Both the position numbers and the translations under genes were made by a program. A stretch of DNA of 64,000 nucleotides from Candidatus Nitrospira allomarina (lineage in GTDB: Bacteria; Nitrospirota; Nitrospiria; Nitrospirales; UBA8639), in NCBI RefSeq assembly GCF_032050975.1, contig NZ_CP116967.1, positions 3,035,001 through 3,099,000 on the forward strand, read 5' to 3'. Position 1 is the first letter of the stretch, and each line of letters opens with the position of its first letter. The notes under the pieces were generated by a model that was given only the letters and a program-made list of their open reading frames with translations, made no database searches and was not told the origin of the DNA. Positions 1 to 64,000 of the stretch are shown piece after piece.

Positions 1-1
1 G

Positions 2-544
2 GGTTACCTTTTTCCTGATACTTACCATTTTTCTCGCTTTACTCCGCCGGAATCCATTATTCGAACATTTGTTCATCGGTTTCATGATGTGATGATTCCA
101 GAATTCAAAGACCGGGCAATGGCCATGGGCATGACTCTTCAGGAGGTGTTGACCCTAGCCTCCGTGGTGGAAAAGGAAACGGGGCTGGCAGCCGAACGAC
201 CCTTGGTTGCCGGAGTATTTCATAATCGTCTCCGGCTGGGCATTCCCTTGCAGAGCGACCCCACCGTCATCTACGCCCTCGAATCGTTTGATGGAAATAT
301 TCGAAAAGCCGATCTGTCGGTAGATAGTCCCTACAACACCTACAAGGTACGCGGGCTTCCCCCTGGACCCATTGCTAATCCGGGTTTGGCTGCAATTCAT
401 GCTGCGCTCTATCCTACGACAACCGATTTTGTCTATTTTGTGGCACGGAACGATGGGAGTCATCAATTTTCTGTGACATTAGCGGATCATAATAAGGCGG
501 TAGACTTTTACCAACGACGATCGATGAGTAAACGTGCTTCGTAA
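2..544 (+). CDS. mltG: Endolytic murein transglycosylase MltG, 3' part only
   Basis: The 5' end lies outside the window; the reading frame is already open at base 2. The visible 180 residues are the catalytic C-terminal domain of the YceG/MltG family, which cleaves nascent peptidoglycan strands at the inner membrane and so helps set glycan length. Seen directly: the GYLFPDTY motif at the left edge, the ASVVEKET segment holding the family's catalytic Glu, and the later segments LQSDPTVIYAL, SPYNTY, GLPPGPIANPG and YFVARNDGSH, all family hallmarks. The gene ends with TAA directly before the next reading frame, so the RidA-like gene is probably co-transcribed. The N-terminal membrane anchor and LysM-like region cannot be seen. 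Confidence 0.95.
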   Translation, partial: GYLFPDTYHFSRFTPPESIIRTFVHRFHDVMIPEFKDRAMAMGMTLQEVLTLASVVEKETGLAAERPLVAGVFHNRLRLGIPLQSDPTVIYALESFDGNIRKADLSVDSPYNTYKVRGLPPGPIANPGLAAIHAALYPTTTDFVYFVARNDGSHQFSVTLADHNKAVDFYQRRSMSKRAS

Positions 545-568
545 GTGATTGATTGTGTAATATCCGTT

Positions 569-1033
569 ATGGGTGTTTATGAAGCAATAAGCCGACTGGG
601 ATTAAAGCTGCCTGCGGCACCTTGTCCAGTCGGGTCATATGTTCCGGCTCGTCAGGCAGGAGACTTAATCTTTGTGAGTGGGGTGCTGCCTTTTCGTGAC
701 GGGCAAATTGTGTACCCTGGAAAACTCGGGCGAGAGCTGACGGTAGAAGAAGGATCTGCTGCTGCCCAGTTAGCCATGCTAAATGGGTTAGCCATCCTTC
801 AAGAGATGATGGGAGATCTTGCCTGTCTCAAACAGGTGGTGCGTTTGACGGGGCATGTAGCGTCCGTGGAAGGTTTTGTGGATCAGCCTGCGGTGATTAA
901 CGGGGCTTCTGATTTGTTGGTTAAGCTGTTTGGAGATACCGGCCGTCATGCCAGATTAGCTCTTGGGGCATTCGAATTACCTCTTCATGCTCCAATTGAG
1001 CTTGAATTGATCGTTCAAGTGTCACACCCTTAA
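569..1033 (+). CDS. RidA/YjgF/UK114-family protein
   Basis: A protein of about 154 residues in the RidA (YjgF/UK114) superfamily. Family members deaminate reactive enamine/imine intermediates from PLP enzymes or act in related small-molecule chemistry. Visible family features are VGSYVPARQAGDLIFVSG near the N-terminus, a central helix region, and the C-terminal HARLALGAFELP...PIELELIV block, whose Arg corresponds to the substrate carboxylate-binding Arg of RidA. The longer N-terminus (ISRLGLKLPAAPCPVG) fits the sub-branch of about 150 residues rather than classic RidA of about 130. An in-frame GTG at 545 abuts the mltG stop. I prefer the ATG at 569 because the protein then starts like its family. 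No clear ribosome site is visible for either. Specific substrate unknown. Confidence 0.85.
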   Translation: MGVYEAISRLGLKLPAAPCPVGSYVPARQAGDLIFVSGVLPFRDGQIVYPGKLGRELTVEEGSAAAQLAMLNGLAILQEMMGDLACLKQVVRLTGHVASVEGFVDQPAVINGASDLLVKLFGDTGRHARLALGAFELPLHAPIELELIVQVSHP

Positions 1034-1547
1034 GCTGGTTCGTATTTCTTAATCATCCCTTCAGCGTGTGCCATCCCGACTCCTGCTTTGGTAAGGATTG
1101 ACTCCCCTTGGTCCTGTAGCCGCATCATTTGAGATTTCAGGGGTCGCTATGGTTGGATATCCGAATTGGTTCAGCGATATTTTTTTGGCTTGTTCAAATC
1201 GGAAGACCGCCATTAGGAGCGTCAGGAGATCTTTACATAATGTGGTGTGGGACTTTTTTACTCCCATTTGGTCCTAAAATGGCATTTGGTAAACGAAGAG
1301 TTTAGCTGAAAATCTATGATATAAAATGGCTGTGAATGTTCATCATTCTGTTGGTGCAGTTCTCTAAATTGACGCATGAAAAGATCGCTTGATATAGTCA
1401 TTGTGGACACCCGCTCTGACTTGGTTCCATCCCCTGTGTTGGTAGCCACGAAGTTGGGTTGGCTCCTCTTCTCAGTTTAATTTAATGAAGAAGTCCATTG
1501 TTCATACCTAATTCATTTTTTGAATCAATAAGCAAGGTTTGTTACCT
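1034..1547. other. Intergenic region, no gene recognised
   Basis: About 510 bases between the RidA-like gene and the TIG-repeat gene. Two short minus-strand frames (1061-1267 and 1258-1449) exist, but they have no convincing ribosome site and no recognisable protein character. The last 60 bases are AT-rich and probably carry the promoter of the secreted-protein pair. AGCAAGG at 1531-1537 is the ribosome site for the ATG at 1548. Confidence 0.5.
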
Positions 1548-3194
1548 ATGAAACGAGTTCGAAGTCTCATGAGCGTTGCCTTAGGTTTTTTTCTTTTTTC
1601 ATCAGTGGCCTATGCTGAAATGTTCCCTTCCGATGGACCGCCGGGCACGACAGTGACCATTAGTGGGGAAGGTTTTGGTGAATTTCAAAATACCCAGGCT
1701 AATCGAGTGGAATTTCAGGGGGTCTCGGCCCTCATTCAATCCTGGGAACCTGATTTCATTCTGGTTAAGGTGCCTTTGCACGCTCGTTCCGGCCCGGTAA
1801 TGGTTATCAACGGATCGGCCAAAAGAGAAGCCGGAATTTTTTCTGTTACTAATGTACGTATTGCCAGCTTGAATCCTTCGAAAGCCGAAGCGGGTTCCTT
1901 GCTCACGATTGTTGGTGAACATTTCGGCAATACGGCTGGGTCTCGTGATCCCAATACCATGTTCGGGGTCAATCAAGTGATAATCAATGGGATTCGGGCA
2001 GAGGTGCGGCGGTGGCGGCCTACCAAAATTGAAGTTCTCATTCCGGCTAATGCCAAGTCCGGTGATGTGGAAGTGCGCTTAGCGTCAAGCGACCCACTAC
2101 CGGATGGATCATGTTGTGCTCCTGTTGAGTATGCGGTTAGTAATGCCGTCCCTTTGACCATAATTCCTTCTATTGCCTTTGATCCTACTGAGGGCCCAAT
2201 CGGAAGTAAGGTCATACTGTCGGGTCAGGGGTTTGGAGAAAGCCGACCTGAAGATGGACGAATATATTTTGGCGGAAAGCCTGCGATCATTGCGCAGTGG
2301 TCCGATCGAACCATCGTGGCCCATGTGCCCTTAAATGCCCAATCAGGTTCTCTGATGCTCCATCGAGAAGGAAAGGAGCGGGAGATTGGAACATTTACCA
2401 TATTGACCAGTCAGATATCAGGAATGATTCCCCCTCAAGGACCAATTGGAACACTCGTGACGATTAAGGGGAAAAATTTTGGTGTGTATTCAGAAGCCGG
2501 CGGCACTGCATATGCCTTTGATTTTCTTTCCGGGGGCAACGGGGTGGAGATTGGGGGAGTGCCGGCTGTCATTCACCGTTGGCTTGATGAACAAATTGAT
2601 GTATGGGTGCCATTCAGCGCCAAAAGCGGGCCGGTAATCGTGAAACGTGGAGGAGCTACTCCTAAAATTGATGGCACCTGTTGTGAGCGACAAGAGATTG
2701 TGACATTAAAGGCAGGAGACTTTACTGTTGTTCAGCCGGAAATTCACTCCTATTCTCCTAAAGAAGCCGGCTTGGACGAAGTCGTGACTATTACTGGTAA
2801 GGGATTTGGTGAATTTTTGAAAATTTCCGAAGCCACTCGTTTATCTCTCAATCAGGATGCCCATGACTGGCATAATTATAGATTAGGGCAGGATGTGTCT
2901 CGCAGTGAGGTGTTGGTGAACGGCATTGCAACCCATGTCGAATCATGGACCGATACGGAGATTAGGATCCGTGTCCCTCGCCGTCCGGCCTTTGGTTTTG
3001 GAAACCCCGAAGGTTTTGAGCCTGACCTCACTAAAGGGGAACTGATTTTGAAGCGAGGGTCATGGGATATGCTCGATACCGGCGAATGCTGTACGCCCAA
3101 AAAGTATATTACTATCGTGGGGGGGCCATTTACGATTTTACAGAGAGGCCTTCCTGACAAAGATTATTGGAATGAAAAAGGGCGAGCCCAGTAA
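1548..3194 (+). CDS. Secreted IPT/TIG-repeat protein with paired cysteines
   Basis: An exported protein of 548 residues. Residues 1-23 form a clean signal peptide (MKRVRS..., hydrophobic core, cut after AYA). The rest is five IPT/TIG immunoglobulin-like repeats, each opening with a P..G..GT.VTI.G..FG pattern and containing a V..NG or VEFQG strand followed by IV.VP..A.SG. Such domains act in cell-surface binding and adhesion, or as structural spacers. An odd feature is an adjacent Cys-Cys (GSCCAP, GTCCER, GECCTP) near residues 188, 378 and 514, at the ends of repeats 2, 4 and 5. The ATG at 1548 is chosen over an upstream TTG because AAGG precedes it at good spacing and the signal peptide starts there. 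The stop overlaps the next start (TAATG), so the pair is translationally coupled. No membrane anchor or sortase-like signal is seen. Confidence 0.8.
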   Translation: MKRVRSLMSVALGFFLFSSVAYAEMFPSDGPPGTTVTISGEGFGEFQNTQANRVEFQGVSALIQSWEPDFILVKVPLHARSGPVMVINGSAKREAGIFSVTNVRIASLNPSKAEAGSLLTIVGEHFGNTAGSRDPNTMFGVNQVIINGIRAEVRRWRPTKIEVLIPANAKSGDVEVRLASSDPLPDGSCCAPVEYAVSNAVPLTIIPSIAFDPTEGPIGSKVILSGQGFGESRPEDGRIYFGGKPAIIAQWSDRTIVAHVPLNAQSGSLMLHREGKEREIGTFTILTSQISGMIPPQGPIGTLVTIKGKNFGVYSEAGGTAYAFDFLSGGNGVEIGGVPAVIHRWLDEQIDVWVPFSAKSGPVIVKRGGATPKIDGTCCERQEIVTLKAGDFTVVQPEIHSYSPKEAGLDEVVTITGKGFGEFLKISEATRLSLNQDAHDWHNYRLGQDVSRSEVLVNGIATHVESWTDTEIRIRVPRRPAFGFGNPEGFEPDLTKGELILKRGSWDMLDTGECCTPKKYITIVGGPFTILQRGLPDKDYWNEKGRAQ

Positions 3195-4231
3195 TGAATT
3201 CTGGCATGATTGGGAAACTTGATCTAATGAAAAATCTCCCTGACTGGAATCGAATGGTGAAAGGTCTGTGTGTGTTGGGAGTTCTTGCTGGTATAGCCTT
3301 AGTTGTGAACCCTCAGCCAACCTTTCCTCAAACCACTCCGTCTGCCCTCACACTCCAGACCAGTCCTACCAAGGTGACTTTTCTTGGTGTGCATTTTCTG
3401 GATGCCAGGAAGGGATGGATCGTTGGAGCAGGAGGAACGATTCTTCACACCGACGATGGTGGAGCTACCTGGAATTCGAGCCCTCGACGCACCAATGCGT
3501 TATTAACTGCGGTGACTTTTGCTGATGCAACGCACGGATGGATTCTTGGACAAAACGGAACGATATTACATACTGTAGATGGTGGAAAACAGTGGATCCC
3601 GCAGGAGAGTGGGACAAATGGAACGCTCTACGCGGCTGATTTTCTTACACCTGAACATGGATGGGTGGTCGGTTCCCGTGGCGTCATTTTACACACTGAA
3701 GACGGGGGAGAGAGCTGGGCTGATCAGGTGAGTGGGACGACAGCAGATCTCTTTGGTGTTCATTTTCTTAATGAAAAACATGGTTGGGCTGTTGGTGCCC
3801 TTGGTGTCATCTTGGCGACTACTGACGGGGGAAAGAGTTGGGGGCTCCAGACCACCAATAATCCCGCCACATTTTTTGATATTGTGTTTACGGATAATGT
3901 GGCTGGATGGGTTGTTGGGACGCAGGGAACTATGTTCCAAACGCTGAATGGAGGCGAAGTATGGGTTGATCACACTCGACCCTGTGGAAGTCCATGCATT
4001 AAACCAGCCGATTTGGTGAATATTAGTTTTATAAACCCCCTGGTTGGTCGAATTGTTGGTGAGCGGGGGACCATTTTAGAGACTCACAACGCCGGCTTTA
4101 CATGGCAGGAAATCGAACCCCTAAACTCTGAAACCCTGTACGCTCAATCATTCCTTGAACTTTCCAATGGGTTTGCTGTGGGAGACCATGGGACGATCAT
4201 TCGTTTGAATTCTTCGCCATCTCATCCCTAG
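3194..4231 (+). CDS. Ycf48-like/BNR-type beta-propeller exported protein
   Basis: A 345-residue exported protein with an N-terminal hydrophobic stretch (about residues 21-42) followed by a low-complexity linker. It then has six full repeats and a partial seventh of the pattern GW.VG..GTILHT.DGG..W (for example GWIVGAGGTILHTDDGG and GWVVGSRGVILHTEDGG), the signature of the photosystem II assembly factor Ycf48/HCF136 and related BNR/sialidase-type propellers. Outside phototrophs such proteins are periplasmic or outer-surface propellers of unknown job, and nothing here suggests photosynthesis. The start overlaps the stop of the TIG-repeat gene, so the two exported proteins are probably made together and may interact. 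Later in-frame ATGs at 3206 and 3227 could also serve as starts. Confidence 0.8.
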   Translation: MNSGMIGKLDLMKNLPDWNRMVKGLCVLGVLAGIALVVNPQPTFPQTTPSALTLQTSPTKVTFLGVHFLDARKGWIVGAGGTILHTDDGGATWNSSPRRTNALLTAVTFADATHGWILGQNGTILHTVDGGKQWIPQESGTNGTLYAADFLTPEHGWVVGSRGVILHTEDGGESWADQVSGTTADLFGVHFLNEKHGWAVGALGVILATTDGGKSWGLQTTNNPATFFDIVFTDNVAGWVVGTQGTMFQTLNGGEVWVDHTRPCGSPCIKPADLVNISFINPLVGRIVGERGTILETHNAGFTWQEIEPLNSETLYAQSFLELSNGFAVGDHGTIIRLNSSPSHP

Positions 4232-4254
4232 TGCTGGGCGCTTCGGTTTAATTC

Positions 4255-4989
4255 TCACAGATAGTTAAGTCTGGCTTGTAGAATGACTAATGAAGCCAGG
4301 CTGGCTGTTTCTGCTCGTAAAATTCCCTGTCCCAACGTGGCAAAAACAACATTCAGGTTCTTGGCTATTTGTCGTTCCTCTTTCGTCCAACCTCCTTCTG
4401 GACCGATGAGCACCGTCATGCCATTTGGATCATCAGATGGTAAGGCTATGGTCGATAGTGAAGCCGTCTCCTGCCGCTCGGCCAACATAATTTGTAACCC
4501 TTTATTTTTCTGCCGTAGAAAATCCTGGAAGGTCTGTATGGGAAGTATCTTTGGGATGCTCCATCGCTCACTTTGCTGTGCGGCTTCCAATGCAATGCGA
4601 TCCCAACGTTCCTGATAATTCTTTGCATGTGATGGATACACTCGTGGAATAACTCTTTCGGTAATCAGTGGTACAAGTGCGTGGACCCCAAGTTCGGTGG
4701 CTTTTTGGATGACCCAGGCCATTTTTTCCCCTTTTAAAACGGCTTGTGCCAAGATAATTGGGGTAGTGGAGGAGAGCGGGGATTTTTGGATACTTAGAAC
4801 CGTCGAGTAGAGAGCCTGCTTGGTTATTTGAAGAATTGTGGTATGGTATCGACAATTTTGCTCATCATTTAGAATCAGCTGGTCTCCCGGTCTCATTCGT
4901 AAACTTTTTGAAAGATGACTGAATAAGGGGTCGGAGATCGTGATTCTTTCATCATCAACCTGGGTTGAATGAATGAAAAAGACGGGCAT
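4255..4989 (-). CDS. rsmE: 16S rRNA (uracil1498-N3)-methyltransferase RsmE
   Basis: A 244-residue SPOUT-class methyltransferase that methylates N3 of U1498 in 16S rRNA using SAM. The N-terminal PUA-like part starts MPVFFIHSTQ and contains HLSKSLRMRPGDQLIL. The C-terminal trefoil-knot SAM site shows the family blocks KATELGVHALVPLITERVI, GPEGGWTKEE and LGQGILRAETAS. I place the start at the ATG at 4987-4989 rather than further upstream, because RsmE proteins begin at this point and the longer frame would run through the dnaJ stop region. It lies 40 bases after dnaJ on the same strand, so it is probably the last gene of the grpE-dnaK-dnaJ-rsmE unit, a common bacterial arrangement. Confidence 0.93.
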   Translation of the reverse strand: MPVFFIHSTQVDDERITISDPLFSHLSKSLRMRPGDQLILNDEQNCRYHTTILQITKQALYSTVLSIQKSPLSSTTPIILAQAVLKGEKMAWVIQKATELGVHALVPLITERVIPRVYPSHAKNYQERWDRIALEAAQQSERWSIPKILPIQTFQDFLRQKNKGLQIMLAERQETASLSTIALPSDDPNGMTVLIGPEGGWTKEERQIAKNLNVVFATLGQGILRAETASLASLVILQARLNYL

Positions 4990-5029
4990 CTGTTTCCGTG
5001 AGGGGGGGAGAGGCAGTAAAAGCGGCAGG

Positions 5030-6154
5030 TTAATCAAACATGTTTTTAACTTTATCGAACAGGCCTTCTCCTTGCGTGTCCGTAGAGATTCCGCACTCCT
5101 CCGCATAAGCGGAAAGAAGTTCGTGTTGTTTTGGGGTTAGTTTTGTAGGAATTTGAATTTTAGTCCGAATCAGTTGATCGCCACGAGTTTGGGACTTAAG
5201 CCCGGGAGCACCCAACCCTTTGAGCCGGAGAATTTGATCGTGTTGGGTCCCTGCGGGGATTTTTACCATGGTGGTTCCACTTAATGTAGGCACTTCGACT
5301 TTTCCCCCAAGTGTCGCTGTTACAAAATCCAAGCGAAGGTCATAGAGTATCTCTTGGCCCTTCCGTTGAAAGTGTGGATGAGGCCGTACATTGAGCGCCA
5401 CATACAAATCTCCAGGAGGTCCGCCATTCATGCCATGTTCGCCTTCATGGGAAAGTCGAAGTCTCATGCCGGATTCGACTCCAGCTGGAATGGTAACTGC
5501 TAAAAGCCGTTCCTTGTGAACGCGTCTTTGTCCTCTGCATGTCTTGCATGGGTCAGCAATGACTTGACCTGACCCTTGGCATTGCCCACAGGTTCGATTA
5601 ATGGTGAAAAAACCCTGTTGCAACCGTATTTGTCCAGCCCCTCGGCATGCGGAACAGGGTTTGACGCCTTGATCGGATTTCGCGCCAGTTCCATGGCAGG
5701 TTTCACAGACCTCCCAACGAGGAATTTTGAGTTTGGCTTCCTTGCCGTTAATGGCCTCTTCAAAGGAAATTTCTAAGTTATATTGAAGATCATTGCCCTG
5801 TTCGGCTCGATTATGCCCTCTGCCTCCACCGAAAAAGTCCTCAAAGATATCCCCAAACATATCTCCGAAGCCGCCACCTCCAAACCCGAATCCATCGGCT
5901 CCTCCTCCCTGGCCAGCCGCTGCATGACCGAACATGTCATATTTTCTTCGGCGATCTGGGTCGCTGAGCACTTCATAGGCTTCCCCGGCTTCCTTGAACT
6001 TTTCCTCAGCCGCTTTTTTCTGAACTGGGTCGGCATGCAAGTCCGGGTGATGTTGCCTGGCAAGTTTTCTAAAACCTTTTTTAATGTCTTCTTCCGAGGC
6101 ATTGCGGTCCACCCCGAGAATTTCATAATAATCTCGTTTTTGGGTCTGTGCCAT
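5030..6154 (-). CDS. dnaJ: Chaperone protein DnaJ
   Basis: A 374-residue full-length type I Hsp40. It has an N-terminal J domain ([22 protein letters not shown] in QHHPDLH), a Gly/Phe-rich linker ([17 protein letters not shown]), four zinc-finger repeats ([32 protein letters not shown]), and a C-terminal substrate-binding and dimerisation region. It stimulates DnaK ATPase and delivers unfolded clients in the cytoplasm. The fourth repeat has Arg instead of the last Gly (CxxCxGxR), a common variant. It follows dnaK by about 60 bases on the same strand and precedes rsmE. Confidence 0.97.
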
Positions 6155-6213
6155 CAGTGTTTTCCAAAGGTGGAATAAGGTATGCCCGTCTGCATCAATC
6201 TGCTCAAAAGTCT

Positions 6214-8145
6214 TTAATTTTTGCCTTTATCAACTTCTTCAAATTCTGCATCTACAACTTTTTCCTCACTGCCAGCGCTGTCTCCGCCAGTTGTTCCAGG
6301 GCCGTCTTCTGGTCCAGAGCCGCTGGCAGAGGCATCCGTCGAAGCCTTTTTGTACATTTCCTCTGCTAATTTATGAGAGGCGGTGGTGAGGTTTTGCATG
6401 GCGGTTTTAATCGCTTCGAGGTCCGTTCCCTCCATAGCTTTACGAAGTGCGTCTACCGCCTCGGTGATGTTGGACTTCTCCGTTTCCTCAATCTTGTCTC
6501 CATGTTCGCTCAAATTCTTTTCTGTACTATAAATAAGGGTATCGGCTTGATTCTTGACTTCGACCAATTCCCGTTTCTTTTTGTCTTCTTCGGTATGACT
6601 TTGAGCTTCCTTAACCAAACGCTCAACTTCTTCCTTACTTAATCCGCTAGATGCCGTGATCTTGATTGATTGTTCTTTTTGCGTGGCCATATCTTTGGCT
6701 GAGACATGCACAATGCCATTAGCGTCGATATCAAATGTAACCTCAATTTGCGGAACACCTCTTGGTGCCATCGGAAGTCCCACTAAATCAAACTGTCCCA
6801 ATAGCTTATTGTCATTGGCCATTTCCCGCTCACCTTGAAAGACTCTGATGGTCACGGCAGTTTGGTTGTCGGCGGCTGTTGAAAAAATTTGACCCTTTTT
6901 GGTGGGGATGGTGGTGTTGCGTTCGATGAGTTTTGTAAAGATTCCCCCTAATGTTTCGATGCCGAGTGAAAGCGGGGTGACATCCAATAACAGGACATCC
7001 TTCACATCTCCCTTGAGGACTCCACCCTGAATGGCCGCACCGATTGCCACGACTTCATCAGGATTCACTCCACGGTGGGGTTCTTTTCCAAAAAATTGCT
7101 TAACTCGTTCAATCACTTTCGGCATCCGAGTCATTCCACCTACCAAGACGATTTCATTAATGTCGCTGGTGGTCATATCCGCATCGGCCAGAGCTTTTTT
7201 GCAAGGTTCGATTGTTCGCTCAATTAAATCATTCACCAATTGCTCGTATTTTGACCTGGTGAGTTTAAGTACCAAATGTTTTGGTCCACTGGCATCAGCG
7301 GTGATGAAGGGTAGATTTATTTCGGTTTCTTGGGAGGAGGAAAGCTCGATTTTTGCCCGTTCGGCTGCTTCTTTCAGTCGTTGCAGGGCCATTCGATCAT
7401 TCCGTAAATCGATTCCTTGATCTTTTTTGAATTCTTCAACTAACCAATCCATGACCCGAAGATCAAAGTCGTCTCCGCCCAAAAAGGTATCACCATTTGT
7501 GGACTTGACTTCAAAGACGCCTTCTCCAATTTCTAGAATGGAAACGTCAAAGGTTCCACCGCCGAGATCGTAGACCGCGATACGTTCATCTTTTTTCTTG
7601 TCGAGCCCATAGGCGAGAGATGCTGCAGTCGGCTCATTAATGATGCGCAAGACATTTAATCCCGCGATTTTCCCTGCGTCCTTGGTAGCCTGGCGTTGGC
7701 TATCATCAAAATAGGCTGGGACCGTAATGACAGCATCCGTCACCTTTTCTCCCAAATAATCTTCAGCGGTTTGCTTCATTTTTTGAAGAATCATGGCGGA
7801 AACTTCTGCTGGACTATAGCTTTTCCCTCGAATGATGACGTGGGCGTCCCCATTAGCACCTTCGGCCGTTTTATAGGATAGTCGATTTGCGGCATTTTTG
7901 ACTTCGGAAGAAGAATACTTTCTTCCCATTAGACGTTTCACCGAATAAATAGTGTTTTCCGGATTGGTTATGGCTTGCCGTTTGGCAATCTGTCCGACCA
8001 ATCGTTCGTCTTTGTCGGTCAAAGCAACAACCGAAGGGGTAGTCCGTCCGCCTTCCGAATTGGCAATGACTGTTGGGTCTCCACCGCTCATTACAGCCAC
8101 GCAAGAATTTGTTGTTCCTAAATCAATCCCAATAATTTTGCTCAT
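6214..8145 (-). CDS. dnaK: Chaperone protein DnaK (Hsp70)
   Basis: A 643-residue Hsp70. The actin-like ATPase domain starts [15 protein letters not shown] and has the phosphate loops [13 protein letters not shown] and [10 protein letters not shown]. It is followed by the linker [14 protein letters not shown], the substrate-binding beta domain and an alpha-helical lid. The C-terminus ends in the typical acidic DAEFEEVD followed by a short KGKN tail. With DnaJ and GrpE it folds and refolds cytoplasmic proteins. The start ATG overlaps the grpE stop by four bases (ATGA), implying translational coupling. Length and domain order are normal. Confidence 0.98.
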
Positions 8146-8747
8146 ACGTGTATTCCTCCCTCTTCACCGGATTCTTCAGTCGAACCAGGTTCTGTCAGTT
8201 CTGATTTTTCTTTCGCCACGCTTACCATAGCCGGACGTAAAATGCGATCGTGCAATAAATATCCTTTTTGAAATTCCTCGATCACCGTGTTTGGCTTCAT
8301 GTTTTCCGATTCCACCTGGGTCACCGCTTGATGAATAGCAGGATCAAATGAGTTTCCTGCAGTGTTTAGTTGTCGAACGCCAACTTTGCTTACGGTTTCC
8401 AGAAATTGTTTGTGGGTAAGCTCTACCCCCTCTAGTAAGGGGCCACTCGTTCCTGCATCTTTCGCGCATTGAATGGCCCGCTCAAGGTTATCAATAATAG
8501 GAAGTAAATTTTTCAATAATGATTCATTGCCAAATCGAATAGAATCGCTCTGATCCCGCTGGGCTCGGCGTTTGTAGTTTTCAAATTCTGCGGCCAGGCG
8601 TAAATATTTATCTCGGAAAATTTGAAGTTCTTCTTCTGGCGTTCCGCCATTTTCAGAAGCACTTTCTGATGTGTCCTCGTTCGAATGTTCTTGAGGACTG
8701 ACTTCTTCTGTAGTCACTTCTCCAGTAGTTTCCTCTGTTGAAGACAT
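8142..8747 (-). CDS. grpE: Nucleotide exchange factor GrpE
   Basis: A 201-residue protein that releases ADP from DnaK. The acidic disordered N-terminus (Glu/Thr/Ser-rich, about 45 residues) is followed by the long dimerisation helix ([18 protein letters not shown]) and the C-terminal beta domain with [12 protein letters not shown] and [15 protein letters not shown]. The frame is open further upstream to 8804. I choose the ATG at 8745-8747 because AAAAGGGAAAA sits just before it at proper spacing, whereas the two upstream candidates have no ribosome site. First gene of the dnaK operon here. No hrcA precedes it. Confidence 0.95.
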
Positions 8748-8824
8748 GGTTTTCCCTTTTCCCGATTGTTGCGTCATAAATGACCAGTAAGAAGAGAGAG
8801 ACATTCAAATTGCTTATCGCAAGT

Positions 8825-8852
8825 TAGATAGTCACTTCATCTGGCAAGTCAA
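8825..8852 (-). promoter_or_regulatory. Likely sigma-70-type promoter of grpE-dnaK-dnaJ-rsmE
   Basis: Reading the minus strand, TTGACT (8852-8847) is separated by 16 bases from TATCTA (8830-8825), about 75 bases before the grpE start. No CIRCE inverted repeat (TTAGCACTC-N9-GAGTGCTAA) and no obvious heat-shock sigma-32 type promoter is seen in the gap, so how this operon is heat-induced, if it is, remains open. Confidence 0.45.
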
Positions 8853-8915
8853 CCCATCCTCTTAAATTTCTTATGATTTTTGGTAAGCTAAAGTATTTAT
8901 AAATCTGGAGATGAG

Positions 8916-9692
8916 TTATCCACAGGAAGGGTTCATGCGATCATAGAGGAGCTTTAAGCCCTCTAATGTCAGGTTGGGTCTAACCTCCTGAATAGTGTGA
9001 GAAATTGGAACAATTGTTTGGGCCAGCCCGCCAGTCGCGATGACAAGTGGGGATTCTCCGATTTCCTGTTGAATTCTCCTCACGATTTCATCAACCAATC
9101 CAGCATATCCATACATGATTCCTGCCTGCATACTGGAAGTCGTATCTTTTCCAATCACGGATGCCGGGATAACCAAATCAACTTTTGGAAGCTTTGCTGT
9201 TTTGGTGTGTAGGGTATCTGCTGCGCTTTTTAAGCCAGGGGCAATGGTTCCACCTAGGTACTCGGCTTGTTGTGTGACGATACAAAATGTGGTCGCGGTC
9301 CCAAAATCAACAATAATCAGATATCGTTTATACCGAGCAAATGCTGCGGCCGCATTGACGAGACGGTCTGTCCCGATTTCCTCTGGATTATTGTACTGGA
9401 GGATGAGCCCATGAGGACATGCGCTGGTGACGATTAGAGGTGATTGTCCGAATAATGATTGGGCCAACATGTCGAAAATATGTGTGAGAGGGGGGACCAC
9501 ACTAGTGACGATACAGCCTAGGATGTCTTCTGGCAGGATTTTATGAAATTGAAGGAGGGACCGAAAGATAATGCTATATTCATCAGGAGTCTTGGAATTG
9601 TCGGTGGATAAGCGCCAGTGTGAGATCAGGGTGCTGTCTTGAAAAACCCCACAGACAATTTGTGAGTTTCCAATGTCGATGGCTAAAAGCAT
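8916..9692 (-). CDS. coaX: Type III pantothenate kinase CoaX
   Basis: A 258-residue ASKHA-fold kinase that phosphorylates pantothenate in the first step of coenzyme A synthesis. The phosphate-1 motif MLLAIDIGNSQIVCGVF is at the N-terminus, and the family blocks IVDFGTATTFCIV, GGTIAPGLKSAADTLHTKTAKLP and VIATGGLA follow. Length is standard for CoaX. AAGGAGA lies about 12 bases before the start codon. It follows birA on the same strand at a 40-base gap; birA-coaX neighbours are common in bacteria (known from other genomes). Confidence 0.95.
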   Translation of the reverse strand: MLLAIDIGNSQIVCGVFQDSTLISHWRLSTDNSKTPDEYSIIFRSLLQFHKILPEDILGCIVTSVVPPLTHIFDMLAQSLFGQSPLIVTSACPHGLILQYNNPEEIGTDRLVNAAAAFARYKRYLIIVDFGTATTFCIVTQQAEYLGGTIAPGLKSAADTLHTKTAKLPKVDLVIPASVIGKDTTSSMQAGIMYGYAGLVDEIVRRIQQEIGESPLVIATGGLAQTIVPISHTIQEVRPNLTLEGLKLLYDRMNPSCG

Positions 9693-9732
9693 AAAAAAGG
9701 TCTCTCCTTTTGAGCAGTCCTTCAGAGATGGG

Positions 9733-10557
9733 TCATGGTTGGGCGGTTGTGCGAAGATGAAGGATTTCGCCGGAATGAATATCTCGAATCCTGGCTGATT
9801 GATCGTTTAAGTCGGAAGGGGAAGGAATGACTCTGAGTTGGCCATGTTCTCCTATGGAATGAGCCAGCCCCTGGAGTTGGCTTCCATCAGGAAACTGTAC
9901 CTGAATTGCTTGTCCAATGGTGCCACACCAATGCGTGTATTCCACAAGATAAGACAGAGGTCCGTTGGACCTCAGATTTTCCCAGTTTTTTTCCAGTGAT
10001 GTGATCATTTTCATGATGAGCTCTTCTCTGTTCACACTATAGCGACAATGGATCTGCAGAGAAGTCGCACTAGTTTGAAGTTCTAAAGGAAATTCCGATT
10101 GAGTGAGGTTAACGTTAATTCCAAATCCGATTACCACGCAGAAATGGTGTGTTGGATTTCGAAAGGAATCACATAAAATGCCACCCAATTTACGACCTCC
10201 AATTAATAAGTCATTGGGCCATTTTAGATCGACACGAATAGATGTCTGTTGTTCGAGTGCCTGGGCAATGGCCACTCCGGCCATGAGAGGAACCCATCCT
10301 AAATATTGAATGGGTGTCTCATGAACAAAAAGGAGAGATCCGTAAATATTGGACTTGCCTGGGGAAAACCAAGACCGATCAAGTCGACCTCGTCCCGAGG
10401 TTTGTCTGTCGGCCAGTATGACGGTTCCAGAAAGTGCTTGGTTCTTGGCTTTTTCCACGGCCAATGCATTGGTTGAGCCTAATTCATCAAAAATATAAAG
10501 GGTTTTGCCAAATTTTTTTGAGGGGAGAAGGGCGGCTATTTTTGAGGAGGATACCAC
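9733..10557 (-). CDS. birA: Biotin--[acetyl-CoA-carboxylase] ligase
   Basis: A 274-residue protein with the BirA catalytic and C-terminal domains. It activates biotin to biotinyl-AMP and attaches it to the carboxyl carrier protein. Visible are DELGSTNALAVEKA, the ATP/biotin loop SGRGRLDRSWFSPG, the catalytic WPNDLLIGGRKLGGIL, and VVIGFGINVN. The N-terminal helix-turn-helix of bifunctional BirA is absent, so this is a ligase-only form unlikely to repress biotin genes itself. The only usable start is GTG at 10555-10557 (an in-frame stop lies shortly upstream), and no strong ribosome site precedes it. It lies 32 bases after nadC, so co-expression is likely. Confidence 0.93.
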   Translation of the reverse strand: MVSSSKIAALLPSKKFGKTLYIFDELGSTNALAVEKAKNQALSGTVILADRQTSGRGRLDRSWFSPGKSNIYGSLLFVHETPIQYLGWVPLMAGVAIAQALEQQTSIRVDLKWPNDLLIGGRKLGGILCDSFRNPTHHFCVVIGFGINVNLTQSEFPLELQTSATSLQIHCRYSVNREELIMKMITSLEKNWENLRSNGPLSYLVEYTHWCGTIGQAIQVQFPDGSQLQGLAHSIGEHGQLRVIPSPSDLNDQSARIRDIHSGEILHLRTTAQP

Positions 10558-10589
10558 TGATAAGTCAGGGGGTTAGAGGAAAATCAGTC

Positions 10590-11498
10590 TCATCGTTGGC
10601 GCTTTTGAGGACGTCTTTTTGTTCGGAGAGGAACGATCTCCATGGAGAGGTCCATGGATGGCGCGGAATGTGTGAGTGCCCCAATCGAGATGAAATCCGG
10701 TCCGGCTTCTGCCATATCTCGAACGTTGTCCAAGGTCATGCCTCCTGATACTTCCACCAAGGCCTGTTTTTGGATGATGTCTATGGCCTGTTTGACATGA
10801 CGGGGGGTCATGTTATCCAATAAAAGAACATCGGCTTTTCCCTTTAAGGCCTGTCGAACCTGAGCAATTGTTTCGACTTCCACGCAAATTTGAAGGCCAT
10901 GCGGGGCATGTTGCCTGGCCCATAAACATGTCTGGGTGATGTTCATCCGTTGGGATGCCATGACCATCAAGTGATTATCTTTAATGAGAATGCCGTCATG
11001 GAGTGAGAAGCGATGATTTTTACCTCCGCCAAGGCGGACGGCCCATTTTTCTAAGGCCCGGAGTCCAGGTGTTGTTTTTCGTGTGTCCACTAAAGCGACT
11101 GGATAATCACGAACAGCCTCGCAGAACTGATGGGTGAGAGTGCTGATTCCCGAAAGCCGTTGGAGGAAATTCAGGGCGATTCGTTCGCCTTGAAGGAGCG
11201 ATTGCGCCTTTCCTTTCATGCTCAGGATAGTGGTTAACGGGCGCACCATGCTTCCATCGCCAGCATGAGTGGTAAGTTCAAGGGTTGAATCGATTGATTG
11301 AAACACCTCTCTGGCAACGGCCACACCCGCCACGATCATGTGGGCTTTTGCAATGATGTCGGCGCGAGCTAATAGAGTTGGTGGAATGAGAAGGGTTGAG
11401 GTCAAGTCTCCGTAGGCAAGGTCTTCTTCCAGCGCAGCGCTGATTACGCGCCGGATGGAAAAAAGAGGAGGAGGCGAGGCCAGAGAAGGTACACCCAT
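10590..11498 (-). CDS. nadC: Nicotinate-nucleotide diphosphorylase (carboxylating) NadC
   Basis: A 302-residue quinolinate phosphoribosyltransferase that makes nicotinate mononucleotide from quinolinate and PRPP in NAD synthesis. The N-terminal domain has ALEEDLAYGDLTS. The barrel has VDTRKTTPGLRALEKWAVRLGGG (a stretch of conserved substrate-binding Arg/Lys), HDGILIKDNHL, ICVEVETIAQ, VLLLDNMTP and VEVSGGMTLDN. The ATG at 11496-11498 shares a base with the valS stop (TGATG), so valS and nadC are translationally coupled. The C-terminal tail is rich in Arg/Lys. Confidence 0.96.
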   Translation of the reverse strand: MGVPSLASPPPLFSIRRVISAALEEDLAYGDLTSTLLIPPTLLARADIIAKAHMIVAGVAVAREVFQSIDSTLELTTHAGDGSMVRPLTTILSMKGKAQSLLQGERIALNFLQRLSGISTLTHQFCEAVRDYPVALVDTRKTTPGLRALEKWAVRLGGGKNHRFSLHDGILIKDNHLMVMASQRMNITQTCLWARQHAPHGLQICVEVETIAQVRQALKGKADVLLLDNMTPRHVKQAIDIIQKQALVEVSGGMTLDNVRDMAEAGPDFISIGALTHSAPSMDLSMEIVPLRTKRRPQKRQR

Positions 11499-14281
11499 CA
11501 GGTCGTCATGGAAACCAGTTGTTGTTCCGTCATATTCAGAATTCCCAACTCATCAATCAGCTTGGTACGGCGGTCTTCTGATTCCTGTATTACGGAAGAC
11601 TCCGCCTTCTCCCTAAATTCAGAAGAGGATAACCGATTGCCAAGGCGCTGCACTTCCTTCTCTTTTTCTCCAATTTGTTTCTGAATTTTTTTGATCACTT
11701 CATGAAGGTCAATCTCATTGGGAACAGGAATGCCAATAGTGCTGAAATGACCAGAAGGCAATTGTAATGTACGGAGAGAAGGGATGCCCTGGTCTGTGAT
11801 GACCGATGAGCGCAGAATTGACTCGATATGGGGCGCAAGAAAGGCCAGAGTGGCCGTGTCATTGTCCTGGGTGGTCGCTCCATAGATCGAAGGGGTTTGA
11901 GCAGAGGAAATATTCAGGAAGGCTCGCCCGGTTCTCGCCGTGTTGACAAACGCTTGGAGAAACAAAAAAGCCTGTTCGGCTTCAGCATTGACCCATTCCG
12001 GCTTTTCAGCAGGGAAGGGTTGCGTCATGATTGATAGCCCTTCGTGCGGGAAGGATTGCCATATTTCTTCGGTAATAAATGGCATCACGGGGTGTAACAG
12101 CCGTTGGATGATTTCAAATGATTCCAAGAGTGTCTGGCGGGTGACAGGCGCATCAGGATGGTTTTCCTGTTGGAGGCAGGGTTTGGCGAGTTCTATGAAC
12201 CAATCACAATATTCATGCCAGACGAATTGATAGAGAGCAGAGGCGGCTTGGTCAAAGCGATAGTCTTCAAAGGCATTGCTCACTTCACGGATCGTATGGT
12301 TCAGTCGGCTGAGAATCCATCGATCTGGAAAAGGGCGGAGCTCTGCTGCGAGTGATGTCCGCGGTCCGTCCGCATAGAGATGAATAAATCGTGCGGCATT
12401 CCAGAGTTTTGTGACAAAATTTCGATATCCTTCAATGCGTTCCTCGGCCAGTTTAATGTCCCGGCCAGGAGAGGCCATTGAGGCCAGGGTAAACCGCAGG
12501 GCATCCGTTCCATATTGTCGCATTTTGGTGAGGGGGTCAATCACATTTCCTTTGGATTTGCTCATCTTCTGACCTTCGGCGTCTCGAACCAGGGCATGAA
12601 TGTACACATCACGAAATGGGACCTGCCCCGTAAATTTCAGGCCCATCATGATCATTCTGGCAACCCAAAAAAAGAGAATGTCCAGTCCGGTGACTAGGGT
12701 TGCTGTTGGGTAAAATGATTTGAAGTCTTCTGTGTTGTCTGGCCACCCGAGGGTAGAAAACGGCCAGAGGGAGGATGAAAACCAGGTGTCCAATACATCA
12801 GGGTCTTGAAAGAGGTTGGTCCCGCCGCATGTTGGACAGGATTGTGGTGGAGTTCTCGAGACGATGGGTTGTGCATCGGGGGTGATAAAGCAGCTCATTG
12901 TGAGGTGGGAAGAAATCATTTTGTCGCCAGGGACTTCGCCAACCTGGCTAGTTTGGAGTAACTTGTCCTTGTTGCAGGTTCGACAGTACCAGGCGGGAAT
13001 TTGATGTCCCCACCAGATTTGGCGAGAAATGCACCAATCCTTGATCTGGTGCATCCAGCCCAAATAATTGTTTTTCCAGCCATCGGGAATAATTCGAATG
13101 TGTCCGGTTTCAACCGCTTGGATGGCAGGAGTTGCCAAAGGTTGGATTTTGACGAACCATTGCGGTGAAAGATAGGGTTCGACAACGGTTTTACATCGAT
13201 AACATTTCCCGAGGGCCATGGCGTGATCTTCAACCTTTAGGAGAAGTTCTTGCTTCTCCAGGGCTTCTATCACCATGGTGCGGGCTTCCTGGACTGATTT
13301 GAGGTTGAGTGTGGTTTGAAGTCTGGAGTCTGCTTGAGATTCTTGAAGTCCTGAAAGGCTCATTCGAGCTTGGAAATCGAGTATGGACAGGCGCGGAAGA
13401 CCGTGTCGCTCGCCTGCTTCAAAGTCATTAAAGTCGTGAGCAGGTGTAATTTTGACGGCTCCGGTTCCAAATTCCCGATCAACTAATATCGGATCAGCTA
13501 AAATGGGAATGGTTCGTGTCGTTAAAGGGACGCGAGCTTCTTTGCCGATATACCGCTGGTAGCGAGGGTCCTCAGGATGGACAGCCACTGCGGTATCTCC
13601 CAGAACGGTCTCTGGTCTGGTAGTGGCCACCATGAGAAATTGTGTTGGATCGTCAGAGAGGTAATACTGAATGTAATAAAGCTTTCCTTTAATTGGTTCG
13701 TGCTCGACTTCAATGTCGGACAGGGCTGTCAGGCAGCGCGGGCACCAATTTATTAAACGTTCCCCCCGGTAAATAAGTCCTTCCTCGTACAGACGAACAA
13801 ACACCTCTCGAACAGCTCGTGAAAGTCCTTCGTCCATGGTAAACCGGAGACGAGACCAATCGCAGGAGGCTCCTAACTGTTTTAACTGTTCGATAATGGT
13901 ATTTCCTGATTGGTGTCTCCACTTCCAGACCCGGTCGATGAAGGCCGAGCGCCCGATGTGTTCTCGTGACTGACCTTCCTGCGCGAGTTGCCGCTCCACT
14001 ACATTTTGCGTCGCAATCCCCGCATGGTCTGTCCCAGGAACCCAAAGAGTGTTTAATCCCTGCATGCGTCGCCATCGAACGATAATGTCCTGGATGGTCG
14101 TATTGAGGGCATGGCCGATGTGGAGTGATCCGGTGACATTGGGGGGAGGAATGACCAGGCAATATGATTGAGAGTGGTTGCCGAGGTCAGGTTGGAAGAG
14201 ATGGTGCTGCATCCAATAGGACCCCCACCGTTGCTCGACTTCATTAGGGTTGTAGGTTTTTTCTAACTGTGAAGATGACAT
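11498..14281 (-). CDS. valS: Valine--tRNA ligase
   Basis: A 927-residue class I aminoacyl-tRNA synthetase charging tRNA-Val. The HIGH signature lies in PPPNVTGSLHIGHALN near residue 50. The connective-peptide 1 editing domain includes TTRPETVLGDTAVAVHP and TPAHDFNDFEAG, the WWGHQIPAWYC block follows, and KMSKSKGNV lies near residue 572. An anticodon-binding helical bundle and a C-terminal coiled coil (EVIKKIQKQIGEKEKEVQRLG) complete the protein. I choose ATG 14279-14281 (MSSSQLEKTYNPNEVEQRW), where family members start, over an upstream GTG at 14335; neither has a clear ribosome site. First gene of the valS-nadC-birA-coaX run. Confidence 0.97.
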   Translation of the reverse strand: MSSSQLEKTYNPNEVEQRWGSYWMQHHLFQPDLGNHSQSYCLVIPPPNVTGSLHIGHALNTTIQDIIVRWRRMQGLNTLWVPGTDHAGIATQNVVERQLAQEGQSREHIGRSAFIDRVWKWRHQSGNTIIEQLKQLGASCDWSRLRFTMDEGLSRAVREVFVRLYEEGLIYRGERLINWCPRCLTALSDIEVEHEPIKGKLYYIQYYLSDDPTQFLMVATTRPETVLGDTAVAVHPEDPRYQRYIGKEARVPLTTRTIPILADPILVDREFGTGAVKITPAHDFNDFEAGERHGLPRLSILDFQARMSLSGLQESQADSRLQTTLNLKSVQEARTMVIEALEKQELLLKVEDHAMALGKCYRCKTVVEPYLSPQWFVKIQPLATPAIQAVETGHIRIIPDGWKNNYLGWMHQIKDWCISRQIWWGHQIPAWYCRTCNKDKLLQTSQVGEVPGDKMISSHLTMSCFITPDAQPIVSRTPPQSCPTCGGTNLFQDPDVLDTWFSSSLWPFSTLGWPDNTEDFKSFYPTATLVTGLDILFFWVARMIMMGLKFTGQVPFRDVYIHALVRDAEGQKMSKSKGNVIDPLTKMRQYGTDALRFTLASMASPGRDIKLAEERIEGYRNFVTKLWNAARFIHLYADGPRTSLAAELRPFPDRWILSRLNHTIREVSNAFEDYRFDQAASALYQFVWHEYCDWFIELAKPCLQQENHPDAPVTRQTLLESFEIIQRLLHPVMPFITEEIWQSFPHEGLSIMTQPFPAEKPEWVNAEAEQAFLFLQAFVNTARTGRAFLNISSAQTPSIYGATTQDNDTATLAFLAPHIESILRSSVITDQGIPSLRTLQLPSGHFSTIGIPVPNEIDLHEVIKKIQKQIGEKEKEVQRLGNRLSSSEFREKAESSVIQESEDRRTKLIDELGILNMTEQQLVSMTT

Positions 14282-14443
14282 ACTATTGTTGATAGGGTGT
14301 TTTGGAATTGGCAAAAAAGTCTCCGATGTTATCACGGGCCCTACAGGCCCGCAATACGACCTCTTGTTCCTCCTATGATGCCTGTGGTAAAAACAAATTC
14401 TATTAAATTTCCAAAGTATTTCAATTCACTCAGGAGAACACCC

Positions 14444-14554
14444 ATGCCACGTGGTCGGCAAAAAGATCGTGATTTGCGAAGAAAACATCGAAAAAATCAA
14501 CAGCGGGTAAAAGGTTTAGAAGTGGCCCGGCGCGAAAAGGGCAAAAAGAAATAA
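14444..14554 (+). CDS. 36-residue highly basic protein
   Basis: A very short gene with an excellent ribosome site (CAGGAGAACACCC directly before ATG) encoding MPRGRQKDRDLRRKHRK... and ending in REKGKKK, so about half its residues are Lys or Arg. The frame is open further upstream, but the Shine-Dalgarno element fixes the start here. I do not recognise it with certainty; similar tiny RDR/RRK-rich proteins are annotated as uncharacterised in other bacteria, and the composition suggests RNA or ribosome binding (inference). It stands alone between the divergently read valS gene and a HAD phosphatase gene. Confidence 0.65.
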   Translation: MPRGRQKDRDLRRKHRKNQQRVKGLEVARREKGKKK

Positions 14555-14725
14555 GAGCCTGATTTTTTGAGGCCGTGGCCTTCATTCCATAGAGCCTCAT
14601 TTCTCTTCTTGAATTTCCATCCTAATGATTTTCGTTTGATCGAACGAACCTACAAGGCCATTCTTAGGCAGAGGACAGGTCGTCGGCCTCTACGCCCTTG
14701 ATCCTCCTCCCTCCTCATTTATTGT

Positions 14726-15451
14726 ATGAGTTCCTCCCCCATAAAAGTCATTTTTTTTGATGCCGTAGGGACTTTATTCGATGTAAAGGGATCGGTAGGG
14801 GAGGTCTATTTAACGTATGCTAAAAAATACGGGGTCCCGGACACCGAACACACCCAATATGCATTGAATGCCGCATTCAAGCAAACCATGAAAGACATGC
14901 CTCTTCCGATTTTTTCGGTGGAGCGGCCGGAAAAACTCAAGCAGTGCGAGCGGTTGTGGTGGTTTGATGTTGTGCATGCCGTTTTTTATCGGGTGGGGAT
15001 GTTCGAAGGATTTGACGAGTTTTTTGAGGAGGTATTCGAGGCGTTTGGGAAGCCTATCCATTGGGAGCTGTTTCCTGAAACACTCGAAATATTAGCTGAG
15101 TTGAAAGGGCAAGGCTTTGAACTCGGAATTATTTCCAATTTTGATAGTCGGTTTTTTCAGGTTTCGCGTGGGCTTGGTCTCAGCACGTTTTTTGATTCTG
15201 TGACCATTTCCAGTTTGGTCGGGTCCGCCAAGCCAGCCAAAAATATTTTTGCTCATGCCCTCGATGAACATATGGTGATCCCTCAAGAAGCACTTCATGT
15301 AGGAGATCATCCTCTTGAGGATTTCGAGGGGGCGCGACAGGCTGGTCTTCATGCCGTCTTGATTGATCGTTCAACAAATAGCGTCCCTCATCATCCACAG
15401 ACCCTTTCAAATTTGATTGAACTGCGTTCATACGACCTCTTGCATCGCTAA
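14726..15451 (+). CDS. HAD-superfamily hydrolase (HAD-IA, HDHD3-like)
   Basis: A 241-residue haloacid-dehalogenase-type phosphatase. Motif I is VIFFDAVGTLF; its second Asp is replaced by Val (DAVGT instead of DxDGT), as in the HDHD3-like branch. Motif II is IISNFDSR, the Lys of motif III is in GSAKPAKNIF, and motif IV is HVGDHPLEDFEGARQAG. An alpha-helical cap (about residues 20-100) sits between motifs I and II. Loss of the general acid/base Asp in motif I may mean weak or altered phosphatase activity, or a non-phosphatase reaction. Substrate unknown. No clear ribosome site precedes the ATG. The next gene follows 350 bases later. Confidence 0.85.
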   Translation: MSSSPIKVIFFDAVGTLFDVKGSVGEVYLTYAKKYGVPDTEHTQYALNAAFKQTMKDMPLPIFSVERPEKLKQCERLWWFDVVHAVFYRVGMFEGFDEFFEEVFEAFGKPIHWELFPETLEILAELKGQGFELGIISNFDSRFFQVSRGLGLSTFFDSVTISSLVGSAKPAKNIFAHALDEHMVIPQEALHVGDHPLEDFEGARQAGLHAVLIDRSTNSVPHHPQTLSNLIELRSYDLLHR

Positions 15452-15801
15452 AACCCCACCCTGCATCCAAATTTTTCCCAACCTTCCGAGTGCGATTTGA
15501 AAACCAGGTGCCCCGTCCCTTTCCCTCACCGACGGGTAAGTAAGAGGGTAAATCCTGAAAGGGCCGAATGGCGGCGAGTGGCCAGGCACCAAGCTCGCAA
15601 GCCGACCCTTCACGATACCAAGGCGTCTAAGAAGCTCAAAGGAAATCAAAATGGGAATACTTGACCATTTGGGCCGTTCAGGTTACGGTTCATGATCAAA
15701 GTATATCCCTTCAAGGCTGGTGCGGCCTTTTTTGACATAATGAACTCTTTCCAGGTGTGGAATCCGTAAGTTAATACTCCTTCGTCAAAAACACGAAGCC
15801 C
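15452..15801. other. Intergenic region before the sensor kinase
   Basis: About 350 bases with only short frames lacking protein-like features. It presumably holds the promoter for the downstream kinase, but I cannot point to a clear -35/-10 pair. Confidence 0.4.
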
Positions 15802-18021
15802 GTGGAATTCTTTGCCATCAGTGGATTGTTGAATGGGTTGGCCGCTAGCGGGTTGGCGTCCTTTGTCTATTTCCGCGCTCCAAAGGATCCCAGGCATTGG
15901 ACGTTCGGTTTATTTGGAATCGCCACTGCTTTATGGAGTTTTGGGTATTGTGCCTGGCAAGTCGCGGATTCCGAGTTTTTTGCGCTCCTCAATCTTCGTA
16001 TATTAATGGCAGGGGCGATCTTTATTCCCATTACATTTCTGCATCATGTTTTGTATTTACTTAAGAAAGAGAATATTTATCGTACCACCATTAAATGGAA
16101 TTACCTTGTGGGAGGGGTATTCCTTCTTGCCGATTTTACGCCTTTCTTTATTCAAGGTGTCCGCCAAATTTCCGTTTTTCCGTTTTGGGGTGTGCCTGGT
16201 TTGGTCTTTCATTTTTGTTTGATTTGGTGGGTCGGACTTGTAATCTTTGCCCATCTTCTTCTTATTCAAGCCTATGCGAAGGAAAGAGGATTACGTCGAA
16301 GGCAATTTTTGTATCTCCTTATAGGCTCTGCAATCGGATACATCGGTGGGGCTACTAATTATCCCTTGTGGTATGGGATTGAAGTATTACCCTACGGAAC
16401 TATTGGGTTTGCGGTATATATTTCAATCGTAGCCTATACCTTGTTGCGTTTTCACTGGTTGGAATTTTCAGTGTATGTTGAAAAAGGATTGTCCTATTTT
16501 GCTATTTTATTGTTTGTCTCGCAGCCGGTGTATCCGATGCTGCTACTGGCCCAGAAATCCCTGCTGGGTGCCATTAATGTCCGGTTTTCCGTCGTGCAAC
16601 TTGTGCTCCATCTCATGACGGTTGTGGGAGTTTATCAGATGAAAGTGGGAACGAAGGGCGCGGTCGCGAGAACCATACTCAAAGGCCGGGAATTGAGGAC
16701 TCAAGCTCTCTCCAGATTTTCTTCAAAAGTCGCTAACATGCATAATATTCAGGATTTGGGTCAGGCGATTCTAGAAACGGTCGGAAGGAGTGCTGGAGCA
16801 TCGAAGGCCGCAATCTTTGTTTTGCAAGTTGAAGAAAATCGTTATAGGGCCGTTTCAAATTTCGGATTTTCTCCTGATCATCCTGTTATCCAGAATGGAT
16901 GGGCTATCTCCGACAATCTGCCACAATTACTACTATTTACGCAGGCAAAAGTCTCCATCGGGGAATTAAAAGGTTTAGATTCCAATGAGGGCGAGAGGCA
17001 TATAGCCGAAATATTAGAAGGTGCCGGATTAGAGTTGTTCTATCCGATCTTTGGGAATAACCAATTATTGGGCGTTTTGGCGCTTGGCCCTACGTCTAGT
17101 GAAGCTATTCGGATGATGGGTGGAAAAACATTTTGGAATACCATTATTCAGGAATCTGCCTTAGCTTTAGAAAATGCTATTTTACGCGAAGAAATTCACC
17201 GGTCCCAGAATTTGCTTTGCCAAGTGGATCGCCTACGGTCGCTTGAGGCCATGGCCAATGGATTGACTCAGGAACTTCATAGTCCATTAGTCTCAATTAA
17301 AGCGTTTGTTCAAGTGGCTGAAATGCGACGGCATGACGGGGAATTTATGGATAGGCTTCATCGTATCGTCGGAGAAGATCTTGCGAAGATAGAAGCCTTA
17401 ACAAAAGAGATCAGAGAATATGTCAAACCTTTATCGGGATCATTGAATGCCAAAGCCCATATCCACGATATCATTGATTCCTGTCTTTTGTTTGTAGCGA
17501 GCAATCCTTCTTACCATAAGACGATGATTGAGAAGATATTTAGTCCAGATGTTCCGATGGTCTCTGTCGATCGCCAGGGGCTCATGCAGGCCATTTTCAA
17601 TGGCCTGTTATTTCTCTTAAAGGACCCCTCGCATTTGTCTGGAACTTTGCGAATTGAAACAGAAGCTGGTCGCCAGGTTTTGGGGCAAAATTGGCTTCAA
17701 GTTTCGGTGTGGTGGAAAGCGGAAAGAATGTCAACGGATTCTGAGCTGGTTTCAATAGAGGAGTGGGACTTTGATAATTGCGTAATTGATGAACCTGACC
17801 CTTCCGCCACGCAAGGGTTGATCCTTGCACATCAAATTATTCAACGTCATTCTGGACGTCTTCAGCTTTTGACCAATGAGCGTGGCATTCTTGGATTTCA
17901 AATCCAACTGCCCCTCAGTCTACCCTATGGCAATGAGTATTCCTTGACTTCATTTCGTAACCCCGCCATTCCTCTTAAGCAGGTGAAGGTAACCCCAGAC
18001 GCTGGCCATCCTTTTTCGTAG
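15802..18021 (+). CDS. Membrane sensor histidine kinase, PrsK-like, with degenerate ATPase domain
   Basis: A 739-residue protein. Residues 1-290 hold seven to eight membrane helices of the 7TM histidine-kinase N-terminal type. Residues about 300-450 are a GAF-like domain (LGQAILETVGRSAGASKAAIFVLQ...). About 470-550 is a HisKA-like dimerisation region with ELHSPLVSIKAFVQ as H box. About 560-710 corresponds to the ATPase domain. The order resembles PrsK, the kinase of PEP-CTERM/exopolysaccharide regulation (family knowledge). The ATPase part is poorly conserved: the N-box Asn is not in place (QAIFNGLLFLLKD) and the DxGxG motif is missing, with only a G2-like ATQGLILAHQIIQRHSG left. It may therefore be inactive or a pseudokinase partner. 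GTG start, weak ribosome site. No PEP-CTERM or exosortase gene is nearby. The hybrid kinase downstream may be its partner. Confidence 0.75.
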   Translation: MEFFAISGLLNGLAASGLASFVYFRAPKDPRHWTFGLFGIATALWSFGYCAWQVADSEFFALLNLRILMAGAIFIPITFLHHVLYLLKKENIYRTTIKWNYLVGGVFLLADFTPFFIQGVRQISVFPFWGVPGLVFHFCLIWWVGLVIFAHLLLIQAYAKERGLRRRQFLYLLIGSAIGYIGGATNYPLWYGIEVLPYGTIGFAVYISIVAYTLLRFHWLEFSVYVEKGLSYFAILLFVSQPVYPMLLLAQKSLLGAINVRFSVVQLVLHLMTVVGVYQMKVGTKGAVARTILKGRELRTQALSRFSSKVANMHNIQDLGQAILETVGRSAGASKAAIFVLQVEENRYRAVSNFGFSPDHPVIQNGWAISDNLPQLLLFTQAKVSIGELKGLDSNEGERHIAEILEGAGLELFYPIFGNNQLLGVLALGPTSSEAIRMMGGKTFWNTIIQESALALENAILREEIHRSQNLLCQVDRLRSLEAMANGLTQELHSPLVSIKAFVQVAEMRRHDGEFMDRLHRIVGEDLAKIEALTKEIREYVKPLSGSLNAKAHIHDIIDSCLLFVASNPSYHKTMIEKIFSPDVPMVSVDRQGLMQAIFNGLLFLLKDPSHLSGTLRIETEAGRQVLGQNWLQVSVWWKAERMSTDSELVSIEEWDFDNCVIDEPDPSATQGLILAHQIIQRHSGRLQLLTNERGILGFQIQLPLSLPYGNEYSLTSFRNPAIPLKQVKVTPDAGHPFS

Positions 18022-18102
18022 GAAAAATTGGTAGAATCCTGGAGGTTGGGTGCTGACTCCTTCTGAGTCAGGTCGGTAGTTGAATTGCGGCATTCTTCCT
18101 CT

Positions 18103-20403
18103 ATGAATAGCTTCTCTCGAAATGAGCGTTCCGTTTTTGACCATGTACCACTGGTTATCTATCAGTGCACTCAACAGGGGATTGATCGGAATTTTAAGTT
18201 TGTGAGTCCGTACGTTTATTCATTGTTAAGCTTGACTCCTGAGCAACTCACCCAAGATTCTAAAGCGTTTTTTTGTCGGATTCATCCGGAAGATCGGAAT
18301 ATGTTTTTGAGAGCTTGGGAGAAACACACCCATTTGCCTGCAACCATTCGGTTAGAATATCGGATGCTCGGTGAAGGAAATCGAGTGGTTTGGGTTCAAG
18401 AAAATAGTGTGATGTCTCAGGGGAGCATCGAAAATGAAATGATCTGCCATGGGGCGTTAATTGAAATCCCTGATCACCAACATATCAAAGAGGAATTGCA
18501 GCGCTGGGACCGAGAGCTTCAATCCTTGACCGGTAATCTTCCCGATATTATTGGACGCTTTGATCGTAAGAACCGTGTTATGTATTTAAATCGGTGGTGG
18601 GATAGCGTTGACCCAATTCCCCCAGAAAAGTATTTGGGTAAAGAACTCATTGAATTGGGGGTATCTCAAAAGGTCGCAGGTGTATTTGAAGAGAAAATTC
18701 AATCGGTGTGTAAAAAGGGTATATCAGAATCCCTGGAGATTTCCCATCCTACTGGAAAAGGACTGAAAAATTTTGAAATACGATTTTGTCCGGAGCCAAC
18801 TATCGGTGGACAAATTTTAACCGTCTTGCTGATCTGTCGTGATGTGACAGACGTTCGAATGGCTGAGTTGGCTTTTAGAGACAGTGATGAAAAATTTCGC
18901 CAACTGGCCGAAACGGTGGATAGTGTGTTTTGGATCTGGGATGTAGACCTACAGCAAATTGTTTATGTGAGTCCTGCTTACCAACGACTTTGGGGCGGGG
19001 ATCCTCAAAAACTCATGAATAATCCTTTTGATTGGTTGAGCATTGTTTTTCAGGAAGATCAGGCCAAGGTTGAAAATTTGTTTCTAAAGAGAATCGATGC
19101 AAAAGGCCTTGATATTGAATATCGAATTGTCACTGGTCGCCATGAGCTACGCTGGATCCATAACCGAACCTTTCCGGTGAAGGATTCATCAGGGAGGATC
19201 CATCGGATCATTGGGATAGCTCAGGATGTGACGGAAAGAAAGAAATGGGAGGAAGAGCGGTTGCGGGGGGCAAAGCTCGAATCACTTGGGCTTCTGGCCG
19301 GAGGACTTGCCCATGATTTCAATAATCTGCTCACAGCCATTTTAGGCCAACTGTCATTGGCGAAATATACACTGGACTCATCCAACCCGCTATTTACTCG
19401 GATTTCTGAGGCCGAACATGCCTCTTTGAGAGCACAAGATATTGCGAGGCAACTCCTGACTTTTTCTAAGGGCGGGGCCCCGGTAAAAAAGACTGTTTCC
19501 TTGAAAGAGATCTTGCATGAGAATGTCCGGTTGGTGCTCGCCGGCTCTAATGTCCGTCCAATCTTTAACATTTCCGATGATTTGTGGCCGGTTACAATTG
19601 ATGCTGGTCAAATTTGCCAGGTGATTCATAATCTTGTGATCAATGCGAGGCAGGCGATGGAGGAGGGAGGGGAATGTATCATTCAAGCTCAAAATGTTAA
19701 AGGAGATGGGGTTGAACTATCTGGTTTGGGAGCGATGACTTCGCATGCTCAGGATTGGATTGAAATCCGCTTCATTGACAACGGGATTGGGATTTCAAAG
19801 GACAATCTAGAAAAAATATTTGATCCCTATTTTACAACCAAGTCCACAGGGTCAGGGTTAGGACTTGCGACGTCCTACTCCATTGTGAGGAATCATGGCG
19901 GATTGTTGGCTGTGAAGTCCGCACTTGGCGAAGGTAGTACTTTTTCTTTATTTTTACCCGCTATTCCTATTCAAGAAATGTCTCCAGAATTGCCGGAGCG
20001 GAGCGTGAAAGTAGGACAAGGCAAAATACTAATCATGGATGATGAAATTCAAATACGAAACGTTCTTGGTGAGATGGTGGGAACCTGTGGTTACAGCTAC
20101 CAAACAGCCAAAGATGGAGACGAAGCCTTAAGAAATTTTTGTGAAGCAAGAGAAATTGGTTCCCCATTTTCAGCCGTCATCCTTGATTTAACCATACCCG
20201 GCGGGCTAGGAGGAAAAGAAGTCATCAGCCGGCTCTTGACTATAGATCCTCAAGTCAAAGCTATTGTGGTGAGTGGTTATTCGAATGACCCTGTCCTTGC
20301 CAATTATCAGGATTATGGTTTCAAGGGTCGAGTAGCCAAGCCTTTTAACCTTGTGGACCTCAGTGTGGTCCTTCATTCCGTTTTAGAGAAGACGACATCA
20401 TAA
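18103..20403 (+). CDS. PAS-domain hybrid sensor histidine kinase with receiver domain
   Basis: A 766-residue cytoplasmic protein with no membrane helices. Three PAS modules (roughly residues 10-125, 135-245 and 260-385, the last ending IHRIIGIAQDVTERKKWEEE) are followed by a HisKA domain with GLAHDFNNLLTAILG (phospho-acceptor His near 404), a complete HATPase domain (N box VIHNLVINARQAMEEGG, G1 FIDNGIGIS, G2 STGSGLGLATSYSIVRNHGG), and a C-terminal receiver domain with phospho-acceptor Asp in VILDLTIPGGLGG near 694 and the conserved Lys in RVAKPFN. I place the start at ATG 18103 instead of a TTG at 18085. It follows the PrsK-like kinase by about 80 bases on the same strand. The signal sensed is unknown. 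The operon ends at the strong terminator just downstream. Confidence 0.88.
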   Translation: MNSFSRNERSVFDHVPLVIYQCTQQGIDRNFKFVSPYVYSLLSLTPEQLTQDSKAFFCRIHPEDRNMFLRAWEKHTHLPATIRLEYRMLGEGNRVVWVQENSVMSQGSIENEMICHGALIEIPDHQHIKEELQRWDRELQSLTGNLPDIIGRFDRKNRVMYLNRWWDSVDPIPPEKYLGKELIELGVSQKVAGVFEEKIQSVCKKGISESLEISHPTGKGLKNFEIRFCPEPTIGGQILTVLLICRDVTDVRMAELAFRDSDEKFRQLAETVDSVFWIWDVDLQQIVYVSPAYQRLWGGDPQKLMNNPFDWLSIVFQEDQAKVENLFLKRIDAKGLDIEYRIVTGRHELRWIHNRTFPVKDSSGRIHRIIGIAQDVTERKKWEEERLRGAKLESLGLLAGGLAHDFNNLLTAILGQLSLAKYTLDSSNPLFTRISEAEHASLRAQDIARQLLTFSKGGAPVKKTVSLKEILHENVRLVLAGSNVRPIFNISDDLWPVTIDAGQICQVIHNLVINARQAMEEGGECIIQAQNVKGDGVELSGLGAMTSHAQDWIEIRFIDNGIGISKDNLEKIFDPYFTTKSTGSGLGLATSYSIVRNHGGLLAVKSALGEGSTFSLFLPAIPIQEMSPELPERSVKVGQGKILIMDDEIQIRNVLGEMVGTCGYSYQTAKDGDEALRNFCEAREIGSPFSAVILDLTIPGGLGGKEVISRLLTIDPQVKAIVVSGYSNDPVLANYQDYGFKGRVAKPFNLVDLSVVLHSVLEKTTS

Positions 20404-20448
20404 GTTTTGGCCAAGGTGGGGTGTCCTGGCATTTGCCTAATTGTTTGT

Positions 20449-20491
20449 GAAAACGGGGGAATCCTCATTGGTGACGGATTCCCCCGTTTTC
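20449..20491. terminator. Strong intrinsic terminator, probably bidirectional
   Basis: A perfect 16-base inverted repeat (20449-20464 and 20476-20491) with an 11-base loop. The arm reads GAAAACGGGGGAATCC and is flanked by A/T-rich bases, so it can end transcription from the hybrid kinase (plus strand). In the other orientation it can end transcription of the convergent methyltransferase gene (minus strand). Confidence 0.9.
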
Positions 20492-20564
20492 TATTTCTAT
20501 GACCACTGTCCCTGAAAAAGCCAAGCTCCCGTGCGATGCGAAAGAGGGATGCCTTTCTTTCTGG

Positions 20565-21518
20565 TTAATTCTTTGTGATTACCAAAAATAGGTTGACCCC
20601 TTCAGGTTCTTGTTCAATACGGATTTGATTCTCTGTAAACCCGCATTCCTGCGCAAGCATGCGAAGGTGCATTTGGCTTCGATGAAATAAATCCCATTTG
20701 AAAAGTTCCATATAGCCGCGACTGGGATTCTCAGTGGTGAAATTCCCAATCACCATTTTCCCATTTGTTTTGAGAAGGGTAAAGAACCTTTTTAAGGTTC
20801 GCTTAAAGATATTGTCATTGAAATAATCAAATAATCCCGCCGACCAAATCAGGTGGTAGGTTTTGTTCGGTGAAAAACGAAACACGTTTTTGTGCGTAAA
20901 CTGAATATGAGAAAGAAAGTCACGGCAAAGGTCCTTGGCATAATCGATGGCCTGTGCGTCCTGATCAACGCAATCAATCTCGAGTTTGGAAGTCCCAAGA
21001 ACCTTGAGAGCTTCATACATATCGCGTCCAGGGCCGGAGGCTAAGTTGAGGATATGGCTGGTTGAAGGGGTTTCCATTTTTGTTTTCCATAATTGGTCAA
21101 GGAAAAAAGATAATCGGTTTCTGACTGCCTTAGGTGCTTTTTGGGTATGAAAAAACTCGTCCCACTTAGATAACTGAGGGTTCGAAGATGTCTCGTAATT
21201 GTAAATTTTTTCAATAATTTGATAGTCGCCTGCATATCCTAACGGTTTATGGTACGCCCAACCCTGAATGGTTGCGGGTGAAAGGGCTTCTCCAAAAGCC
21301 GCTCGAATTAATCCTAATTGATCGGCGGAAAAGATCTTGTGTATATTTTCTCGGGAAAACTGTTGAAGGAGGGTATTCAGCAAAGGATAGTCTGATAGAT
21401 TTGGTCCTCCTTTTTTTGAGAATCCGGAAATGAGTTCAGCTGTGCTTTGGGCAAGTTTTTGAATCTCTGTGGTTCCACTTGGATAAAATTGGGAAAGTGG
21501 GATAGTGTGTGGGAGCAT
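20565..21518 (-). CDS. Class I SAM-dependent methyltransferase
   Basis: A 317-residue protein. The C-terminal two thirds is a Rossmann-type SAM-dependent methyltransferase with motif I HILNLASGPGRDMYEA, an acidic motif II (EIDCVDQDAQAIDYA) and YHLIWSAGLFDYF. The N-terminal helical region contains HKPLGYAGDYQIIEKIYNY and PKAVRNRLSFF. This reminds me of the PhcB-like family, which makes 3-hydroxy-fatty-acid methyl ester signals in Ralstonia; that link is from memory and the substrate here is not established. It stands alone, converging on the hybrid kinase gene with the terminator between them. Start ATG at 21516-21518, with AGGAGG-like bases (complement of cctcct) upstream. Confidence 0.8.
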   Translation of the reverse strand: MLPHTIPLSQFYPSGTTEIQKLAQSTAELISGFSKKGGPNLSDYPLLNTLLQQFSRENIHKIFSADQLGLIRAAFGEALSPATIQGWAYHKPLGYAGDYQIIEKIYNYETSSNPQLSKWDEFFHTQKAPKAVRNRLSFFLDQLWKTKMETPSTSHILNLASGPGRDMYEALKVLGTSKLEIDCVDQDAQAIDYAKDLCRDFLSHIQFTHKNVFRFSPNKTYHLIWSAGLFDYFNDNIFKRTLKRFFTLLKTNGKMVIGNFTTENPSRGYMELFKWDLFHRSQMHLRMLAQECGFTENQIRIEQEPEGVNLFLVITKN

Positions 21519-22055
21519 AGGAAACCTCCTGTTTGTTGTAAGGGAGAAATATAATGTTGAATGTTGAACATATCCCTACACGTCAGAGACGGTAAGGACT
21601 GGAATGCATGGAATGAAAATTGGGAAAAAATGTGAACGGAAGAATATCTTAATGTTCCCCTGAGAGGGGGCAGGGGAGAGGCAGTTCCTGGTCCGGAATT
21701 CGTCCGCATAGTTGGACAAAGACCCGGGATACTTGAAGGTTGACCGCTAAGAAAGATTTAGGGAATTCATAGGACCTCGTCTATTCCCTCAGTTTTTCAA
21801 ATAGAAGGAACATGTGGATGGGGGAACACATGAAAAGGAACATAACGGTCCTGCTTAATGTGCGGGACATTACCCGATCTTAGAGACCCCTGTCTAGGAA
21901 ATTAACGTGACGGTTTCATGGAATCTCATGTAGTGGATGAATTTTTATTGCCTGTTAAGATAAAGTGATGCTTTAGTTTAATTTTTGAGAATGTATGGCG
22001 AATGTGGTGACGCCCTAGACTTGGCTAGGATCAAACTTGAAAGAACTTCTGGTTG
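21519..22055. other. Intergenic region upstream of mutY
   Basis: About 540 bases between the divergent methyltransferase and mutY genes. No frame looks protein-coding and I recognise no RNA gene. It is moderately AT-rich toward mutY. Confidence 0.4.
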
Positions 22056-22773
22056 ATGACGAAGATAATAAAACATCAAAACAAAAAAAAAATCCAGGCC
22101 TCAAGCTAAGGCTATTCAGGGCATTCCAAAATCAAAAAAAACACAATTTCAGAAACGCCTCCTGACGTGGTATGGGGAATTCGGGCGGGATCTTCCATGG
22201 AGGAGGACCAGCGATCCGTATAAAATTTTGGTTTCTGAGGTCATGTTGCAACAGACACAGGTGGATCGGGTTATACCAAAATTCCATGAATTCCTTGGGA
22301 AATATCCTACTCTGCAGGATTTAGCGGTCGCTCACCCCGATGATATTCGCAGAACGTGGTATCCCCTGGGGTACAATATTCGACCATACCGACTTCATGG
22401 CATTGCCTGTGAGACGATTGAGCGTTATGGCGGAGCCATTCCCAGTAAGGCAAAAGAGCTGCTTTCTCTGAAGGGCATTGGTCGTTATACCGCAGGAGCC
22501 ATCAGATCATTTGCGTTTAATAAAGACGCCCCTATTTTAGACACTAACGTGATGCGGGTATTGCATCGGATATTTATTGGGAAAGGGGAGGCTAAGAAGC
22601 AGAAGACGGAGTTATGGGTTCTCTCTGAAACACTTATTCCCAGAGGCAAAGGGTATGATTTTAATCAGGCCTTAATGGATTTTGGAGCCATGATGTGTAC
22701 GGCCAGAAAACCCACTTGTTTATTGTGTCCAATGAGGAATATTTGCCTCACCGTTTCTTCGGACGAAAGGTAG
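22056..22773 (+). CDS. mutY: Adenine DNA glycosylase MutY, start out of frame across a 10-A tract
   Basis: MutY removes adenine paired with 8-oxoguanine. The frame ending at 22773 shows the whole core: WYGEFGRDLPWRR, DPYKILVSEVMLQQTQVDRV (catalytic Glu), the helix-hairpin-helix LLSLKGIGRYTAGAI, ILDTNVMRVLHR (catalytic Asp), and a [4Fe-4S] motif C-X6-C-X2-C-X5-C (CTARKPTCLLCPMRNIC). The conserved core begins near 22150, but this frame has no ATG, GTG or TTG between its upstream stop at 22069 and TTG 22228, which lies too far inside. An ATG at 22056 in another frame runs into the A tract at 22083-22092; losing one A would join it to the mutY frame. Possible causes: assembly error, phase variation, transcriptional slippage or a rare start codon. 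The usual fused C-terminal Nudix-like domain is missing; a Nudix gene follows. Confidence 0.85.
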
Positions 22774-22801
22774 TGATCTGCAGCAGTCATCGACTATTGT
22801 T

Positions 22802-23188
22802 GTGGCTGCCGCCATTATTTGCCGGAAAGATATGATTCTTTTGGCAAGGAGAAAGCCGGAATCCCATCTAGGGGGGCTTTGGGAATTTCCAGGGGGAAAA
22901 AAGGAAGTTGGAGAGACTCTGGAAGATTGCCTGCGCAGGGAGGTGAGGGAGGAGTTAGGGGTGGATATTAGTGAGCCTCTGCCGTTCCATGCTCTCCATT
23001 ATCAATATCCAGAAAAAGTGGTGGAGTTGAATTTTTTTACCTGTTCCATCATTCAGGGCATTCCTCAACCGTTAGAGTGCGCTGAGATCGCCTGGGTTTA
23101 CAAACATGAATTGAATTCCTTTGCTTTTCCTCCCGCCGATATCCCTGTTGTACACAAAATCCTTCATTCTGGGCATCTGGCCGAATGA
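22802..23188 (+). CDS. Nudix hydrolase, MutT-like
   Basis: A 128-residue MutT-type protein with an intact Nudix box: GGKKEVGETLEDCLRREV followed by REELGV (G-X5-E-X7-REUXEEXGU). Downstream it has the MutT-like tail HYQYPEKVVELNFF ... AEIAWVYKHEL. Family members hydrolyse 8-oxo-dGTP to keep it out of DNA, which fits its place 29 bases after mutY. The start is uncertain: GTG 22802 is the only ordinary start codon in the frame (open from 22736) and cuts slightly into the expected first beta strand (STIVVAAAIICR in the open frame). An alternative is that this was once the C-terminal domain of a fused MutY and became separated by a frameshift; the intact Nudix box argues for an active stand-alone enzyme. 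Confidence 0.82.
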   Translation: MAAAIICRKDMILLARRKPESHLGGLWEFPGGKKEVGETLEDCLRREVREELGVDISEPLPFHALHYQYPEKVVELNFFTCSIIQGIPQPLECAEIAWVYKHELNSFAFPPADIPVVHKILHSGHLAE

Positions 23189-23892
23189 GTTTTTCTGGCT
23201 TTCTCAAAGGCGTATCCATAAAGGAAAATAAGGTGACGCTTTCAATTTCCAGCCCTCAGTCGATTTGTGATTATTGGTACCGTGGGTTTCTCAGATGCCA
23301 TGGTTCTCCAATGGGCAATTTTTACGCTTTCCCAATGAGGAGACAGTTCTTAAGTAGGGTGGTTGGCTGTTTGACGTTTGTGAACCCTCCCAGAAAACTT
23401 GACTGCGCCATGTTGGAAATGCGATGCCTTCTGCGGTCCGGCTAAGGTGCCTGGTCGGCCAACTCATGGGGCGTGAGATTCCTTAATGACCCATCCGCAA
23501 GGTGTTCATTGCGGTTCACCTCTCGATTCTCCCGCCTCGCTCTGGGCTGCTTTTTCCCCCCATACAATGCTAGGGACTTTTTGGCAGTTTTAGGTAACTG
23601 CCGTTTAAATCAATCGGGAAAATTTCGGACTAAACCTATGTCCGAGACGGCGGCCATTTGAAGTATGGGGATATGCGAAATGGGGAAATGGACGCACATT
23701 ACTAATGCAATGTCCTGAATTGGGGTGACGAAAAAGCCGGATATGGCGGATAAGTGGTAAAGAAACAGCCAAGTTGTCTTTGGAATAACTATTTAATCAA
23801 TGTCTGCCAGTGCCAAATGACATTTCCATAATTATATGGCCGAATGAAGTCTTCCGAGGTAGGCAATCTATGTAGTTAGGATCATGATTTAT
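23189..23892. other. Intergenic region with small hairpins, no gene recognised
   Basis: About 700 bases. A frame starting at 23185 overlaps the Nudix stop but encodes 86 residues without recognisable protein character. A stem GGCAGTT/AACTGCC (23583-23589 with 23596-23602) and a smaller CGGAC/GTCCG stem nearby could end transcription from the mutY side. I recognise no tRNA or riboswitch. Confidence 0.4.
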
Positions 23893-24753
23893 CTATTGAC
23901 CGGAGGTGTTTTGAAGGCGACGAATTTCTTCAGCTTGTTGGTCTACGATTTTTTGAAGGTCTCGCAACTGGGAGTTCAGTGAATCTATGGTCATGGGTGG
24001 TTCAATATTTTTTTGAGGGGTCGTCTGTGTGCGAGGCTGAGTGCGTATATTCTCTTTGTTAATTGGGTTTAGATGTTCAAGATTTTGATAGTTGATGATA
24101 ATCCCATGGGACGTCGAGGGAATTGCCATGAAGTTTTGGATGTTTTCCGCCCTTATGCTAGCTTCCTGGTGGGAAAAGACCAGAGAGGTTGGCTGGAATT
24201 TTTGAGGAGAATTTTGCATTTTTGGAGATACCCCTGGGTAGGATTTTAAGTTTTCCAAAGTCAACAGAAGAGTGGATGGAGGAAAAGCGGCGAGCATTCC
24301 CTGAGTCGGAAAATGCTGCTCATTAGTCGGTGGACACTTAAAATGGATAACTTCTTCTGGTGTGACCTGAGAAAATGCCATGGATACATGGGGTGCCAAA
24401 AAAATTATTTGAGATGGAGAGAATGCTGGAACGGGGTGGTGATTTGAAAGCAGTAATTGTTGGAGTATGCCTTCCTCCTGGCTGATGGTCATGCCATTTA
24501 AAATCTTGGCAATAAGAGATTCAGAAAGAGAGGCTGGATGCGTTGGGGCCTGCTTTAGAGCGTTGGATGTTTTTAGGGAAATAACGCACTCAGGTCCCTC
24601 AAAAAGAACCGTTTCTACTTCAGGAGTCCAAGAGCACTGCAAATTGAAGATGGCCAGGATAGCGATGACGATGATCAAACATCGTTTAGTGAATCCCAGC
24701 GGCTTGATATGACCTAAAGACGGTGTGAATGAATGTGGCGGTGCTTGGATCAC
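23893..24753 (-). CDS. Predicted lipoprotein of unknown function with C-terminal coiled coil
   Basis: A 286-residue protein that I do not recognise. A hydrophobic segment at about residues 25-40 ends in FNLQCSW, a plausible lipobox, so the mature form may be attached to a membrane through Cys 40. The middle is rich in Pro, Ser, Thr and His without repeats. The last 30 residues (LNSQLRDLQKIVDQQAEEIRRLQ) are a heptad coiled coil ending in a short tail, suggesting oligomerisation or binding to a partner. GTG start at 24751-24753 with only a weak ribosome site. It follows the oxidase-like gene on the same strand at a 75-base gap. Confidence 0.6.
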   Translation of the reverse strand: MIQAPPHSFTPSLGHIKPLGFTKRCLIIVIAILAIFNLQCSWTPEVETVLFEGPECVISLKTSNALKQAPTHPASLSESLIAKILNGMTISQEEGILQQLLLSNHHPVPAFSPSQIIFLAPHVSMAFSQVTPEEVIHFKCPPTNEQHFPTQGMLAAFPPSTLLLTLENLKSYPGVSPKMQNSPQKFQPTSLVFSHQEASIRAENIQNFMAIPSTSHGIIINYQNLEHLNPINKENIRTQPRTQTTPQKNIEPPMTIDSLNSQLRDLQKIVDQQAEEIRRLQNTSGQ

Positions 24754-24828
24754 TTCGCCAGATGTTCAGGAAATAAGAGCCAGAATTATCATGACGGCAA
24801 AGGAGACCAAAAAAACCGATGGAATTGA

Positions 24829-25575
24829 TCAGGTTTGTCGAATACCACAGGCACGGGCAATCCCCTCCTGATATCGTGACCACAAGTTCAATGCCTCTTC
24901 TAATAGGGAGAGTACCTTGATCTGATCACCGCTTTCATCGGTATGATGCGTCACCATGTCATACACCGTTTTCCGAGATCCTGCGGAAAACATATGTTGG
25001 GCACGAATATAATCCATAAATGCCGGTGATAAGCCTTGGTGCTGACTGAGATAATGTTTCCGGACAATATCTTCAATCTCATCCTGGTTTTGTGCTGGCT
25101 GGGGATATAGCACTTCTTCCGGATCATTGGCCGTTCCTTTTATAAAAATTGAAAGAACCGCCGCCCCCACCGACCACTCTTCTTCCTGGCATATTTGATT
25201 TAACCATTCTCGATATCCACGGCTTGATGCCAACAGTTCCACATCCCGAAATCCAGCCCTATCAAATCCTAATCCATTCATCATATGAAGAAATAGTTCT
25301 TGGTGAGGCTGTCCAAGGGAGAATCCTCCTGTTTCCTCTTCGTAGATAATAGTGGCAAGCAGCCGGCGTGCTTCCCATGGCGGATTTTTCCCAAGAATCT
25401 GAGCGAGGAGTACAGAGAAATCGCGAACATAGACAACATATTCCTGATGAAAAAAAATATTCAATTTTTCTTTAGTAATCGTGCTACCTTCAAGAAAGGG
25501 AGTGGCCCAATGGTGTTTTCGGCGAAGCACATCAAATATTCGGTCACGAAATTGTTCTGGTGAAAGTTTTCTCAT
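24829..25575 (-). CDS. Haem-oxygenase-like (TenA/PqqC/CADD-type) diiron oxidase-like protein
   Basis: A 248-residue all-helical protein resembling the iron-containing redox family of the haem-oxygenase-like fold, which includes PqqC, TenA, and the Chlamydia CADD protein involved in p-aminobenzoate supply. Family-like segments are HHWATPFLEGSTITKEKL, FFHQEYVVYVRDF, ATIIYEEETGGFSLGQPHQELF, SIFIKGTANDPEE and HQGLSPAFMDYIRAQHMFSAGSR. There are many Glu and His residues at likely metal positions, but I cannot assign the six ligands by eye. The reaction is unknown: no pqq, thiamine or folate genes are nearby. CADD-like pABA synthesis is one hypothesis. A phosphate-dependent TenA hydrolase is less likely because the typical Cys is not evident. 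Confidence 0.7.
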   Translation of the reverse strand: MRKLSPEQFRDRIFDVLRRKHHWATPFLEGSTITKEKLNIFFHQEYVVYVRDFSVLLAQILGKNPPWEARRLLATIIYEEETGGFSLGQPHQELFLHMMNGLGFDRAGFRDVELLASSRGYREWLNQICQEEEWSVGAAVLSIFIKGTANDPEEVLYPQPAQNQDEIEDIVRKHYLSQHQGLSPAFMDYIRAQHMFSAGSRKTVYDMVTHHTDESGDQIKVLSLLEEALNLWSRYQEGIARACGIRQT

Positions 25576-25714
25576 ATAGAGGGGTTATCCCTTACAACGG
25601 TCTATTTGCTTGAAATGAAAAGGTGGGCTTTTTAGTAAATATAGGATTATGATAGACATCCTACATGCCTACATATTGATATCACATTATCACATATCAA
25701 AGGAGTCAGTAACA

Positions 25715-25999
25715 ATGCAACCAATTAACCTGGCCGATCCTGATGCCATTTTAGAATTTTTAGCGAGCGTGACTCTACGGGGCGAAGGGGTCACAGCCGA
25801 AAATTTAATGGAATATGTTATGGATGAGGGATTCACCGAGCCCACGTACTTAAGTGCCAAAGGCGAAGATCCTCTGGCATTTTACAAAGGACAACCCAAT
25901 GCCTGGGGGATTTATCAAATCCGCGAATGGAAAAGGGTTTTAATAATTTCTGGGGGAACAGGAAAGATAAGGCGAGCCCAAATTACCGAAACTCCTTAA
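25715..25999 (+). CDS. Small conserved-looking protein of unknown function
   Basis: A 94-residue soluble acidic protein starting MQPINLADPDAILEFLA. The frame is open 66 bases further upstream, but AAAGGAG (25699-25705) nine bases before the ATG at 25715 fixes the start. It has no signal peptide or membrane segment. A central ENLMEYVMDEGFTEPTYLS and a basic C-terminal strand region (REWKRVLIISGGTGKIRRAQI) are visible. I do not recognise the family. It is divergent from the oxidase-like gene (140-base gap), so the two may share a control region. Confidence 0.65.
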   Translation: MQPINLADPDAILEFLASVTLRGEGVTAENLMEYVMDEGFTEPTYLSAKGEDPLAFYKGQPNAWGIYQIREWKRVLIISGGTGKIRRAQITETP

Positions 26000-26103
26000 G
26001 CTTAAACAAACTTTGAGTAAGGTTTAGTTAATTAGTGAGGAATGGCTCAATTTTTCTTATGAGTCGCGTTTTACTCCAACCGTATATTGGAACAGAACGT
26101 TTC

Positions 26104-26544
26104 TTAATACCAGCCTCCTATTAATTTCCCTTCTTCGAAGTAGAGATATCTGTGCTTAATCGTGCTTGAGTCCAGCCAGTCTTCATAGATCCATTCTTCT
26201 CGTCGTATTCCTTTTTCCGTATAGCTGACATTCATTTGATAAGGGGAACCCCAGGCATCCATCACTTGCTCGCGACTCATGCCAGCCATGACAGATTTAT
26301 CTTGTAGGTGCTGTTCAAAGGTTGGGTCAAGTAATCGTGGTACAACGCCCCATCCGACCATCCAGAGCCCAAAAGCTACCAACAAACTATATATTGTGAG
26401 CCTAACCGGGCGTCGACAGATCCATGGGGTGGTTTGAGATCCGTCCCTTGTCGGCTGGGAAATCTGTTCAGTCTCCGGACGTGAAATGTTTCTCTCTGCA
26501 GATAGTGACGGTGAAGACATTTTTAGATTTTCGTGTGTTATCAT
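26104..26544 (-). CDS. Membrane-anchored BamE/SmpA-like small protein
   Basis: A 146-residue protein (or 138 if ATG 26520 is used). The first 45 residues are polar, then one membrane helix (about 50-68, IYSLLVAFGLWMVGWGVV). After it comes a domain with AGMSREQVMDAWGSPYQM, EEWIYEDW and YLYFEEGKLIGG, the pattern of SmpA/OmlA (BamE-like) domains. BamE proper is an outer-membrane lipoprotein; this one has no lipobox and looks anchored in the inner membrane. Function unknown. Neither start candidate has a good ribosome site. A related N-terminal motif occurs in the protein at 27014-27823. Confidence 0.6.
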   Translation of the reverse strand: MITHENLKMSSPSLSAERNISRPETEQISQPTRDGSQTTPWICRRPVRLTIYSLLVAFGLWMVGWGVVPRLLDPTFEQHLQDKSVMAGMSREQVMDAWGSPYQMNVSYTEKGIRREEWIYEDWLDSSTIKHRYLYFEEGKLIGGWY

Positions 26545-26616
26545 TAATAAGGTTTATTAAGGTGATTTACTCATTAATCTAACAGTGGATTTCCAGGCGG
26601 GTCAAGGTGAAATTGT

Positions 26617-26970
26617 ATGTTTTTGGAAGTTGAACAGAACCCGAATTTTGAGGGTTCATATTTCATAAGGTTTAAGGCGTTAGGACCTCCGCGGCGGGTA
26701 TCCCATGTAAAATCCTATGATCGGATTTCCCAGGGAGAATGGTGTGTGGTGACGGGGTGGTGTGATGATCCTGATCAACCACTGTGTCCGGCTTATGCGC
26801 AAAGGGTAGAAGATTCAGGTGCAGGTTCAGCCTTTATTGTTTTTGGAGGAAATTGGGGTATTCGGCTAAAACTCGCAACCGATGCCAATGATTGGAATAT
26901 TGAGGACGCCAATCAATGGGGCGAGGGCTACTTATCATTAGGAGAAGAACGGGATCTTAGATTTGAGTAA
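26617..26970 (+). CDS. Small soluble protein of unknown function
   Basis: A 117-residue acidic protein beginning MFLEVEQNPNFEGSYFIRF, rich in aromatic and Gly residues and probably mostly beta. AAGGTGA lies about eight bases before the ATG. It has no signal peptide, membrane segment or motif I can name; three Cys residues lie in EWCVVTGWCDD and PLCPAY. It is encoded divergently from the BamE-like gene at a 72-base gap. Confidence 0.6.
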   Translation: MFLEVEQNPNFEGSYFIRFKALGPPRRVSHVKSYDRISQGEWCVVTGWCDDPDQPLCPAYAQRVEDSGAGSAFIVFGGNWGIRLKLATDANDWNIEDANQWGEGYLSLGEERDLRFE

Positions 26971-27013
26971 GGTCGTCGATAGGTCAAACTCCAAACATTA
27001 TTCGGGCAGAAGA

Positions 27014-27823
27014 TCAATCTTCATAGTGGGGTTGAGGAACAGATTTGATCGGTGCCGATGGAGCAGGCATCCGTTTCTGAAATTCTGGTGAAAAGGGGTT
27101 GAGGATGGGTTCATGAGTTAATCGTTGCTGAGTCCTGACGAGTTGCAGGCTTTGAGTCGTGATTTCCAGCCGGTCAATCGGGATGTCGAGAGAGAGGATA
27201 TTGGGAATCCCATTAATGGCGAACATTTGGTAGGCCAGCGACCAGGTGAGCTTTTCTTTTCCTTGTTCTTTGACAATGAAATCGGCTTCCGGTGAAGGAG
27301 GCCCCTTAAACAGCAGGACCCAGAGATTGGATCGGAAGGTTGGCGCTGACGGTTCTGTCGGAGGAACAAATTCAGGGACAAGGGAAGGAATGTTTTGTAA
27401 GGGAACCGCAGGGGAAAATTCCACTTCGCATCGCTGAACATACAAGGTCGGAATGTTCTTGCCTTCATTTAAATCGGGAATATAGGAGAAGGAATAGCGA
27501 ACTTGGATGCCATTCCGGGTATAGGTGTAAACATCTTCGCCATTTCCTGGTGAAACCAAATTTTTGAAATATTTTTCCCAATCGGGGAACGTGTAGTAGC
27601 TGAAAACACGGAGGGCGGCTTTTCGGGATCGAACCGCCATCGGAGTTCCTAGTGTTTGGCGTAGCTCTTCTTGTGTTAAACCTAAATAGCCGTCTTCAAA
27701 ATAGGGTTTGGCTGAACCAGGGGTAGGCCACAAGATTCCCCCTATGCTACAAAGTATTGTAATTAACGCGGCAAAGGCCACCCATATAAGCGGCCTTTTA
27801 CAAAGTGGGAAGGAAAATGTCAT
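27014..27823 (-). CDS. Exported or membrane-anchored protein with BamE-like N-terminal motif
   Basis: A 269-residue protein with an N-terminal hydrophobic helix (about residues 10-35, ending near GSAKP), either a signal peptide or an anchor. It is followed by DGYLGLTQEELRQTLGTPMAV, which matches the start of SmpA/BamE-type domains, then a beta-rich region with a single Cys (VQRCEVEF) and a Pro-rich C-terminus. I do not recognise it further. Together with the protein at 26104-26544 it may belong to an envelope system typical of this lineage (inference). Confidence 0.55.
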   Translation of the reverse strand: MTFSFPLCKRPLIWVAFAALITILCSIGGILWPTPGSAKPYFEDGYLGLTQEELRQTLGTPMAVRSRKAALRVFSYYTFPDWEKYFKNLVSPGNGEDVYTYTRNGIQVRYSFSYIPDLNEGKNIPTLYVQRCEVEFSPAVPLQNIPSLVPEFVPPTEPSAPTFRSNLWVLLFKGPPSPEADFIVKEQGKEKLTWSLAYQMFAINGIPNILSLDIPIDRLEITTQSLQLVRTQQRLTHEPILNPFSPEFQKRMPAPSAPIKSVPQPHYED

Positions 27824-27955
27824 AAAAAGAGAGTGAATTTCGTAATCCTATTTCTTGAAATTCCTGGAAGTCAAGAATGGGGGATGAGAAATGGCTGATA
27901 GGCCTTGAGAAGTTGACCGTGAGTTGGGATGTTTTTGAATGATGAGGGGGTAAGA

Positions 27956-30900
27956 ATGAGCACATTAGAAGCGGCTTTAGAATCTCGAATCCTTGTGCTA
28001 GATGGAGCCATGGGTACCATGATTCAGGCCCATAATCTGAGTGAAGGGGATTTTCGCGGGACGCGTTTCCTGGACCATGCCTGTGATGTCAAAGGCAATA
28101 ATGATCTGCTAAGCCTGACGCAACCAAAAATTATTGAAGATATCCATGTGCAATACCTTCAGGTTGGCGCCGATATCATTGAAACGAATACCTTTAATTC
28201 CAATGCTATTTCTCTAGCCGATTATCAGATGGAGGCTTTGGCCTATGATTTAAATTTGGCAGGGGCCCAATTGGCTAAGCGTGCGGTGGCTCGGGTACAG
28301 GCAGAGAAACCTGGTCGGACGTGTTGGGTCGCCGGGGCCTTAGGCCCCACCAATCGAACTGCATCGATGTCGCCTGATGTAAATAATCCGGCATTTCGAG
28401 CGGTCACCTTCGATGACTTAGCTGCAGCGTATTATGATCAGGTTCGGGGATTGGTGGAAGGTGGCGTCGACCTTCTTCTGGTCGAAACCATTTTTGATAC
28501 GTTGAATGCGAAGGCCGCTTTTTATGCTATTGCTCAGTATAGCGAAGAAGTGCACCGCCAATTCCCAATTATGGCGTCGGTCACGATTACGGATCTCAGT
28601 GGCCGGACGTTATCAGGGCAACTGATCGAGGCGTTTTGGAATTCTATTTCTCATGCCAATCTTTTGAGTGTGGGGATAAATTGCGCGTTAGGGGCCAAAC
28701 AAATGCGCCCTTATATTGAAGAGCTTTCTAAAGTGGCGCCCGTCTATATCAGTTGTTATCCCAATGCGGGATTGCCTAATGCCTTTGGCGGGTTCGATGA
28801 GACGCCAGAGCGAATGGGCGGAGACCTTCGCGATTTTGCCAGCCAAGGCTGGGTCAATATTGTGGGTGGGTGCTGCGGAAGTACGCCAGAGCATATTCGA
28901 GCGATTGCGGGAGGGGTCAAAGATTATGCTCCGCACAAAAAAACACATGTTCCGCGTCTCACCCGGTTGAGCGGATTTGAACCACTGACTATTCGGCCAG
29001 AAGGAAATTTTGTCAATATTGGTGAACGGACCAATGTAACGGGTTCACCGAAATTTTCAAAATTGATTCTCAACGGGAATCTTGAGGAAGCCTTGGCTGT
29101 GGCGCGCCAGCAAGTCGAAGGAGGTGCGCAAATCATCGATGTGAATATGGATGAAGGGCTCTTGGATTCCCAGAAAGCCATGGTTGAGTTTTTAAATCTG
29201 ATCGGATCCGAGCCGGATATTGCCCGTGTTCCCATTATGATTGATAGCTCAAAGTGGTCGGTCATTGAGGCGGGACTCAAGTGTATTCAAGGTAAGGGTG
29301 TTGTCAATTCCATTAGTCTCAAGGAAGGCGAGGACCAATTCCTGGAGCAGGCTCGGAAGATTCGTCGCTTTGGTGCTGCCGTGGTGGTTATGGCATTCGA
29401 CGAAACAGGTCAAGCAGATACGCTTGACCGAAAAGTGGAGATCTGTACGAGGGCCTATCGTCTTCTGACCGAGAAGCTGAACTTTCCGCCGGAGGACATT
29501 ATTTTTGATCCCAACATTTTGACTGTTGCAACTGGCATGGAGGAACACAATGCCTATGCCGTGAATTACATTGAGGCCACGAGACAAATCAAAGCCACGT
29601 TGCCTTTCTGTAAAGTCAGTGGTGGAGTCAGCAATATTTCCTTTTCCTTCCGAGGGAATAATACGGTTCGCGAAGCTATACATTCCGCGTTTCTTTACCA
29701 TGCTATCAAGGCGGGGATGGACATGGGAATTGTGAATGCCGGCCAATTGGGAGTTTATGAAGAAATTCCCAAAGATCTCCTCAAATTAGTAGAGGATGTC
29801 TTGTTGAATCGGCGGCCGGAAGCTACTGAGGAATTGGTTACCTTCGCGGAGACGGTCAAACAACAGGGCAAAGCAACTGTAATTGATGATGAGTGGCGCC
29901 AGGGCACGGTAGAAGAACGTCTCTCGCATGCGTTGGTGAAGGGACTTGTCGAATTCATTGATGCCGATGTGGAGGAAGCCCGTCAGAAATACCCTAAGCC
30001 TCTGGATGTCATTGAGGGGCCTTTAATGGATGGGATGAATGTGATCGGGGAGTTGTTTGGCGCGGGAAAAATGTTTTTGCCTCAGGTGGTCAAAAGCGCG
30101 CGAGTCATGAAAAAAGCTGTGGCGTATTTGTTGCCGTTTATGGATGCGGAAAAGGTTGAAGGTGAGAGTCGAAGCCAGGGTAAGATCCTGCTCGCGACAG
30201 TAAAGGGCGACGTGCATGACATTGGAAAAAACATCGTCGGTGTGGTGCTAGCCTGCAATAACTATGAAGTTCTCGATCTGGGTGTGATGGTTTCCTGTGA
30301 CAAAATATTGCAAACCGCTCGCCAAGAAAATGTGGATCTGATTGGCCTTAGTGGACTGATTACTCCTTCCTTGGATGAAATGGTTCATAATGCACGAGAA
30401 ATGAGTCGAGAAGGCTTCTCTATCCCTCTGCTAATTGGCGGAGCCACCACCAGCAAGGCCCATACCGCGGTGAAGATTGCGCCCGGGTATACCAGCCCAG
30501 TCGTGCATGTATTAGATGCGTCCTTAGCGGTTAATGTCGTACGCAAGTTAATGAGCCCTGATGATAAAAACGCTTTTGTGCAGGATGTGCAGGCGAAACA
30601 ACAGAAAACGCGGGAAGCCTATCTAGCCAAGACAACGGCCAAAAAATTTGTATCATTGGAAGAAGCGAGAAAGCAGCCCTTCGACATTCATTGGGAGACG
30701 GCGTCCATTGCCAAGCCTAGTGTTCTTGGTTGCAAAGTTCTTGAGGATGTGACACTTGAAACGCTTGTTCCCCTAATTGACTGGTCCCCCTTTTTCCACG
30801 CATGGCAATTGCGCGGGAAATTTCCGAAAATTTTTGAAGACCCCGTGGTTGGGCCAAAGGCCAAAGAACTCTTTGACGACGCTCAAAAGCTCTTGCAAGA

Positions 30901-31627
30901 AATCATTGACCGAAAATTGCTTACGGCCAAAGGTGTCTATGGATTGTTCCCAGCCAATAGTCAGGGCGATGACATTATCATCTACAAAGATGAGACGCGT
31001 TCGGAGCGTGTTTCAGTCTTTCATACTTTGCGCCAGCAAATAGAAAAGCCTCGAGGGGATTTTTATTATGCATTGGCTGATTTTGTGGCCCCGCAGTCCA
31101 GCGGAAAAGCGGACTATATCGGTGGTTTTGCCGTCACGGCCGGCCTTGGTATCGAAGCCCTCTGTCAGCGGTTTGAACAGGATCATGATGATTATAACGC
31201 TATTATGGCTAAGTCTTTGGCCGATCGATTAGCCGAGGCCTTTGCCGAATGGCTCCACCGTGAAGTGCGGCAGGAATGGGGATTTGGCCAAGATGAGCAA
31301 TTGACCAACGAGGAGCTCATTCAAGAAAAGTATCGTGGAATTCGTCCCGCGCCGGGGTATCCGGCCTGTCCGGACCATACTGAGAAACAGCATTTGTTTG
31401 AGTTGTTGCAGGTTGAGAAAGCCGTAGGTATTCAGCTGACCGAATCCTATGCCATGTATCCGGCTGCGTCAGTCAGTGGTTTCTATTTTTCGCATCCCCA
31501 AGCCAAATACTTTTCCGTTGGAAAAGTGCAGCAGGATCAAATCCAAGATTATGCCAAGCGGAAAGGGATGGATGTCTCGGTGATGGAACGCTGGCTTTCC
31601 CCAAACTTGTCCTATGACCCTACTTGA
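27956..31627 (+). CDS. metH: Cobalamin-dependent methionine synthase MetH
   Basis: A 1223-residue protein with all four MetH modules. The homocysteine/zinc domain has [11 protein letters not shown] and likely zinc ligands Cys 243 (VGINCALG) and Cys 306-307 ([11 protein letters not shown]). The pterin/methyltetrahydrofolate domain contains [16 protein letters not shown]. The B12 domain carries [12 protein letters not shown] with axial His 754 and [13 protein letters not shown]. The C-terminal SAM-dependent reactivation domain has [17 protein letters not shown] and [15 protein letters not shown]. It methylates homocysteine from methyltetrahydrofolate through methylcobalamin. I choose ATG 27956 over an upstream start because GAGGGGG lies six bases before it. 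No cobalamin or SAM riboswitch is recognisable in the short upstream gap. B12 use also fits the radical SAM genes downstream. Confidence 0.97.
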
Positions 31628-31953
31628 GGATATAGAGAATTTTGATTTCCAATTTTTGTGAGTAGCGGGGTTCCGTAATCATTTGGGGGAGAGACAGGAG
31701 GAGTATTTTAAAGTCGGTCTGAAATCTACGAGTGCTAATCTGGATCAGAATATCGTTGACCACTTTCACCTGACCAACGGCTGATCCCAATTTCTTGAGA
31801 TTCCCATAAGGCCTGAATTTCTTGAGCTGCCAAATCCGCTTCTTTTGTCCGCTCTTCACCTTCTGGTAATTTCTGAATTTCTTTTGAAAGAGCTTGGCTT
31901 GGCTCTGGGCCTCGCCCTCGCGGGGAGTTTTTGAGTAACACATTGATTGGCAT
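31620..31953 (-). CDS. Small gene of unknown function, apparently frameshifted
   Basis: The frame starting at ATG 31951-31953 has an excellent ribosome site (GAGGTAACT before ATG) and reads as a normal acidic protein: [15 protein letters not shown], then [33 protein letters not shown]. After about 56 residues it turns into unlikely sequence and stops at 31735. A second frame, overlapping but shifted, becomes protein-like exactly there ([19 protein letters not shown] through KILYILK) and ends at 31620, overlapping the metH 3' end by eight bases. Joined near 31780-31795 they would give about 105 residues. This could be a real frameshift mutation, a sequencing error or programmed shifting. Family unknown. 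Confidence 0.4.
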
Positions 31954-32240
31954 AGTTACCTCATGTTGTATCTTAATGTTTCATGGATAGCGCCTCGTCG
32001 CGTGGACTGTCAAGTCTGACGAAGGAAAGGACTTGTCTGCCAGAATGGCCGGTTGTGAATGTCCCATCTACGTGAGACTTTCTTAGTTCCTTGGGCATCG
32101 TACCTTTCAATGAAACCCATGAAAATTATTGTCCCGGGCTGGTAGCGGTTTAGCCAAGGTTGCCTTCTGGATTGTCCCTAAAGCGGAGAAAATTCTGTCA
32201 ACTTCGCTCTACCGTCTACGTCCTAATAAGCATGCTAAGA
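31954..32240. other. Intergenic region, nothing recognised
   Basis: About 290 bases between two minus-strand genes. A short inverted repeat CAAGTC/GACTTG lies near 32010-32035. A plus-strand frame (32129-32476) overlaps the downstream gene antisense and looks like a shadow. Confidence 0.35.
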
Positions 32241-32753
32241 TTAGACCAGGATCGGTTGGAGTTTGTCGGGGGATTCAACCATTAAAGATTCAATTGGGTG
32301 GCTTATGCTCTGAAGAGCTTTCACGATCCATTGATATCGTTCTTCGGCCCAATTATCAAATGCAGAAGAATTTTCAAATACCAAGTCCCAGGCGGGAACT
32401 GAGTCCAATAGCAACAATTGATGGGGAGCGTTATGTCCTGGGAAATATACCACCAAGACTGCAGATTTTCCCATGAGACTGATATCCGTAAACATATGAA
32501 TCATGGCTTGGGCTGGAAGCTCATTTGTGCGGGAGGCGGCTTCAACGATTGGTCCATAAATACGATGGAGGAGTTGTTGTGTCGTTTCATAAGGCGATTT
32601 GCTTTGATGGAGATGGGGATTGGGCGCCTCACCTAGCAGATTCGTTACTAGATATTGGAGGGCTTCCCATGAGGGCATAGCCCCAGAATTGACCAGCGAA
32701 TCCATTAAGTACGACATCCAGTTCCGACATTCAGGCATGATTGTATTGCTCAT
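32241..32753 (-). CDS. Soluble protein of unknown function
   Basis: A protein of about 170 residues without signal peptide or membrane segments, mixed helix and strand. Two ATGs lie six bases apart (32759 and 32753). The GTGAGGA ribosome site is too close to the first and well spaced from the second, so I choose 32753. Its sequence (WMSYLMDSLVNSGAMPSW, IYGPIVEAASRTNELP, MGKSAVLVVYFPGHNAPHQLLLLD) has normal composition, but I do not recognise the family. It is divergent from the radical SAM gene group; the AT-rich gap between them (about 340 bases) is shared. Confidence 0.6.
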   Translation of the reverse strand: MSNTIMPECRNWMSYLMDSLVNSGAMPSWEALQYLVTNLLGEAPNPHLHQSKSPYETTQQLLHRIYGPIVEAASRTNELPAQAMIHMFTDISLMGKSAVLVVYFPGHNAPHQLLLLDSVPAWDLVFENSSAFDNWAEERYQWIVKALQSISHPIESLMVESPDKLQPILV

Positions 32754-32927
32754 GGACATTTCCTCACAGCCATTTCTTAGGGGTTCTAAGAAATTTTAGA
32801 GTTGTTGATGAAGAGTACGCTACCAGACAAGGAAGGAATTCCCAGGGCAGATGAGTCATTCTAATATGAAGATATTATTCGGTCAAATATTAATTTCTTT
32901 CAATACTAGTTGACCGTGCGATTGGCC

Positions 32928-32957
32928 TTGACCATGGTTTTTTCAAGGACTTAGAAT
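32928..32957 (+). promoter_or_regulatory. Likely promoter of the radical SAM gene group
   Basis: TTGACC (32928-32933), an 18-base spacer and TAGAAT (32952-32957) lie about 140 bases before the first radical SAM start. The surrounding 32760-33094 interval is strongly AT-rich. The predicted transcript starts near 32964, giving a leader of about 130 bases that carries two tiny overlapping frames. Confidence 0.45.
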
Positions 32958-32994
32958 GTGGAATCTATCTAATGAAAAAAACTAATAAAAATCA

Positions 32995-33075
32995 ATGAGT
33001 TATTTTATGATAAGAATAATTGATGAAATAGGTTGTTCAAGATGTCGTTTGATTGACTTAAACGCGAATAAATAA
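32995..33075 (+). CDS. Possible 26-residue leader or precursor peptide
   Basis: A short frame inside the leader of the radical SAM genes, ending 19 bases before the first radical SAM start. It begins MSYFMIRIIDEIG and has a central GCSRCR with two cysteines three residues apart. It overlaps by ATGA the stop of an even shorter frame (MKKTNKNQ, 32972-32998). It has no clear ribosome site and lies in AT-rich DNA where short frames arise by chance, so it is only a candidate. If real, its position would fit a peptide substrate or a regulatory leader peptide. Confidence 0.15.
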   Translation: MSYFMIRIIDEIGCSRCRLIDLNANK

Positions 33076-33094
33076 TTTTACCTAGGGTGTAAAA

Positions 33095-34990
33095 ATGAGG
33101 ATAAATTATGATAAAGGTGGGTTGATTCGCCCCTCTAAGATTCAATTACCAAGAGCGACTGATTTCAAAGAGTCAACCAACAAGTCCAAGATCCTGTTGG
33201 TCTTTCCCCCAGACTGGTACCCCTCAGAACCCTATCTAAGCCTTCCGACCTTAACGGCTTTTCTTCGATCTGCCGGCCATGACGTAGTCCAAAAAGATGT
33301 CAATCTAGAAATGTACGACTGGTATTTTAGCCGGGACTTCCTCCGTCGCATTCTAAAAAAAGTTCCCCAGCAACTTGATCGTCTCAAAAAGATTAGAAAG
33401 AGTCGTGAGTTAACGGATGAGGAAGTGGATCTTCAGTTAGCTCTCTGCAATTGTACCCGAGGCTACATCAGCGATTTAGCGGAAAGAGCCGAGAAAGCAA
33501 AGGAAATTGTTCGAAGCCAAGAGTTTTACGAGAGTGACAAGCTGGAATGGGTGATGAACACATTCAGGGAAGTGACGGCCACGATATCCTTGGTGTATGC
33601 CCCGGCAAGAATCTGCATGCCTCCAATGGAAACCGATTTATCCTATAAACTGTTTATGTCGTCTGAAGTGCTTGAGGCCGTTGAAGATACCCAAGTCAAT
33701 ATTTATCGGGATGTGTTTGAGGAAATTCTGAAGCCGGCCATTCTGGCCGAAAAGCCTGACGTCATTGGGATTTCAATTGTTCTTCGCCAGCAATTGTTTT
33801 CTTCTATGACATTTTGTGCACTCATTAAGGAGCAATTTCCCGAAATTCATGTGACCATCGGAGGCAATACTGTCACCCGCCTGAGGGAAGTGCTTCCAGA
33901 TATCCCAAATCTCTTCGCATTATTTGATAGCGCGATCGTCTATGAAGGTGAAACTGCCCTGTTGCGATTAGTGGAAGCCATAGGCTCGAATGGGGATTTA
34001 TCACATGTACCTAATTTACTATTCAGAGATGCAGCGGGGATTCATGTAAATTCCGAATCCTACGCCGAAAATATGGGCGAGTTACCTCCTCCAGATTTCG
34101 ACGGATTGCCATTAGAGAAATACTTTGTACCCGAGCCGATTCTTCCCTACTTAGCCACTCGTGGATGTTACTGGGGGCGGTGTGAGTTCTGTGATCATGG
34201 TGAGGGCTATACAGCAGGGTATCGGACCAAAAGGGATTGGCAGATTATTGAAGAACTCACCTATTTAAAAAATAAATATCAGGCCCGACATTTTCATTTT
34301 ACCGATGAGTCATATCCCCCTGCCTTATTTCGAAAACTCACCAAAAAATTGATTGAGTCAAATTTAGATATTGCCTGGACCACACATATCCGTTTCGAAA
34401 AGAGTCTTCTTGAGGACCAAGTTTGGGCGGATGCCAGGACATCGGGATGTAAATTCCTTCATATGGGCTATGAATCCGGAAGTGAGCGGGTGCTTCAACT
34501 CATGGATAAGGCGACCACGACGGAGGTGATTCAGCGAAGCTTGGAGTTGTCCTCCAAACACGGGGTTTGGAATCATGTCATGGGATTTTTTGGATTCCCT
34601 GGTGAAACTTACCAAGAGGCCAAATTCTCTATTCAATTTTTAGAAGATAATCGGGAACACGTCCATTCGATTGGATTTGGGACATTTGATTTGAGCAAAC
34701 ATACCCCCGTCGCGAAGAATCCTGAAAAATTTGGCATCACCTATTATAAAAACCCGGAATGGGATTTGGCCTTGGATTACTATTTTACGGTAAAAGAGGG
34801 GTTGAGTATTGAGGATGCCGAACGGGTATTCGAGGAATTTGAGCAAAATCATTATGCTGGGTGGGATTTGAAAATTTTCGTGCGGGAGTATGTGTTTTTA
34901 TACGTGGCCCACTTCGGGACCAATAAGTTACCTTCGCTGCAATTTCGGCTCGACTCGCACGATTCTTCAACGAAATTAGCCTCTGTCTAA
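33095..34990 (+). CDS. B12-binding-domain radical SAM protein, copy 1
   Basis: A 631-residue protein. The N-terminal part begins KSKILLVFPPDWYPSEPYLSLPTL (about residues 30-55), followed by a helical insertion of roughly 130 residues, then a B12-binding-type Rossmann region (KPDVIGISIVLRQQLFSSMTF, HVTIGGNTVTRL). The radical SAM barrel holds Cys 358, 363 and 366 in RGCYWGRCEFCDHG, a C-X4-C-X2-C spacing. Further barrel blocks are FHFTDESYPP, IRFEKSLLED, GYESGSERVLQLMDKA and GFFGFPGETYQEA. Such enzymes use a [4Fe-4S] cluster, SAM and usually cobalamin for methylation, ring or rearrangement chemistry. No DxHxxG motif is present, as usual for this class. GGGTG lies seven bases before the ATG. A paralogue follows 19 bases later. 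Substrate unknown. Confidence 0.9.
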   Translation: MRINYDKGGLIRPSKIQLPRATDFKESTNKSKILLVFPPDWYPSEPYLSLPTLTAFLRSAGHDVVQKDVNLEMYDWYFSRDFLRRILKKVPQQLDRLKKIRKSRELTDEEVDLQLALCNCTRGYISDLAERAEKAKEIVRSQEFYESDKLEWVMNTFREVTATISLVYAPARICMPPMETDLSYKLFMSSEVLEAVEDTQVNIYRDVFEEILKPAILAEKPDVIGISIVLRQQLFSSMTFCALIKEQFPEIHVTIGGNTVTRLREVLPDIPNLFALFDSAIVYEGETALLRLVEAIGSNGDLSHVPNLLFRDAAGIHVNSESYAENMGELPPPDFDGLPLEKYFVPEPILPYLATRGCYWGRCEFCDHGEGYTAGYRTKRDWQIIEELTYLKNKYQARHFHFTDESYPPALFRKLTKKLIESNLDIAWTTHIRFEKSLLEDQVWADARTSGCKFLHMGYESGSERVLQLMDKATTTEVIQRSLELSSKHGVWNHVMGFFGFPGETYQEAKFSIQFLEDNREHVHSIGFGTFDLSKHTPVAKNPEKFGITYYKNPEWDLALDYYFTVKEGLSIEDAERVFEEFEQNHYAGWDLKIFVREYVFLYVAHFGTNKLPSLQFRLDSHDSSTKLASV

Positions 34991-35009
34991 TGTCAGGAGC
35001 GTTGACCCT

Positions 35010-36977
35010 ATGACTGATACCTTAATTGAAATCGAGCGTGGTGGTTCGACCGATAAATTCAGACGGACGTTTAAAACGATGTTGCTCTTTCCTCCGGAAT
35101 GGGTTCCTACCGCTCCATACCTTGCTTTACCCAGTCTGACCGCCGTACTTCGGTCCTATGGCCATGAGGTTGTACAGAAAGATGTCAACATTGAAATGTA
35201 CGACTGGTTTTTCAGTGATACCTTTTTAATCTGGGTAAAGCTTCGAATGGATCAGCAGCGGCGAGGTTTGAAGGAACGAAAGGCCCGCAATGAATTGACC
35301 GATTTGGAACGAGACCGACTGGCTTGTTTGACATCGCAAGATGCGATAGATGTCATGGAATTGGCTGAACGAGCTACGGAGGCCAAAGCCATTGTGCGAG
35401 GCGAGTCATTTTATGATGCAGGAAAACTGGAATGGGCCTTACAAACATTCCGCGATGTTATGCAGTTTATTTCTGCCGCCTATTTCCCCGCTTCCCTTGT
35501 ATTCTATCCCATGGAAAGTAATTTGGGGTATCGCTCGGGAGTTTCGACTGAAGTATTGGCATGCCTGGATGACGATCTTGTTAACGTGTATCGGGATGTG
35601 TGCCGTCAGTTAGTGCTGCCTGCTATTCAGAGAGAACAACCGGAAGTGATAGGAGTTTCCGTCGGAACCCAAATGCAACTTCTGGCGGGTATGACCTTTT
35701 GCAAAATGATTAAAGAGGAATTTCCTGATATTCATGTGACCGTGGGTGGCAATGTGATTACCCGGTTAAAAGATGATCTCCCAAAACGGAAGCAATTTTT
35801 CACACAAGTCTTTGATTCGGCCATATTGTACGAAGGTGAACATGCGTTGGTTTGGTTGTTGGAAGCGCTGGCGGGTGAACGTGACTGGGGCAAGGTCCCT
35901 AACTTGATGTGGCATCAAGGGGGGGAGGTTCGTGTGAACGATGAAATATATACCGAAAAGACGACGGCCTTGCCTCTTCCGGATTTTGAGGGGTTACCCT
36001 TGGATGCCTATTTTGTCCCGGTTCGAATTTTACCTTACTTGGCCACTCGAGGGTGTTACTGGGGACGTTGTACCTTTTGTGATCATGGGCAGGGATATTT
36101 CGATCAGTACCGTGGAAAGCCCGCGCATGATGTAGTCCGAGAAATCAAAGCCTTGAAGGAGAAATACAAGGCAGAGCACTTTTTATTTTCAGATGAATCC
36201 TATCCTCCCGCCTTATTGAAAAAGGTTTCGCAATTGCTGATTGAGGAGCAGGTGGGGATAAAATGGACGACCTTAATCCGGTTTGAAGAGTCATTGCAGG
36301 ATCCCGAAATATGGAAACAAGCCGTTCAAGCTGGCTGTTGCACGCTGTATTATGGGATGGAATCGGCAAATGAGCGTGTTTTGGAGCTCATGGATAAGCA
36401 TGCGAAAAAGGCTGTGATTGAAAATAATCTACGGGAGGCCGCCAAAGCCGGGATCTGGAATCATGTAATGGCTTTTTATGGATTTCCAGGTGAAACTCGG
36501 GAAGAAGCCGAGGAGACACGGGAATTTCTCCTTGAAAATAAACGGTATATTCATTCGGTGGAATTATTCTATTTTGTGGCCTACCGGCATACACCAATGG
36601 TTCGGAATCCTGATAAGTTTGGTATCACCATTCATAAGCAGGAAGAGTATGATATGCCTCTCGATTACTATTACACGTTGAAAGAACCTGGTGGAATCAC
36701 TTGTTTGGAGGCGATGCAATTGGCAGAGGAGTTTTATCAGAAAGACTTTGAGCCATGGGCTGTTAGAGTCAATGCCCGGGAACATGTATTCCTCTATATT
36801 TCCAAATTTGGTACGAATTACCTGCCCCAGATCTATGCGATGAAAGCCGGGCAGGATGAACCACGAACTGATGGGGTGCAAGGTTTGATTACCTGGCCTG
36901 TGGCTAATGCGCCTTCCGAGAAAAATTCAAAAGGTGAGTCAGGAATGTCCCGTGTGGTTAGTCATGCTGCTCCGTGA
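35010..36977 (+). CDS. B12-binding-domain radical SAM protein, copy 2
   Basis: A 655-residue paralogue of the preceding gene with the same layout: MLLFPPEWVPTAPYLALPSLTAVL, the helical insertion, a B12-binding-type segment (QPEVIGVSVGTQMQLLAGMTF, HVTVGGNVITRL), and a radical SAM barrel with Cys 349, 354 and 357 in RGCYWGRCTFCDHG (again C-X4-C-X2-C). FLFSDESYPPALLKK, YYGMESANERVLELMDKHAKK and AFYGFPGETREEAEETRE follow. The two proteins align along their whole length but are well diverged, so this is an old tandem duplication rather than a recent one, and they probably act on different positions or substrates or form a heterodimer (inference). AGGAG lies 11 bases before the start. Its 3' end overlaps the opposite-strand J-like gene by 20 bases. 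Confidence 0.9.
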   Translation: MTDTLIEIERGGSTDKFRRTFKTMLLFPPEWVPTAPYLALPSLTAVLRSYGHEVVQKDVNIEMYDWFFSDTFLIWVKLRMDQQRRGLKERKARNELTDLERDRLACLTSQDAIDVMELAERATEAKAIVRGESFYDAGKLEWALQTFRDVMQFISAAYFPASLVFYPMESNLGYRSGVSTEVLACLDDDLVNVYRDVCRQLVLPAIQREQPEVIGVSVGTQMQLLAGMTFCKMIKEEFPDIHVTVGGNVITRLKDDLPKRKQFFTQVFDSAILYEGEHALVWLLEALAGERDWGKVPNLMWHQGGEVRVNDEIYTEKTTALPLPDFEGLPLDAYFVPVRILPYLATRGCYWGRCTFCDHGQGYFDQYRGKPAHDVVREIKALKEKYKAEHFLFSDESYPPALLKKVSQLLIEEQVGIKWTTLIRFEESLQDPEIWKQAVQAGCCTLYYGMESANERVLELMDKHAKKAVIENNLREAAKAGIWNHVMAFYGFPGETREEAEETREFLLENKRYIHSVELFYFVAYRHTPMVRNPDKFGITIHKQEEYDMPLDYYYTLKEPGGITCLEAMQLAEEFYQKDFEPWAVRVNAREHVFLYISKFGTNYLPQIYAMKAGQDEPRTDGVQGLITWPVANAPSEKNSKGESGMSRVVSHAAP

Positions 36978-37251
36978 TCATCCTGTTGTCGAGAGGACGG
37001 CTATTCTGCAGATGATTGGATAGAATTTGATAGGCTGCATGGATTTCCTTAGTTTTGGCCTCTCCCTTTTTATACATTTCCATATACTTCGCTGGATTAT
37101 TGGTGAGGCCTGCGTAACGTGATGGATACCAGACTCGCCTGGCTTCCTCATATCGTTGCTGTAAGGCATCAGGCGAGAATGGCTCTGTTAGATTTAGGAG
37201 CAGCAGTGCCCGTTCGACGGTCATCGAGTTTGGGTCGCTTGAGGAAATCAT
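36958..37251 (-). CDS. J-domain-like protein with altered HPD motif
   Basis: A small protein of about 97 residues from the ATG at 37249-37251; a TTG at 37314 and an ATG at 37224 are alternatives. The pattern MTVERALLLLNLTEPFSPDALQQRYEEARRVWYPSRYAG... EAKTKEIHAAYQILSNHL follows a DnaJ J domain: helix I, helix II, loop, helix III with the conserved AYxxL. The HPD tripeptide needed to activate DnaK is replaced by YPS (WYPSRYA instead of WHPDR), so this is best called a J-like domain, probably unable to stimulate Hsp70. It may serve as a scaffold for the neighbouring enzymes. It is transcribed against them, and its stop lies inside the end of the upstream radical SAM gene. Confidence 0.6.
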   Translation of the reverse strand: MISSSDPNSMTVERALLLLNLTEPFSPDALQQRYEEARRVWYPSRYAGLTNNPAKYMEMYKKGEAKTKEIHAAYQILSNHLQNSRPLDNRMITEQHD

Positions 37252-37385
37252 GAATTTTTCATCAGAAGGTTTTATGCTGCTCAGCAGCCTGATTGATATG
37301 CTCAAGTGTTTCAAAAGAACAGTGATACTGTCAATTGGATTTCTGATTTAACCACAGCCAGTCTTTTTCTTAGAAATTTTTGACG

Positions 37386-38624
37386 ATGCTCCGTGAACTT
37401 CCCATACTAGAAGCTCCAAAGTTATTTGGCAGTCAGGATTACCGCGATGTGTTGATGCGGGAAATGGATGCAGGGAAAATTCCGTTAAGCCTAGGGAAAG
37501 AATGTCCCGTCAAATGTGCATTTTGTTATGAATTAGACCATTCCTACCGGGAAACGCTGGATCCACCAAAAACCTCCCAGGAAGACTGGGAGTTTATGTT
37601 GAATTATATTAACTCCAAGCCAACAGATCCTCTTCAGTTCTGGTGCCTGGGCGGTAATGAATTCATGGAATGGACCGATTTGTTTCTTCATCCAAAAGCC
37701 ATGGAATGGATCGAAGATTTTTTGAAATTTACCGATAAAAGCATTCAATTTTTCACGGTTGGTTTTGTCCATGTTCCCAAGATTCATCGGTTGGTCGAGC
37801 AATATCCCGGGAGAATAAATTTTGAGTTATCCGTCATTACCCTTGGGGAGTATAGACAAAAACTGATGCCGCATGCTCCATCGGTTAAACATCTGATGAA
37901 GGTCCTGGATGGCCCTGCAGTTTCCTCTGCAAATTTTTATGCCTTTGATGAAAACACGATGTCTGCAGATGCGAAAACGATTTCTCGAATCAATTCTCGG
38001 TGTGTATTGTGGATGGGATGTTTGACGCCGGTGGGCGGAATTCAAGAGGCAACAAGTCGGGTGATGAGGCAAGGTCGAAAATATCTTGCTGTTGAGGCGG
38101 AAAAGATATACGATGCCGGCCTTCCAAATTTTACGACCATTCATACTGAAGCCTATGTGACGGCTTTTTTGAACCGAAAGAGAATTCTCAGTCTATTTGA
38201 TTCTTTGGAATTAGAAAAACGGGATTCGGTTGTCATGGCGGGAAGTGTGTATCGGATATTGTCTATGTTCAGGAAAAATCGAGCAAGGTTTCTCCATGTG
38301 CCGAATGCCACCCTTGGAGGAGATTCTGATTGTACGGTGCTGTTGACGTTGAATGACATTGCCAAACGGCTGACAAAAGAAAAATTTATTTATGTTCCCC
38401 AATGTATTGTGGAGTCTGGCAGAGGTCCGAATCGCGATATTGCCGGGGTTCATGTTGACGACTTTGTAAATAAGACCGGAGTGAAGGTGAGAATTTTGCC
38501 AAAAATTAGCACGAAGTTTGCCAATAATCGATTGTATCGAAATGGGTCACTACAAAATTACGTGGAGGATTATGTGCGTAATTCCATGGCACGTTCTTAT
38601 GAAGCGACCCCATTAATAGCCTAA
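37386..38624 (+). CDS. Radical SAM protein without B12 domain
   Basis: A 412-residue protein with a classic C-X3-C-X2-C cluster motif (KECPVKCAFCYE, Cys 40, 44 and 47) close to the N-terminus. Barrel-like segments follow: PLQFWCLGGNEFMEWTD, INFELSVITLGEYRQKL, CLTPVGGIQEATSR. The C-terminal part, with FLHVPNATLGGDSDCTVLLT and GPNRDIAGVHVDDFVNKTG, resembles the C-terminal regions of NifB/MoaA-related and DUF512-type FeS oxidoreductases, but I cannot place it firmly. It is unlike the two upstream B12-type enzymes, yet it follows on the same strand with only the J-like gene between. The ATG at 37386 is chosen over TTG 37380; no strong ribosome site. Substrate and product unknown. Confidence 0.75.
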   Translation: MLRELPILEAPKLFGSQDYRDVLMREMDAGKIPLSLGKECPVKCAFCYELDHSYRETLDPPKTSQEDWEFMLNYINSKPTDPLQFWCLGGNEFMEWTDLFLHPKAMEWIEDFLKFTDKSIQFFTVGFVHVPKIHRLVEQYPGRINFELSVITLGEYRQKLMPHAPSVKHLMKVLDGPAVSSANFYAFDENTMSADAKTISRINSRCVLWMGCLTPVGGIQEATSRVMRQGRKYLAVEAEKIYDAGLPNFTTIHTEAYVTAFLNRKRILSLFDSLELEKRDSVVMAGSVYRILSMFRKNRARFLHVPNATLGGDSDCTVLLTLNDIAKRLTKEKFIYVPQCIVESGRGPNRDIAGVHVDDFVNKTGVKVRILPKISTKFANNRLYRNGSLQNYVEDYVRNSMARSYEATPLIA

Positions 38625-38686
38625 GTTGATGGGAAGGTAGGTGATCCAGAACTACTGAACCAATCAAGTTTTTGGAGTTTATATTG

Positions 38687-38899
38687 GTGAAAAGATTTAG
38701 AGGATTGTTCCTTTTTTTGTTATTAGTGGGTGCTATAGGCTGTTCCGGAAATTTGGAAAGCCAAGAGACATTCAGTCAACAAAAAAATGAAAACGATTCG
38801 TTAATGTGTGAAAAAATCACTGATGGAAGAATGGGGGGTAGAGGAGTTCCTGGCTGGCAAAGAGCTTATGAGGAATGCATGGTTACGGGAGGTCAGTAA
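38687..38899 (+). CDS. Small predicted lipoprotein
   Basis: A 70-residue protein starting at GTG 38687, nine bases after GGAG. The signal peptide KRFRGLFLFLLLVGAIGC ends in a lipobox (GAIGC), so Cys 18 would carry the lipid. The mature part is only about 50 residues: a polar segment with two Cys (MCEKITDG, YEECMVTGG) and a Gly/Arg-rich MGGRGVPGW. I do not recognise it. It follows the third radical SAM gene by about 60 bases on the same strand and could belong to that transcription unit. Confidence 0.55.
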   Translation: MKRFRGLFLFLLLVGAIGCSGNLESQETFSQQKNENDSLMCEKITDGRMGGRGVPGWQRAYEECMVTGGQ

Positions 38900-38996
38900 A
38901 ATTCCCCTTTATAGATGAAATACCTTCTATGGTTTTGTGATTTTGAGATGCGCCTAACATATTTTTAATCCCACCTGAAATGTTTTCTTGTTGATT

Positions 38997-39929
38997 ATGA
39001 ATTCTTCTAAAAACTGGCTTCAATTTTATCAGGTTGATGTATTTACAAGTGAGCCGTTTGGCGGCAATCCTTTGGCAGTATTTCCGTCCCCAGGAGAGCT
39101 TAGCGAGCGGGAGTTTCAGCAAATTGCGCGTGAAATGAATTTGTCTGAAACGGTGTTTGTACTCCCGCCCACCGATCCCAAGGCTGCGGCCAAGGTGAGA
39201 ATCTTTACCCCTCTTCAAGAAATTCCGTTTGCCGGCCATCCCATTTTGGGAACATTTTATGTGCTTGGGACACTGAAGCATCTTGCCTTGCAGGAGCCCG
39301 TGACGAAAGTTTTTTATGAATGTACCCTGGGCCTGTATGCGCTTGACCTTATTGTCCTGAAGGGACAAATTGAACAGGTCATTATGTCGCAACCCTCTCC
39401 ACAATTTATAGATGTCATCTCACAGGCAGAAGCCATTTATGATATTGCCAGGGCTTTGGGAATTCACAGATCGCTCATTGCCGATACCCTTTTCCCTGTT
39501 GAATTGGTATCAACAGGATTGCCGGTACTAATTGTGCCCATTCGGAGCCTGACAGCGGCAAAATCCATGGAAGTTGATCATTCTGAAGTTTTAGAGATTT
39601 GTGCTCGATTTGGGGCTAATGGAATTATGATCTTTACAACGATGACAGTGGAGGAAAGCGCCACTGTTCATACGAGAATGTTTGCCGATCCCATTGGTAT
39701 TTCGGAGGACCCTGCAACAGGCAGCGCAAGTGGCGCCCTGGGTGCCTATTTAGTCAAGAATGGAGTCGTTGAAGTTGGTCCGACTACTGAGGTGGTTATG
39801 GAACAAGGATATGAAATTGACCGGCCGTCACGCATTTTGGTGCAGATTTTTTCTGATGATGATGTGATTAAAGAAATTAAAGTGGGAGGTCAGGTGGTAA
39901 TGGTGGCTGAAGGAAAGATGGTCTATTAG
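38997..39929 (+). CDS. PhzF-family isomerase/epimerase-like protein
   Basis: A 310-residue member of the PhzF (phenazine biosynthesis-like, diaminopimelate-epimerase-fold) family. Family hallmarks are VDVFTSEPFGGNPLAVF, MNLSETVFVLPP with the catalytic Glu, IFTPLQEIPFAGHPILGT, and ISEDPATGSASGALGAYLV. Family members isomerise or epimerise small acids, and no phenazine genes are present. The ATG at 38997 is chosen because homologues start shortly before FYQVDVF; an upstream TTG pair is less likely. It may belong to the small-molecule pathway suggested by the radical SAM genes upstream, but the 100-base gap leaves this open. It converges on moaB. Confidence 0.85.
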   Translation: MNSSKNWLQFYQVDVFTSEPFGGNPLAVFPSPGELSEREFQQIAREMNLSETVFVLPPTDPKAAAKVRIFTPLQEIPFAGHPILGTFYVLGTLKHLALQEPVTKVFYECTLGLYALDLIVLKGQIEQVIMSQPSPQFIDVISQAEAIYDIARALGIHRSLIADTLFPVELVSTGLPVLIVPIRSLTAAKSMEVDHSEVLEICARFGANGIMIFTTMTVEESATVHTRMFADPIGISEDPATGSASGALGAYLVKNGVVEVGPTTEVVMEQGYEIDRPSRILVQIFSDDDVIKEIKVGGQVVMVAEGKMVY

Positions 39930-40013
39930 CCTATAAAATTGTTTTTTGTCAGCTCTGCATTCTTGAGGGAAAGTTGTCTGAATGGGAATGGAAGAGAAAT
40001 TTTCTAAATATTC

Positions 40014-40571
40014 CTATTTGGCGAGTTCTCCAGCTATATGCCCCATCTCAGGTAGAATAAGTTTCTCCATTGCCAGGCGAACGGCCCCCTGAGACCCAGG
40101 AATAGAAAATACCACCAATTTCCCGTAGGTTCCTGCGGTGGCCCGACTTAACATGGCAGACGATCCAATATCTTGATAGCTCAAATACCGAAAAAGCTCT
40201 CCAAATCCATCAAGTCGTTTTTCCAATAAATCATCAACGGCTTCAAATGTGGAGTCTCGCCGGGAAATACCTGTCCCGCCATTGATAATAATGACCTGAA
40301 GCGCCTCTTGACCGCTGGCTTGGAGGAGCATGCCTTTGATATCAGCCGGTTCATCTTTAATGATTCGGTACTCTGAGATGGAGTGTCCCTGCTCTTCTAA
40401 AAGATGGCAGATTAGCTTTCCACTGGTATCGGAATCTGGCGATCGGGTATCACTACATGTGAGCACCATGCAGACCAAAAATGATGACCTCTGTGCTTTG
40501 TGTGTGAGATGAGACGGTTGAGATTGGTCGGTATGTAATCCATGTTCTTTATGATGTTGATGTTCATCCAT
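40014..40571 (-). CDS. moaB: MoaB/Mog-family molybdenum cofactor protein with His-rich N-terminus
   Basis: A 185-residue protein. The core (from about residue 30) is MoaB/MogA-like: MVLTCSDTRSPDSDTSG, IINGGTGISRRDSTFEAV, FRYLSYQDIGSSAMLSRATAG, and VVFSIPGSQGAVRLAMEKLILPE. These proteins adenylylate molybdopterin for molybdenum insertion, although the role of MoaB itself varies by species. The first 25 residues are rich in His (MDEHQHHKEHGLHTDQ), a likely metal-binding tag not usual for the family. It is first in a minus-strand series with the ferredoxin and GGCT-like genes only 30-60 bases apart (the ferredoxin is upstream). A molybdenum enzyme, such as the nitrite oxidoreductase of Nitrospira, would need this pathway (inference). 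Confidence 0.88.
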   Translation of the reverse strand: MDEHQHHKEHGLHTDQSQPSHLTHKAQRSSFLVCMVLTCSDTRSPDSDTSGKLICHLLEEQGHSISEYRIIKDEPADIKGMLLQASGQEALQVIIINGGTGISRRDSTFEAVDDLLEKRLDGFGELFRYLSYQDIGSSAMLSRATAGTYGKLVVFSIPGSQGAVRLAMEKLILPEMGHIAGELAK

Positions 40572-40600
40572 GCTTTACCCATATAGGAAAAACCTGACTA

Positions 40601-40927
40601 TTAAGACCAAACGGAATCCGGTTTGAGCTGGGCCGCAGGCTCTCCTTTTTTTATGTGCTCATCCAAAATTACCGCCACATCGGAGTCTTTAACTTGAGAG
40701 TACCAGGTTCCTGTCGGATAGACGACAACGTTAGGGCCACTTTCGCAGGGCCCGAGGCAAGTTGTCCCAGTGACTAGTACCTCGCCAGGTTGGACGCCAC
40801 GTTCAATCAAGCCCATATTGAGTGCCATCAATAAATTTTGAGCACCCGCAGCTCCACAAGAAGGCTTGGGGTGACCAGGAGGACGGGAATTCGTGCATAC
40901 CAGAATATGATACTTCGGTTTTGGCAT
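40601..40927 (-). CDS. Thioredoxin-like [2Fe-2S] ferredoxin
   Basis: A 108-residue protein of the thioredoxin-fold ferredoxin family (NuoE/Shethna-like). Cysteines that can hold the cluster are in VCTNSRPPGHPKPSCG and TTCLGPCESGPNVVVYPTG, the usual two pairs, followed by the conserved TWYSQVKDSD. It acts as a soluble electron carrier in the cytoplasm. AAGGAG lies six bases before the start codon at 40925-40927. It is encoded just before moaB on the same strand (29-base gap), so the two are probably co-expressed. Confidence 0.88.
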   Translation of the reverse strand: MPKPKYHILVCTNSRPPGHPKPSCGAAGAQNLLMALNMGLIERGVQPGEVLVTGTTCLGPCESGPNVVVYPTGTWYSQVKDSDVAVILDEHIKKGEPAAQLKPDSVWS

Positions 40928-40992
40928 AAATACTCCTTCTCAACGAATAGGTGAAAGAGAGAAAAATTCAATCGAAAAAATGAACGAAAGGC

Positions 40993-41436
40993 TCATTGAG
41001 AGCGAAACAGATTCCACATGTCCACGCATTCATCCGGTAACTTCCAATGCTTAACTCCCGCAAGAATCCAATCTAAATAATGATCTTTGGCTTTAAATTT
41101 TCCAATGCTTTGGGCTACGTGCGTGCTTACGAACTCTTTTTCTCCTTCCTGAGTGAACACATGGACCTCAACATGACGAAATGCTCCCTCTGGAAGATCG
41201 CCCTCGAATTTGTCCATTTCTTGGACATCCTCCTGGGTGAGCTCAAAAACACCTCCCCACACTCGCTCACCAGCAGAAGGGGCAATGGTGGCTAATCCAC
41301 AACGCCATTGGTTGGACCACCGCCCGAATTTGATGGTGTGGTCTGGGACGTATGCCATAAATAAAAATTGTGCTTCAGGAGCACGTCGTTTGAGCTGTGT
41401 GGGATTCAAATTGTCCGCATAAATAAAAAATCGCAT
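40993..41436 (-). CDS. Gamma-glutamylcyclotransferase-like protein
   Basis: A 147-residue protein of the GGCT/AIG2-like fold. The start MRFFIYADNLNPTQLKRRAPEA matches the YxxNLxP substrate loop of the family, and VWGGVFELTQEDVQEMDKFEG carries the likely catalytic Glu and the typical DxFEG. Members release 5-oxoproline from gamma-glutamyl peptides, but many bacterial forms have no proven substrate. AGGA precedes the ATG at about nine bases. It lies upstream of the ferredoxin and moaB genes on the same strand and may start that unit. Confidence 0.8.
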   Translation of the reverse strand: MRFFIYADNLNPTQLKRRAPEAQFLFMAYVPDHTIKFGRWSNQWRCGLATIAPSAGERVWGGVFELTQEDVQEMDKFEGDLPEGAFRHVEVHVFTQEGEKEFVSTHVAQSIGKFKAKDHYLDWILAGVKHWKLPDECVDMWNLFRSQ

Positions 41437-41669
41437 GGGTTAAGTCCTGTCTGTTTAGGGGAAAGGTAGTATTACCATACTGCCTTCGAGAACTGTCAAG
41501 GACTGATTCTCTGTATCCTAAAAGTAGGAGCTTTTTTTTGTAAGGTTAGGAAGGATCAAGGAAAGTTTATGCCCTTGCCCCAAACTCCAAGTCAAGGGAT
41601 GGGGGATGGGACCTAGACAAGATTAATAGCCAAAGAACATCAAGGTAGAGCTAAAGTGGACTCTGGAGC

Positions 41670-42218
41670 CTACGTCCTTGGCGAGAGGTGTAACTGTTTG
41701 TTGGAATGGTCCAGACGAACAAGAAAACGATCAAAGAAACTGAGTCCGAGGAGGCCATCGATCCCGTCTGGGAGGTTCGGTATGGTATGTATGACCACTT
41801 GGACATCATCTCTGCCTGTATTTCCCACACGAATTCTTCGTGCGACACCTAGCTCGGCTTGAACCCTCCCCCCGACAGTAAGGAGGTTAATCGGCGAATT
41901 GGCGGTATTTGATCGAATTCCCGCATCAAATGCCAAATCTTCTGAAATGGTTGTAAATGTCGCCCCCGTATCAACTATGAGTCTGGCTTCATGGAAGTCA
42001 TTCAACTCCACGTTAGCTACCCAAACACCTCCTAAATGTTCCAGGGAAATCACAGAATCCTCTGCTCCAGACGCTATTTGGTCTGATTTGGGAGGAAACG
42101 ACCGAGTGGGAAGAAGAGATTGGTCTAAAGATAATCGACTGAGAATAGTCTGTCCACCCACCACTGTACCGATCGCTATTACCATAAAGGTAATTAAAAG
42201 TTTGTTGGCAGTCCCCAA
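41670..42218 (-). CDS. Membrane-anchored retropepsin-like aspartic protease
   Basis: A 182-residue protein. An N-terminal membrane anchor (about residues 7-25) is followed by a clan-AA retropepsin domain with ARLIVDTGATFTTIS (catalytic Asp in DTGA), LTVGGRVQAELG and GIDGLLGLSFFDRFLVRLD. This is the TIGR02281-like bacterial family of periplasm-facing single-domain proteases, which work as dimers; substrates are mostly unknown. The start appears to be TTG (42216-42218) with GAGG ten bases before it; the next ATG is 11 codons inside, within the anchor. It stands alone, divergent from the TonB-receptor operon. Confidence 0.82.
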   Translation of the reverse strand: MGTANKLLITFMVIAIGTVVGGQTILSRLSLDQSLLPTRSFPPKSDQIASGAEDSVISLEHLGGVWVANVELNDFHEARLIVDTGATFTTISEDLAFDAGIRSNTANSPINLLTVGGRVQAELGVARRIRVGNTGRDDVQVVIHTIPNLPDGIDGLLGLSFFDRFLVRLDHSNKQLHLSPRT

Positions 42219-42460
42219 TTCTTAAATTCCTCGATCAAGGAGCAGATTTTAACGCTGGTATCCTTAGGATGGACCTCAGTAGGCTTTTCGGTTGGGACCG
42301 AGCAAGCCTTGAAGACTGAGTTGAACATTGGAAATGATAATGGTTTATCTTGATGGGATGGTCTGTGAATTTTATTGACTTTATTGCCGTTGACAGGACT
42401 TTCATCGAAGCTAATCCATGCAAGGCAATGTTGTGGTTGCCGTACTTCAGAAAGTCATTA

Positions 42461-42477
42461 TTGCAATTTAGTTGCAA
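42461..42477. promoter_or_regulatory. TTGCAA-N5-TTGCAA operator-like site of the TonB-receptor operon
   Basis: TTGCAA TTTAG TTGCAA. Each half is itself a palindrome, so the whole site has dyad symmetry. It lies seven bases before the -35 of the best promoter. The same element, with a different spacer, occurs at 51194-51210 before a Fur-family regulator. It matches the published Nur box of Streptomyces (tTGCaa-N5-ttGCAA; from memory), a Fur-family nickel-responsive site. Confidence 0.7.
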
Positions 42478-42483
42478 TTAATG

Positions 42484-42512
42484 TTGACACACCTAAAGGC
42501 CTTTGGTATTTT
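42484..42512 (+). promoter_or_regulatory. Strong sigma-70-type promoter of the TonB-receptor operon
   Basis: TTGACA (42484-42489), a 17-base spacer and TATTTT (42507-42512). The predicted start of transcription near 42519 lies about 25 bases before the ATG at 42544, which supports that start codon for the first gene. Confidence 0.6.
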
Positions 42513-42543
42513 TGGCCGCAAGGCTTTTATTGGCAAAAAATTG

Positions 42544-42879
42544 ATGATCCGAAAACCGCCCTCTCTCATCTCTCGATGTAATATCAGATTGGCTCTAGCG
42601 CTTGCTTTGGTATTGTTGAGTTCAATACCGTTTGTGCAGGCCTTAGAAATCCATCATGTCTTTGCTGAGGTGGATTATGATGGGCATCAACATTCTGATG
42701 ATGATTTGTGCCAATGGGTACAGCACCATACTTCCAATTCTCTAGTTTGGGATGCCTCGGGTTTATCTCATTGGTCTGTTGTTGCCGGCTTCCTTTCCTT
42801 TGATCGAAACGAGACGTATGCGTCTCTGACCCTTCCCTTCGGTAACCCTCGCGGTCCTCCAGTTTCCTCTTACTCCTAA
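42544..42879 (+). CDS. Small exported His-rich protein preceding the TonB receptor
   Basis: A 111-residue protein starting MIRKPPSLISRC, with a signal peptide (about residues 13-32, LALALALVLLSSIPFVQA). The mature part opens with EIHHVFAEVDYDGHQHSDDDLCQWVQHH: seven His, several Asp and a Cys within 30 residues, typical of periplasmic metal-binding segments in small proteins encoded beside metal-regulated TonB receptors. The rest is unremarkable. The frame is open to TTG 42472, but that would lie inside the operator and before the promoter, so I take ATG 42544. No strong ribosome site. Confidence 0.6.
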   Translation: MIRKPPSLISRCNIRLALALALVLLSSIPFVQALEIHHVFAEVDYDGHQHSDDDLCQWVQHHTSNSLVWDASGLSHWSVVAGFLSFDRNETYASLTLPFGNPRGPPVSSYS

Positions 42880-43009
42880 TTTTCTTTTTTGACAACTGTC
42901 TTTCACCCTCAAGTCGGCCTTGCGCAGCCTTCCAAAGCGGAAGGGTGCTTGTGAATGACGCAAGGGGAGACAGCCTGCTAATCGCTTGTTAGATGCTGGA
43001 GGTTTCTGG

Positions 43010-45454
43010 ATGTTGATTAGGGATGATAAATGTGTGGTATGGGGTGGACTTGTTTTCTGGATTCTCGGATTGGGGACGTTTGTGGGTGTTAGCTTTGTTC
43101 AAGCTATGGAAAAAGACCCTAACAAAAAAATCTGGATTGTATCCGGTTTAGTGCAATATGAGGATCTTCGCCGAGTCCCTCAGGCAACAGTAGAATTGCG
43201 GGATCAAGAAGGCACGCTCATTGAGACTCAAGTGACGAATGAAGGGGGTGAGTTTATTTTGGCTCCTCCGGAGTCTGGTGTTTATTCCATTCGAGCCATT
43301 CAATCAGACTTATCGAGCGAATCAACGATTCTTAAGATTGAAGACGATCCATTTCTTGAGGTCAAGTTAACCCTGGCACATCGTCAGGAGCTTACTCTTG
43401 AGGTTGTGGCTTCTTTGCCTCCTATTCAGCGTCGGCTCTCCGGAGAATCCTATTCGGTGAGTCGCAAGGATATCGAGGAATTACCCAGAGGGAATAATAT
43501 TGCTCTGAATGATCTGCTTTTAACACTTCCTAGTGCGGTAGACGGGGGACTGAAGCAAGTGCACATTCGTCAGGACCACGCTAATTTCCAATTCCGGATA
43601 GATGGGGTCCCCGTTCCGGATACCGTTTCTTCTGTCTTTATGGATGTCATTTCCCCACGTACCTGGGAGCGTGCAGATATAATTTTGGGGGGGCCGGAAG
43701 CACAATTCGGGAATAAAACCGCTGCGGTCATTGACGTAACGACGAAAAGCGGGACACAACCCGACTCTGGCTCAGTGCAATTCTTTGGTGGATCCAACGA
43801 AACACTGAATCCTGCTTTTGAATATGGGGGAACGGTTGGCTCGGAATTTCGATATTACCTCATGAATAGCTTTATCTCGACAAACAGAGGAATTAATCCG
43901 CCCACTTTAGGAAAAACCGCATTTCACGACCAAAGTAACCAAAATCAATCCTTGTTTCGTGGAGATTGGCAGATCGATAACCAGAATACCGTGACGTGGT
44001 TATTTCTTAACTCAATTGCCAAATTTCAAATTCCAACTCGACCAGGGTTAGCGGCAAATCCCACTATTGTGGGGCTAATCCAAGGGACTGATTCGGGTTT
44101 TGAACCGGTGACTTCTCAAAATATCGATGAATACCAAAAGGAAAATAATCAATATTCCCAGCTCGTCTGGCGCAAGGATTGGAGTCATGATCAGTTTTTC
44201 AGTCTGGCCGGATTTTTTCAGCATTCCCGAGCCACGTTCACGACCGACCCTTTCAATGCCTTATCCTATACACAAGATACTGACGAACCTTTTTCGGCCG
44301 GAGATCAGGACCGATGGGCCTATACTGGAGGGATACGGTTTGATTACAGTCATCGATTAAATCCCGATCATTTGATTAAAACGGGATTCCAGATTCAAAG
44401 GACCCAGACTGTCAATAAAACCCGGCTGTCGGCTTTTTTGAGGGATGGAGCAGGCGATCCGGTGGGGGGAGTCATTTCTCGCAATGCCGATAACCGCACC
44501 ATTGGATGGCGCGAGGAATTCTGGATTCAAGACCAATGGACGCCCTGGGCTCAATGGACCTTTAATCTTGGTGTTCGGTTCGATCAAATTCAGGCGTTAA
44601 CCAATGATGGGCAAGTGAGCCCGAGGATAGGAGCCACCTACGCCATGACTCCAAATCATGTCTTTCATGCCTTCTACGGGAGAATGTTTACTCCGCCAAA
44701 TTTAGAAAGTGTGCCTTTTCTTCAATTGAACACGGTGGGAACTACGGCGCAGCCGGAGAATTTGAAGAATACCACGGTGAAGCCTGAACGGGCTCATTAT
44801 TTTGAGGTTGGTTCTGCCCATGCCTTGGGGGATTCATTGTCAATAGAATTGACCGGTTATTATAAATTGAGTAAAAATTTATCTGATGCCGGACAATTCG
44901 GCACAACCCCGCTTCTTAATTATTTTGCGTTTAAACGCGGTTGGCAGCGGGGAATTGACCTGGCTGTAAAAACCAAGTTTTTAGATAATCTGTATGGGCG
45001 CGGTAATGTCGCATGGGGCCAGTGTCGAGGGAAAAAACTTCAATCAGGTTTTATGTTGTTAGAGCAGGATGAAATTAATGATATCAATTCCAGCAGTGGA
45101 GTATATTGTGATCATATGCAACTAGTCACCAGTTCGGCTGTCCTAACTTATCGTCCGTTCACGAAAACAACCATTACTGGGCAAATGTTATTTGGGTCCG
45201 GGATGCGGACAACAGACGAGGGAGGAAAGACTAATGGCACCCATAGCCCGTCATATACCACATATAATCTTTCCATTGAGCATCTACTTCCTCTTTGGGA
45301 TAAGTACAAACTGTTGCTTGGGTTTGATGTCATTAATCTGCTCGACCAACGGGTGTTTTTAAATGATGGAGAGGGGAGTATTGGGCTTGGTGTGGCACAT
45401 GCTAATATGCCCCGATCATTTTTCTTTCGTGGACAATTTTTCTTTGGTGCATAA
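43010..45454 (+). CDS. TonB-dependent outer-membrane receptor
   Basis: A 814-residue outer-membrane protein. A signal peptide (about residues 10-32, ending FVQAMEKD) is followed by a carboxypeptidase-regulatory-like beta domain (GLVQYEDLRRVPQATVELRDQ), then the plug (IEELPRGNNIALNDLLLTLP, VHIRQDHANFQFRIDGVPVP, GGPEAQFGNKTAAVIDVTTKSG). A 22-strand-type barrel ends in aromatic residues (SFFFRGQFFF). It would use TonB energy to import a scarce ligand. The ligand is not shown by sequence; the His-rich neighbour and the Fur-family-type operator point to a metal or metallophore rather than a sugar. GGAGG lies eight bases before ATG 43010, so that start is preferred over TTG 42986. The next gene starts four bases after its stop. 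Confidence 0.9.
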   Translation: MLIRDDKCVVWGGLVFWILGLGTFVGVSFVQAMEKDPNKKIWIVSGLVQYEDLRRVPQATVELRDQEGTLIETQVTNEGGEFILAPPESGVYSIRAIQSDLSSESTILKIEDDPFLEVKLTLAHRQELTLEVVASLPPIQRRLSGESYSVSRKDIEELPRGNNIALNDLLLTLPSAVDGGLKQVHIRQDHANFQFRIDGVPVPDTVSSVFMDVISPRTWERADIILGGPEAQFGNKTAAVIDVTTKSGTQPDSGSVQFFGGSNETLNPAFEYGGTVGSEFRYYLMNSFISTNRGINPPTLGKTAFHDQSNQNQSLFRGDWQIDNQNTVTWLFLNSIAKFQIPTRPGLAANPTIVGLIQGTDSGFEPVTSQNIDEYQKENNQYSQLVWRKDWSHDQFFSLAGFFQHSRATFTTDPFNALSYTQDTDEPFSAGDQDRWAYTGGIRFDYSHRLNPDHLIKTGFQIQRTQTVNKTRLSAFLRDGAGDPVGGVISRNADNRTIGWREEFWIQDQWTPWAQWTFNLGVRFDQIQALTNDGQVSPRIGATYAMTPNHVFHAFYGRMFTPPNLESVPFLQLNTVGTTAQPENLKNTTVKPERAHYFEVGSAHALGDSLSIELTGYYKLSKNLSDAGQFGTTPLLNYFAFKRGWQRGIDLAVKTKFLDNLYGRGNVAWGQCRGKKLQSGFMLLEQDEINDINSSSGVYCDHMQLVTSSAVLTYRPFTKTTITGQMLFGSGMRTTDEGGKTNGTHSPSYTTYNLSIEHLLPLWDKYKLLLGFDVINLLDQRVFLNDGEGSIGLGVAHANMPRSFFFRGQFFFGA

Positions 45455-45458
45455 TTCT

Positions 45459-45905
45459 ATGAGCGTTTTCCGGAACCTTGGTTTCTGCATGTCCATGCTC
45501 TGGCTTCTAAGTGGTCCGTCGCTTTCCTATGCGGCCGAATCTGATTCTGCGACGCATCAATCTGACCATGAGGAAGACGTACAGGTGGAAACCCTCGACA
45601 CCGTCCATGTCCATGGGCTACGACTCAATAAAGATCAGCAAGCTGGGCCGGTTCCTCAGCTGACGCCCTGGCCGACGGTTCCGTCCACCTTAGATGGGCA
45701 GGTCCTAGATGATTGGCTCAAAGCTCGAATTTTGGTTAGTAAATCTTCCGAGGTGACGGTCGTGATCATTCAACCTGCCACGCATCGAGAACTCACTCAA
45801 TCCTCATTGGCAGCTCTCAAGCAATGGACGTTTTTACCTCAAATGAATGGAGATGAACCAATCGATGGTGAAGTCTCACTCCGTATTCACTTTCGTACTC
45901 AGTAA
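45459..45905 (+). CDS. Exported TonB-like C-terminal domain protein
   Basis: A 148-residue protein with a signal peptide (MSVFRNLGF ... SYAAES). A short acidic/His region (THQSDHEEDVQVE, VHVHG) is followed by a C-terminal domain with the TonB pattern: VVIIQPATHRELTQSSLAALKQWTFLP and a final beta strand (GEVSLRIHF). Unlike TonB it lacks the Pro-rich linker and an obvious anchor, so it may be a soluble periplasmic partner of the receptor encoded four bases upstream, not a full energy transducer. The ATG at 45459 fits the signal peptide; the open frame upstream overlaps the receptor gene. Confidence 0.65.
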   Translation: MSVFRNLGFCMSMLWLLSGPSLSYAAESDSATHQSDHEEDVQVETLDTVHVHGLRLNKDQQAGPVPQLTPWPTVPSTLDGQVLDDWLKARILVSKSSEVTVVIIQPATHRELTQSSLAALKQWTFLPQMNGDEPIDGEVSLRIHFRTQ

Positions 45906-46228
45906 ATTATTTCTGATCCATATAGGCACTAAGCGGGGGGCAGAATAGTTTTTTCAAGATGTTTTGGCCTTGCTATCCAATGGGGTTATAGAACCCTGAG
46001 CAGGGCTTCTGTCTTCCTTCTGCAATAATCCTCCCATTTATCGAATAGACATTTTTTACGCAAAAGCATAGGATATTCTCTTCACTTTGTGGATGGTTGG
46101 TGACTTCCATTCGATTGAGGGAGGGAATCATTGATTCTCTTTGGCGTTTTTCCTCGTGCTTTTACGCATGGTTCCTGTAGCCCTGCTGCCTGTCCTGCCT
46201 TTCTTTTCTGTTCCTTTCTCGGTGATTG
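45906..46228. other. Intergenic region before the hybrid kinase
   Basis: About 320 bases. A small GGGTT-ATAG-AACCC stem lies near 45975-45988 and could end the TonB operon. I see no gene and no clear promoter. Confidence 0.35.
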
Positions 46229-49200
46229 ATGGTTCCTGCTCAGCAAAGAATCCTAAAAATCGTTCTGATGGTGACAGTGTTGATCCTGTCCCTTAGCGTT
46301 TTTGTGCTTATTGGGCTTTATTCTGAAGCCGTCGAAGATGAAAAAAATCGACTGACTCATTTGACCAGCATATACGTTCATTACTTGGAAGGCATGACTC
46401 AATTGACTCCCGGGTGGGACGAAGGGGCAATGCCTCAAGAATTCTTCGCAAATCGCATTCAACAGGAATTTGATTCTCTGAGGGATCAACATCACTTTGG
46501 GCAAACAGGGGAGGTGCTTCTAGTTCGCCGGCATGAAAATGGAGGGCAGAGGTCTTCCCAATTTCAACTGGATTTATCCGTCGATAGCAGGCCGCAAATT
46601 TTGCCTGATAGTCGAGGGAACAGGGTCTTACTAGCCTATCAACCCCTTAAAGGTCTTCCTCTGGGAGTGATAGCGAAAATTAATATTCAGGAAATCCAAT
46701 TTCTCTATTTTCTTGGTGGAGGAGCCATTGGAATACTGGAAGTAGGGTTCATGATGGTGGTCGGATTTATCCTGGTTCAAGGTAAAAATGCTAGTAGGCA
46801 GCAATGGCCTAAAGATCGAGAAAAAATCCGAGGAGTCGTAGTGAGTGAGGGAGAGGGAATTGTGACTTTCAATGAATATGGAAAGATCGAAACATTTAAT
46901 GAAACGGCGGAAGCCATGTTTTTTTGGCAAGCCTCAGAGGTAATAGGCAGGCCCTTTAGAAGTCTGGTTGTTCCTCCGGAACAGGACGTGTGGGACCTAT
47001 TTGTTGTGTCCTATGGGCAATTGACCGTAGAGCGTATTGGTGGTTTGCGGAAGGAATTCAAGGCCCAAAAAAAAGATGGAACAGTTTTTCCTCTGTCGTT
47101 GACCTTGAGCGAGTCGCCGCTAGCGGGCCAGCGCCTGTTCACAGCGTTATTACGGGATGAGACAGAACAAAAACTAGCTGAACGCCGGTTAGCCGCCCAA
47201 TATGCCATCGCCAGGGTGTTGGCCGATTGCACGACCATTCAACAAGCCACTCCTGAAATTCTTCAGGCGGTCTGTAAAAGTTTAGGATGGCAAGTGGGGG
47301 TACTCTGGCAAGTGAAGCCTGGGACCAAAATCCTGTTTTGTGTGGAAGTGTGGCGAACCTCCCATGAACGGTTTTCTGAATTTGTTACTGTGACGCAAAG
47401 TATGTCCTTTTCGAAGGGAGTTGGCCTGCCTGGAAGGATCTGGGAGACAGGTACCCCGATATGGATTCCTGATGCGGTCAAGGACCCTAATTTTCCTCGT
47501 GCACCAATGGCCGCTCAGGCAGGATTACATGCGGCATTTGCCTTTCCTATCAGGCTAGGCGAGACAATTCTTGGAGTAATGGAGTTTTTTAGCCGGGAAA
47601 TCCAGGAGCCTGATGAGCCCTTGTTGCACCAAATGGTGTCTGTTGGAAGCCAGATTGGGCAGTTTATGCAACGAAAAGAGGCAGAGATGGCTCTACGGGA
47701 AAGTGAAGAACGAACACGGCTCATTTTGGACACGGCCCTTGATGCGGTGGTCACCCTAGATGAGCTTGGCTATGTTATTGGGTGGAACTCACAGGCGGAA
47801 CGCATGTTTGGATGGTCCAGGGAAGAAATCATTGGGCAACAAGTGGTAACTACTATAATCCCACCGAAATACCGGGAGGCCTATCCACAGGGAATTCAAC
47901 ACTATATCACGTCAGAAGTCAGTGCAATATTAAATAAACGGATTGAATTGTCCGGGTTGCATCGTGATGGCCATGAGTTTCCCCTGGAATTGGCGATTTC
48001 GGCTGTTCAATCACAAGGGAAAACAATTGTGAGTGGGTTTCTCCGCGATTTAACCGAGCGACGACAGACAGAAGAAGCCTTGTTGAAAAGTGAAGAGCAG
48101 CGTCGTCAAGCCCAAAAAATGGAGGCGATAGGGACCTTGGCCGGTGGGATTGCCCATGATTTTAATAATATCTTATCGGCCATAATAGGGTATACCGAAC
48201 TGGCCATGACTCAAATTGGGGTGGGAAGCCCGGTTTTGCCCCGATTGCAAGAAGTCTTACGAGCAGGTTATCGCGCCAAAAATCTTGTTCGGCAAATCTT
48301 AACTTTCAGCCGGCGAGATGAATCTGGGAAAAAAGTGATGCATTTACAGCCGATTGTGCGGGAAGCGTTGAACCTCCTTCGTGCTTCTCTTCCGTCTACA
48401 ATTTCCCTACATGCAGAACTCCAACCAAGCACTGCGCCGGTTCTGGCTGATGCGACTCAAATCCATCAGGTGGTCATGAATTTGGGGGCTAATGCAGAAT
48501 ATGCCATGCGGCCGATGGGCGGAAGGTTGATGGTCACATTAGAAGAAGTAGCGGTTGATGAAACGACAGCATCTCTTGTTCAAGGGTTGCATGCGGGGCT
48601 TTATATCCGTCTAAATGTTACTGATTCCGGGCAAGGGATGTCACCGAGTGTTACGAAACGAATTTTTGATCCGTTTTTTACTACCAAGGATGTTGGAGAA
48701 GGCACGGGGATGGGATTGGCCGTTATTCATGGGGTCGTGACGAGTCATGGAGGAGTGATTCGGGTCGATAGTCGGAAAGGACAGGGCACGACCTTTACCA
48801 TTTACTTCCCTTGTTCCTCTCTCCCAGTCGAAGTTCAGCAGGTTCAATCAACGTTTTCTTCCAATTGTAAGAAGGGAACAGTGATTTTTGTGGATGATGA
48901 GGTATCTATTGCTAAATGGGCCAAGGATATGTTGGAAAATATGGGCTACCGGGTTGTCGTATTTACCAACGGTCCTGAAGCGCTGCAGGCATTTAAAGAG
49001 AATCCTGATCAATTTGATGTACTTGTAACGGATCAAACCATGCCAGGCATGACGGGAGAATTTCTGGCTCGTCAAGTAATGAGCATTCGTCCTGGGTTTC
49101 CCGTTATTTTGTGTTCAGGGTTTAGTTACACCATGAATAAAGATAAAGCCTTGTCGATGGGTTTCCGAGCCTATTTAGCCAAGCCGGTGTTAATGGGCGA

Positions 49201-49249
49201 TATGGAGCAAGCGCTTCAAGTTGCGTTGACTCCTTCCCTCCCTCATTGA
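46229..49249 (+). CDS. Membrane-bound hybrid sensor histidine kinase (sensor-PAS-GAF-PAS-HK-REC)
   Basis: A 1006-residue protein. A membrane helix at about residues 9-32 and a second at 150-175 enclose a periplasmic sensor domain (with GQTGEVLLVRRHENGG, dCache-like). A PAS domain (about 205-310), a GAF domain (about 325-470, GLPGRIWETGTPIWIPD) and a second PAS domain (about 485-600) follow. The HisKA domain has GGIAHDFNNILSAIIG (His near 641). The HATPase domain has N box VVMNLGANAEYAM, G1 VTDSGQGMS and G2 GEGTGMGLAVIHG. The receiver domain has Asp near 933 in VLVTDQTMPGMTG and Lys in YLAKPV. It probably passes phosphate from an envelope signal to an unlinked regulator; no DNA-binding response regulator is adjacent. 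ATG 46229 is chosen over TTG 46226. Confidence 0.9.
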   Translation: MVPAQQRILKIVLMVTVLILSLSVFVLIGLYSEAVEDEKNRLTHLTSIYVHYLEGMTQLTPGWDEGAMPQEFFANRIQQEFDSLRDQHHFGQTGEVLLVRRHENGGQRSSQFQLDLSVDSRPQILPDSRGNRVLLAYQPLKGLPLGVIAKINIQEIQFLYFLGGGAIGILEVGFMMVVGFILVQGKNASRQQWPKDREKIRGVVVSEGEGIVTFNEYGKIETFNETAEAMFFWQASEVIGRPFRSLVVPPEQDVWDLFVVSYGQLTVERIGGLRKEFKAQKKDGTVFPLSLTLSESPLAGQRLFTALLRDETEQKLAERRLAAQYAIARVLADCTTIQQATPEILQAVCKSLGWQVGVLWQVKPGTKILFCVEVWRTSHERFSEFVTVTQSMSFSKGVGLPGRIWETGTPIWIPDAVKDPNFPRAPMAAQAGLHAAFAFPIRLGETILGVMEFFSREIQEPDEPLLHQMVSVGSQIGQFMQRKEAEMALRESEERTRLILDTALDAVVTLDELGYVIGWNSQAERMFGWSREEIIGQQVVTTIIPPKYREAYPQGIQHYITSEVSAILNKRIELSGLHRDGHEFPLELAISAVQSQGKTIVSGFLRDLTERRQTEEALLKSEEQRRQAQKMEAIGTLAGGIAHDFNNILSAIIGYTELAMTQIGVGSPVLPRLQEVLRAGYRAKNLVRQILTFSRRDESGKKVMHLQPIVREALNLLRASLPSTISLHAELQPSTAPVLADATQIHQVVMNLGANAEYAMRPMGGRLMVTLEEVAVDETTASLVQGLHAGLYIRLNVTDSGQGMSPSVTKRIFDPFFTTKDVGEGTGMGLAVIHGVVTSHGGVIRVDSRKGQGTTFTIYFPCSSLPVEVQQVQSTFSSNCKKGTVIFVDDEVSIAKWAKDMLENMGYRVVVFTNGPEALQAFKENPDQFDVLVTDQTMPGMTGEFLARQVMSIRPGFPVILCSGFSYTMNKDKALSMGFRAYLAKPVLMGDMEQALQVALTPSLPH

Positions 49250-49926
49250 GCCAAGGGATCCAATCCTTTTTTTCATTTTTCCCCGTGCCAATATTATTTG
49301 GCAGTTTATCTGATTTTTTCGAGGTTTTTTATTTCCGTAATAACGGAGCATTAAGGGATCTGAATAGATTGATTCATCCTATGTTATGACTCTCAACTCA
49401 AATATTTCCGGTATCACAATCGGGAAGATTAGGAACGCAAGTCTGGAGAATCCCTGGTAAAAGCTGCGTGAGGAGGATAATTTTGATCTCCTGCCACGGG
49501 ATAGGGATTATCTTGGTATTTCAGATTGCCCTGAGGCATCTTCAACATTATTTTTTCCTCTCTTTGACTCTAATTTTAAAGTCCATTATCTATTAGGCCT
49601 TTTGGGGCATTCATTCCAAATTTGTCGTGTTGGTTGACAGTTTCTGAGGCTGTTTTATTGATTATCAGAAACTTCGCTTTAGATGGTGGTGGACTTCCAT
49701 GGGCTATCCCCCAAAGCGTCGAAGTATTTGTCAAAAGAGGAAAAAGAGGGCTGATTTAACGTCTTCCTCGTATGGACTAGGTGGGAGAAGAAATTCAAGA
49801 CAAGCAAGGGAAATTGATGAAAATGGGGCGTCGTGTGTGACCGGTTTACCAATTGCATATTGCATATAAGGTGGGGTGGCGGAATTCCATCAATAGAGAA
49901 ACGTAGTTTCAGAAGGAGATTGCGAA
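49250..49926. other. Intergenic region upstream of the Flp pilin gene
   Basis: About 680 bases without a gene I can support. It has several T-rich runs just after the kinase stop, a stem ACGCA/TGCGT near 49435-49470, and a direct repeat ATTGCAT-ATTGCAT (49853-49866) followed by ATAAGG, about 55 bases before the pilin start, which may be part of its promoter. AGAAGGAGA is the pilin ribosome site. Confidence 0.35.
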
Positions 49927-50115
49927 ATGGGTGAATTTTTTTTCAAAGAGCATGGGGCGGCAGCGATGGAATATGCCTTACTTCTGAGTTTAATCGGTAT
50001 GATCGTTATCGGAATTTTTCAGGCGCTAGGCTCCAATCTGTTTGATGGGCTTTCGGCGCTAGACCATGTTTTTGTATCGACTCAATTTAAGGATGACCTG
50101 TTGCATCACCCATAG
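49927..50115 (+). CDS. Flp/Fap-type IVb pilin subunit
   Basis: A 62-residue protein with the class IVb prepilin pattern: a short leader MGEFFFKEHG, then AAAMEYALLLSLIGMIVIGIF, including the conserved Glu five residues into the mature hydrophobic helix, and a short polar C-terminus. Such pilins are processed by a TadV/PilD-type peptidase and assembled by the Tad machinery into fine adhesive fibres. AAGGAGA precedes the ATG. No tad, cpa or rcp genes are in the window, so the assembly machine must be elsewhere, or the gene is an orphan. Confidence 0.85.
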   Translation: MGEFFFKEHGAAAMEYALLLSLIGMIVIGIFQALGSNLFDGLSALDHVFVSTQFKDDLLHHP

Positions 50116-50257
50116 GTAGAAAGCTCCTACCATTTCTTAGCACCCTGCTCGCTAGGGTTGTACCTCCCATCTGTTTCTCTTCACTTTGATTTAAAAAAAT
50201 CTGATTTAATTCGCCATTATTTCGGGAAACGGGTTTTGGAATTGTTTGGAGGTGGTT

Positions 50258-50299
50258 ATGCACCTTCTTCTCCTCAAATCTGTACATGGGATCAAATAG
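50258..50299 (+). CDS. Possible 13-codon leader ORF with its own ribosome site
   Basis: GGAGG (50248-50252) lies five bases before ATG 50258, giving MHLLLLKSVHGIK and a stop. The ribosome site and start can pair with downstream bases (AGGTG/CACCT hairpin; also GAGG with CCTC), so this could be a regulatory leader for the Pal-like gene 86 bases on. Equally it may be chance. Confidence 0.15.
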   Translation: MHLLLLKSVHGIK

Positions 50300-50385
50300 T
50301 CCGCTAAAAATGGGACTGTCACCTTTAAATCTTAAGTCCCGGTGGTGCTTTGCCGAAAAAATGAGAAAAAGAAGGGAGTTTAGAT

Positions 50386-50940
50386 ATGTTTGTACGATTT
50401 CTTGGGATTCTTATGATGTGTGCGACATGGGGCTGTGAATCGCTTTCAATGACCCATCAGTCTGCGGATGTTTTGACGCCCGGGCCACCCCCGGCCACTT
50501 TGACCTCTCTTTCGCCAAGGGAAACTGAAGACTCCTCGTCACTTGCCCAACGCATGAGCATTCCTCAAGGCCCGAAGACGGGAATAACTCAGGAAAAGTC
50601 CCAAGTAGATCCTTTCCCCACTGTGTATTTTCCATTCGATAGTTGGGAGATTTCATCAGATGTTCAAGATCGTCTGGATGCCACGGCTAGTTGGATGAAC
50701 CGCTTTCCCAATTATGAGCTCATAATTGAGGGGCATACGGATGTACGTGGAACAGAAAGTTATAATATGGTTCTGGGGGTAAGACGAGCAAAAGCCGTCA
50801 AAGAATATCTGGCCAATTTAGGAATTTCACGCAAACGTCTTGATGTGGTTTCCTTTGGGAATACCTTGGTTCTGTGTGAAGTCGATGACGAACATCAATG
50901 CCATCAATTTAACCGACGTGCTGACTTGCTTCTGGAGTAA
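50386..50940 (+). CDS. OmpA-family (Pal-like) outer-membrane lipoprotein
   Basis: A 184-residue lipoprotein. The signal peptide ends in a lipobox CATWGC (Cys 17). A disordered Pro/Ser/Thr-rich linker of about 65 residues is followed by an OmpA C-terminal peptidoglycan-binding domain: VYFPFDSWEIS, YELIIEGHTDVRGTESYNMVLGVRRAKAVKEYL, and the closing NRRADLLL. It ties the outer membrane to peptidoglycan. It could be Pal itself, but no tolB or tolA genes are near, and the Cys pair near the C-terminus (LCEVDDEHQCHQFNRR) is also found in other OmpA-like lipoproteins. GAAGGGAG lies eight bases before the start. Confidence 0.88.
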   Translation: MFVRFLGILMMCATWGCESLSMTHQSADVLTPGPPPATLTSLSPRETEDSSSLAQRMSIPQGPKTGITQEKSQVDPFPTVYFPFDSWEISSDVQDRLDATASWMNRFPNYELIIEGHTDVRGTESYNMVLGVRRAKAVKEYLANLGISRKRLDVVSFGNTLVLCEVDDEHQCHQFNRRADLLLE

Positions 50941-51167
50941 AACTTTTCCTACTGGAAAATGCCTCCCCTTAGTCGAAATGCGTGAGTTTGACTTTTTGTA
51001 AAATTCCCATTTAATAGGTCCTCCAGTCCTTCTTCCTGGATTTTCCGGATCCAAATCAGTTCTTAAGAACTCAATTTGTAAATCTTATACGTATGTGTTG
51101 GGTATGGCATCGAGTCATTCTTGATGAGGGGATGTCTTGAGTTGCTTTCCCGGTTTTCTCCTCGTAA

Positions 51168-51196
51168 TTGACAATCTTTTACCGATATGTTATTTG
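51168..51196 (+). promoter_or_regulatory. Likely promoter of the Fur-family regulator gene
   Basis: TTGACA (51168-51173), a 17-base spacer and TATTTG (51191-51196). The -10 overlaps the first half of the TTGCAA-N5-TTGCAA site, which would place a bound repressor on the RNA polymerase site. Confidence 0.45.
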
Positions 51197-51210
51197 CAAT
51201 AAACTTGCAA
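51194..51210. promoter_or_regulatory. TTGCAA-N5-TTGCAA operator-like site of the Fur-family gene
   Basis: TTGCAA TAAAC TTGCAA, identical in both half-sites and spacing to the site at 42461-42477. It lies 31 bases before the regulator's start codon and overlaps the likely -10, suggesting autoregulation. Confidence 0.7.
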
Positions 51211-51240
51211 TAAGGAATCTAAAGACCAGACTTACATCTT

Positions 51241-51669
51241 TTGTTGAAATTGGAACCTAGCATCAAAAAAGATCTGCGAGCTACAGGGCGACGCATGACC
51301 CGTACACGCCAAGCGGTTCTGGCATTACTGCAAAGGACTCGCCAGCCAATAAGTGCCACGGAAATTTTTGAACAATTGCACCAGGAAAAAGTGGCAATTG
51401 ATCTAGTGACCGTGTACCGAACCTTGCATGTGCTGAAAGATTTAGGTCTTGTTCTCCAATTGGACCTTCACCAGGAAGGTCTCGCCAGATATGAACTGAA
51501 GGAGGGGCGGGAACATCACCATCATATTCGTTGCCAGATCTGTGGTCAGATCGAGGATTTGTTGTTATGCCCGTTAAAAAAAGTCACAAAATTGATTGAA
51601 CAACGGACCCAATTTATCGTGGATGATCATACATTGGAATTCACGGGATTGTGTCCACAATGCCAATAA
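51241..51669 (+). CDS. Fur-family metal-responsive regulator (Zur- or Nur-like)
   Basis: A 142-residue winged-helix regulator. DNA-binding part: LRATGRRMTRTRQAVLALL, PISATEIFEQL and VTVYRTLHVLKDLGLV. Metal and dimer part: REHHHHIRCQICGQIEDL and the final LCPQCQ, giving two CxxC pairs for structural zinc. It represses metal uptake genes when its metal (zinc, nickel, iron or manganese) is plentiful. The metal cannot be read safely, but the operator resembles a Nur box, the linked gene encodes a MerC-like membrane protein, and the same site controls a TonB receptor. Together these favour zinc or nickel over iron. TTG start at 51241 (or 51244); internal ATG 51294 would remove conserved N-terminal residues. 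The next gene starts one base after its stop. Confidence 0.9.
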   Translation: MLKLEPSIKKDLRATGRRMTRTRQAVLALLQRTRQPISATEIFEQLHQEKVAIDLVTVYRTLHVLKDLGLVLQLDLHQEGLARYELKEGREHHHHIRCQICGQIEDLLLCPLKKVTKLIEQRTQFIVDDHTLEFTGLCPQCQ

Positions 51670-51670
51670 G

Positions 51671-52156
51671 ATGATTAAAACTCTTGGACCGAGGCTTTCA
51701 AAAGCCGGCTCTATCGCTTCTCTGGTATGTGCTGTGCACTGTGCGGTGACGCCTTTGGCATTGCTTGCCCTTCCCGTCATTGCCGCACATTCCTGGGATG
51801 GTCTTGATGGAATAATAGGAGCCTTTTGGGCCGATACTACTGAATGGATGTTTTTGGGAGTAATAGCCTTATTGGCAGGCTTTGGATTATTGGCGACCTA
51901 TCCTAGGCATCGCGATAGCCGTCCTGCCCTTTTGACTGCTTGCGGACTTGTGGTGTTAATGACCGCTCATCTCCTGATCGAATCAGGCGGTGGGTTAGAG
52001 ATTATTCTAGATGTAACCGGAGCCTCTATGATCGCAATGGCTGGCTTTTGGAATCGCCGGTTATGCCACCATTTAGGCTGCCATACTCACGAGCACACAC
52101 ATGAAACCAGCGGTTCTAAAATTCAACCCCTTCCTGATTTATCCTCCAATTCTTAA
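51671..52156 (+). CDS. MerC-domain membrane protein
   Basis: A 161-residue integral membrane protein. MIKTLGPRLSKAGSIASLVCAVHCAVTPL carries the MerC-type CxxxC pair in the first helix, and four membrane helices follow through about residue 125. A cytoplasmic C-terminal tail has HHLGCHTHEHTHE, clearly a metal-binding His cluster. MerC transports mercury in mer operons, but MerC-domain proteins paired with Fur-family regulators are thought to handle zinc or related metals. Starting at 51671, one base after the regulator's stop, it must be co-translated with it. No merA, merR or merP is present, so mercury resistance is unlikely. Confidence 0.85.
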   Translation: MIKTLGPRLSKAGSIASLVCAVHCAVTPLALLALPVIAAHSWDGLDGIIGAFWADTTEWMFLGVIALLAGFGLLATYPRHRDSRPALLTACGLVVLMTAHLLIESGGGLEIILDVTGASMIAMAGFWNRRLCHHLGCHTHEHTHETSGSKIQPLPDLSSNS

Positions 52157-52367
52157 GCCTCAATACCTTTAGCTTGTTTACCGCAGGCTTCGCCTAATGA
52201 AATTTTCTTTGTTAATTCCTTGGAATCACGGTGTTACCTTTTAATTCCGAACCAAGGCCTGTGGGGAATGTAAGGGTTGGATTTAAACGCCCGTTTTTAA
52301 AATGGGGTCAGGTGTCATAAGTAACTAAGAGGAAGATTCTTGTTTTCGTCGAGGAACATTAAATTGG

Positions 52368-53444
52368 TTATGAAGTCAATATCTTACTTTTAGCCGACTT
52401 ATCCAAGGCTTCCCCCAAATCCTCAAGAAGTTGTTCTGTCTCTTCCCATCCGATGCAGGCATCTGTGATTGATATTCCCCACTCCAAGGGTTTCCCTGCT
52501 TCCCATTTTTGATTGCCCGGCTTCAGATTACTCTCAATTAACAAGCCCATGATGGCGAGTTGGCCCTTGGTGAATTGTTTAATAACTGATTGAGCCACGG
52601 GAACCTGACGGGTATGGTCTTTTTCTGAATTGCCATGAGAGCAGTCAACCATTACCGGACGACGAATCCCTTCATTCGTTAAGCAACGCACGGCCTCAGA
52701 GATATCTTCCGGATTATAATTGACTCGTCCACCACCTCCACGAAGAACAAGGTGTCGGTCCGGATTGCCATTTGTTTTGATTACTGAGGTAAGGCCGTCG
52801 GCGTTCACCCCAATGAAACTTTGAGGATGTCGGGCTGCAATCATGGCATTGAGAGCGACTTGGAGTCCCCCATCCGTACCATTTTTAAGACCAACGGGCA
52901 TGGATAGGCCACTGGCCATTTCTCTATGGGTTTGGCTTTCGGTGGTGCGTGCGCCAATAGCCGCCCAACTAATTAAGTCGGAAATATACTGGGGGGTTAC
53001 AGGATCAAGAAATTCTGTAGCGCATGGCAATCCTAGGTTATTGATCCGCAGTAGAATAGAACGGGCCAGTTCAAATCCTCCCCCAATTTCGCAGGAGCCA
53101 TCCAAATGGGGGTCGTTGATAAGTCCTTTCCACCCCACCGTTGTGCGGGGCTTTTCAAAATAGGTTCGAAGGACAATCAGGGCATGCTCCTGAATGCGAT
53201 CAGCGACCAGTTTGAGGCGTTCAGCATAGAGAATGGCCGCTTCCGGGTCGTGTATCGAACATGGGCCAATAATGACTAACAGGCGATGTGAGTCTCGTCC
53301 ATGAAGAATATCTCGAATGGCTTGCCGAGATTGGAGAACCATCTGTCCGGTTTTTTCGGGCAGGGGGAGAGAACTCTGCATCTGTTTTGGGGTCGGAAGT
53401 GGGGTAATATCGATAATGTTTCGGTTATTAATTGGTTCGGCCAT
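52368..53444 (-). CDS. aroG: 3-deoxy-7-phosphoheptulonate (DAHP) synthase, class I
   Basis: A 358-residue class I-alpha DAHP synthase (AroF/G/H type) that condenses phosphoenolpyruvate and erythrose 4-phosphate, the entry to aromatic amino acids. Seen: LVIIGPCSIHDPEAA, RTYFEKPRTTVGWKGLINDP, EFLDPVTPQYISDLISWAAIGARTTESQ, GLKNGTDGG, HLVLRGGGG, VMVDCSHGNSEKDH, and AIMGLLIESNL. Metal-binding Cys, His, Glu and Asp all lie in these blocks. Which of the three E. coli isozymes it matches in feedback control cannot be told. Monocistronic, with about 300 bases of non-coding sequence upstream. Confidence 0.95.
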   Translation of the reverse strand: MAEPINNRNIIDITPLPTPKQMQSSLPLPEKTGQMVLQSRQAIRDILHGRDSHRLLVIIGPCSIHDPEAAILYAERLKLVADRIQEHALIVLRTYFEKPRTTVGWKGLINDPHLDGSCEIGGGFELARSILLRINNLGLPCATEFLDPVTPQYISDLISWAAIGARTTESQTHREMASGLSMPVGLKNGTDGGLQVALNAMIAARHPQSFIGVNADGLTSVIKTNGNPDRHLVLRGGGGRVNYNPEDISEAVRCLTNEGIRRPVMVDCSHGNSEKDHTRQVPVAQSVIKQFTKGQLAIMGLLIESNLKPGNQKWEAGKPLEWGISITDACIGWEETEQLLEDLGEALDKSAKSKILTS

Positions 53445-53740
53445 GCGAGACGTCCTGGGTAAAATGAGAGAATATCTGGAATTGCAGAATTAAGTACCGT
53501 AACCAAATTATGCGGGAATTGACAACATTGTAATAAGAAACCCTATATCCAGGCAACCGTCATTGGTAATCTGTAATACGCCACTAAAGAATAGGGTTGA
53601 TAAGGGTGGCGAGCAATACCGTGCAAAAAGGGAAGGATGTGAGGTAGGTGAAATAATTCCCTGGCAATTAAATGGGAAGAAAACAAGAACACTTATTCTG
53701 GGAGCACAATGAGGAAGGAATTTTTAAACTTCAAAGCCCG

Positions 53741-54400
53741 TCAAGCTGTGGTGTTAATCAAATTGGCACGTTGAGAACTATACCACCGCATGACATCTTG
53801 ATTGGCGGGGTCTTGAGTAGAGGTAAATGAAAATTTGGTGCCAATGACTAAATCCACCGTGGGATCAACCCACTCAATCGTTCCGGAAAATTTGGAAAAG
53901 TGGCTAAATCCTGGCAAACGACAACTAATGTGGAGATGTGATGAAGAGACGAGTGGCCATGCGGAAGGTGCGACGCGAAACTGGCAACCCGTCGGGGAGA
54001 GATTGCTGAGCTGAACAGGTAGCACAGCAAGGATTTTTCCTTTGTCACTGAGTGGTCGAACGGCTCCAGTCATATTGACCGTCAAACGAGGAAATGAGCG
54101 AGGGTGTTGACGTGAAACGTTTGGTGGGGCACCTAATCGAATTGTCGGAGGCTGTGTGAGAATTTCTTGAATGACCGTTTCAAATTCATAAATGTCCTCA
54201 TCGATACATGAACGACCTTTACAGGGAATCCCGCAACTGAGACTGCTGAGTGCCGGATCTTTTGGGAGTGCACAAAGGAGGGAGTGATCCGCTCCCAGTC
54301 CCAATAAATAGGTTTGGATTAACAATTTTTCAGGTGTAGAGGGAAAGGTCAACCAAATGGAGTTTGAGCCGATGGATAGGTGCGGAGATGTCGAAAGCAT
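53741..54400 (-). CDS. PilZ-domain protein (YcgR-like), possible c-di-GMP effector
   Basis: A 219-residue soluble protein. Residues 1-90 resemble the N-terminal YcgR-type domain. From about 93 a PilZ domain follows, with the c-di-GMP-binding RxxxR (RQHPRSFPR) and the second motif NLSPTGCQF (D/NxSxxG), ending in GTKFSF. It is expected to bind cyclic di-GMP and adjust flagellar or surface behaviour. AAGGGAA precedes the ATG by about six bases. The FlgM-like gene lies 230 bases upstream on the same strand, which supports a motility link. Confidence 0.85.
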   Translation of the reverse strand: MLSTSPHLSIGSNSIWLTFPSTPEKLLIQTYLLGLGADHSLLCALPKDPALSSLSCGIPCKGRSCIDEDIYEFETVIQEILTQPPTIRLGAPPNVSRQHPRSFPRLTVNMTGAVRPLSDKGKILAVLPVQLSNLSPTGCQFRVAPSAWPLVSSSHLHISCRLPGFSHFSKFSGTIEWVDPTVDLVIGTKFSFTSTQDPANQDVMRWYSSQRANLINTTA

Positions 54401-54631
54401 GATTCCCTTTTCGGTTGTGTGAGGCCATGTTACAAGGCCAAATTCCGACCGACAAGATGAGGAGGGGAGAACGGAAAAGGACCGACCTTAATATACAAGA
54501 ACAGGCTAAAAACTCTAGAATGTTTTTTGAAGGCTTATCGCCCAGGTAGACGGACATTCCATCGGCTTGGAAGGGGAATAAGGGAAAGACTCTGCCGTTA
54601 AGCGGCAATGAAACTAATTTGTGGTTGGCGG

Positions 54632-54958
54632 TCAGGTTTCTTCTGGGTGGGGATGAAGTTCTTGAATGAGTGAATCCGCTAAATTTTCAGCAGAGATGAC
54701 ATAGTTCTGTGAGTCAATGGCCTGTTGGAAATGTGCGATTTTGTCTTGTCGAACATCCGGAATCTGAGACATTTGTTCGAGGTAAAAAGAATCTTTTCGG
54801 CTAGGAATGGAGGGGGATGTTCTGTCATCTTTGGCAGAGTTTGAAGCTAAAGCAGAAGCCTCTTGGCAATCATCGGGAGATGACAAGGCCATTTCCTTAG
54901 GAGGACACGATGGGACATCTCCTGGTGGTTTTGGTGGGATGGAGGAAAGTTGATTCAT
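54632..54958 (-). CDS. flgM: FlgM-like anti-sigma-28 factor
   Basis: A 108-residue protein with a disordered N-terminal half (Pro, Ser and Asp) and a C-terminal FlgM pattern: IPDVRQDKIAHFQQAIDSQNYVISAENLADSLIQEL. FlgM holds the flagellar sigma factor FliA inactive until the hook is complete and FlgM is secreted. No fliA, flagellar basal body or flagellin gene is in the window. The gene lies just before the PilZ-domain gene on the same strand. No clear ribosome site precedes its ATG. Confidence 0.75.
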   Translation of the reverse strand: MNQLSSIPPKPPGDVPSCPPKEMALSSPDDCQEASALASNSAKDDRTSPSIPSRKDSFYLEQMSQIPDVRQDKIAHFQQAIDSQNYVISAENLADSLIQELHPHPEET

Positions 54959-55110
54959 TGGTGGTTTAAGGGTACTCAGGATGAGATGGAATCTTAGTTA
55001 AAGATGAATAGAAGAATCAAATGGCATCGTCGTCCCTCTTGGCCGTCTAATTCTTTCGAGAAAATCCCTCCTCACCTTTTGAGCGGTTCTCATGGAGGAT
55101 TGAGATAATA

Positions 55111-56010
55111 ATGGAATATGTTGTGGGCGCCCGTATTCATCAATTGCAGACCATTGATCCAGGAGAAATCCGGTTGATCCAGTTAGCACTGCCTGAGGAA
55201 GTTGAGATAGCGGGAAAACTATACGCCCTCCGAGATACCATGCGTCCAGGAACAGCCTTTCTCGCAAAGCCCTGGGGAGACCGGACGGGCAAATATCGAA
55301 GACGGATGTATACCCGGTCAAATGCCTCCTTCAACGAGCCACGCTTGTTGGAGACGTTCATCAATTATACCCATCTCGAACAGTCTGATACCTCCAGTTG
55401 GTGGCAATCGGAAATGGCCACCGACTGGTTTGAGAAGGGAAAAACTGTAGAAGTTCGTCTGCAAATGGACGAAGAGAAGGGGAGCGCGTTGGTGTATGAA
55501 AATACCAAGGTATGTAAGGCTACGAATCTTCGCTTGGAAGACGATGGGATATGGGAGGGAATGCGAATGGTTTGTGTGGCCTTTGGCACGGGCATTACGC
55601 CATTCTTATCGTATGCCCGATATTTAAAAGCCAAAAATTTTGGTCGAAACGGAGGGAGAGTTGGAGCCCACCTGACGCTGGTGGTTAGTGTTCGCCATGA
55701 GGGGCAGTTAATGCTCCATGAGGAAATGGTTGCGCTTGAGCACCAATTCCCCGAACATTTTCGATATCAACCAGTTCTAACTCGATCCTGGCCGATTTCC
55801 TGGGGATATCCGAAAGGTCGAATCCAGCGAGTGGTACACTCCGTCTCCGGACACGAGCAAGTTGACATTTCACCGCTTCAAACTATTGTGCCGAAATTAG
55901 CTCAATCGCATTTACGGATATGTGGGAGCGTCACGGCCTGCCGGCAGCTCACTCTGGGGCTTGAACAAGGCGGGTTGGTTCCGCTGACGCTGCGCACGGA
56001 GTCCTGGTAG
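55111..56010 (+). CDS. Ferredoxin-NADP reductase-like flavin oxidoreductase
   Basis: A 299-residue FNR-superfamily protein. The FAD-binding site is RRRMYTRSNAS (RxYSxxS pattern with Thr for Ser), the nucleotide-binding site is MVCVAFGTGITPFLSYARYL, and a C-terminal block HLRICGSVTACRQL corresponds to the CGxxxM segment. It likely passes electrons between a pyridine nucleotide and a ferredoxin or other carrier in the cytoplasm. It lacks the aromatic C-terminal residue context of plant FNR, so partner and direction are open. GGAGG lies 12 bases before the ATG, a little far. It diverges from flgM and converges on a zinc-ribbon gene. Confidence 0.8.
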   Translation: MEYVVGARIHQLQTIDPGEIRLIQLALPEEVEIAGKLYALRDTMRPGTAFLAKPWGDRTGKYRRRMYTRSNASFNEPRLLETFINYTHLEQSDTSSWWQSEMATDWFEKGKTVEVRLQMDEEKGSALVYENTKVCKATNLRLEDDGIWEGMRMVCVAFGTGITPFLSYARYLKAKNFGRNGGRVGAHLTLVVSVRHEGQLMLHEEMVALEHQFPEHFRYQPVLTRSWPISWGYPKGRIQRVVHSVSGHEQVDISPLQTIVPKLAQSHLRICGSVTACRQLTLGLEQGGLVPLTLRTESW

Positions 56011-56057
56011 AAGAAATCCATGCTGAAAGACAGAGGAATTTGGTGTGGATGGATTCC

Positions 56058-56342
56058 CTATTCCCCTGCGGGCCGTGTAATGGAATCTGGAATCGTGACA
56101 TTTGGACGGCGTAATAAGCGAATCACAGGCCGACCAAGGAAGGTGTAATGTCCACAGATCAGACAGTGCAAGCTGAGTGTGACAAGAAGTTCCTGCTCCA
56201 ACTGTTCTAATTGTACTGTTCGCGACCCACATCGACAACAACGAGGATACTTGTCGGAGGAGGCCTTTTGGGTCAAGGTCTTTTTGGGAGAGGTCTTGCG
56301 TGACTTGCCGATTGGTTGGTCCGGCTGTGTTGACTTTTTCAT
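56058..56342 (-). CDS. Small basic zinc-ribbon protein
   Basis: A 94-residue protein starting MKKSTQPDQPIGKSRKTSPKK. The ATG at 56340-56342 has AAGGA eight bases before it; an upstream ATG at 56378 lacks one. After a Lys-rich disordered N-terminus, two Cys pairs (RCCRCGS and HCLICGHY), about 25 residues apart, form a zinc ribbon. The C-terminus is basic (RPVIRLLRRPN). This suggests nucleic-acid binding or a structural role; I do not recognise the family. It converges on the FNR-like gene. Confidence 0.6.
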   Translation of the reverse strand: MKKSTQPDQPIGKSRKTSPKKTLTQKASSDKYPRCCRCGSRTVQLEQLEQELLVTLSLHCLICGHYTFLGRPVIRLLRRPNVTIPDSITRPAGE

Positions 56343-56539
56343 GACTGAATCCTTGGTCAAGGTAATAGAAGAACCCATCTGGTTATAACCAATTCCTGTG
56401 CCAAAAATTCGGAGTAAAAAGTGACAGGAAAGTCCAAAAACGACCTAGAAATAGGGGAAAGGAGGCTGACACTGGGTAAAATTTTCCCGAGGAACAGGGT
56501 CAAAAATGCTGAGCTGACGTGCTGTTGGCCGACTAAAAT

Positions 56540-57010
56540 TTATTGACTGGGAATGGGAGTCGAGGGGCGAGAGAGGATGGCCTCAGAACGTAGGCGGAGA
56601 TTAGCTGCTTCCGATGGTCGATTCGCTGCTTGCAACATTCGAGCATATCGTTGAAGGATGGCTGCCACGTCCGGATGGTTTGGGCCATTCGCGGTTTCCT
56701 TTAATTTGAGGGCCCGTTCATATTGCGCAGCGGATTTGTCATATTCTTTCCGATCTTCGTAATAGGTGGCCAAACTATATAGACTACTTAGAAGCAGGGG
56801 ATTTCCCGGTCCTAACCCTTCAGCATGTTTAACCGTGGCCAATAACTGGTTTTCTAACGCAGGGGTGGGTGCTTCTCCGGTTATTGCCGGAAGCGAGGTC
56901 CGAGAAGAAGGCGAAGGTGTTTTTGAATGGGAGGTACATGCGCTGAGTAGGCCAATCAAAAGCGTGGTGGTCCACATCATCTTAAAAATAGATCGTATAT
57001 TCCGATTCAT
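56540..57010 (-). CDS. TPR-repeat predicted lipoprotein
   Basis: A 156-residue protein starting MNRNIRSIFKMMW, with a signal peptide ending in a lipobox GLLSAC. After a Ser/Pro linker come two to three tetratricopeptide-type repeats of the kinesin-light-chain style (LLLSSLYSLATYYEDRKEYDKSAAQYERALKL, PDVAAILQRYARMLQAANR). It is probably a periplasm-facing scaffold. The ATG at 57010 is preferred over 57034 because the signal peptide starts there. It diverges from the glycosyltransferase gene. Confidence 0.72.
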   Translation of the reverse strand: MNRNIRSIFKMMWTTTLLIGLLSACTSHSKTPSPSSRTSLPAITGEAPTPALENQLLATVKHAEGLGPGNPLLLSSLYSLATYYEDRKEYDKSAAQYERALKLKETANGPNHPDVAAILQRYARMLQAANRPSEAANLRLRSEAILSRPSTPIPSQ

Positions 57011-57172
57011 AGAATTACACCCTGACCAAGGCATCTTGAAAAAATCCCCGATTACGATTAGAAAGTCAGAAGTGATTCTATGAACTCTGAGCCTGTTCTC
57101 GCAAGTGAACTCCCCGGTTTATGATTTATCAAATACCAATTCATTGTGCTTTTTAATGGAGAAGAATACACG

Positions 57173-58261
57173 ATGACGGTCCTGTGGTGTTCGATTTCGG
57201 CCCATGGCTTTGGGCATGCCGCGCAATTAATGCCAATCTTGAATGAATTAGGTGGGGCGATTGAAGACCTGCATGTGATTCTACGCACCCAGGTCCCTGC
57301 TGATTTCTTTCAACGTCATCTCCGCGTGAGATGGGAGTTGCAGGATGTCCAACAAGATGTGGGATGTGTCCAGCGAGGGCCCTTGCATATTGATGTGGAG
57401 GAAACATGGAAGGCCTACACCAAATTTCACGCACAGTGGGAGTCCAAGGTTGAGGAGGAAGCTCAGGCCATCCGATTGTCCAAGGCGCGTCTGGTCATCT
57501 CCAATATTTCGCCTCTTGCCATAGCTGCCGCAGCTCAAGTGAAGTGCCCGGTGGTGGGAATTGCCTCGCTATCCTGGGATCGGGTGTTAGAGCCATTTGC
57601 CCAGGCCGATTCCGGTATACATCGTTCGATTCTCGAAACCATTCGTAACAGCTATGGGTTGGCAGACTTTCTCATCCGCCTTCATCCGGGTATCGAGATG
57701 CCGGCCTTTGGTTCGACGGTTGATGTAGGGCCTTCGGCACCCTTAAGAGAACCGAATGGATATGATCTGCGAAAAGCGTTGGGGGTGGAAGAGCATGAAT
57801 TGATAGTCCTCATTGCCTTTGGGGGTGTGCCGCTCAACCGTCTTCCGCTTAAGCAGATGTCCGCCATGGCCGGGTTCCACTTTTTAGTAAGCGACCTCCC
57901 ATCTTTTTCTTCTTATACCTCGGTGCATCGTGTCGAAGATCTTGCGATGCCATTTGGGGAAATCAGTCAACAGGCGGATATCATCATGACCAAGCCGGGG
58001 TATGGCACCGTGACCGCTGCGGTCCAGGATAAGACGGCACTGGTCTACGTCCGTCGACATAATTTCATTGACGAACAGAGTTTGGTGGAATATATCCATC
58101 GACACGGGCGAGGAATGGAGTTATCCCGTGATGACTTTGAATCGGGCAATTGGGAACCGACTCTTCGAGCTGTGCTTAAAGTAGCGGTTCCGTCTGTGGC
58201 ACATCCTTCACCGGGCACGGGTGACGTTGTTCATCAGTTAAAAACATATTTGTCGTGCTGA
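57173..58261 (+). CDS. GT-B-fold glycosyltransferase-like protein
   Basis: A 362-residue soluble protein. The N-terminal Rossmann half starts MTVLWCSISAHGFGHAAQLMPIL, a Gly/His-rich loop as in MurG/UGT-like GT-B enzymes. The C-terminal half carries VLIAFGGVPLNRLP and ADIIMTKPGYGTVTAAVQDK, the usual sugar-nucleotide site. Similar proteins are annotated as uncharacterised glycosyltransferases, and the N-terminal part of plant arabinokinases has the same type (from memory). Acceptor and donor are unknown. GGAGAAG lies eight bases before ATG 57173, which fixes the start. Confidence 0.75.
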   Translation: MTVLWCSISAHGFGHAAQLMPILNELGGAIEDLHVILRTQVPADFFQRHLRVRWELQDVQQDVGCVQRGPLHIDVEETWKAYTKFHAQWESKVEEEAQAIRLSKARLVISNISPLAIAAAAQVKCPVVGIASLSWDRVLEPFAQADSGIHRSILETIRNSYGLADFLIRLHPGIEMPAFGSTVDVGPSAPLREPNGYDLRKALGVEEHELIVLIAFGGVPLNRLPLKQMSAMAGFHFLVSDLPSFSSYTSVHRVEDLAMPFGEISQQADIIMTKPGYGTVTAAVQDKTALVYVRRHNFIDEQSLVEYIHRHGRGMELSRDDFESGNWEPTLRAVLKVAVPSVAHPSPGTGDVVHQLKTYLSC

Positions 58262-58284
58262 AGGAAAATGGGCCGGGGATCTTT

Positions 58285-58842
58285 TCAAGCACTATCCGGG
58301 ATCAGAGAGGGATAGGGAGAGACTGTAAGGGCCTCAATGGCATTGAAGACACGTGATGCATTCAATTCTCGTTCTTTCCAAAATACTCCGATCACTTCCA
58401 CGGAAAGATCCAGTGAAATCGACGGTGAGCCTTGCGTGCGATCGTGTTGACCAAAAACGACAATGGATTGTTCCCCCTCGACCAGACGAAAGACAAAGCG
58501 TATGGCTAACTCTGAGTCATCAAGGTGCATTTCCGGTTGGGTGATCACTCCACGAACGGCCACGAGACGTTGATGATAGGAATCTGGTTGACTCAACAGC
58601 ATGGCAATGGAGACGGGTTCGGGTGATGTGGTAAAAGTGGAGGAGGGGAGGCGGGCTGAGAGTTGGCAGAGGAGCCTGGGTGTGGGTGGTGCCGAGGCAA
58701 TTCTTTCAAGGGAAGCTTCCAAGGGAAATGCCGGTTGATGCGTAATGTCCGTCCCAACGAACAGGAAAGCATTCCATGCTCCAATTAACAGAACTTTTGA
58801 AAAAATGGTCATGAAGGAAAAGCTGTTTTTTAAAAATAACAT
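58285..58842 (-). CDS. Exported OB-fold-like protein of unknown function
   Basis: A 185-residue protein with an N-terminal hydrophobic segment (about residues 11-30), either signal peptide or anchor, followed by a Pro/Ser-rich linker. A C-terminal domain (VAVRGVITQPEMHLDDSELAIRF ... SIVVFGQHD ... VEVIGVFWKERELNASRVFNAIEAL) has the strand pattern of an OB fold. I do not recognise a family and no catalytic motif is visible. Start uncertain: ATG 58842 or ATG 58812, neither with a ribosome site. Confidence 0.55.
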   Translation of the reverse strand: MLFLKNSFSFMTIFSKVLLIGAWNAFLFVGTDITHQPAFPLEASLERIASAPPTPRLLCQLSARLPSSTFTTSPEPVSIAMLLSQPDSYHQRLVAVRGVITQPEMHLDDSELAIRFVFRLVEGEQSIVVFGQHDRTQGSPSISLDLSVEVIGVFWKERELNASRVFNAIEALTVSPYPSLIPDSA

Positions 58843-58923
58843 GCAGGGACGCGTTAACGTGGATATTCGCCAAAGTTACGCAAATAATCAGGTGAAGAAT
58901 TTTCTTCTGTAAGGAACATGTCA

Positions 58924-59601
58924 ATGCCAGTTGTCGATTATTATGAGGTTCTCGGTGTTGTTCTTCAAGCATCGCAAGATGAGATAAAAAAAGCCTATCG
59001 CGCATTAGCCCTTCAGTATCATCCTGACCGCAATCGAGGAAATCGTCAGGCCGAACAAAAAATTCGTGAAGTCAATGCAGCCTATGAAATCTTGGGTGAT
59101 CCGGATGCCAGAAAAACGTATGATCGAATGCGTTTGGGCTATGTCGAGCCGATGGTCCACCGACGGGATAGGGATCCGGATCCCGAGCCGGAAGAATCCA
59201 TTTCTCCGTCGGTGGTACTACAACGAATGGAAGAAACCCTTCGAGAGGAATCCCGCAAACAGCTGTTTATGGTCTTGATACGCAATACACAAAGAATCAA
59301 AGAAGAATTAGGTATTATTCGGGAAAGGGTCATTCGTGCCCAGGGATATGATACCTTTCTGGAGAAAATTGTCATGCAGCGAGGCCAGGAAGCGTTAGAT
59401 GAACTCGTGTCCGTGGAACTCAAACAGCGCCGAGAGCGACTCGTAGACGTAGCCGTGGAGATGGTGTGCTCGGCCGTTCCAGGTTCGTTTCGAGGCGAAG
59501 AGCAAATGGATCAGGTACGACGAAGTTTAGGACAGGCGTATCAGGAAGGATGGATCCAAGGATACGAACAAGCTTGTGAACTCCTCTACGAGCGCCGGTA
59601 A
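58924..59601 (+). CDS. J-domain co-chaperone-like protein
   Basis: A 225-residue protein. An N-terminal J domain with intact HPD ([26 protein letters not shown]..., [27 protein letters not shown]) is followed by a charged linker ([12 protein letters not shown]). A C-terminal helical domain of about 130 residues ([52 protein letters not shown]) is unlike DnaJ: it has no Gly/Phe region or zinc finger. It should activate DnaK for a special client. Of two ATGs six bases apart, 58924 has the better spacing (eight bases) to AAGGA and begins the family-like sequence. Confidence 0.85.
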
Positions 59602-59740
59602 TCAGGACGGATACATTGAGAAAAGCACAAATGGGAGTGGCTAAGGGAAATGATCAACAATGAGGAGACAAGTCTTATTCAGAATCCGATACCAGCAAAT
59701 GGGACGCTCCATTTGCCGGATTATCGCCGTTTCGCAATCC

Positions 59741-59995
59741 TCAGCGATCAAAGGGAGAAGAGGGTTGCTGGAAGGGATTGCCTTTTGAGGGGTGATGCCT
59801 TGATGTGGACAATGCCTGAGCCTCCTTCGACAAGGTCACCTGGTCCTGGATGGGAGAGGGGGCACCTCGTTCCCGATGGCTTTTGGCTTTGCCACTCTCC
59901 TCATCGGAGCTCACGGCGGTCACCTGTTTTCGTGAATGATCCCCCGATGATGCGGGTTGCAGAAATTGAATAGCTCCTACTTCCGGTAATGTCAT
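59741..59995 (-). CDS. 84-residue disordered protein of unknown function
   Basis: Starts MTLPEVGAIQFLQP. The ATG at 59993-59995 is preceded by AAAGGAG at nine bases, a near-ideal site, which supports this gene over the overlapping plus-strand frame at 59650-59973. The protein is rich in Ser, Gln, Lys and Pro and likely disordered. A DQVTLSKEAQALS segment resembles short motifs seen near the N-termini of FlgM-like and other flagella-associated small proteins (weak resemblance). Function unknown. Confidence 0.55.
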   Translation of the reverse strand: MTLPEVGAIQFLQPASSGDHSRKQVTAVSSDEESGKAKSHRERGAPSPIQDQVTLSKEAQALSTSRHHPSKGNPFQQPSSPFDR

Positions 59996-60430
59996 GGTCA
60001 GTACTCCTTTGCTCTTCTGAATAAGTTCGAGACTCCCATTACAATCTCTGTATCGGTATGTGCCCATAATGCTTGCGGCGCGAGAATGGGTGGATTTTAT
60101 GAAATGGCATAGAACGTGAGCTATTTGCCAAAAAGGGCAAGGAACTCATTGGGATGCTCACCACACCAATAACGAGTGGATGGGCTAGGGGAGCAACAGG
60201 CATGTCAAAACAATGGTGTAACCGGAATACCTTTGAAGTCGAACGATACCAAGAAAAGATCAGGTTAATTGATCGTGTGCCTCCCTTTCATGAAATCCAC
60301 CAGTCTCTCACTACCTCCCGATTATTGTGTATATAGGGAAAATGGTGTTTGCATTTAGCAGGAATCGTTCAAAACCAACTGATCTATCCCCCCTTCGTTT
60401 CCTGACAGATTCGCTAAAAGACTTGGGGGA
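59996..60430. other. Intergenic region, nothing recognised
   Basis: About 430 bases between two minus-strand genes. Only short, unlikely frames. A sequence TTAATTGATC near 60265 is palindromic-looking, but no regulator can be assigned. Confidence 0.35.
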
Positions 60431-61219
60431 TCAGAGGTCCTTGAAATGCGGAGTGCGCTTTTCTAGAAAGGCTGCCAGCCCTTCTTGTTTATCTTCGGAT
60501 TCGCAAAGTTCTCCAAACAAGGTTGCTTCTACCAGCAAACCCTCACGAAGTTTCAAATCCGATCCCCTCTGAATGGCCTGAAGGGCTGCTCGAACAGCAC
60601 TTTGACTTTTTGAGGCAATCCGACTGGCAAGTCCGATAGCCTGCGGCATCAAATCTTTATCAGAGAAAACCTCAGACATCAGTCCACATGTTTTGCCATC
60701 CTCTGCTGAGAGCGAATCCCCCGTCAAAATCATTTCAGTAGCTTTCGATTGGCCGATGAGGCGAAGCAGGCGTTGGGTCCCGCCGAACCCAGGGATCAGA
60801 CCAAGATTAACCTCCGGTAGCCCGAGCTGAATTCCTTCAGCAGCTAATCGGAGATGACAACACAATGCCAATTCCAAGCCTCCGCCGAGGCAGATGCCAT
60901 TGATGGCTGCGATAATCGGTTTTGGCGAAGCCGCGATTTTATTAAAAATTCTTTGGCCGGTGAGGGCCAGTTTTTTCCCTTTTGGCTTGGATCCGATTTC
61001 TGCCAACATCCGGATATCGGCTCCTGCAATGAAAAACCGTCCTGTTCCGGTGATGATGATGACCTTGACTGGATCATGATTGGCCAGATCGTCCAGGGTT
61101 GATTCGAGTTCACTAATCCCTTGGGGTGTAAGCACATTTGCGGGAGGATGGTTGATCGTCACCGTCGCGACATGATCTGCCGGGTGTTCGGTTAGCCATA
61201 TGCGAGGAAGTCCACTCAT
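60431..61219 (-). CDS. Enoyl-CoA hydratase/isomerase family protein
   Basis: A 262-residue crotonase-fold protein. The oxyanion-hole and CoA-binding region is RFFIAGADIRMLAEI and AAINGICLGGGLELALCC. Both catalytic Glu positions of true hydratases are present (GGGLELAL and LGLPEVNLGLIPGFGGTQRL), so hydration of 2-enoyl-CoA in fatty acid or related acyl degradation is likely. GAGGAG lies eight bases before ATG 61217-61219, so I use that start and not the upstream one at 61261. It is divergent from the acyl-CoA dehydrogenase gene, its natural partner in beta-oxidation. Confidence 0.92.
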   Translation of the reverse strand: MSGLPRIWLTEHPADHVATVTINHPPANVLTPQGISELESTLDDLANHDPVKVIIITGTGRFFIAGADIRMLAEIGSKPKGKKLALTGQRIFNKIAASPKPIIAAINGICLGGGLELALCCHLRLAAEGIQLGLPEVNLGLIPGFGGTQRLLRLIGQSKATEMILTGDSLSAEDGKTCGLMSEVFSDKDLMPQAIGLASRIASKSQSAVRAALQAIQRGSDLKLREGLLVEATLFGELCESEDKQEGLAAFLEKRTPHFKDL

Positions 61220-61261
61220 GGTCTTGTCTCCTCTGGAGAGTCGTGCATCTTTGGCCTGCAT

Positions 61262-61478
61262 GCCATAGCCGAAGCCTTAAGCCATACTTTAATAATATAA
61301 ATTTATTATAACATAATGATAGAATATTATTAGTTTAATATCATTAGTTGCGGACTGTAAAAAAGAAAATTTTTTTAAAAGACCATCTGGCTGAAAAACC
61401 TATCTAGAATCCTGCGAGAATTCTAGAGTCAGTAGTAAAACTGGTTTCCCTCAGAATTCATAGTAAGGAGGTCAGGAC
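61262..61478. promoter_or_regulatory. AT-rich divergent control region between the acyl-CoA genes
   Basis: About 200 bases. 61285-61375 is almost entirely A/T, with a perfect ATAAATTTAT palindrome near 61298-61307 and more T/A-rich pseudo-symmetry, contrasting sharply with the GC-richer dehydrogenase gene. It probably holds both promoters and binding sites for a regulator. AAGGAGG (61464-61470) is the dehydrogenase ribosome site. Confidence 0.45.
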
Positions 61479-63455
61479 ATGTCACAACTGTTCAAAGGCA
61501 TGGAGCGAATAGAAGAAGCGCGCCAGGAAATGGCCGGTGAGAGTTTTATGGCGGGCCTGTTTATGGGAAATCCGGACTTCAATCTGCTGTTTCCGCCGGA
61601 AGAGCCCGACCAGGAAGAGCAAATCGGGGAAGAATATTGCCAGAAAATTGAAGATTTTCTGAAGCAGCATGTGGATCCGGACGACATCGAACGAACCGCT
61701 AAAATCCCGGAGCATGTGCTCAAGGGCCTGCTGGACCTTGGGGCATTCGGGATGAAAATACCCAAAGAATATGGCGGGCTGGGATTCTCGTATACGAACT
61801 ACGGGCGGGTGCTGATGCTGATGGCCAGCTGGAGCAATATCCTGGCCCTTACCGTTGCGGTGCCACAGTCCATCGGGATTGCCATGCCCATTCTTCTCTT
61901 CGGAAACGAGGAACAAAAAAAGGCCTTTCTCCCGCGGGTGGCAAGAAAGGAAATCTCGGCTTTTGCGCTCACGGAACCCGACACCGGATCGGATGCGGCC
62001 AATATTCAAACGAATGCCGTCCTCAATGCCTTGGGCACACATTTTGTGGTAAATGGCGAAAAACTCTGGTGCACGAATGGCTCCCTCGCCAGCCTGATAA
62101 CACTGGTGGCCCGCGTGCCGGCAAAACGGATATTCTTGGACGGAAAGACCAAATGGGTCCCCGTGCCCGAAGGAATAGGGGCAGAGGCTTCCATCCACAC
62201 GGCGTTCATCCTGGACATGGCCAGCCCAGGCGTGAAGATTCAACAGCGATGTCAATTTGAAGGGTGCCGGGGCATTGAAAACGCCCACATGACATTCACC
62301 GACGTGCAAATTCCAGTGGAGAATCTCATTGGAGAAATCGGGAAAGGCCTGAAATACGCGTTGACCATCCTGAACGTCGGGCGGGCCATTAGCATTCCCG
62401 CGTTGTGTTTGGGGATGGCCAAGCAGGCCTGGCAACCCACGTTGGATCGGGCAAATTCACGCGTCACCTTTCAGCAGCCGCTCAGCCGGCGGCAAACCCA
62501 AATGAGGCGCGTAGGACAGATGGCTGCGGATCTTTTTGCCATGGAGGCCCTGTCCTGGCTGGTGTGGCGTATGGCCGATCAACATGCGTATGACATTCGT
62601 ATTGAAGCCGCCATTGCCAAAATCGCGTGTTCGGAAAAGGCGATTAATTTTCTCAAAGGTGCGCAAACAATCTTTGGAGGGATGGGATACGAAAAGGCTG
62701 ATTCCAAGCGGGTTCGGGGAGAGCCGGCCTTCGGGATTGAACAATTGGTTCGGGATATCGAAATGTACCGTATCGGGGAGGGAGCCACGGATATTCTGCG
62801 ACCCTTTGTGGCCCGTGAAGCCCTGAACCCGCATTTGGAGCAAGCCAGGAATTATCTGGACGCAAAAGGCAAAGCCCTTGAACGTATCCGGGAAGGGGTG
62901 CATGTCGCCCAATGGTATCTACCCCGATACCTTGATCTGTGGAAACGGAAGCCACTTCCTTCCCGTCTGGAAATCGGTCATCCCAAAATTCGCAAGCACT
63001 TCACATATGTCGAACGGGCAAGCCGCCGTCTGGCCAGAGCCATCTTCTACATTCTGGCGATTCACCAGGAAGGGATTCGTGATGATCAGGGCAGGCAAAA
63101 TAGGATTGAGTCAGTCGGGGAAGATTTGTTGATTATGGCGACCACGGCGTTATGGGCTGAACGGCAGTATAGCCGGGAAGGTGATCCCCGGGTCTGGGAC
63201 TTGTCGGATGAAATATTTCATGCCGCTCGTGAGCGGATTGACCGGATGATTCCGGAAATTATTCATAATGATGATCCCGTCGCCGCAAAGGTCGGAAAGC
63301 GGGCGTTCCTGGGGCAATACCCGTTCCTAAATCACGGCATCATTCAACGGGGACTCACCGATTACCTGTCTCCAGTGCCGGCATCAGTTCGGCCAGAGAA
63401 AGATGCCTATAAGAAGCAACACTCAGAGAAAACCGTTCTCACTCCCCATGCCTGA
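61479..63455 (+). CDS. Acyl-CoA dehydrogenase, VLCAD/ACAD9-like long form
   Basis: A 658-residue flavoprotein that oxidises acyl-CoA to 2-enoyl-CoA. The N-terminal helical domain has KIPKEYGGLGFSYTNYGRV. The beta domain has FALTEPDTGSDAANIQT and LWCTNG for FAD and substrate. The C-terminal helical domain has INFLKGAQTIFGGMGYEK and the catalytic Glu region MYRIGEGATDILRPFVARE. The extra C-terminal region of about 170 residues is typical of the very-long-chain type. Strong ribosome site AAGGAGG, seven bases before ATG. Codon use is more GC-rich than in the neighbours, so transfer from another genome is possible. It pairs with the divergent enoyl-CoA hydratase; thiolase and 3-hydroxyacyl dehydrogenase genes are not in view. 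Confidence 0.93.
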   Translation: MSQLFKGMERIEEARQEMAGESFMAGLFMGNPDFNLLFPPEEPDQEEQIGEEYCQKIEDFLKQHVDPDDIERTAKIPEHVLKGLLDLGAFGMKIPKEYGGLGFSYTNYGRVLMLMASWSNILALTVAVPQSIGIAMPILLFGNEEQKKAFLPRVARKEISAFALTEPDTGSDAANIQTNAVLNALGTHFVVNGEKLWCTNGSLASLITLVARVPAKRIFLDGKTKWVPVPEGIGAEASIHTAFILDMASPGVKIQQRCQFEGCRGIENAHMTFTDVQIPVENLIGEIGKGLKYALTILNVGRAISIPALCLGMAKQAWQPTLDRANSRVTFQQPLSRRQTQMRRVGQMAADLFAMEALSWLVWRMADQHAYDIRIEAAIAKIACSEKAINFLKGAQTIFGGMGYEKADSKRVRGEPAFGIEQLVRDIEMYRIGEGATDILRPFVAREALNPHLEQARNYLDAKGKALERIREGVHVAQWYLPRYLDLWKRKPLPSRLEIGHPKIRKHFTYVERASRRLARAIFYILAIHQEGIRDDQGRQNRIESVGEDLLIMATTALWAERQYSREGDPRVWDLSDEIFHAARERIDRMIPEIIHNDDPVAAKVGKRAFLGQYPFLNHGIIQRGLTDYLSPVPASVRPEKDAYKKQHSEKTVLTPHA

Positions 63456-64000
63456 TCGCCTGATAGGTGACCTGCGGCCACGAGCGCTTCGTAATCACGG
63501 TGGGAATGGACTGATCGGGTTCCTTCCTGATGTTTCTTTAAGTAGATCTTAAAGGATTGCTTCCGGTCCCAACGAACCCCAAAAGCATCATGCCATTCAC
63601 AACAGAGATGGAGATTCTTTCTTTCTCCCTGGTCCGACGTCTGCCGTTCGGCCCCATGGGAGGATGCGCTTTTTCTTGGCGGGCCGTGTCTGAGCCTGGC
63701 GAGTTAGCCCGCCCTCTGCCCTGCATCTGCCCAATTTGATGAGGCCGAATGGGGCGTCAATGGTTTTGGGCCCTTTTGCCTCCACAACAAAGGAGCCGCC
63801 CTTCGGGACGCACCAAACAATACCTCGCTGCCGGGGCGAAAGCCGGCAACACAGCACATCACGTGAACACGAGAGTTGGATACACACATGCGATGCATTC
63901 CCCTGCCAGCGGTTTTTTTCTGCCCCTAGATGGATTTCCGATCCACATCGTCAAGCTATAAGGTCAGAACCATAAATTGTGAATAATCTCTCATTTCCTT
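63456..64000. other. Non-coding right edge, possibly containing a repeated element
   Basis: About 540 bases with overlapping frames in several phases but no ribosome site or domain. GGCGGGC (63678-63684) pairs with GCCCGCC (63707-63713). The stretch 63740-63850 is GC-rich (GCCGCCCTTCGGGACGC, GCCGGGGCGAAAGCCGGC, the latter a stem-loop) and reads like a dispersed intergenic repeat, but no second copy lies in this window, so this is unproven. Confidence 0.3.

Follow-up and report, generated by a model that had tools for sequence, protein, structure and literature searches.

The window, a stretch of 64,000 nucleotides analysed as a whole, comes from a Nitrospirales genome of 4.55 Mb in one contig. 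It raises the question of what a tandem pair of cobalamin-type radical SAM proteins, here named rS1 and rS2, may act upon together with the genes kept beside them. A large share of global nitrite oxidation is due to Nitrospirales, and for many genes diagnostic of this way of life no function is known. Our best explanation, which we put forward tentatively and at somewhat less than even confidence, is a B12-dependent radical methylation module for nitrite oxidation that would act on an NXR-system protein or peptide. The analysis identifies three or four B12-dependent radical enzymes that are kept across the group and stand near NXR genes by gene order.

Architecture and relatives of the tandem pair

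The genes of rS1 (33095..34990, forward strand, 631 residues) and rS2 (35010..36977, forward strand, 655 residues) encode paralogues with 49% identity across 603 residues. In both proteins an N-terminal B12-binding domain of the Rossmann type is followed by a radical SAM domain. PF04055 (radical SAM) scored 48 bits in rS1 and 69 bits in rS2; PF02310 (B12-binding) scored 33.1 bits in rS1 against a cut-off of 32.1, and slightly below it, at 28.8 bits, in rS2. Alignment of 37 orthologues and paralogues revealed that the FPP-W-P--PYL-LP motif at the N-terminal start and the cluster cysteines are invariant, the three-cysteine motif of the [4Fe-4S] cluster being CX4CX2C in rS1 and rS2 compared with the usual spacing CX3CX2C. 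The AlphaFold2 model of rS2 (input of 37 sequences, pLDDT 71.7, pTM 0.77) places a helical insertion at about residues 59-157. By Foldseek the model matches TsrM, OxsB, MgmA, CysS and TokK with E values of 5e-13 to 7e-10, and AprD4 was also matched. Identity, domains and model thus bear out the layout of motif, helical insertion, B12 fold and radical SAM barrel given in the preliminary description. Domains, motif, cluster cysteines and model matches together point to the architecture of cobalamin-dependent radical SAM enzymes, with predicted cobalamin binding and SAM cleavage; that the locus enzymes belong to this class we regard as very likely.

The closest relative of the pair in the host genome is a third protein, rS4 (L090:10166-11938), which is about 33% identical to rS1/rS2. 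In the tree rS1, rS2 and rS4 each form one supported clade. A further host-genome relative, rS5 (L091:7803-10007, 734 aa), is about 50% identical to radical SAM proteins of Bacteroidota plasmids (Aureibacter, Parabacteroides); its setting is unrelated, and the plasmid homologues revealed no common context.

The top NCBIfam models for rS1, rS2 and rS4 were the PhpK P-methyltransferases (TIGR04479) and the RiPP C-methyltransferases (TIGR03975). Membership of PhpK was rejected at 120.8 and 132.8 bits against a cut-off of 600, with a differing genetic setting. The known NCBIfam equivalogs all scored far under their cut-offs for the three proteins, in agreement with the earlier proposal of a dedicated, long-kept set outside the curated families. 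The second-best model, TIGR03975, brings in a RiPP system in which rS1, rS2 and rS3, the third radical SAM protein of the locus, would modify a short exported precursor peptide. Three tandem homologues of rS1/rS2/rS4, distant at 28-30% identity, do occur in another Nitrospirota class (L108:593-16705, genome G259) together with TolC-, HlyD- and ABC-transporter-like genes and an NHLP-like precursor with a GG site, apparently a RiPP cluster. However, rS1 and rS2 score only 120.2 and 109.2 bits against the TIGR03975 cut-off of 281.85, the genetic setting differs, no short ORF near the locus is conserved between families, and no conserved peptidase, transporter or precursor accompanies it. Therefore, membership of TIGR03975 was rejected, and we consider a RiPP system very improbable.

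A conserved locus and the absence of rS3 in comammox genomes

A small J-like gene (36958..37314, reverse strand) lies between rS2 and rS3, convergent with rS2 and overlapping its end, just where an opposite-strand J-like gene had first been noticed. Its DnaJ match is weak (E 0.005 here, 3.7e-4 for the orthologue in family f2). The HPD motif is missing, the corresponding residues being WYPSR here and WTPRR or WNPAR in Nitrospira, while f2 keeps WHPHRY. The gene occupies the equivalent position in both families compared, and its product reads as a degenerate J-protein.

The third radical SAM gene, rS3 (37380..38624, forward strand), is almost without database signal, the single sequence scoring 11.4 bits against the DUF512 Pfam cut-off of 25. 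Among 31 aligned orthologues, a weak DUF512 match was found in 23 (best E 0.013). Comparison of the rS3 profile with an alignment of canonical DUF512 proteins (15 sequences of the same phylum) yielded an hhalign probability of 96.4% (E 1.2e-9, 289 columns), whereas the control profile pairs, rS3 versus rS1/rS2 and rS1/rS2 versus DUF512, gave about 1%. A radical SAM domain is thus followed by a region homologous to DUF512, the domain with which Mmp10-like enzymes bind cobalamin at their C-terminal end (PMC11659888). No relatives of solved structure were found for rS3 by sequence, and its AlphaFold2 model (pLDDT 53) was too poor for use of the fold. Similar to the Mmp10/DUF512 proteins (PF04459), rS3 combines a radical SAM domain with a DUF512-type half and a CX3CX2C motif, but it is devoid of the N-terminal PDZ domain and stays below the Pfam cut-off. 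We predict from the profile comparison that rS3 is a cobalamin-dependent enzyme of the DUF512/Mmp10 type. It is hence of another type than the pair, as first stated, but it also looks cobalamin-dependent. Elsewhere in the phylum most families have a strong match to the canonical PDZ-DUF512 radical SAM protein, but Nitrospirales match it only weakly (E 1e-5 to 4e-3) or not at all; rS3 may be its divergent replacement.

Downstream stands a gene for a PhzF-family isomerase-like protein (38988..39929, forward strand), which scored 243.9 bits with TIGR00654 (cut-off 76.2) and 217.3 bits with PF02567 (cut-off 27). It is a conserved neighbour in families f1 and f3; in f2 it adjoins moaB-like genes. 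The lipoprotein-like ORF before it (38672..38899, forward strand) also exists, but has recognisable relatives in six near kin only and was rejected as a member of the locus; of the two followers first reported, PhzF alone belongs to the conserved set. Beyond PhzF, MoaB/MogA-like, 2Fe-2S ferredoxin-like and GGCT-like genes (40014..41436, reverse strand), named by reading, are conserved in order, and in f2 they flank PhzF alone; their membership is uncertain. In the host genus the locus is preceded upstream by a gene read as metH, for a cobalamin-type methionine synthase (27929-31627). No cobalamin riboswitch, other riboswitch or other RNA was detected in positions 20000-46000 of the window.

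Many of the genomes compared are drafts. The order rS1-rS2-J(opposite strand)-rS3-PhzF is kept in 35/35 rS3 loci of two families as far as the contigs reach, and the neighbourhood that had been anticipated for these genes is therefore found in relatives. The spacing from J to PhzF is consistent in all 53 loci read that have both genes, either with rS3 or with its clean absence. Orthologues of rS1 stand at the equivalent site in two families and next to rS2 and J in a third. Proteins of the rS2 family are encoded in 143 of the 147 Nitrospirales genomes and are absent only from four genomes of family f4, which also have no NxrC. Across 296 genomes of the phylum, two genomes outside the order gave matches at E<=1e-50, and none outside it gave rS3. 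Thus the set rS1-rS2-J-PhzF, usually with rS3, is an undescribed locus of nearly all nitrite-oxidising Nitrospirales; no curated family or paper covering the whole gene set was found.

In f2, rS3 and PhzF are located away from the pair. This family is probably NS-4, the deepest branch according to PMC12342949. Therefore, if f2 is indeed deepest, the arrangement in the window looks assembled from separate loci. PhzF is absent together with rS1/rS2 from G114, G128, G133 and G135 (drafts 89-95% complete). A joint loss was considered and set aside, since linkage of the genes and draft gaps could explain the absence. The contig of G130 ends at J.

The rS3 gene was found in 92 of the 147 Nitrospirales genomes and amoA (PF02461) in 32, with rS3 in none of the amoA-positive ones; these counts are of genomes and not of independent events, and judged by the rS2 tree, comammox genomes may have lost rS3 in one to three events. 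Where both genes share one contig, J and PhzF are 62-250 bp apart in the amoA-positive genomes, of which 26 were measured, compared with 1.3-3.5 kb in the presence of rS3. Comammox loci whose contig spans the site are otherwise intact and cleanly lack rS3. Seven more genomes in which amoA was undetected are also without rS3; because the rS2 tree puts them inside the comammox clade, their amoA may be unassembled. In G034, G037 and G039 (f1 genus g5), where amoA was undetected, rS3 has been lost independently.

According to PMC12342949 each comammox clade corresponds to a genus that also has non-comammox members, and following this statement we take the comammox clades to be g12 and g19. A quick rS2 tree joins the comammox members of g12 to those of g19 and not to their congeners (99% SH-aLRT), and g12 as a single clade was rejected (p-AU 0.0013; G077 and G098, of unresolved placement, were left out). 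Therefore, the rS3-less version of the locus may have passed from one of the comammox clades A and B to the other.

Gene order around nitrite oxidation genes

The setting as first described missed two associations, that of rS4 with the nxrC operon and that of the pair with nxrA in the deepest family. The neighbours of rS4 are an EB_dh-domain NxrC gene, a TorD-type chaperone and TatA (all three by Pfam), a ferredoxin and multihaem cytochromes. The NxrC gene lies 0.2-0.5 kb from rS4 in 34/34 genomes having rS4, and full reading of seven further genomes showed the rS4-nxrC cluster to be kept. Both genes are absent from 4/4 f4 genomes and from ten outgroup genomes; two outgroup genomes carry distant homologues only. 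The genes around rS4 agree with the description in PMC12342949 of the NXR-associated cluster NITMOv2_3614-3631, which comprises nxrC and torD together with pentahaem cytochromes and unknown proteins, but the main text of that paper is silent on radical SAM proteins, and the locus in the window lies outside that cluster. High expression was reported for nxrC_2 (NITMOv2_3624) and torD (NITMOv2_3625) (PMC6606698). In the host genome the TorD-type chaperone by nxrC (L090:13262-14234) is split into two overlapping frames, compared with one frame in relatives (L111-L117), which reads as a frameshift or a sequence error.

In an f2 contig (L119), nxrA is followed by u618, a 539-aa metallo-beta-lactamase-like protein, J and then rS2-rS1, which are convergent; the nxrA product is related to Kuenenia NXR-A. 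The second f2 genome (G049) shows the arrangement in pieces, with the start of nxrA, u618, the metallo-beta-lactamase-like gene and J near the end of one contig (L217) and rS2 at the edge of another (L193). In G065 the block of u618, metallo-beta-lactamase-like gene and J is followed by a different gene. In G053, G065 and some drafts rS1/rS2 were not found, though NXR genes are present, which counts against our best explanation. The 539-aa protein (L211:10530-12149, L119:6728-8347) adjoins J and nxrA only in f2. It is full-length in 16 of 21 NXR-type genomes tested and partial in two more, and occurs in none of the f4 or outgroup genomes. A PqqD-like stretch suspected in it by eye was unsupported by Pfam.

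Because rS4 belongs to the nxrC-torD-tatA cluster, and because in the deepest NXR family the pair stands near nxrA, we propose that the set would be part of the nitrite-oxidation equipment of Nitrospirales. The link consists of gene order and co-occurrence inside one order and may be confounded by common descent. The set could then be an old lineage-specific enzyme set that has only ancestry and order-wide distribution in common with NXR. In keeping with this, the co-occurrence rests on one clade contrast, f4 against the rest, where f4 would be UBA2166, the only family of the order without NXR according to PMC12342949; the locus is not beside nxr genes in f1 and f3, and adjacency to nxrA is direct in one contig only. 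The constant adjacency of rS4 to nxrC and the position of J and the pair in the nxrA neighbourhood of f2 genomes argue against so loose a relation, which we consider quite unlikely, and a functional tie to nitrite oxidation is somewhat favoured. No paper tying radical SAM, NXR and Nitrospira together was found in the literature consulted.

Proposed reaction and candidate substrates

Among relatives of these enzymes, methylation falls on unactivated carbons, or on phosphorus, in substrates that are small molecules, peptides or proteins. By analogy with the family, the locus enzymes are likely to be methylases, and rS1/rS2 most likely sp3-carbon methylases. In such a reaction SAM would methylate Cob(I)alamin, a second SAM would give rise to the 5'-deoxyadenosyl radical which takes a hydrogen from the substrate, and methylcobalamin would then donate its methyl group. 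The rS3 protein, as a cobalamin radical SAM enzyme of a different kind, would add an optional further modification.

The enzymes would most likely act on an NXR-system protein or peptide while it is still in the cytoplasm, ahead of its export, and the J-like protein may present it in a chaperone role. We favour a protein or peptide target because rS4 stands among protein-maturation genes and because of the kinship of rS2 with MgmA and of rS3 with Mmp10. MgmA (9ccb, TIGR04014) shares the cobalamin radical SAM fold and is the nearest or second-nearest solved sequence to rS2 (E 1.6e-9 by sequence, 2.2e-7 by profile and 3.4e-11 by Foldseek). It is the glutamine C-methyltransferase of methyl-coenzyme M reductase, a key enzyme of energy metabolism, and Mmp10, a protein arginine methylase, modifies the same enzyme. 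However, the score with TIGR04014 is 56 bits against a cut-off of 360, and MgmA is without the long helical insertion and acts in methane-cycling archaea.

The conserved PhzF neighbour points away from a protein target and suggests a small molecule. The set could make a modified small molecule or lipid, such as a cofactor, a quinone, or a hopanoid-type or signalling compound, for use by nitrite oxidisers, with PhzF isomerising an intermediate that the radical SAM enzymes methylate or rearrange. TsrM, OxsB, TokK and CysS, which are similar in fold, act on small molecules, and HpnJ, BchE, BzaD and ladderane-lipid models, all matched weakly, fit such a product. In the other direction, rS4 keeps company with protein-maturation genes, the conserved locus includes neither carrier, ligase nor transporter, nor any further biosynthetic gene, and PhzF does not adjoin the pair in f2. 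We regard a small-molecule product as a serious possibility, although on balance doubtful.

Two further points weigh against an NXR-system substrate for the pair: with no more than about 33% identity between them, rS1/rS2 and rS4 may differ in substrate, and the rS1-rS2 locus is far from the nxr genes in most genomes. The structure paper on Kuenenia NXR reports no modification of NXR. A fuller version of the NXR-system proposal, speculative and on the whole rather unlikely, is that NXR or an assembly partner would carry radical B12-dependent carbon modifications introduced by rS4, by rS1/rS2 and, in canonical nitrite oxidisers only, by rS3, in parallel with the active site of methyl-coenzyme M reductase; comammox organisms would have dropped the rS3-dependent one. 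The absence of rS3 from 32/32 comammox genomes and its presence in most canonical relatives offer a natural comparison for the substrate.
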